Source of the DNA: a virus
Direction: 5' to 3' (one strand)
Virus record (IMG/VR): IMGVR_UViG_3300017719_000198
Coordinates: 1-24,116 of that record
Length of the DNA stretch: 24,116 nucleotides
Shown here: positions 1 through 24,116 of the stretch, one piece after another
Layout of the letters: each line of letters starts with the position of its first letter
Numbering within the stretch: position 1 is the stretch's first letter
Position numbers and translations under genes: made by a program
Notes under the pieces: generated by a model
Seen by the model: only the letters and a program-made list of their open reading frames with translations
What the model was told of the DNA's origin: nothing
The model's database searches: none

Positions 1-911
1 GGGGGAGTAGTTGTGTCCCCAGCTAAAGCTGTGGAACTTGAAGTTCCAATCTGAAGAGGAGTAGAAAACTCCAATGCGTTTCTACCTGCATTAACAACCA
101 GAACTTGACCCGTAGATCCAAATCCAGACGGAGTGTCAGTAAGACCAATAAAAGTAGAACTACCTCCGCTGCCTCCACTTTGAGCTACAAACTCAAGGCC
201 TGTTCCTCCAGAGTTTACGGCAAGAACCTGTCCAGACGTACCGAGAGAGGAAGGGACTTCCGCAAGGTCAGTGAGCGCCAAGGCAGACCCCCCTCCAGTG
301 CCAAGATATATTCCGTCTTCAGCAATAAACCTCCCGTGAACAGTAAAAGAAGACTCGATGACCTGACCCGTTGATGCAGTAGCTGTAAAAAAATCTCTAG
401 TAATGTTTGAATACGCTCCTGTTCCAACTATGGACCCAACATCAGCTCCGCTTGCGCCTGTTACCCTAACCTCAAGCCCAGAAGCTCCTTGACCAGCGCT
501 TCTTGTTACATTAAGTTTTGAGTTGTTGTCGTCTACAATAAGCCTACCCCCTAGGCCTCTTGCCGCACCTTCGGTTTGGTGAGTAAAGATGGTTTCAGAA
601 GATTTATCTGAAATGTCATCACCGATGACGTATGAGTCTAGTTCAGTTCTTGACTTTAGTATAGCAGAAACTTTGTCTGCTGTTTTTCGTGGAGTTGACG
701 CAAGAGCATTGCCAGACTTATCCTTAAAGTCATCCCAAGAAGCCCTTACTATAGTTTCCCCACCTTGTTTTATTGATATGGTGTTGTTTTGTAACAGAGC
801 GTATATATCTCTAAACTCATCGATATCGATGTACTGCTGGTCAAACTTAGCTGCAGTGTTTGTAAGCTCCAGCCTTTTTGATTCTCCGTCTTTATATACT
901 CTTATCTCCAT
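1..911 (-). CDS. tail fibre protein, 3' end outside window (partial)
   Basis: The frame is open from ATG at 911 to the left edge with no stop, giving 303 residues of an incomplete protein. The C-terminal half carries two imperfect repeats of about 45 residues, with cores GTSGQVLAVNSGGTGLEF and GSTGQVLVVNAGRNALEF, each preceded by an LTD motif. Such Gly-rich GQVL repeats are typical of phage fibre shafts. The N-terminus (MEIRVYKDGESKRLEL, then FKDKSGNALASTPRKTADKVSAIL) is similar in plan to that of the upstream gene at 943-1620, so both probably use the same kind of attachment domain. It has its own TATATTTG promoter box 17 bases upstream of the ATG. Probable role: virion fibre involved in adsorption. 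The family is inferred from repeats and context; no enzymatic domain is visible in the part present. Confidence 0.65.
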   Translation of the reverse strand, partial: MEIRVYKDGESKRLELTNTAAKFDQQYIDIDEFRDIYALLQNNTISIKQGGETIVRASWDDFKDKSGNALASTPRKTADKVSAILKSRTELDSYVIGDDISDKSSETIFTHQTEGAARGLGGRLIVDDNNSKLNVTRSAGQGASGLEVRVTGASGADVGSIVGTGAYSNITRDFFTATASTGQVIESSFTVHGRFIAEDGIYLGTGGGSALALTDLAEVPSSLGTSGQVLAVNSGGTGLEFVAQSGGSGGSSTFIGLTDTPSGFGSTGQVLVVNAGRNALEFSTPLQIGTSSSTALAGDTTTP

Positions 912-928
912 TGTAAGTCAGCCTAATA

Positions 929-936
929 CAAATATA
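929..936 (-). promoter_or_regulatory. Bacteroidota-type -7 promoter box
   Basis: The minus strand reads TATATTTG, a perfect match to the TAnnTTTG -7 consensus of the Bacteroidota primary sigma factor. It lies in the 31-base gap between two fibre genes, 17 bases upstream of the ATG at 911. I see no clear TTTG -33 element at the usual distance. Three other perfect copies of the same octamer lie beside gene starts in the window. Confidence 0.55.
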
Positions 937-942
937 GGTGAT

Positions 943-1620
943 TTACACAGCTTGAGTTGAAAGGTTGCCGCTGTTGTCTACACCTAGCCTGTACTTTGTT
1001 CCGTTGGGTGAAGTAAGTACTACGTCCTCTTGAAACTCCACGTCTTGAGCGAAAACAGTCTCCCCCGAAATAGTTACTGTTGGGTACTGAACTATATTTC
1101 CTTGAGTTATGTCTATAGCGTCTACAGCAGTTCCTGTGCCAGCTCCGTTGTCTACTTTAACTTGTATCCTTCCGTAAGACCTGCCTCCTAGAGTATTTTC
1201 TGTGGTCTTTACATATGTGCCAGACTGAAACCCGATTAAAGCACTATTAGAGTCTAGGATAACAGCGCCTCCGTTGTCTACGTTTCCATTATGTACGAAC
1301 TCAGTAGTCTCAGTCTTTCCCGCAGTTGTGTCTAATCTAACAGAAGTGCCTATATCTAAATTTGAAAGAAGTATATCTAACAGGGCCAAAATAACCTCCG
1401 TCCTGTTAGAACCTAGATCTTCCCCGTCTCTGTTTTTAAAACTACTGTAAACAGAAGACTCAGAAAGGGTTGAGCTTGAGGTGTAAATTATTATGTTGTC
1501 AGACTCTTCGGGGTCTCCTATAACCCCCAAAAAATCATTGTTTTCATAAGACTGAGTGGTTCCTGACGGGAATACAACTTTTATCGATCCGTTCTCTCTG
1601 TAAATTTTGTATTCGCTCAT
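943..1620 (-). CDS. tail fibre-like structural protein
   Basis: A 225-residue protein, Ser/Thr/Gly/Asn-rich with low-Cys beta-type composition. The N-terminus (MSEYKIYRENGSIKVVFPSG, then FKNRDGEDLGSNRTEVILAL near residues 62-81) parallels the following fibre at 1-911. Residues about 144-177 (GGRSYGRIQVKVDNGAGTGT followed by VDAIDIT) parallel the C-terminal part of the 3848-5860 fibre. The C-terminus SPNGTKYRLGVDNSGNLST is a motif often seen at the ends of phage tail-fibre proteins. It begins 1 base after the stop of the upstream gene, so it is in the same operon. It is probably a short fibre or fibre-tip protein. The exact role is not readable. Confidence 0.6.
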   Translation of the reverse strand: MSEYKIYRENGSIKVVFPSGTTQSYENNDFLGVIGDPEESDNIIIYTSSSTLSESSVYSSFKNRDGEDLGSNRTEVILALLDILLSNLDIGTSVRLDTTAGKTETTEFVHNGNVDNGGAVILDSNSALIGFQSGTYVKTTENTLGGRSYGRIQVKVDNGAGTGTAVDAIDITQGNIVQYPTVTISGETVFAQDVEFQEDVVLTSPNGTKYRLGVDNSGNLSTQAV

Positions 1621-1621
1621 C

Positions 1622-3448
1622 TTAGTTGTTGTGTGGCACTAGCACGACTTCAATGTTTTGTAGAATTGCGCTATGTTCGTTTAAGAAAACGAAAGGGGAG
1701 AAGCTAGTAATAATTGCACCTTGAGCCAGGGCTCTACTAGTGCTGTTTGTAGCGTTTGTTATCCTTACACCTAACTCAACTCCTATGCCTACGCAAGAAA
1801 CAGCATTTTCCGTTGCAAACAGACCCTGTCCGTACTGTTCGGAATAAAGAGCGCTTATGTCTACCTCTTGTGTCTCATTTTGAGTAGTGTCCGCAACACT
1901 AGGGTTTATAAAATTAAAAAATGCTTTCCCCCCAGTATTTTGGACCCCAAGAGAACTAAAAGGAATGTCACCTACTGTTACTACTCTCGTGCTCATTACG
2001 TTAGAGCCAAGATCGCCATTGGACGTTGGTACTGAAGAGTACTTTTTTACCCTTACAAAAGTTTGAAAATTAGACCCGCTGTTAAAGTCATTTGCTTGAC
2101 TTGCGCTGAACGACAAACTGTTCCTCATTCCAGCTGAGAGAATAGGTGAAGTTCCGCTATAGGCGTTTTCATCAGTAGGAGGCTCTCTTAAAACAAGACG
2201 GCTAGGACTCCCTGGAAATGCGTTTATTGTAAAATCGTTGCTAGAGGTTCCTGAAAAAACAAAAGGGTCTCCTAATGAAACAGCATTGTCAGTGTAATGA
2301 CCGTCGGAGTTGTTAGGAGGAGGATTAGCGCTAAATATAGCCACTGTTGCCGCTCCAGACGTAACGGTAGGGTCACTCAAGCTGGACAGCCCCGCTGGTT
2401 GAGATTGCCCCCAATTTGCATAAACGTAATATCTATTACTCCCTCCCCTCCAAAAGTTACTGACCTCAGAACTAAGAGTGGAATCTGGTTGGTTGGCAGA
2501 ACCCCAGCTCATCGGAACAGAAACAACAGTGTCTTGAAGCTCGACTTCTGGATCCACCGTCTCCCCAAATACACCGAGAAGAGTCAAAATATCATCTACC
2601 CCCACAACCCCGTCGCCGTTAAAGTCACCACCACTTGACACCACCCCCGCAGACCCTCCATATACTGTTACATCTCCATAACCTCCAGAAACATATTCGT
2701 CAGCGATGCCAGCTCCTAGCATTGATATAAACTGGTTTACAGAAATTTTTGCATCTACAATAGCCCCACCTGAGGCCGTTATTGATATAGGGAGGTCTGT
2801 TGAGTTGTTACTTGAAAGAAGAGCCGCGTTTAGCTCTCCGTCAATAATATCTTCAGCGTTTGGAAGAGACTCTAAAAGAAGCTTAGTCTCAGAGAGCCTT
2901 ATTATAGTGCCATTATCTATGTAATCTTGAATCACTTCAAGTATCAAGGCTGCGGTTTGAGCATTGTAGGTATTCGAATCCACCAGTGGGGGGGCAGCAG
3001 ATGGGAAGCCACCGTTGTTCCACGTATCATCTACCACAAGGTATGCGCCGTCGTTTACTCCCGCGTAGTTGCCGTCTCCCACGTCATTAATGCCAGACAC
3101 TTGAAATACATCTCCTTTTGTTAACCAACTTGCCGTACCCGACCCAACTAAAAACCCTTCTGTTGCTAAAACATTCCCGTTAAGCCAGATCACCTTTAAA
3201 GCCGAGCCGACAAACTTTAACATTGAATCCCAGTTGGCACTCTCCCCCCATTCTCCCCCAGTATGAACACTTATCTGCGGGTAGGTAGTACCCACCACAG
3301 ACAAGTATCCATTAGACCGCATAAGCGGCGACAGATCGTTTCTATCTGATACATGATTAAACACGCCAAGACCTTTCACCTGCTGAGTGCTAAGATCAAG
3401 TATCGGCCCACCACACGATTCTAGTACGTCGCCGATGAATACTGGCAT
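1622..3448 (-). CDS. large tail fibre/adhesin with dockerin-like calcium loop
   Basis: A 608-residue protein. The N-terminus MPVFIGDVL, then PILDLS, matches the pattern at the start of the two fibres upstream (MAIYFGDEL then PIIDLS; MSILFGSNL), suggesting a shared virion-attachment domain. Residues 273-295 contain DFNGDGVVGVDDILTLLGVFG-like sequence, an EF-hand/dockerin-type loop with D275, N277, D279 and D285 placed as calcium ligands. The rest is beta-type, Ser/Gly/Asn-rich sequence with aromatic patches, consistent with a carbohydrate- or surface-binding fibre. The ATG overlaps by one base the stop of no gene but abuts the end of the small 3448-3813 gene on the same strand, indicating co-transcription and probably coupled translation. 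No catalytic motif was recognised. Confidence 0.6.
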   Translation of the reverse strand: MPVFIGDVLESCGGPILDLSTQQVKGLGVFNHVSDRNDLSPLMRSNGYLSVVGTTYPQISVHTGGEWGESANWDSMLKFVGSALKVIWLNGNVLATEGFLVGSGTASWLTKGDVFQVSGINDVGDGNYAGVNDGAYLVVDDTWNNGGFPSAAPPLVDSNTYNAQTAALILEVIQDYIDNGTIIRLSETKLLLESLPNAEDIIDGELNAALLSSNNSTDLPISITASGGAIVDAKISVNQFISMLGAGIADEYVSGGYGDVTVYGGSAGVVSSGGDFNGDGVVGVDDILTLLGVFGETVDPEVELQDTVVSVPMSWGSANQPDSTLSSEVSNFWRGGSNRYYVYANWGQSQPAGLSSLSDPTVTSGAATVAIFSANPPPNNSDGHYTDNAVSLGDPFVFSGTSSNDFTINAFPGSPSRLVLREPPTDENAYSGTSPILSAGMRNSLSFSASQANDFNSGSNFQTFVRVKKYSSVPTSNGDLGSNVMSTRVVTVGDIPFSSLGVQNTGGKAFFNFINPSVADTTQNETQEVDISALYSEQYGQGLFATENAVSCVGIGVELGVRITNATNSTSRALAQGAIITSFSPFVFLNEHSAILQNIEVVLVPHNN

Positions 3449-3813
3449 TACTCTACGTTGATGTAGTCGATGCAGCCCTTGATGTCGTTTGCACTAAGCT
3501 CGCTGCAATCCTCTTCTTTCAAAGTAATTTTCTCGATCTCTACCTTCTGCTTCTTGTCCAAGAGAGACCTTACGTCCTCTTTAAACTTGGCTGCGGCTTC
3601 GTCTGGTACAACCTGCTTTCCGTCCTCGTCATAAGAGGCTGTCTTAAGGTCTTCGATGTACTCGTTGCGCTTAGACTCAAACGGAGACACTATAGCCTCT
3701 AGGGATTTGATGTTCTTCGCAACCATATACGTCTGCTTAAACGGGAGCTTTGCACCCGCCACCTTATTGAAGCCTTGCAGGGCCTCAATACACTGTTCCA
3801 TTGTAATCGTCAT
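3448..3813 (-). CDS. small charged phage protein of unknown function
   Basis: A 121-residue, Lys/Glu-rich, predicted helical protein between two fibre genes. It opens MTITMEQCIEALQGFNKVAG, followed by KLPFKQTYMVAKNIKSLEAI. It then has a long charged helix (residues about 45-90) and a short C-terminal tail. Its size, composition and position resemble the small helical proteins, such as DUF1617-type, found among tail genes of siphoviruses. I am not certain of that match. It could be a fibre chaperone or a minor virion protein. Its stop overlaps the ATG of the next gene by one base. Confidence 0.7.
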   Translation of the reverse strand: MTITMEQCIEALQGFNKVAGAKLPFKQTYMVAKNIKSLEAIVSPFESKRNEYIEDLKTASYDEDGKQVVPDEAAAKFKEDVRSLLDKKQKVEIEKITLKEEDCSELSANDIKGCIDYINVE

Positions 3814-3833
3814 GTGAATTGAATTAGTTCCGC

Positions 3834-3850
3834 TAAGATACTAAATCTTA
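3834..3850. repeat. short inverted repeat at gene end
   Basis: TAAGAT, a 5-base loop, then ATCTTA: a 6-bp AT-rich inverted repeat. It overlaps the stop codon of the 3848-5860 gene and fills part of the 34-base gap before the 3813 start. It is too weak for a terminator and lacks a T-run, so it may be an mRNA-processing or stability hairpin, or chance. Confidence 0.25.
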
Positions 3851-5860
3851 TCCTATAAACACAAACTTCAGTTTGTCAGAGGCAACGACACCCTGAACCT
3901 TTACTTTTCTAGAATTCACCGAAGCCCCCTTCTTAGATTGAGGCGTAACAACCTCTCCTACCGCTGGAAGTCCGCTGCCATCTCCCTTTTGCATAACCAC
4001 CGCCATTGCAATTACTGCGTCTGTATTAAGCCCGTGAGTAACCTCTATGGCGGCGTCTACGGGGGCTGTTCCAGTGCCTGCCCCATAGGTGACAGTATTT
4101 GTAGCTACCCTGCCGAAATTTCTTCCGTACACCTGACCAGAGGGTGATGCATCAGTATATACAGAGACTCCAGTTTCATCGACGATGTGAATAGAAAGCA
4201 GCTTAGAAGGAGTGACAAGAGAGGTCAACGTATCTCCACTCCCAGCATGAAGATCTGCCAAAGAAGTGATGCTGGTATCTAGATCTGTAAGTATAGTTCC
4301 TTCTTGAACTGTCCAATCGCTTCCTTCAAATTGCTTGGCAACAGTGTCGTCTTCAGCGACATCAGGATTAATGTAATAGTTAGCCAGCTTCCACTTACCC
4401 CATTTTAAACCAGCGTTATTGTCTATATCATTACCAGCCCCATATTGATATTTAATGTATGGCCTAGAATGTCTTCCGTTGTCTACGTGATGGACTCCAG
4501 CTCCTCCAGCTGTAGGAGATTCAGTACTAGCGCCATGGAAAGCCTCTATACCTGCATCACTGCCAAGGCCGCCAATAGATACGGCATCGGGGATGTTGTT
4601 TTGCGCGTCTCTAGTGATGTTTAGGGACAAAAGGTTGTCCGTAAACGTTACTGTTTGGCTCGTAGTCTGTACAAAATCGCCAGTAACGGTAAGGTTTCCG
4701 TTTATCGTAGCGTCTCCATGAGCTGTAAGTATTTGCCCAGTATTGCCCGACGCACCCATAGTGACTCCACCATTGGAAGGGGAAAGGGTGATGGCGTCAA
4801 TGAGAGAAACCGTTGCGACTCCACCAGAAGTGGCGACAGAAACTTCGTTATCTGTGCCAGCTACAGACTGAACTACAGTTGGGTAGAGACCTGTAAAAAC
4901 GTTAGCTGCAGTATCTGAAGACATTACTCCAGCAGACGAGATCAGCATGACGTTCCCGTCATCATTTCCTGCAACGACGGGCGCAGTAATACTTCCCGAA
5001 AAAGAAGTGTTTCCTGCAGAAAGAACAGCTAGAGTTGTATCTCCCGTTACACCAAGCGCACCCCCAATCGTCGCGCCTCCAGTAGTATCTACACTGGCTA
5101 CGCTCAGGTCTGCAGTAGGAGAAACCCTAATGTGCATAGTGCCATTACCGTTGTCTACAAAGTTTATGTCTCCTGCCTGGCCAGATTCGGTGGTTAAGTT
5201 ACTGAACGCCTCCCTGATTTCGAGATTGGTCGGGAACGCTATCTCATACCCATCAGCAGCGCTTCCTGATACGTCTCCAAGACGAATGTTCGCCAATACA
5301 GTAGCAGAGCCGCCTGTGATGTCGACGGGATCTGCAAGGACTGCCGCAGTAATGGCCACGTCCGAAATTCCACCTCCGTCACCCCCTACGTATTGACTGA
5401 AGTCAGTCCATGCGGCTGGCACGGCTGTAAGCCCATCTTCAGAAACCTGAAAACGACTAGTTAAAGCTGTATCGTATGCGTCTGCAGTAGCGTAACTCTC
5501 ATTACCCGTATACAAAAGTACTTTTGGAGAGCCCCCTACAACGACCTGTATGTTTATATCGTTTCCACCTTGGTCTTGGGCAACAAAGTAGTTTACGTCT
5601 AGAGTCAACCCAGATACGTCAGACAAGACATTTAGAGGGCTTCCGTTTGCTACGTAAACTAAAGTGGAATATGGCTTGTACTTGCCCCATAGGTCGGACC
5701 CAAAATAATTTGTTCCGTTGTTCTGGTAAGCATCAACAAAGTTCCTTACGTCAGCAAAGCTCTGTATGTGGGTTTTAAACGACCCAAATACTTGTTCGGA
5801 ATCTACTATTCCTTTATTTACAGACCCGTGTATTAGGTTTGATCCAAATAATATTGACAT
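3848..5860 (-). CDS. long tail fibre protein
   Basis: A 670-residue fibre-like protein. The N-terminus MSILFGSNL, then a KGIVDSEQVFG segment, fits the start pattern of the neighbouring fibres at 5867-7771 and 1622-3448. The middle (about 255-430) is Gly/Thr/Val/Ser-rich, with repeated short units such as GGATIGGALGVTGDTTLAVL, SAGNTSFSGSITAPVV and GDATINGNLTVTGDFVQTTS. This is the G-N-L-x-V-T-G beta-prism or pyocin-knob-like spacing known from phage fibre shafts. The C-terminal 90 residues begin with GRNFGRVATNTVTYGAGTGT, a module shared with the 943-1620 protein. No signal peptide or membrane segment is visible. It probably extends from the baseplate to contact the host. It starts 6 bases downstream of the preceding gene. 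Confidence 0.7.
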   Translation of the reverse strand: MSILFGSNLIHGSVNKGIVDSEQVFGSFKTHIQSFADVRNFVDAYQNNGTNYFGSDLWGKYKPYSTLVYVANGSPLNVLSDVSGLTLDVNYFVAQDQGGNDINIQVVVGGSPKVLLYTGNESYATADAYDTALTSRFQVSEDGLTAVPAAWTDFSQYVGGDGGGISDVAITAAVLADPVDITGGSATVLANIRLGDVSGSAADGYEIAFPTNLEIREAFSNLTTESGQAGDINFVDNGNGTMHIRVSPTADLSVASVDTTGGATIGGALGVTGDTTLAVLSAGNTSFSGSITAPVVAGNDDGNVMLISSAGVMSSDTAANVFTGLYPTVVQSVAGTDNEVSVATSGGVATVSLIDAITLSPSNGGVTMGASGNTGQILTAHGDATINGNLTVTGDFVQTTSQTVTFTDNLLSLNITRDAQNNIPDAVSIGGLGSDAGIEAFHGASTESPTAGGAGVHHVDNGRHSRPYIKYQYGAGNDIDNNAGLKWGKWKLANYYINPDVAEDDTVAKQFEGSDWTVQEGTILTDLDTSITSLADLHAGSGDTLTSLVTPSKLLSIHIVDETGVSVYTDASPSGQVYGRNFGRVATNTVTYGAGTGTAPVDAAIEVTHGLNTDAVIAMAVVMQKGDGSGLPAVGEVVTPQSKKGASVNSRKVKVQGVVASDKLKFVFIG

Positions 5861-5866
5861 GTTTTC

Positions 5867-7771
5867 TTATGATATAACCAACTTTTGGTAAGGAAATCCG
5901 TCTCCGTCTCCAGAATCTGAAGAAGCGTAAACTTTGTAGGTAATGCTAACGCCATTCTCAAAACTAACATCTATAGCGCTCGTACCCCTTGAGTCTAAAC
6001 CAGCGTCTTTAAAGTCGTTAGTTATTGTGGTAGCTCCATCGGTTATGCTGCTAAAGCTGTTCAGCGAATTTGTGTTTTCTATAGGAAACCCTACATATAT
6101 ATGCTTTCCCAATGGTGCAAGGAGGGGTTCGTAAGCGCCATACAAATCAGACATGCTAAAGGTGTGAAGAGAAGAGCTAAGCTTCCCCATGTTTACATAC
6201 TCTATATTGGCCTCATTTGACGTGCCTCCAATAGTTTCGGAAAAGGTTGAGATAAATATACTACTTAGGGCAGATGCAAGAGTGGCTCCAGTAACGTTAA
6301 CAGGGTTTACACTAGAGTACCCAATGAAGTATGGAACTTTAAATAGAATCGTAGGCTGAGTAATTTCTACCGTATTTTCAGTAACTCCAGTACCGTTGTC
6401 TATAATTTTAACTTGATAAATTACTTCGGTAACATCGGACTCTGCAATAGGATCACTTTCAGATCCAGTAGTCGTAGTGCCATCAGTAAAACTGTAGCTC
6501 CCCTCATAGGATTGCAAAGAGTCGTTTTGATTTGCGTCAATTACCGTCTCTCCACTACCGCCCTGACCATGAATCTTTTCGTAAGTAGTTTGAGAGTTTC
6601 CGTTAAGGGAAGTATACTTTCTCCAGACTTGAACCTCGCTTATTGCAATGCTAGAGTCTTGAGAGGCAGCCTGGTTAACTACAGTGAAACTTATGTTGCT
6701 CCCTATATCTCCCATTATTCTTTCGGAATCGCTAGTTTCAGAAACAGCGATAGAGCTTGGGCTTGTCCGTGCGGCGCTAAATGTTACCGAAGGCTGCTGA
6801 TAAGCGTTAACCTTGTATGACCCACTCGTATCATCATCTGCAATAACGGTGACGGCAGCCTGTGTTGTACCATCGTTTTCTATGGCAGTAACCTCTATGG
6901 TGTAGTTTTCATAAACATTTCCGCTACTTCCAGTGTAAGCTGGGATATCTACGTTAACATCTGAAAAAGAAACAGACGTATAAACGTCTGGAGTGGCAGT
7001 AAAACTGTTAAGAGCCTGTATAGCGTTCGTTATATTGGTTTTTCCAGCATTGTCATAAATAGCCGTGTTAGTTGAATTGAAAATGCCTCCGTAGGTCCAA
7101 GCCGTATTACCCGCGTTTCGATCAACATAACCTAAGGTGGTGCTACCCCTCTTGATTTCTATTCTCTTGACACCGCTATTTACTGTAGCTGTATTATCTC
7201 CAGTTATAGTGTTTCTATTTCTGTTTCTCACTTTAAATGTCAGCCCTGCAGTCTGATCATTGCGGACTGAAGTGGAGTACTCAAAGGTCTCGGCTACCCC
7301 GCTATTAAAGCTAATATCAGTTGATACGAACTCTTGATATTTAGTGAGGGCGTCTTTAAGAGCGTCCAATGCTGTCTTGCCGTTCCACGGAAGCAAGTCG
7401 TTGTTGTCATACTTGCCGAAAGTCCTTCCGTCCCCTATGTTAACGTACAGGTTAGAGTCAAAAATCGGGGTGTCACCAACGTTCTTCCAGTGAACAGAGC
7501 TTCCGTCAGCTATATCGATAATCTTAGCTGCCTGAACTGGGTTGTCCTGGGCCGTAAAGATGTAAACCTTACCAGTGGCCTTATTTACAAGGAGCACACC
7601 AGGAAAGACTTTGTTTACCAGATCTGGGTGGATGGCCGCTGCATCCTGAGGGTCTACCACATCATTGAGGAGATCAACAAAAATGACACCCTTCGAAGTG
7701 TTTTCCGAAAGGTCTATAATCGGATAGTCCGAATTTGAACTTCTTAGTTCGTCACCGAAATAAATTGCCAT
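5867..7771 (-). CDS. long tail fibre/adhesin protein
   Basis: A 634-residue protein with N-terminus MAIYFGDEL, then PIIDLSENTSKGVIFVDLLN, and a following segment DDA-like PQDAAAIHPDLVNKVFPGVL with GKVYIFTAQDN. That N-terminal block of about 110 residues looks like a globular attachment domain. The remainder is Thr/Ser/Asn-rich with beta-sandwich character, for example two Ig-like stretches around 285-345 and 370-470. The C-terminus contains GKHIYVGFPIENTNS and ends in a Gly/Asp-rich turn. Its ATG overlaps the stop of the 7771-9069 gene (TAATG), so translation is probably coupled. It is most likely a receptor-binding or structural fibre. No enzymatic motif is visible. Confidence 0.65.
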   Translation of the reverse strand: MAIYFGDELRSSNSDYPIIDLSENTSKGVIFVDLLNDVVDPQDAAAIHPDLVNKVFPGVLLVNKATGKVYIFTAQDNPVQAAKIIDIADGSSVHWKNVGDTPIFDSNLYVNIGDGRTFGKYDNNDLLPWNGKTALDALKDALTKYQEFVSTDISFNSGVAETFEYSTSVRNDQTAGLTFKVRNRNRNTITGDNTATVNSGVKRIEIKRGSTTLGYVDRNAGNTAWTYGGIFNSTNTAIYDNAGKTNITNAIQALNSFTATPDVYTSVSFSDVNVDIPAYTGSSGNVYENYTIEVTAIENDGTTQAAVTVIADDDTSGSYKVNAYQQPSVTFSAARTSPSSIAVSETSDSERIMGDIGSNISFTVVNQAASQDSSIAISEVQVWRKYTSLNGNSQTTYEKIHGQGGSGETVIDANQNDSLQSYEGSYSFTDGTTTTGSESDPIAESDVTEVIYQVKIIDNGTGVTENTVEITQPTILFKVPYFIGYSSVNPVNVTGATLASALSSIFISTFSETIGGTSNEANIEYVNMGKLSSSLHTFSMSDLYGAYEPLLAPLGKHIYVGFPIENTNSLNSFSSITDGATTITNDFKDAGLDSRGTSAIDVSFENGVSITYKVYASSDSGDGDGFPYQKLVIS

Positions 7772-9069
7772 TAGCTATCTAGTTTTATCTGTAAATCAAT
7801 CTTTATCTTTTCGCTGAACGCCCCAGGAATACTACCCCTGTAATATTTGACAGGAATAGAGTTCCTAGTGTATGAGCTTCCATCTGGAAATTGATTTCCC
7901 AAATATACTATAGAATCGTTTAGAGAATATACTCCAGACCCTGCAGTAGTTGCGGCAGCTTCATCTATTTTAAATTCGTCAGGTATCTCTATGATTAAGT
8001 ACCTATCTGAGTCATAGACAGATTGAGATGAATCATTTTTAAAGTCAATGATCACCTCTTGGACCTCAGAGACAAAGTCTGTCATTACATCGACGTATTG
8101 ATCTTCGTTGGCGTCAACGAGTAAAACTCCTGTAAGGAGAACAGAATTTTCGGGGTCAAATACGTTTGCCGCATCACTTAAAAGAGAACTTAGATTGGAC
8201 GCTTTTGGATCTGCAGAAACACTAGTGAAGCACCTGATTTTCTTCCCTATGTAAAAGTCAAAGCTTTTGCTTGACGCCTCGGCCTGATCTGCACCTCCGT
8301 CATTCCATACGTAAACGGTCTTTAAAGTCTTTTTTCCTAGCGTCGAGTAGTTCAAGTTTATACTTGTACTTAACCCCCCTTCATTTACGTTTACAGTGGA
8401 TGTAGACGGATAGTTTGTCCACCCATTTTCTGGCGGCTGAATAAGAGGGTTTGCGACTTGAAAAGACTCATCCCCTGAGGGGGACATGTATTGAATGCTC
8501 ATTACCGAATTTGGATTCATCAACTCCATGTCAGAAGAAGTGATAGTGACAGAGTTGAACAGCAATGGGTCTCCTATCTCAAACTTGTATTCGTGATCTT
8601 GATACTCTATAAACTCACCTAAAACCTCCTCGCCAAAGGAAGCTGAAGTTATTTGAGGGCTAGGCTCCAAGTTTATGGTTAGCATATCCCTTACTATATC
8701 CTCTATCTCTGTAAGCTGAGAATACACTTTCCTTGACTCTGCTTCTCCGACAGGGTTTGTTACAGTAAGATTCTCAGTCAAGAAACTACTTCCAGAACCA
8801 GATATCCCTGGCTCCCCTTTCTCTCCTTTATCTCCTTTAGCCCCCTTCCCAAAAACATCTATAGACCTAGATACAGGAGCTATAGAAACCGATGTAGACG
8901 AGCTAGGAAGGACAGATACAGAAACTGAACTAGAAGTAGCTGTAGACACTGTTTTAGCAGCCCCAGAAGGGACTGTTACTTCAGCATACTTAGACCCAGA
9001 AAGCACCACGACATAGCTCTCCCCGCTAGAGGCGGAGATGCTTATGTTATTGTCGTCAGTGACTTTCAT
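7771..9069 (-). CDS. collagen-like tail fibre protein
   Basis: A 432-residue protein. Residues 1-70 are a Ser/Val-rich beta segment. Residues 76-90 form a short collagen-type G-x-y tract (GAKGDKGEKGEPGIS), which in phage fibres builds a triple-helical stalk. After it comes a possible short coiled coil (about 107-132, SRKVYSQLTEIEDIVRDML) and a larger C-terminal domain with IKIDLQIKLDS at its end. N-terminal MKVTDD parallels MKVEVD of the next collagen-like protein upstream in the operon. The TAATG overlaps at both ends mark tight operon packing. The trimeric fibre role is inferred from the collagen tract. The binding target is unknown. Confidence 0.7.
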   Translation of the reverse strand: MKVTDDNNISISASSGESYVVVLSGSKYAEVTVPSGAAKTVSTATSSSVSVSVLPSSSTSVSIAPVSRSIDVFGKGAKGDKGEKGEPGISGSGSSFLTENLTVTNPVGEAESRKVYSQLTEIEDIVRDMLTINLEPSPQITSASFGEEVLGEFIEYQDHEYKFEIGDPLLFNSVTITSSDMELMNPNSVMSIQYMSPSGDESFQVANPLIQPPENGWTNYPSTSTVNVNEGGLSTSINLNYSTLGKKTLKTVYVWNDGGADQAEASSKSFDFYIGKKIRCFTSVSADPKASNLSSLLSDAANVFDPENSVLLTGVLLVDANEDQYVDVMTDFVSEVQEVIIDFKNDSSQSVYDSDRYLIIEIPDEFKIDEAAATTAGSGVYSLNDSIVYLGNQFPDGSSYTRNSIPVKYYRGSIPGAFSEKIKIDLQIKLDS

Positions 9070-9689
9070 TAGCTAATCTTTTTTACAATCAAAAATGTTC
9101 CATTAATAATTTCAGCCGAAACTGAAGCAGTACTAAACTTGGCAGAAAGATTGAATTTTATCACGTCTCCTTCTTCTAAGTCAAGTAATCTCGTCAGAGA
9201 AACCCCTCCTTCATTAATGTTACTTTGAGAGGTGTTACTATGTCTTGTGGAGTAATTACTGGCCACCCCATGAACGTCATCTACGAAAGTATTAAATTCC
9301 GCACTTGCATCGTAGTCAGTACAAACTGAAGCCTTTATAGTCAACCCCACTCTCGCGTTGTTGTTTGCGGATGAAGATGAAATTACTCTGCTGTTACAAG
9401 TGACCTCATATATTCCGCTACTTGGAATTGTTATAATGCTTGGGCTACTAGAATTGTGCTGAATCTGTACTTCGTTTATAGAGGGGGTGTCAAAGGTTAA
9501 ATCGTGGCTCGTTACAGAGCCAAAACCAGTTGAGCCAAACTCAAAGCCCATAGTAAATGAGGGGTGAGCGTCAAACTGAGAAACCAGTACAGCTGACCCT
9601 TCAGAACCTTGAGGCCCTGTGGCCCCATCTTCGCCATCAGACCCAGGCTCCCCGTCTCTGCCTTTAAATATATCTACCTCTACCTTCAT
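9069..9689 (-). CDS. collagen-stalk protein with C1q/TNF-like head
   Basis: A 206-residue protein. Residues 10-31 are seven G-x-y triplets (GRDGEPGSDGEDGATGPQG and onward), a collagen-like stalk. The rest (about 34-206) has the order of strands of a C1q/TNF-like jelly roll: IITIPSSGIYEVTCNSRV, then RVGLTIKAS, then SLTRLLDLEEGDVIKFNLSA, ending GTFLIVKKIS. In the known family, collagen plus C1q-like heads form trimers that bind ligands. In a phage this suits a receptor-binding tip. It lies between the BppU-like protein and the larger collagen-like fibre. The fold call comes from sequence pattern only. Confidence 0.7.
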   Translation of the reverse strand: MKVEVDIFKGRDGEPGSDGEDGATGPQGSEGSAVLVSQFDAHPSFTMGFEFGSTGFGSVTSHDLTFDTPSINEVQIQHNSSSPSIITIPSSGIYEVTCNSRVISSSSANNNARVGLTIKASVCTDYDASAEFNTFVDDVHGVASNYSTRHSNTSQSNINEGGVSLTRLLDLEEGDVIKFNLSAKFSTASVSAEIINGTFLIVKKIS

Positions 9690-10153
9690 GAGGCTGTTAT
9701 CGCCACATCACCATTGATAATAAAGCTTCCGAACAAAACAGTTGTGTGTGGGCCGTCTACGTTATCTGTAGCTGTATTTGGGCCAACGTACTGAAGGTCG
9801 TAAGTATAAGACCCTGGGTCTACCGTCCTCATCTCAGTGGCTGGGACGGTTATTACTACAATTCCAGTTTCAGCATTAGCTGTAAGGCTAGTATTAAAAA
9901 CAAAGTCTGCCGTATCGTTGGCTACACTTGTTCCGTGACCAACTCCAGTCGTTTCATCAGTTCCTATTACAATCGGCCTATTTCCGTCAGCGGCTTTTCT
10001 TCCGCGAACCTGCATAGTAAACTTATAGAATTCACTTACTAAAGGCAAAACCACCCCGTCAGAATCTTTAAGTGTAAGACTCATGTTAAAGGTGTCACCC
10101 CTCCTACATGTTATGTCCAGTCTAGACGACTGGTCTAGATCAACCTTGGCCAT
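9686..10153 (-). CDS. BppU-like baseplate/tail protein
   Basis: A 155-residue protein with the hallmarks of the N-terminal domain of baseplate upper proteins (BppU family). These are CRRGDTFNMSLTLKDSDG near residues 17-34, a central FTMQVRGRK, and a final GSYTYDLQYVG then LFGSFIINGDV. That family forms an Ig-like beta domain that connects receptor-binding proteins to the virion. Here it stands alone, without the helical and C-terminal parts of lactococcal BppU. It overlaps the portal gene end by 14 bases and the next gene by 4 (ATGA), so it is the first gene after the portal. The family assignment is probable. Its exact place in the virion is inferred. Confidence 0.65.
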   Translation of the reverse strand: MAKVDLDQSSRLDITCRRGDTFNMSLTLKDSDGVVLPLVSEFYKFTMQVRGRKAADGNRPIVIGTDETTGVGHGTSVANDTADFVFNTSLTANAETGIVVITVPATEMRTVDPGSYTYDLQYVGPNTATDNVDGPHTTVLFGSFIINGDVAITAS

Positions 10154-12611
10154 TTTGTATAATGTTGTTTATGATGTCTTGAGACGAATTTTCTTCTTTC
10201 GCTACTTCCGCAGCCTCAGGAAGCTCTCCTCTATCGCCTTGTCTTTGAGAAATAAGTTTGCTCTGTTCAGCCGACTGCTTTTTTACTCTTTCGTCTTTTC
10301 TGTCTTCTTTCAAGACTTCAAGTTTTTCTTTAAACTCAGCGTCGTCAGTCTTAAATCCTAAGGTCGCTTGAGCCTTAATAATTTCTATCTCCTTCCTGTG
10401 CTCATGCTTAAGCACTTCCATCTGAGATTCCAACTGAGACTTCATTTGCTCCATTTGAGCATCAATCTGAGCTTTAGCTTGCATCTCCTGCATTTTAGCC
10501 TGGCTTTGGGCTTGAGAAGCTTGAGCTTGAGCCTGGGCCTGCATTTGAGAGTTCTGCTGCGCAATCTGCTGGTTTGCAGCCATTCTCTTTTTTCTCCTCA
10601 CGACTAGAAGCCTCTCAGCTTGATTTATGTCCTTTAGCTGTCTGATAGCAATAGCATCCTCTATGTCAAGCTCTTTTTGAGCAAGGGATACCTGTATATT
10701 CTGCTCTAAATACTGCTTCTCTACCTCCTCCATCTCCTTTACCACTTGCACACCAAAGTTGTACATAGACAGGCTCTTAAAAGAGGACAGCGTCTTCATG
10801 TTTTCTTTTCCTATCGCGTTTTCGTAAGCTTTATGAAGAACCGACTCGACGGGTATAATTTGAAGGCACTTGACGATGTCAGAGCAGACCTTCTTAAACA
10901 ACACCATAGAGGAGTTGGTTATGTCATATATGGCATTATTTCCCGCAGCTATAGCCTGCTGCCTAACCCCAACCAGAGCATCGCCTTTAGGTGACGACCC
11001 ATCCATAGCCTCATTGATCCCAGTGGCATCTCTAATGAGCCTTAGGTAATGGTTATACAAAGCGATGAACTCATTTATATTCCTGATACTGTTTCCTATC
11101 TCTCGAATAGGAGGGTTTTGAAAACCTCCCTCTGGGTTTTTACTTCTGTAGTAGAACACACCAGTCTGCTCGTAAATATCGTGAAGCTCTAAAGGCTGAA
11201 GCTCTCCTCCCTTTCCTAGCTGAACGTTCTCAAGACCTTCAATGTCAATGATTATACCATCTGGCTTAGCTTTAGCGATGGCTTGCTGTATTTTAAGGTG
11301 CGTAAGCTGAAGTTGATCCGCAAAACCTATGCAGCTGTCAACCATAGACTTAGGGATCATATCCTCTATGTTTGTAGCTACAGCTGAATAAGAAAGGTTA
11401 GCACGAGAAATGTCATGCATATTTTTAGGGATATTTGTCTTCAGGCCATAGTCAAACAATTTGTCGCAACCCATTATAAACTTCCCTCCATACACTACCT
11501 CGTTTTCAAGGCACTCCATATTTCTTTTATACACAGAGCTAGATGACTGCTTGTAGCTATCCCCCTTAAAGTAAAACCCTGAGTTCCCATACCTGCTCTC
11601 CTTTTCTTCGAAGAACATCTTGTCTACGCTTTTAAACTCAAAGTCCATGATCTCAACCATGTACTCGTCATAACCAAAAGATTGTTTGTTTAACCTGCTG
11701 TCAAACTTAGTCCTATTGAAGTTTGTGGTGTCGTAGTTATACTTCTTTGAGGCCTTCTCTGCAATCTCCTTGTACTCCTCTTCCGTAAACTGAGACCCCG
11801 CTATTCTTTTTAATTCCTGGATAGGAACCATATAAGTATGACCAGCGTAAACTACATCTCCAAAATTAGGGTCTTCCGTTCTGCTATGTATAAATCTAGC
11901 GGGATCTACATAACTTGTTTTTATCCCGTAGCTAGGATCATTAGACCTTTTTACTACAGCCATTCCTAGTACAGCTATGTCATTTACACACCTCCGATAT
12001 ATAGAGTCATTAAAGTCATTCCACTTTAGTGTCATATTTGTGGCTATCTGAGCGGCCACTTCAGAAGAAGACTTTATGTTATTCCCCATAAATATTTCTG
12101 CCTCTTCAAGGGTCTCTGGAATTTCTTCCATTTCGGCAACGTCAACTCCAGTTTTTTCTTTGATTGCCTCCAGCTTCTTTTTGTTCTGGACGGCCATTTC
12201 AACCTTTTTTCTTTCTATGTCTTTTTCACTAGACGACAGAGGGTCAACTGCCTCAAGGTTAGGATATGGCTCACTAGAAAGTATCTTGTTTACTACAATT
12301 CTAACAAATTTGGGGAGAATAGGCACTGGACTAAAGTCCATGTTTAAGAAACTGCCGTCTGAGTTGCTAGGGTCAAGGCTGCTCAGTAGCTGCCTGTATA
12401 TAGAAGTATCTTGTGTCCCGTTAGCGTACTTTCTATTTTTCTCAAAGGTTCTAGACCTTTTATTTAGCGTAGAGTTTGAATTTTCAGAACTCCCCCACTG
12501 ATTTGAAATAGCTTTCGCGTATTTCAGGCCGTAACTTTTTTCTGACTTTAACTCTTTTGGAGCTAAGGGGTCAGGAAAGTTGATACTATTTTTTCCCTGA
12601 TTGCCGTGCAT
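10140..12611 (-). CDS. portal protein
   Basis: An 823-residue protein directly downstream of the terminase. Its plan is that of large portal proteins of podovirus and crAss-like type. There is a charged N-terminal region, a central alpha/beta core (about 190-290, for example RRCVNDIAVLGMAVVKRSND and SYVDPARFIHSR), and a stem/clip region around 420-560 with SYSAVATNIEDMIPKSMVDS and RDATGINEAMDGSSPKGDAL. The C-terminal region (about 650-790) is a very long Gln/Ala/Met-rich coiled coil (QMQAQAQAQASQAQSQAKMQ and on). Portals form the dodecameric DNA gateway in the capsid vertex. The gene has its own TATATTTG promoter box 7 bases upstream. The identification rests on position, size and the core pattern. 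Confidence 0.8.
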   Translation of the reverse strand: MHGNQGKNSINFPDPLAPKELKSEKSYGLKYAKAISNQWGSSENSNSTLNKRSRTFEKNRKYANGTQDTSIYRQLLSSLDPSNSDGSFLNMDFSPVPILPKFVRIVVNKILSSEPYPNLEAVDPLSSSEKDIERKKVEMAVQNKKKLEAIKEKTGVDVAEMEEIPETLEEAEIFMGNNIKSSSEVAAQIATNMTLKWNDFNDSIYRRCVNDIAVLGMAVVKRSNDPSYGIKTSYVDPARFIHSRTEDPNFGDVVYAGHTYMVPIQELKRIAGSQFTEEEYKEIAEKASKKYNYDTTNFNRTKFDSRLNKQSFGYDEYMVEIMDFEFKSVDKMFFEEKESRYGNSGFYFKGDSYKQSSSSVYKRNMECLENEVVYGGKFIMGCDKLFDYGLKTNIPKNMHDISRANLSYSAVATNIEDMIPKSMVDSCIGFADQLQLTHLKIQQAIAKAKPDGIIIDIEGLENVQLGKGGELQPLELHDIYEQTGVFYYRSKNPEGGFQNPPIREIGNSIRNINEFIALYNHYLRLIRDATGINEAMDGSSPKGDALVGVRQQAIAAGNNAIYDITNSSMVLFKKVCSDIVKCLQIIPVESVLHKAYENAIGKENMKTLSSFKSLSMYNFGVQVVKEMEEVEKQYLEQNIQVSLAQKELDIEDAIAIRQLKDINQAERLLVVRRKKRMAANQQIAQQNSQMQAQAQAQASQAQSQAKMQEMQAKAQIDAQMEQMKSQLESQMEVLKHEHRKEIEIIKAQATLGFKTDDAEFKEKLEVLKEDRKDERVKKQSAEQSKLISQRQGDRGELPEAAEVAKEENSSQDIINNIIQNGQG

Positions 12612-12618
12612 CTATCGG

Positions 12619-12626
12619 CAAATATA
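12619..12626 (-). promoter_or_regulatory. Bacteroidota-type -7 promoter box upstream of portal gene
   Basis: The minus strand reads TATATTTG in the 21-base gap between terminase and portal genes, 7 bases before the portal ATG. It matches the TAnnTTTG consensus. A transcript starting here would have almost no 5' leader. A consensus TTTG at -33 is not visible, since that position falls in the terminase C-terminus. Confidence 0.5.
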
Positions 12627-12632
12627 GTGAAA

Positions 12633-14750
12633 CTAGCGATGCCACTCTTTTATCTTAGACTTCCTGAAAAACTTCTTGTCGTTGAAATTCGAGGTCTTTT
12701 TTAATTGCTTTGATTTTTGAGCAGCAAGAAGAGCCAACCCAGAACTTATTGTAAGGTCATACTTTGTTCTGTTGGTTATTTTGTACCCTATCCAGTCCTC
12801 TAAAGTCCTGTTAAAATACATGTTCCCGAAGTCAGCTGTTTCTGGCTTTACACCTACGTGATTATGAATATATGTTTCTATCGCATGAGCATGAGCCTGA
12901 ATAACGTCCTGAGAGTTAGAGGGTATTCCTTTTGTTTTCACGTTTGATTTCGTATTAGCCGAAAGCAAGTGAGCTGGCCTATCCATTAAATATCCATCAT
13001 ATCCTCTTGTCTCAAAATACCGAACTATACCGTATTTGTTGTTTTCTACAAGTAATGGATATCCGTAGTAGAAAGAAGCCATTAAAACGTCTTCATAGAA
13101 AATGCTGGCTAAGTCTGGTCTTGAGGCGTACTCCAGAACAAACATGCTGTCTGGAAAATCACTGTTCATACTAAACTTGTTATACAAATGAAGGGCTCCT
13201 TTAGATCCCCTTCCGTCAACCGTCTCATCCAAGTCATACGAGTCTACACCCCCAACACCATACTGGTAATTTAAAGGCTTTTTCTTTCCTCTATCTTCAG
13301 TATACTTGTTTCTATGGCTGGTCGGTGGTTGCCAAGACAGCTTAAATCTCCCCCGTGGGTCGGGTGAAAATATAACCTCTTTGTCTTTCACCTTCCACAT
13401 AAAGTTTCCAGTGACTACTGGGTCAGGGTAAAGGTTGTTATTCCAATCAACCTGCTGGTATATTTTTCCAATATTGAATATACTCCCCTCTATGCTGTCT
13501 CGAAACGCCTCCTCTTCCGTAAGAGGGAATTGTCTTATGACCTCGTTAAGTTCAGATGGATCGTGGTTTAAGCTCTGTCTTTCGTTTTTTAAATACTCTA
13601 GACTGCCCTGCCCTACCATCTCCCCATCTACCCCCATAACCTGATTTCCATCAGACAGGCTATCCAAAACAGGATTGCCATACTCATCAAAAAACCCTTC
13701 AAGAGCATAAGAAGCAGGGATAAAAATACGATATAGGCCGCTTCGGGTTCTTCCGTTCGCGTTTCTTTCTCCTGGGTCTGAGTCCTCCCAAAGGTTTTTA
13801 TATTCTTCACCTCCTTTATTCATTGGGTTGACGGTGCTGCCAACCATTGCTTTTCCCACTACCCTTTTACCAACGATAAGACATGTCCTTTCAATTCTCC
13901 ATGCCTCCTTTATGTCTACTGGCTTCTCCCATTTTCCTGCCTCGTCGAGGTATAGCATGTGCAGCTTTTCTCCGTCGTAGGCATTATTGGTTGTGTTTTT
14001 CCAGTTGATGATAGTGTTGAGAGCGTCCCCCTTTTGTGACGTCTTATTCTTCTTGGTGATTCGTTTTGATGGTTCCCGAAAAGCGAGTTCCATACGTGGG
14101 TTCGTAGTGCCATCCTGAATAGGTTTAAAGAAGAATGGGTAACTCCGAAACATCGGAATTACTTTCTTCATGAATATATTCTCCTGAGCATCCTTACCAG
14201 TCTTTGACTGGATGCCCAAGAGCTTGTCTTTAACTTGCGTAGCCTCGTCAACAAGTACAGAGGCACAGATATTAGTATAGCCAGAACGCCTACACTTAGT
14301 ATATAGCTGACCGATACAACGGGAATCAGCTTCACACGCAGCCATGTGAATAAATATCTCACGCTGGAAGGCAAGGTACGAAGGAAATCCGATATCAATC
14401 TTACTCCACTGAAGGAACATATAGTGCCTCCCTGTAATGTACGTAGGCAAGCCATTGTTGTAAAACCAAACACCGTTACGCCTGCGCTCAAACTCCTTTT
14501 CGATATAAGCAGAAAACTTCTTTCGAAATTCGGAAGGCTTTTCGAACCACTCATCCATACTTCTAACCCTCGACAACTCCTGGGGCATAGGTATGCGTTT
14601 CCACATCTGCATCCCTTTTGGCTTGTCATGGAAGAGTATTTCAGATCGCTTTGGCTTTTTCGGAAGACCAATGTCAAGGCCGTGGAACTCAAGTACCTCT
14701 CCTTTTTTGCCCTCAGGGTCCAGCCAAATAGTGTCATCGGACTTGTCCAT
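12633..14750 (-). CDS. terL: terminase large subunit
   Basis: A 705-residue DNA-packaging motor protein. The ATPase half shows an Arg-rich variant Walker A at 152-160 (KCRRSGYTN) and Walker B at 263-271 (LHMLYLDEA, with D269 and E270 as metal and catalytic acids). A coupling motif VGSTVNPM lies at 303-310. The nuclease half (RNase H fold) shows the first Asp in VGGVDSYD (D503) and a second acidic site in LVENNKYG (E569). The basic C-terminus RKSKIKEWHR closes it. The enzyme pumps genomic DNA through the portal and cuts the concatemer. The start at 14750 overlaps the preceding CxC-CxC gene by 17 bases. No small terminase subunit is obvious beside it; one of the small neighbours could fill that role. 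Confidence 0.93.
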   Translation of the reverse strand: MDKSDDTIWLDPEGKKGEVLEFHGLDIGLPKKPKRSEILFHDKPKGMQMWKRIPMPQELSRVRSMDEWFEKPSEFRKKFSAYIEKEFERRRNGVWFYNNGLPTYITGRHYMFLQWSKIDIGFPSYLAFQREIFIHMAACEADSRCIGQLYTKCRRSGYTNICASVLVDEATQVKDKLLGIQSKTGKDAQENIFMKKVIPMFRSYPFFFKPIQDGTTNPRMELAFREPSKRITKKNKTSQKGDALNTIINWKNTTNNAYDGEKLHMLYLDEAGKWEKPVDIKEAWRIERTCLIVGKRVVGKAMVGSTVNPMNKGGEEYKNLWEDSDPGERNANGRTRSGLYRIFIPASYALEGFFDEYGNPVLDSLSDGNQVMGVDGEMVGQGSLEYLKNERQSLNHDPSELNEVIRQFPLTEEEAFRDSIEGSIFNIGKIYQQVDWNNNLYPDPVVTGNFMWKVKDKEVIFSPDPRGRFKLSWQPPTSHRNKYTEDRGKKKPLNYQYGVGGVDSYDLDETVDGRGSKGALHLYNKFSMNSDFPDSMFVLEYASRPDLASIFYEDVLMASFYYGYPLLVENNKYGIVRYFETRGYDGYLMDRPAHLLSANTKSNVKTKGIPSNSQDVIQAHAHAIETYIHNHVGVKPETADFGNMYFNRTLEDWIGYKITNRTKYDLTISSGLALLAAQKSKQLKKTSNFNDKKFFRKSKIKEWHR

Positions 14751-14913
14751 ACCTGTTGCTTCTAAATGAAGGGACCCCAGACTTTTTGTCTAATAGCTCC
14801 ATGTACTTGCCGCATTCACACTTTACGTCGTGGCGGACAACACCGTCTATAACCTTAATGGTTACCCCAGACACTTCAGACTCCTTCCCGCACTCACACT
14901 TGTATTTACTCAT
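14734..14913 (-). CDS. small zinc-ribbon-like protein
   Basis: A 59-residue protein, start ATG at 14913 and stop TGA at 14734-14736. It carries two CEC pairs: KCECGKE (C6, C8) and KCECGKY (C32, C34), spaced by 23 residues. This is a plausible four-cysteine zinc ribbon, and nearly the same sequence repeats around each pair. The gene fills the gap between tRNA-Arg and terL, starts 14 bases after the tRNA end and overlaps terL by 17 bases. The position next to terL would suit a DNA- or terminase-associated factor, but the function is not known. Translation was read by hand and is open throughout. Confidence 0.7.
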   Translation of the reverse strand: MSKYKCECGKESEVSGVTIKVIDGVVRHDVKCECGKYMELLDKKSGVPSFRSNRYGQVR

Positions 14914-14927
14914 TATAAATTTAATTG

Positions 14928-15001
14928 TACCCCCACCTGGACTCGAACCAGGGACCTACAGCTTAGAAGGCTGTTGCTCTATCCAGCTGAGCTATAGAGG
15001 C
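14928..15001 (-). tRNA. tRNA-Arg (anticodon UCU)
   Basis: A complete 74-base cloverleaf. The acceptor GCCTCTA pairs with TGGGGGT (7 pairs, three of them G-U). TA sits at positions 8-9, and the D-arm is GCTC...GAGC. The anticodon stem ACAGC/GCTGT has loop CTTCTAA, giving anticodon TCT (14965-14967). The T-arm is CCTGG-TTCGAGT-CCAGG. CCA is not encoded. It starts 5 bases after the stop of the secreted-protein gene, so it is processed from the same leftward transcript. It reads AGA, the dominant Arg codon in this phage's own genes: 8 of 12 Arg codons in the 18137-18553 gene are AGA. Confidence 0.95.
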
Positions 15002-15006
15002 GTAAG

Positions 15007-16326
15007 TTAATTAACTAAAGTTACACTCCCTTTAAGTCTTATCGACACTTCCCTTTCCCCCCTAGCGTTTATAATCCAGGAATAAACTCCGTTAGGCGAG
15101 TAGTGACTTCCCTCATAAACAGACCCGTCCCACTTTTTAGACGGGTCATCCGACCTAAATACTATGTCTCCCCATCTACTGAACACAATCATTTCCCACT
15201 CTATCCAGTGATTAGGATCTTGTGTCACAGCAAAAAAGGCATCGTTTACACCGTCGTTATTGGGTGAAAAAGCATTAGGCACATATATAACTTGCTCTTG
15301 TCCTATTCCTGGGGGGTCCTCGTCACAAAGGTCCCCTGTGATACAATCGATCCATATTTCTTGGACTACGTATTCGTATATGGTGTCTTTTTGATACACA
15401 TATGTGGTGTCAAAAACGTATGTGGTGTCGTTTACATACACGTATGTGGTGTCATATATATACTCTGACTCATACAAAGTATCTGTCAAATACACCTCTA
15501 TTGTATCGGGAGGCAGCTCTACATACTGAGTCAAAGTATCTACTTGATACACAGTATCCGTAGTGTAGTACCATACGTCAATATACAGGGTGTCAGTTAA
15601 ATACGTGGTGTCGTTAAAGTAATACTCTATGGTGTCTGGGGGTAGCTCTACATAAACTGTATCTACTACATAAATCGGATCTTCCTGTTCGCAGGACACC
15701 CACCAGTTTTCAAGCTCCTGGTCAGGATACGAGCCTGTAGAGCCCCACTCAGTTCCATCCCCGTTGACTCCTGTAGTAGCCCATCCTCCATCGGCAGCAT
15801 ACCATGTATTGGAGTAGTTTATTTGCCAAACTACAATCTCAATGCACTCACCTAAGCCGACCCAATAGTCTATAAACTGTGGGGCGCAGCAGCTCTGTCC
15901 CCCCGTCAGAAAAGGGTCGTTCTCACAGTCCGTTTCATAGGGGTTGTCTAACTGCATTACCACCGTGTCTCCAGAGTACAGCGGCATATCTATATCAAAG
16001 TCACTTCCCCAGTTACTGAGCATGGAGTTTAAGCTGACCCCATAAGTCCATCCCAAGTGATTGGAATTGGGTGACATATCACAAGGCCCAGGGGGGTCCC
16101 AAGCCTCATCAACCCCTGGGACGTGCATCCCAATCATCAGCATGTTTATTGCCCCTGAAGTAGCCTGATAGCCCTGCATTCCGCAACCTTCGCTATTGAC
16201 TATCTCTAGAGTCACCTCGTAGGTGTTTAAGTTGACGTCAATAATGTCTACATCACATTGGGCAGAAGAAGCGGTACTCAACACAAGTAGACAAATGGCA
16301 AATAGTCTTTCTTTCATTCTATTCAA
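15007..16326 (-). CDS. secreted T9SS type B (CHU_C) cargo-like protein
   Basis: A 439-residue protein. Residues 1-22 are a signal peptide (MNRMKERLFAICLLVLSTAS, then SAQ cleavage region). Residues 24-215 form a Cys-containing, Trp/Gly-rich extracellular-type domain. Residues 218-320 are a Tyr/Thr/Asp repeat region (units such as DTVYVELPPDTIE and YDTTYVYVNDTTY). Residues about 347-439 are the gliding-motility-associated C-terminal domain: YVPNAFSPNNDGVNDAFF, FSRWGDIVF, KKWDG, GVYSWII and the final GSVTLVN. In Bacteroidota this domain directs export by the type IX system. The host would be expected to secrete this protein to its surface or outside. It sits between a tRNA-like element and tRNA-Arg, in the late-gene orientation. 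It could be a superinfection-exclusion factor or other lysogeny/infection moron. Its function is inferred, but the domain is clear. Confidence 0.85.
   Translation of the reverse strand: MNRMKERLFAICLLVLSTASSAQCDVDIIDVNLNTYEVTLEIVNSEGCGMQGYQATSGAINMLMIGMHVPGVDEAWDPPGPCDMSPNSNHLGWTYGVSLNSMLSNWGSDFDIDMPLYSGDTVVMQLDNPYETDCENDPFLTGGQSCCAPQFIDYWVGLGECIEIVVWQINYSNTWYAADGGWATTGVNGDGTEWGSTGSYPDQELENWWVSCEQEDPIYVVDTVYVELPPDTIEYYFNDTTYLTDTLYIDVWYYTTDTVYQVDTLTQYVELPPDTIEVYLTDTLYESEYIYDTTYVYVNDTTYVFDTTYVYQKDTIYEYVVQEIWIDCITGDLCDEDPPGIGQEQVIYVPNAFSPNNDGVNDAFFAVTQDPNHWIEWEMIVFSRWGDIVFRSDDPSKKWDGSVYEGSHYSPNGVYSWIINARGEREVSIRLKGSVTLVN
15367..15675 (-). repeat. Tyr/Thr/Asp repeat tract inside the secreted-protein gene
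   Basis: This stretch encodes about 100 residues of degenerate D-T-x-Y units at spacings of 6-11 residues. The unit VELPPDTIE followed by Y or V occurs twice (residues about 226-235 and 269-278). At DNA level, GGTGTC, GTATC and TACATA words recur. Such tracts usually make extended beta stalks lifting a domain from the surface, and are prone to copy-number change. Confidence 0.7.
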
Positions 16327-16331
16327 TTATG

Positions 16332-16408
16332 TCGGCGAGGTGGGGATTGAACCCACATGTGACCGATTACTCTTTCTACAAGATATAAGCTTGAGGAGAT
16401 ACTCACCG
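16332..16408 (-). tRNA. atypical or degenerate tRNA-like element
   Basis: The element is 77 bases on the minus strand. The acceptor CGGTGAG (16402-16408) pairs with CTCGCCG (16333-16339) over all 7 pairs with one G-U. TA follows at positions 8-9. A perfect T-arm GTGGG-TTCAATC-CCCAC (16340-16356) sits directly against the acceptor, and an A follows as discriminator. Overall length is that of a normal tRNA. However, I cannot fold a standard D-arm or an anticodon arm at the right place. The only good internal hairpin is CAAG-CTTATAT-CTTG, which would give loop triplet TAT but lies too close to the 5' side. It is either a decayed tRNA, an unusual one, or a tRNA mimic. It lies between two genes of the leftward operon. 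Confidence 0.4.
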
Positions 16409-16414
16409 ATGTTA

Positions 16415-16633
16415 TCACTTACTGCTTCTTTTTTTAGGCCTGTTGTTTGCCCTGTTTAAAGAAGCCTTAATAAATCTCTTTATCTTACCACCTTCGTGAG
16501 CGGCGTCCAAGCCATCACCGTTACCATACGTCCCCTTTTTTCGGTTATGCTGATTGAGTTCCGCTCGGTACTTTTTAGCAGCCTCGGTTTTACCGTACTT
16601 TTCATACTCTTTTTTGTAATTCCTAGCTTTCAT
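16415..16633 (-). CDS. small basic HNH-like phage protein (degenerate)
   Basis: A 72-residue protein starting at ATG 16633 (MKARNYKKEYEKYGKTEAAK). The reading frame extends upstream to a GTG at 16723, but that 30-residue extension is hydrophobic and unlike the rest, so the internal ATG is preferred. The pattern Y-K-K-E-Y...K-K-Y-R-A-E-x-N...G-x-G-D-G...A-H...G-G...S-L-N-R-A-N-N-R resembles a common family of small phage HNH-like proteins. Those read GDGxxVDHK...SNLRxxxRSxNR. Here the HNH histidine region reads GLDAAHEGG and the His-Lys pair is changed, so nuclease activity is doubtful. It ends 7 bases before the tRNA-like element. Confidence 0.6.
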   Translation of the reverse strand: MKARNYKKEYEKYGKTEAAKKYRAELNQHNRKKGTYGNGDGLDAAHEGGKIKRFIKASLNRANNRPKKRSSK

Positions 16634-16719
16634 ACTCTCCGTTCCATTCCTCGTTAAAGTAAACGTGGTTATTGTTAAGCGAAGATACCCAATTAAATGA
16701 TCCAGAATATAGAGTATGG

Positions 16720-16965
16720 TCACTTGCTGAATTTCTCCGCAAACCCTCCTGAGTAGTCTTTATCTTCTTCAATTTTTCCATTTTCGCTTAGTTCTTTCAC
16801 CATTTGCTCAAGAGATTGTCTTTCTCTAATTAAGTCCTTGCAGTCTACAGCGGTCTGCTTAACTGACTGAAGTTCTGCCTTGCGAGCGCTTCCGTTTACG
16901 TCCTGGTCTACAGGTTTTTTCACTTCTTCAATCATGTTCGATATAGCTATAGCCATAGCGTCCAT
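16720..16965 (-). CDS. small helical protein of unknown function
   Basis: An 81-residue protein if started at ATG 16965 (MDAMAIAISNMIEEVKKPVD). The frame is open back to ATG 17046 (108 residues), but that start would overlap the coding C-terminus of the GroES-like gene by 65 bases. The shorter start gives a 16-base gap and fits the tight spacing elsewhere. The upstream part still includes a plausible helix (RFSTLEAAIKLMDAMAIA), so the long form is not excluded. Residues about 30-65 (KQTAVDCKDLIRERQSLEQM and on) look like a coiled coil. No family was recognised. Small helical proteins near terL can be small terminase subunits, but nothing here proves it. Confidence 0.6.
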   Translation of the reverse strand: MDAMAIAISNMIEEVKKPVDQDVNGSARKAELQSVKQTAVDCKDLIRERQSLEQMVKELSENGKIEEDKDYSGGFAEKFSK

Positions 16966-16981
16966 AAGCTTTATTGCGGCC

Positions 16982-17572
16982 TCAAGGGTGCTGAACCTTG
17001 TAGAGGAGTTCCGAGATCGCGACCCTGTAGTATTCTTTGTCATCAATTTTAATTCTGTAATCCCTGTTTTTCTTAAACCCTACAATATCTCCTTTTGATA
17101 CACCTATAAGTTTCAGCTCAGGGGTAGAAAAAGAAACTACCCCCTGGGTTACTACTTTCTCTTTTAAGTCTACAACCTCTATTATTTCAGAAGGTCTTTC
17201 AATATCTTCTTCAACAGGCTCAAGTAGACTCCAGCCCTTAAGGGGGCGGACAATATTGTCTTCTTTGCTTTTGTATGCAATCGCTTGGCTTGAAGCCGCG
17301 TGATTGTCATCGTAGTTGACGAGGTAGTGATTGTCTTCTTCAACAAGTGGGCTACCACCATGTATAACCACGTGATGATGAAAGTAAACCGTATCTCCAG
17401 CCTTCGCGCCAGTTTCATGCTTAAGTGGAGCAGAGACCACAATGCCCTCCGTAGTTCTTCTTTCAAATTCATTAAACTTAGTCTCTATAAAAAGTTCTAG
17501 CCCACTTTCCGTTTTAATGGTGTCCTGAAGCTTATTTTCTATCTCTACAACAAAGTCTGTAAGTGACTGCAT
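16982..17572 (-). CDS. tandem GroES-fold (Cpn10-like) co-chaperonin
   Basis: A 196-residue protein with two successive Cpn10-type halves. Half 1 (about 5-108) has FVVEIENKLQ, a possible mobile loop DTIKTESGLEL, then TEGIVVSAP, GAKAGDTVYFHHHVV and the end KEDNIV. Half 2 (about 109-195) has RPLKGWSLLEPVEEDIERPS, QGVVSFST, GVSKGDIVGFKKNRDYRIKI and DDKEYYRVAISELL. That second stretch follows the GroES C-terminal pattern V-K-x-G-D-x-V-x-F ... I-D-x-E-x-x-x-V-x-E-x-D-I-L closely. GroES caps GroEL; phage versions such as gp31 replace it to fold large capsid proteins. A double-length form resembles plastid Cpn20 in plan. It starts 3 bases after the preceding gene. The fold assignment is by pattern; partner chaperonin and substrate are inferred. 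Confidence 0.75.
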   Translation of the reverse strand: MQSLTDFVVEIENKLQDTIKTESGLELFIETKFNEFERRTTEGIVVSAPLKHETGAKAGDTVYFHHHVVIHGGSPLVEEDNHYLVNYDDNHAASSQAIAYKSKEDNIVRPLKGWSLLEPVEEDIERPSEIIEVVDLKEKVVTQGVVSFSTPELKLIGVSKGDIVGFKKNRDYRIKIDDKEYYRVAISELLYKVQHP

Positions 17573-17575
17573 TTA

Positions 17576-17812
17576 TTAAAAGTTCAAATCGTATTCAAGA
17601 AGGCAGGGCATATCGTCTATTGCTTTCCACAATACTGTTCCCTCATCATTCTCTATATATACTAAGTAACGGCATTTTCCGTGCTTATGCAAATAAGACT
17701 CGTCTTGGATTATGGCCGTAACCTTTCCGTCACCAGCTCTCATTCCGCAGTAATAGGCCATCCCGTTTTTAGGGTCTTTACCTATAACTATCTTTCTAAT
17801 TAGTCCATCCAT
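17576..17812 (-). CDS. small conserved-looking phage protein, unknown function
   Basis: A 78-residue protein, MDGLIRKIVIGKDPKNGMAY, ending WKAIDDMPCLLEYDLNF. Mixed alpha/beta composition with two Cys, no signal peptide and no membrane segment. The ATG overlaps the stop of the upstream gene (TAATG), and the GroES-like gene follows after 3 bases. It is therefore in the same operon and may share timing with the co-chaperonin. I cannot assign a family. Confidence 0.75.
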   Translation of the reverse strand: MDGLIRKIVIGKDPKNGMAYYCGMRAGDGKVTAIIQDESYLHKHGKCRYLVYIENDEGTVLWKAIDDMPCLLEYDLNF

Positions 17813-18117
17813 TAGTTTAGTGATATACCAAGGTCAGAAAGCAAGTCGTCTAGATCAGAAGGCTCATCCTCAAACTGGGCGCTCATTATCTCCTTAATTA
17901 TCTCTAGCTCGTCTCTACTGTCTAAGTTGTAGCTAAACACACTTTTTAGCTCTACCGAATCCCCTTCTTCTGGCTCTTTACTTAGGTCTGTGTCTAAAAC
18001 CCCTATGACAATAGAGGACATTACTTTATCTTCATACTCGTATGAACGGATTAATTCCTCTATTTTAGAGACTAACTCGTATACCTCAGAGATAAACTGC
18101 TTGTCTTTTGAATTCAT
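17812..18117 (-). CDS. small acidic protein, unknown function
   Basis: A 101-residue protein, strongly acidic (many Asp/Glu, for example KEPEEGDSVELKSVF and SAQFEDEPSDLDDLLSDLG). Residues 1-30 form a probable helix (SKDKQFISEVYELVSKIEEL). It is the first gene of the leftward run that leads through the GroES-like, secreted and terminase genes. Its start faces the winged-helix regulator gene across only 19 bases (18118-18136). Its promoter must therefore lie in that gap or inside the regulator gene. TATCTTTA just upstream is a one-mismatch version of the -7 box. No family was recognised; acidity could suit a DNA-mimic or a binding partner of basic proteins. Confidence 0.7.
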   Translation of the reverse strand: MNSKDKQFISEVYELVSKIEELIRSYEYEDKVMSSIVIGVLDTDLSKEPEEGDSVELKSVFSYNLDSRDELEIIKEIMSAQFEDEPSDLDDLLSDLGISLN

Positions 18118-18136
18118 TTACTAAAGATACATACTA

Positions 18137-18553
18137 ATGCCAAGATCTACAGTTAGCAAAAAGAAGATGTTTAGGGAGTTTTCTGTGCTAAAAGACAAGT
18201 ATATAAGCAAAAACCACCTTAAAAACCTTCATTCGTCAAGAAGAGACTTCTGCGACCACAATCAAATACTCTGGAGCCACCTAGAATTTCTTCTGTGGGG
18301 ATACGACCTAGAGTTTTTTACCATAGACTACGCCGCGTCAGAGTACGGAATGAATAGAAGCAACATGGCCAACAGAGTGATATACCCTCTAGCTCAGCAA
18401 GACCTTATTTACAAGCACTTTGAAAGGCTCACCCCTTCTAAAAACATGGATGACCACTTATTTAGAGAGGAAACTAAGTATAACTATAGAGTGCGGTACG
18501 GACTGTCTCAGAAAGCTAGACTTATGGTGCAACGGTTTTACCAAACCCTATAG
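18137..18553 (+). CDS. winged-helix (MarR-like) DNA-binding regulator
   Basis: A 138-residue protein with a basic N-terminus (MPRSTVSKKKMFREF). Residues about 61-93 read as a helix-turn-helix: FTIDYAASEYGMNRSNMANR, then VIYPLAQQDLIYK. A wing (about 94-122) and a final helix GLSQKARLMVQRFYQTL follow the MarR/PadR layout. It is likely a transcription regulator of the divergent leftward operon, whose first ATG is 19 bases away, or of its own gene. It is one of the few plus-strand genes in the main part of the window. Its 3' end overlaps the endolysin 3' end by 16 bases (convergent), so the two transcripts could interfere. Eight of its twelve Arg codons are AGA, matching the encoded tRNA. The target operator is unknown. 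Confidence 0.65.
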   Translation: MPRSTVSKKKMFREFSVLKDKYISKNHLKNLHSSRRDFCDHNQILWSHLEFLLWGYDLEFFTIDYAASEYGMNRSNMANRVIYPLAQQDLIYKHFERLTPSKNMDDHLFREETKYNYRVRYGLSQKARLMVQRFYQTL

Positions 18554-19005
18554 GTTGTTCCTGGGTACTTGACGTCCTTGTACGCCTTTAAGACTCGACC
18601 TCTGTTTTCGGATGGAGAGTTGTATGAGACATGAACCCAGTCGGGATTGGTGTCATCACCAAACTCCCATATGAGCTGATCGAAATCCAAGCACTCTTTG
18701 ATATAGAAGAATATGTCTGCATTACTTATTTTCCCAAATACATCAGCATCCAAATCCAAAGCGCGACCTTGACAATGCTGAGAGGTAGCGCTGCCCCCAA
18801 TCGAACTGTTGAGCTTTGGGGATCTGTACCCTGACGACACGTATATCGGGACTTCAAAGTGATCTCGGAGAGGTTGAAAGACATGTCCTGCTACTAGCTT
18901 GAGGTTAGTTATCTGAGGGTCGTCAGGCGCGTTTTTTAGTCCTAGGCGCTTTGCCGTCGTGCTTCTTACCGCCTCTCTTAGACTCAAATTTTTGGACAAT
19001 TTCAT
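18538..19005 (-). CDS. endolysin, peptidase M15-type (D-Ala-D-Ala carboxypeptidase-like)
   Basis: A 155-residue protein of the M15_3 type. The start MKLSKNLSLREAVRSTTAKR fits the family's usual beginning. Core motifs are YVSSGYRSPKLNSSIGG (55-71), then SQHCQGRALDLDAD (75-88) with zinc ligands H77 and D84. Further on come QLIWEFGDD (110-118), with a likely catalytic Glu (E114), and DWVHVSYN (122-129) with the third ligand H125. The length is that of a stand-alone catalytic domain, with no wall-binding part. It cuts peptide bonds in the peptidoglycan stem and serves lysis. No signal peptide is visible, so a holin is expected; the small membrane protein at 21107-21265 is a candidate. Confidence 0.88.
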   Translation of the reverse strand: MKLSKNLSLREAVRSTTAKRLGLKNAPDDPQITNLKLVAGHVFQPLRDHFEVPIYVSSGYRSPKLNSSIGGSATSQHCQGRALDLDADVFGKISNADIFFYIKECLDFDQLIWEFGDDTNPDWVHVSYNSPSENRGRVLKAYKDVKYPGTTYRVW

Positions 19006-19066
19006 TCTGCTTTTTGTTAAAGTCTTTTTGTTTCAATCTTGGATTAAAGTATCCTTTACTGCCCAT
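18923..19066 (-). CDS. possible small basic protein overlapping endolysin start
   Basis: An open frame of 47 residues, ATG at 19066 and stop TGA at 18923-18925. It reads MGSKGYFNPRLKQKDFNKKQ and ends GGKKHDGKAPRTKKRA. It is very basic and overlaps the endolysin's 5' end by 83 bases in another frame. The overlap is large for a genuine phage gene, but the frame starts in an otherwise empty 144-base gap and its first 20 residues lie upstream of the endolysin. It may be a short basic protein, a leader frame that couples to the endolysin, or chance. Confidence 0.35.
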   Translation of the reverse strand: MGSKGYFNPRLKQKDFNKKQNEIVQKFESKRGGKKHDGKAPRTKKRA

Positions 19067-19087
19067 AGTTAACACCGATTAACAAGG

Positions 19088-19098
19088 CCAAAATTTGG
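19088..19098. promoter_or_regulatory. inverted repeat in divergent intergenic region
   Basis: CCAAA-A-TTTGG is a perfect 11-base inverted repeat in the gap between the leftward endolysin side and the rightward 19150 gene. It puts TTTG on both strands. That could serve as a -33 element in either direction or as a small operator. No good TAnnTTTG follows at the proper distance on either side, so it is only a candidate. Confidence 0.25.
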
Positions 19099-19149
19099 AA
19101 ATACGAGAAGTTATTCATAGACTGAGATCAGCGAACAAAACTAAGCACT

Positions 19150-19482
19150 ATGAAGCACATCATCACCACCCTATTATTAGCAGCCACGACTGCAATCAGC
19201 GCACAGACCATCTTTTTTCAACCCTCAGACTATAGCTTACCTGCAGCTACTCACGAATGGAGTGTAACGGTAGTCTCTAACCTAGGGGTAGCTCAAAACA
19301 TGTACGAGGGGATGGTTCAGTCAGAGACATTGATCTTAACTGACCTCGACACTAATTTCAAGGAGTACATCTTTACCCACTACATCGACGGGCAGTTAGA
19401 AGAACAGTTTGTGTACGACTGCCAAGTCCAGCAGGTGCACCCAGAAGTAACTACGATTACAGTAGCTACGGTAGTAAAGTAA
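19150..19482 (+). CDS. small secreted or periplasmic protein
   Basis: A 110-residue protein with a clear signal peptide: MKHIITTLLLAATTAISAQ, cleavage expected after ISA. The mature part (about 91 residues) is Thr/Val/Gln-rich and beta-type, for example HEWSVTVVSNLGVAQNMYEG and TDLDTNFKEYIFTHYIDG. It has one Cys, no lipobox and no further membrane segment. It stands alone on the plus strand between the endolysin and the leftward structural operon, and is closed by the strong hairpin at 19503-19531. No Shine-Dalgarno is visible upstream, as usual in Bacteroidota. It looks like a moron that changes the host envelope, but no family was recognised. Confidence 0.7.
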   Translation: MKHIITTLLLAATTAISAQTIFFQPSDYSLPAATHEWSVTVVSNLGVAQNMYEGMVQSETLILTDLDTNFKEYIFTHYIDGQLEEQFVYDCQVQQVHPEVTTITVATVVK

Positions 19483-19502
19483 CCAAAACCGCATACTAAG
19501 AG

Positions 19503-19531
19503 AAAAGCCCCGTGAGGGGCTTTTTCTTTTT
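19503..19531. terminator. bidirectional rho-independent terminator
   Basis: AAAAGCCCC-GTGA-GGGGCTTTT forms a 9-bp stem with a 4-base loop, followed by TCTTTTT on the plus strand. On the minus strand the same stem ends in TTTTCTC. It lies 20 bases after the stop of the 19150 gene and 3 bases after the stop of the leftward 19534-20322 gene, so it serves both converging transcripts. Confidence 0.88.
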
Positions 19532-19533
19532 AG

Positions 19534-20322
19534 TCATCTTCTGTAGTTGCTTAAGCCACGCAGTAGGCCTTTGACTCCCGCTTTCTCTCTATCTTCTCTA
19601 AACTCCTTGTTCTGCTGACGAACCGTGTCTCTCATGCCCCCCATTTTACCTTGCGCTGCAAGAGAGCGCATGATCGCGTTCTGTGCAAATCGGTTAAAGT
19701 CTGGAGCTCCCGCCCCTTTAGCTTGTGTTTCTTTGAGGTAGTCGCTTTTGTAGATGCTGGCCGCCTGACGAGGCGACACAGGCTCCCCGTCAGCAAAGAA
19801 CGTAGGCTGAACCATTCCGTTCTGCTCCCTAGTAGATACCGTAATTCTCTTTCTGCCGTCCTTGATCTCACCACCTTGCTCGTAGATCTTACCTCCGTAC
19901 TTCATGCCTTGGGCCTTAGATCCACCTGCACCACGAGACTGGTTCAGCATTTCCATAAGATCCTCTGTTTCACTGGCTCCTGGACCGCCTTGAGCTTCGT
20001 TACGCATCTGCTGACCACGAGATTGACCTTCGAAAGTAGCTTCATCGAGAACAAAATCCCCGTTTTCGTCTTCTACGATAGGATAGTCTTCGTCAGCGAT
20101 CATCATGCCGCCGTTCTCATCCTGAGAGACAGCGTATTCGTTCCAGTTCCCGTAGACTTTTACCTGCTCCCCGTTAGGGGCATCGTACATAACAAACTCC
20201 CGATCTCCGTCACGCTCTACAGGAGAAGTGTACTGACCAGCCATACTAAAGCTGTTCTGCCCTCCTTTCTTTTTCTCCATTGCTTCGCGAAGCTTGTCCG
20301 CCATGCCACCTGAGTTCATCAT
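19534..20322 (-). CDS. Gly/Met/Gln-rich phage protein, unknown function
   Basis: A 262-residue hydrophilic protein, MMNSGGMADKLREAMEKKKG at the start. A short acidic beta-type segment follows (about 35-95, REFVMYDAPNGEQVKVYGNW and MIADEDYPIVEDENGDFVLD). The middle is Gly/Gln/Met-rich, and the Arg-rich C-terminus ends GLLRGLSNYRR. Few aromatics and no membrane segment suggest a flexible protein such as a scaffold or internal virion protein. This is inferred from composition only. The ATG overlaps the stop of the basic protein gene by 4 bases (ATGA). It is the last gene of its operon, ending at the terminator. Confidence 0.65.
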   Translation of the reverse strand: MMNSGGMADKLREAMEKKKGGQNSFSMAGQYTSPVERDGDREFVMYDAPNGEQVKVYGNWNEYAVSQDENGGMMIADEDYPIVEDENGDFVLDEATFEGQSRGQQMRNEAQGGPGASETEDLMEMLNQSRGAGGSKAQGMKYGGKIYEQGGEIKDGRKRITVSTREQNGMVQPTFFADGEPVSPRQAASIYKSDYLKETQAKGAGAPDFNRFAQNAIMRSLAAQGKMGGMRDTVRQQNKEFREDREKAGVKGLLRGLSNYRR

Positions 20323-21107
20323 GATAAGCCTTTTAATTTTTTGTTCAACGTAGTCTTAGCTCGGTTTCCCATAACACCCACTCTTTTCTTAGGGGTGACC
20401 ACTTTAGACTTCTCTCGCTTAGAACGCTTGTTAATACGTGCGGCCTTTCTATCTGCTCTCACATCCTTGCGGTCAGCACCCTGAGCTACAGTCTTAGGTC
20501 CGCGCTTTACCGCAGACACTGGCTTCGGTGCTGTCTTAATAGTAGGCTTAAGAGTAGGCTTAGAAGCTGGCGTCTTAGCAGAAACTTTAGTAACGACCTT
20601 CTTCTCGACCCTGGAAGGAGCGTTCATTTTCACTACACGCTTATTTGCTGGTTTCGGGGCTGCCTTTACGCTGGGTCTATTTGTAGGACCCTTGCCGTAA
20701 GCGCTATTGATCTTGTTCTGAGCAGCATTGTACTCTGGAGATCCCTTTGTGGCGGAGTTTCGGGCTTTAATGTATGAATCCAACTTGGGATCTTTTTTCT
20801 TAGCATCTGCGTAAGAAGATTTCTTGGCCTTTGGTTTTGCTGCTGGAGTAGAAGTCTTAGCTTTTGGCTTACCGCTTACCGCGTTTGCCGCTTTCGCTTG
20901 AGCTTTTCTAGCAGGAGCCAATGCCCTATCCGCTGCCGATGCAGCTTTCCCCTGAACTTTCTGAGCAGGAGCCAATGCCCTGTCCGCTGCTGAAGACGCT
21001 GACGCCTGTGCTCTTTGACCAGCACTCCTTATGGGCTCTAACGCAGAGTTAATTGCCCCCCTTACTCTGTCTGCAAAGTCAGGAGATTTCTTTTTGGGAT
21101 CAGCCAT
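20319..21107 (-). CDS. Lys/Ala/Pro-rich histone H1-like basic protein
   Basis: A 262-residue, extremely basic, low-complexity protein. Residues 1-35 form a helix-capable start (PDFADRVRGAINSALEPIRS). Residues 38-74 contain two tandem copies of about 18 residues (SAADRALAPAQKVQGKA and SAADRALAPARKAQAKA). Then K/A/P-rich tracts resemble the C-terminal tail of histone H1 and of bacterial AlgP/HctB-like proteins (KPKAKTSTPAAKPKAKKSSY). Probable roles are binding or condensing DNA, or an internal protein packaged with the genome. It starts with a TAATG overlap with the small membrane protein gene and ends in an ATGA overlap. No enzymatic domain is visible. Confidence 0.65.
   Translation of the reverse strand: MADPKKKSPDFADRVRGAINSALEPIRSAGQRAQASASSAADRALAPAQKVQGKAASAADRALAPARKAQAKAANAVSGKPKAKTSTPAAKPKAKKSSYADAKKKDPKLDSYIKARNSATKGSPEYNAAQNKINSAYGKGPTNRPSVKAAPKPANKRVVKMNAPSRVEKKVVTKVSAKTPASKPTLKPTIKTAPKPVSAVKRGPKTVAQGADRKDVRADRKAARINKRSKREKSKVVTPKKRVGVMGNRAKTTLNKKLKGLS
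20886..20993 (-). repeat. two-copy 54-base tandem repeat in the basic-protein gene
   Basis: Two adjacent copies of about 54 bases encode SAADRALAPA-(Q/R)-K units. On the plus strand the word AGCAGGAGCCAATGCCCT is identical in both. This indicates recent internal duplication in the low-complexity gene. Confidence 0.7.
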
Positions 21108-21265
21108 TAGTTCTTCTTTCTATCAGCGATGACCATATTTACCAAGCTGTCGATATATCCGAATACCTGATTGTCCTTGTCCGTTGGAGTAAGGTTTACC
21201 ACCACCTTGATGAGGGCGAGAACTCCGATTACGAGCTCAGCGAGATTGTCAAGAATAAAATCCAT
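21107..21265 (-). CDS. small membrane protein, holin candidate
   Basis: A 52-residue protein, ATG at 21265 and stop TAA at 21107-21109, overlapping the next ATG as TAATG. It starts MDFILDNLAELVIGVLALIK and continues VVVNLTPTDKDNQVFGYID, ending in a basic ADRKKN tail. Residues about 8-25 are hydrophobic and long enough for one membrane helix with an amphipathic end. The short charged NLTPTDKD stretch follows it. Size and plan fit small class II/III-like holins or other one-helix phage proteins. The endolysin lies 2 kb away in the same orientation. A TATATTTG promoter box lies 4 bases before the ATG, giving a leaderless or nearly leaderless transcript. Confidence 0.72.
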   Translation of the reverse strand: MDFILDNLAELVIGVLALIKVVVNLTPTDKDNQVFGYIDSLVNMVIADRKKN

Positions 21266-21269
21266 GAGA

Positions 21270-21277
21270 CAAATATA
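21270..21277 (-). promoter_or_regulatory. Bacteroidota-type -7 promoter box upstream of small membrane protein
   Basis: The minus strand reads TATATTTG, ending 4 bases before the ATG at 21265, in the 38-base gap after the 74-residue gene. The start of transcription would fall at or next to the ATG. A -33 TTTG at standard distance is not visible. Confidence 0.55.
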
Positions 21278-21303
21278 TTAGATATACAGACTCAAGTAGA
21301 GAC

Positions 21304-21528
21304 CTACCTGTACTTACTCTGTCGCTTATCTTTCTTTACTAGGCCTGACTTGCTCTTCTTGAGCTTGTCCTTGATCTTAACCTTAAAACCTTCGCCTTCT
21401 CCCTTGGCTTTGAACTTAGTGACGCGCCCCCCGCGCTTCTCCACCTTCTTGCCTTCTACTTGGATCTCCTTACCGTCAACTTCAACGCCGAAGCCTCCCT
21501 TAGTAACCTTTCTTTTCTTAGCTCTCAT
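21304..21528 (-). CDS. small very basic protein, unknown function
   Basis: A 74-residue protein with about one third Lys/Arg: MRAKKRKVTKGGFGVEVDGK, then GRVTKFKAKGEGEGFKVKIK and the end VKKDKRQSKYR. The middle could form a small beta-hairpin (VEVDGKEIQVEGK). It overlaps the preceding gene by 4 bases (ATGA). With the Lys-rich protein two genes downstream, it makes a basic-protein cluster and may bind DNA or nucleic acid. No family was recognised. Confidence 0.6.
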   Translation of the reverse strand: MRAKKRKVTKGGFGVEVDGKEIQVEGKKVEKRGGRVTKFKAKGEGEGFKVKIKDKLKKSKSGLVKKDKRQSKYR

Positions 21529-22376
21529 CTTGTAAACTCGTTAGGGTGTATTCTAAAATTCATCCTGAAGTCGTCGTTCTTGTTATAATCCCTATCTCCT
21601 TCTTCCCCGCTCCTAACTCTGTTCCTTAGCTCCCTGTACCAGTTGCTGTTCTCCCCTTCTTTGAAGTTTCGTTCTCCTTTATTCCAATCGTATACGTCTG
21701 TATAGATGTACCCCCCAGGGTTTTCTGGGTCAGGCCAGTATCTGCCTCTTCCTATTGTGGTGGCCAGCCTGTACAAAGGGTCTGTAGCCGTGTTTACAGC
21801 AATTTCCCTTAGAGATCCTTCTGCCCCCCTGTTTATCCTGTTGGCTATTTCGGGGTTGTAGTCGGTGTACTCGGTCCCTCCTGTATTCTTTCCCGTCCTC
21901 TCTACTGCATTTTGGATTACATTGAGGAGCATTCTCCTTTGCTCTTTGTCTAAAGAAGAGTCACCCATCCTTGCCGACCCTGTCTCTTTGTTTACTAACT
22001 GACCCAGGTTGTCTGGAAGGAAATGCCTAACCAACCCCTCCTTAAAGCTTGGATCCACATGACTAAAGGTCTTAGACTCCTGAAAAGCCTTCTCTGTGAC
22101 CTCCCCCCAGTCCCCATCTATGTCTGATTCAGAGATTAAACCTTCCTTAAAAAGGATCTTCTGGAACTCTATTACGTCCTCTTTAGGTAGCCCCCTTTTG
22201 CTCACGGACTTAGTGAACCCTGGGGTTTCTTTATCAGATCCCACCCCCATAAATGGCCTTAACATGCTCGATAGGCTCATGCCTGCTTCACTTACGGGTG
22301 GACCCTTAGTCTTGTGCTTCCCGCTCTCCAACTCCTTGAGAAGTTGCTTAACACGGGGTCCTTTCTTGGCCTTCAT
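21525..22376 (-). CDS. phage protein with peptidoglycan-binding-like segment
   Basis: A 283-residue protein from ATG 22376 (MKAKKGPRVKQLLKELESGK). The frame opens 11 codons earlier at 22409, but the promoter box at 22381-22388 would then lie inside the gene. The inner start also gives the typical K-rich phage beginning. Residues about 66-100 (DVIEFQKILFKEGLISESD, then DGDWGEVTEKAFQ) follow the pattern of peptidoglycan-binding domain type 1 (L-x-x-x-G...D-G-x-x-G-x-x-T-x-x-A-x-x-x-F-Q). The remainder is polar, with WPDPENPGGYIYTDVYDWNK and an Arg/Asp-rich end; no membrane segment is seen. It could be a structural or wall-penetration protein. It heads the leftward operon that ends at the terminator. 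Confidence 0.6.
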   Translation of the reverse strand: MKAKKGPRVKQLLKELESGKHKTKGPPVSEAGMSLSSMLRPFMGVGSDKETPGFTKSVSKRGLPKEDVIEFQKILFKEGLISESDIDGDWGEVTEKAFQESKTFSHVDPSFKEGLVRHFLPDNLGQLVNKETGSARMGDSSLDKEQRRMLLNVIQNAVERTGKNTGGTEYTDYNPEIANRINRGAEGSLREIAVNTATDPLYRLATTIGRGRYWPDPENPGGYIYTDVYDWNKGERNFKEGENSNWYRELRNRVRSGEEGDRDYNKNDDFRMNFRIHPNEFTR

Positions 22377-22380
22377 AGCA

Positions 22381-22388
22381 CAAATATA
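22381..22388 (-). promoter_or_regulatory. Bacteroidota-type -7 promoter box at operon head
   Basis: The minus strand reads TATATTTG, ending 4 bases before the ATG at 22376. It is the same arrangement as at 21270-21277 and implies a leaderless mRNA. It supports 22376 rather than 22409 as the true start. No -33 TTTG is visible at 19 bases. Confidence 0.6.
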
Positions 22389-23194
22389 ACAAGATAGTTC
22401 TTGCGCCACTCACAGCATTAAGTGTAACAGACTCTTGACTCCTCAACACTACCAAAAATACTTTGGAGGCTACTTACAGAAGCTTTTGAAGTGTCATCCG
22501 CTAGGCTGCTCAGCGAAGTTACAGCAGAAAATTGACATATGCAAGTCCTGAAGGTTCCCTTGAACGCACCAAGCCTAACCACCTGTCATGGAACAGAGTA
22601 CCAGCTTAAAAAAGGGGTGAGTAATACAGATCCTGGGGACTATACATATGCATCACCGCTCGCGCACGTAACCCGAAACGCATTACGCAACCCCGCCCCC
22701 CTCACAACCCGCGCCGCTCCGCCAAGAGTTTCAGCTTTTTGCCATAAGCCACTAGGACTCAACGATTTAAGGCAGGTAGAGTGCAGCACCGCTTTAGGTC
22801 GATTGTCATAGCGTAGCTATCAAGATAGACAAGACAACCACCCCTCACCCCTTACAGCCACAAAACCACACTCCATTCCGCCTGCATTATACACGCCGAA
22901 TCACACATGGTTTCACACAGGAAGCTTTGCTTCGCGATGGCTTCGTTGGTTGACGTTTATCCCAGTCCTATTTGGCCTCCATTGCTTGGCTGTTCTGGGC
23001 CTCCCGTCATGACGCATCAGCTGGGCGCGGCTCATGTGCACATCATGCGAATCTTCGGCGCCTGTTTCCCCGTGCATAATGCGGACGCGGAAATCGCACA
23101 GGAAGATTCTCCCTTCAATTTTGCCCTTATTTCGAAAAGTTGTCCATATCTTTGTGGTCTCAGCAACACCGCTGGGATTCAGAAACACTGACAC
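22389..23194. other. ~800-base stretch without a convincing gene
   Basis: This stretch separates the leftward phage operon from the rightward GC-rich genes. Open frames exist here but have poor protein character. Features seen are a perfect 10-bp inverted repeat, AAGGGGTGAG (22612-22621) and CTCACCCCTT (22844-22853), 222 bases apart. There is also a small palindrome ATAGC-GTA-GCTAT (22808-22820) and a hairpin GAAGC-TTT-GCTTC (22921-22933) just after a CACACAGGAA word. GC rises from left to right across the stretch. It could be a divergent control region, an origin, or the remains of a junction between unrelated sequences. Confidence 0.5.
22907..23191 (+). CDS. doubtful open frame in the GC-rich right end
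   Basis: A frame of 94 residues starting MVSHRKLCFAMASLVDVYPS and ending SNTAGIQKH. Protein character is poor, with no recognisable domain. Two points keep it in the list. Its ATG lies in the context ACACATGG, the same as that of the next gene at 23195. Its TGA also ends only 3 bases before that ATG. A second in-frame ATG at 22937 follows a GAAGC/GCTTC hairpin. It may be a leader frame controlling translation of the next gene, or chance. Confidence 0.22.
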   Translation: MVSHRKLCFAMASLVDVYPSPIWPPLLGCSGPPVMTHQLGAAHVHIMRIFGACFPVHNADAEIAQEDSPFNFALISKSCPYLCGLSNTAGIQKH

Positions 23195-23815
23195 ATGGCA
23201 AACATGACATACACACTCTCTGCAAAGCAGAAGTCCTGCATCACCCTCCAAGGCCGTAAGGCCGCTAACAAGGCTCTTTGGGCCGCTGAGAAAGCCGACC
23301 TCAAGGCGCTGTCTGTGTGGGAAGCTAAAAAGCCCCGCAAGGCGAAGAAGGTCACCAAGCGAGCCGAGAAGCTCAAGGCGGCCTCCATCCAAGCGGTCTT
23401 CGACTCTGTGTCTGACACACACAGCAGAACCATTAAGGTTCTCCCCACGAAGCCCATTGACCAGAAGGTCCAGTCGGTCGCCACCAAGTCGCTGAAGCGG
23501 AAGGCCAACAAGTCCGCCAAGGACTCGAACGGGAAGCTTGAGGCTCAGGCACAGAAGCAGAGCTTGAGACAGGCAGAGACACGAGCCGCTAAAGCGGAGC
23601 GGACAAAGGTTGTCTACGACATCGACACAGACACACGGAAGGAGGTCCCCAACCCTCCTGCCAATCCTCGGAAGGCTCATGTCATCACACAGACATGGAT
23701 GGACTACGCCGATGTCCCATCTCACTTGGACATGGATGACGCTGTCCGCTACGCCGCCCTTCAGGATGGCTACGGCCAAGCCGCTGACGAAATCTCAATG
23801 GATGATTGCCTCTGA
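23195..23815 (+). CDS. Lys/Ala-rich protein, unknown function
   Basis: A 206-residue protein. It starts MANMTYTLSAKQKSCITLQG. A long Lys/Ala/Arg-rich, probably helical stretch follows (about 22-135, for example AEKADLKALSVWEAKKPRKA and AQAQKQSLRQAETRAAKAER). An acidic C-terminal part follows (about 140-206, VVYDIDTDTRKEVPNPPA and DYADVPSHLDMDDAVRYAAL). The bipolar charge suggests nucleic-acid or protein binding. Base and codon use differ strongly from the left part: of about 11 Arg codons only 2 are AGA, the rest CGN. The start is chosen for the ACACATGG context; a second ATG follows three codons later. No family was recognised. Confidence 0.65.
   Translation: MANMTYTLSAKQKSCITLQGRKAANKALWAAEKADLKALSVWEAKKPRKAKKVTKRAEKLKAASIQAVFDSVSDTHSRTIKVLPTKPIDQKVQSVATKSLKRKANKSAKDSNGKLEAQAQKQSLRQAETRAAKAERTKVVYDIDTDTRKEVPNPPANPRKAHVITQTWMDYADVPSHLDMDDAVRYAALQDGYGQAADEISMDDCL
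23618..23636 (+). repeat. 19-base direct repeat, copy 1
   Basis: GACATCGACACAGACACAC inside the 206-residue gene, encoding DIDTDT. An identical copy lies at 23816-23834, just after that gene's stop, where it provides the 5' half of the tRNA-like hairpin. The copies are 198 bases apart. Confidence 0.8.
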
Positions 23816-23871
23816 GACATCGACACAGACACACATGGTGCAAGGAGGGGTTCGACTCCCCTCTGTGTCTC
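23814..23871 (+). ncRNA. tRNA-like minihelix (T-arm plus acceptor, no D or anticodon arm)
   Basis: A perfect T-arm AGGGG-TTCGACT-CCCCT (23846-23862) is followed directly by CTGTGTC (23863-23869). That pairs perfectly with GACACAG at 23822-23828 as a 7-bp acceptor. An alternative outer stem is GAGACAT (23814-23820) with GTGTCTC (23865-23871), 7 pairs with one G-U. Only 17-24 bases separate the 5' strand from the T-arm, too few for D and anticodon arms. It lies between two genes, and its 5' end overlaps the TGA of the first. The element could be a tRNA-like structure used for RNA processing or stability, a relic from tRNA capture, or a recombination target. Confidence 0.5.
23816..23834 (+). repeat. 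19-base direct repeat, copy 2
   Basis: GACATCGACACAGACACAC, identical to 23618-23636. This copy lies in the intergenic spacer and supplies the 5' strand of the tRNA-like minihelix. Confidence 0.8.
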
Positions 23872-23891
23872 TCACAAATACATACACAAAC

Positions 23892-24110
23892 ATGACAAAC
23901 ATGACAGATACACTCACACCGCTCCAAGAGGAGCTCACGACTCAGCTCTACACCCTTCGGACTTGGGATGACATCAGGTTCTTTGTACTCACTAGCTTCC
24001 CTCCTGCATCAAGGAGACGAGTCATGACGATGCTCCACTCATGTCCCATGGACTTCGACCACATCGAGTGGCGCGGCATTGTTGACCAAGGAATCCGCAA
24101 GTTCCTCTGA
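23892..24110 (+). CDS. small protein, unknown function
   Basis: A 72-residue protein, MTNMTDTLTPLQEELTTQLY at the start and DHIEWRGIVDQGIRKFL at the end. It is probably helical, with one Cys and a basic patch ASRRRVMTML. Its start resembles that of the preceding gene both in protein (M-x-N-M-T-x-T-L) and in DNA (22 of 26 bases equal, 23195-23220 against 23892-23917). The frame is open further upstream to an ATG at 23835 in ACACATGG context. That extension runs through the tRNA-like element and is not protein-like, so the 23892 start is preferred. The stop is followed by CACACA at the window edge. Confidence 0.55.
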   Translation: MTNMTDTLTPLQEELTTQLYTLRTWDDIRFFVLTSFPPASRRRVMTMLHSCPMDFDHIEWRGIVDQGIRKFL

Positions 24111-24116
24111 CACACA

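Follow-up and report, generated by a model that had tools for sequence, protein, structure and literature searches.

A phage gene encoding a putative T9SS type B cargo with an almost exclusively viral N-domain

Introduction

Can a tailed phage use the type IX secretion system (T9SS) of its host to place a protein of its own on the cell surface, and what would such a protein do there? This question is raised by a gene in the window analysed here, which is the whole stretch of 24,116 nucleotides in the IMG/VR record IMGVR_UViG_3300017719_000198. An earlier note, made from the letters alone, had read the gene as a phage-borne T9SS type B cargo and knew of no well-described case linking phage infection with this system. 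Such cases have been published: Cryophage encodes a T9SS type A cargo, for which a function in superinfection or inter-strain competition was suggested (PMC7468147), and crAss-like phages were reported to encode proteins with T9SS sorting domains (PMC6949934). The C-terminal domains (CTDs) of type B cargos bind PorP-like proteins on the cell surface (PMC9143113). Five conserved motifs (A-E) in these domains are needed for secretion, which also depends on shuttles of the PorP/SprF type; the pairing of CTD and shuttle is mostly specific, with a degree of crosstalk (PMC12618676).

Results

Phage origin and gene neighbourhood

The window belongs to the genome of a marine tailed phage, and the cargo gene within it is genuinely a phage gene. 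PHROG scores of 710 and 651 bits were obtained for the terminase and the portal (Table 1). A longer contig of 66,366 bp, G001, contains the window as its right part, with 99.98% identity over 19 kb. As the ends of G001 hold 21-bp terminal repeats, a complete, circularly assembled genome is suggested. A search with the whole protein returned 15 contigs, G001 among them, and the neighbourhood is kept wherever the contig is long enough. Terminase, portal and endolysin genes surround the cargo gene, and this locus recurs in independent contigs. A misassembly that joined bacterial DNA to a phage contig, put forward in the earlier note as a possible refutation, is excluded by the match to G001 and by the presence of the same locus in many metagenome contigs; since the HMM scores are strong as well, the probability that misassembly or a chance CHU_C match explains the gene is close to nil.

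Bacteroidota are the hosts of cultured phages that have related terminases. Terminases of the cultured Flavobacterium elemo phage and of the Manatee Spring podovirus are 41-47% identical to that of the window, and in both the GroES-like gene adjoins the terminase or is separated from it by one small gene, with no cargo gene in between. For this reason, the cargo gene together with its tRNAs resembles an island inserted in the present lineage.

Two further elements were observed in the window. A small protein with a signal peptide is encoded at 19150-19482(+), on the strand opposite to its neighbours; it shows ~87% DNA identity in L013/L014 and no family match of note. A 48-nt element at 23822-23869(+), consisting of a 7-bp acceptor-like stem and a T arm only, is conserved in two relatives and has a weak mascRNA-like Rfam match (E=0.2).

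Table 1. Features of the cargo locus and PorP/SprF-family genes of giant-phage contigs. Positions refer to the window unless a contig is named.
Feature	Position	Strand	Basis or remark
Portal protein, phrog_6547	10140..12611	(-)	PHROG
Terminase large subunit, phrog_6681	12633..14750	(-)	PHROG
tRNA-Arg (TCT)	14927..15001	(-)	directly downstream of cargo gene
Cargo CDS, putative T9SS type B	15007..16317	(-)	436 aa, ATG at 16317
CHU_C / T9SS type B sorting domain	15022..15285	(-)	Pfam and TIGR04131 profiles
DT/Y-rich extended stalk	15343..15675	(-)	length differs among relatives
N-domain, ~195 aa, to ~residue 214, Cys/Trp-rich	15676..16260	(-)	alignment of relatives
Sec signal peptide, MKERLFAICLLVLSTASSA-Q	16261..16317	(-)	judged by inspection
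tRNA-like element	16332..16408	(-)	just upstream of cargo start codon, ~15 nt
GroES-like co-chaperonin	16982..17572	(-)	context gene
M15 peptidase endolysin	18538..19005	(-)	Pfam, PHROG; upstream of cargo gene
PorP/SprF-family gene	L047:16099-17091	(-)	TIGR03519
PorP/SprF-family gene	L054:17089-18078	(-)	TIGR03519

Anatomy of the cargo protein

The open reading frame at 15007-16326(-) is uninterrupted over 439 codons, while its start is better placed at the likelier ATG, 9 bases inside the TTG given in the list of reading frames. The signal peptide, the Tyr/Thr/Asp-rich stalk and the CHU_C domain of the earlier description are all present. The signal peptide, judged by eye, is kept across relatives with a conserved QC(D) junction (MKERLFAICLLVLSTASSA-QCD), which is not a lipobox, as Q precedes the Cys. 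An HMM search had been proposed as a check of the sorting domain. The Pfam CHU_C profile matches near the C-terminus at 54.1 bits (E=1.7e-14), twice its curated cut-off of 27, while NCBIfam TIGR04131 reaches 34.3 bits (E=1.9e-8), 0.7 bit short of the cut-off of 35. The lack of a significant CHU_C match, the other refutation named in the earlier note, is thereby set aside.

The motifs QCD, NHPGW, GDT, VIWQINYS, DGGWA, NGDGT and YPD mark the N-domain in the alignment of relatives. It matched no Pfam family, no PDB sequence and no PDB fold at E <= 0.001. Structure prediction, also proposed as a check, added little, since the models are weak: the full-length model (pLDDT 38) is too poor for use and that of the N-domain has a pLDDT of 65. 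Lamin-tail and C2 domains were the top PDB fold matches to the N-domain, at a weak level that carries no meaning. In BFVD there was one good match, the unnamed viral protein A0A516LPX6 (28% identity; TM 0.71 by query), which represents a relative rather than an explanation. No known defence or superinfection family was matched by the cargo in PADLOC or PHROG, and promoter and terminator scans performed no better than on shuffled sequence.

The flanking tRNA and tRNA-like element

The position of the gene between tRNA-Arg and a tRNA-like element, as first described, was confirmed. tRNA-Arg adjoins the cargo gene in many relatives too, and this is the usual arrangement among the 15 contigs found with the whole protein. 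The tRNA-like element is real: the Rfam tRNA model gives it 26.3 bits against a cut-off of 29 (E=7e-4, 131 bases searched). An acceptor stem of 7 bp and a T arm are present, a normal D arm is not, and the element is near-identical in several relatives although its flanks differ. It resembles tRNA-Ile(TAT).

Selection and exchange of domains

The cargo gene is under strong purifying selection, with dN/dS of ~0.02-0.13 in the N-domain, the stalk and the CTD where dS could be estimated, dS being saturated at larger distances. Relatives on other viral contigs retain the domain layout of the cargo, and this shared architecture together with the low dN/dS argues against a chance reading frame. At the same time, the N-domain and CHU_C have been swapped independently of each other. 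In L008, an N-domain ~85% identical to the present one is followed by a CHU_C domain of 42% identity, while L012/L013/L031 combine CHU_C domains of 73-83% identity with N-domains of 34-41% identity, in phages with terminases ~84-87% identical. The replacement of one CHU_C by another implies that what is kept is the nature of a T9SS type B cargo rather than any one sequence.

Distribution of the family in viral and cellular genomes

A survey of phage genomes had also been proposed. With the CHU_C profile, 48 loci were found in IMG/VR, near-duplicates included, in at least three genomic settings, of which the present lineage is one. In another, the terminase is ~21% identical and falls in the same PHROG, a holin (phrog_3427) and an SH3-like protein are encoded close to the cargo gene, and a type A T9SS protein is present as well. 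In the third (L038/L042), the cargo gene starts 2-3 bases after the gene of a giant protein of ~2,980 aa, which in L042 is related to virion proteins. Cultured phages gave a different outcome in that none with the cargo gene was found among 50,697 phage records, where only three unannotated metagenomic records were matched, via the CHU_C end; the gene is therefore not generally needed by such phages. LR745206.1 and LR756502.1, unannotated metagenomic huge phages of 635-642 kb, show several CHU_C-like matches per record. Phage proteins of ~710 aa with a type A sorting domain (TIGR04183 above cut-off) were seen in L034, at 11979-14102(-), and in G014, G015, G017, G018 and G035, all of which carry a type B cargo as well.

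Searched alone, the N-domain has at least 117 viral relatives in IMG/VR and one match in 84,980 cellular genomes, on a MAG contig whose other genes are phage-like; short peptide patterns, which differed slightly between the two collections, served for these scans, so that the contrast between viruses and cells is strong and not exhaustive. All 30 of the scanned proteins that were found through their N-domain alone end in CHU_C (TIGR04131, E <= 0.001). Taken together, the viral-to-cellular contrast and this constant ending mark the N-domain as specific to viruses and as partnered with the type B signal. In larger relatives, GCTD..NYNP..DDGSC and CARDB-like repeats are found in addition. The MAG contig WLWP01000006.1 (L064), labelled Pseudomonadales, is phage-like and holds GroEL/GroES and an N-domain/CHU_C protein; its placement in a bacterium outside the T9SS phyla is probably a binning error.

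Shuttle genes in giant phages

Neither a PorP/SprF gene on the 66-kb contig G001 nor a type A sorting signal in this phage was found. A cognate shuttle gene is frequent near type B cargos but does not define them, as the three orphan cargos of F. johnsoniae show (PMC12618676), and without a PorP/SprF gene of its own this phage would depend on a compatible host shuttle for export. Five giant-phage contigs of 55-270 kb (G021, G023, G026, G027 and G028) encode a CHU_C cargo, a PorP/SprF protein and a T4-type portal, and gp23 was additionally matched in G021, G027 and G028; a wider search for phage PorP/SprF led only to the same five. In the two scanned, at the loci L047 and L054, TIGR03519 is matched at ~180 bits (cut-off 90.55). 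The cargos of the giant phages exceed 1,000 aa, and their genes lie ~6 kb from the PorP/SprF gene, not adjacent in one operon. By this proximity, the giant phages look like they encode putative cargo-plus-shuttle pairs.

Discussion

We consider it probable, as the best explanation overall, that the gene product is a T9SS type B cargo made by the phage, exported by the host and displayed on its surface. For export through the host T9SS as such, our confidence is higher, and it can be called likely from the sequence. That the phage uses the host system, as the earlier note proposed, stands as the most economical reading of a real type B signal on a stable phage gene. Based on the anatomy of the protein and the cited shuttle work, the path would lead through host Sec and T9SS with the help of a host shuttle. 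Following established T9SS biology, Sec would move the cargo into the periplasm, the translocon, itself assumed to be present, would recognise the CHU_C domain, and a PorP/SprF-type shuttle would take the protein and retain it on the cell surface, where the stalk would hold the N-domain outward. Displayed in this way late in infection, the N-domain could alter the surface of the infected cell so that competing or progeny phages fail to adsorb. Such superinfection exclusion is the leading guess for its role and is held tentatively. A phage-phage or phage-host role at the surface fits the late-gene surroundings, the exchangeability and the viral exclusivity of the N-domain; since this domain has no known homologue or fold, any purpose given to the cargo is a guess, the receptor blocking, altered gliding and surface modification of the earlier note included.

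Other roles at the surface were also weighed. The protein could be a surface adhesin or another binding protein which, rather than excluding phages, alters the attachment of the infected cell to particles, other cells or released virions. Its stalked, adhesin-like layout, the adhesins among host type B cargos (PMC12618676) and the GCTD..NYNP..DDGSC and CARDB-like repeats of the larger relatives speak for this reading, which we regard as unlikely, as the N-domain matches no known binding domain and its almost exclusively viral occurrence argues for a phage-specific task. Somewhat less likely again is that the abundant, shuttle-less cargo acts by its CHU_C domain, occupying PorP/SprF or the translocon and displacing type B adhesins such as SprB, with removal of phage receptors or a stop of gliding as the outcome. 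The cargo of this genome is indeed an orphan, type B cargos have a restricted number of shuttles to rely on, between which some crosstalk occurs (PMC12618676), and the receptors of Flavobacterium phages are presumed to belong to the gliding machinery (PMC7345892). However, competition for shuttles leaves unexplained a large N-domain that is under purifying selection and swapped as a module, and giant phages that bring their own shuttle would create no competition.

A late accessory of lysis, such as a partner of the M15 endolysin in the outer membrane, would explain the endolysin close by, the holin and SH3-like protein near the gene in the second phage group, and the N-terminally anchored proteins with similar DT-rich stretches that take the same region in related phages. 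Nevertheless, a cleavable signal peptide and CHU_C direct the product outward and not across the envelope like a spanin, and the neighbourhood varies, the gene following a giant virion-related protein in L038/L042, which makes a part in lysis improbable. N-terminally anchored, DT/Y-rich phage proteins near an M15 endolysin, possibly spanin-like, were observed at L025:10156-10701(+) and L026:7389-8012(+). The adjoining structural genes could also point to a virion protein that, when the phage adsorbs, docks by a CHU_C-like fold on PorP/SprF or on other T9SS proteins of the host outer membrane. This we hold to be very improbable, because a Sec signal peptide would take the product out of the cytoplasm, where virions assemble, and because the gene lies outside the tail-gene block in this phage.

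Surface display of a phage-made type B cargo, the reading preferred here, can be compared with known systems. Like SprB of Flavobacterium johnsoniae, a host type B cargo with the shuttle SprF, the protein joins a signal peptide, a long exported region and a C-terminal CHU_C domain; unlike such host cargos, it is encoded by a phage that has no cognate PorP/SprF in its genome, and its N-domain is almost only viral. Cryophage, a Bacteroidetes phage of glacier ice, shares with it a cargo that is presumed to use the host T9SS and is variable between related phages (PMC7468147). There, a type A domain is found on enzymes or a PA14 protein, whereas here a type B domain and a virus-specific N-domain occur in podovirus-like and giant phages. 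In crAss-like phages, the genes with T9SS sorting domains also lie near head genes (PMC6949934), but these are gut phages with BACON repeats, and no such N-domain or shuttle was described in them. The host PorP/SprF shuttles (PMC9143113, PMC12618676) have a family member in the giant-phage relatives, on the contig of the CHU_C cargo. As far as the open-access literature searched shows, the virus-specific type B family and the putative cargo-plus-shuttle pairs of phages are new, with no prior description there of phage PorP/SprF genes sharing a contig with such a cargo.

In a broader frame, several lineages of Bacteroidota phages may possess a virus-specific family for surface display, with exchangeable N-domains, sorting signals that are likewise exchangeable and matched to host shuttles and, in the giants, a PorP/SprF protein of their own; for this wider proposal, in which re-coating through T9SS is routine, we see the chances as evenly balanced. 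The N-domain itself is new, almost confined to viruses and without a known relative. Since type B cargos need specific shuttles, the sorting signal may tie a phage to hosts that have the right one. The gene would offer a concrete and testable route by which phages of a phylum that ranks among the most abundant in the sea and the gut could control the exterior of the infected cell via host export and, if the wider proposal is true, phages would routinely re-coat infected cells through T9SS.
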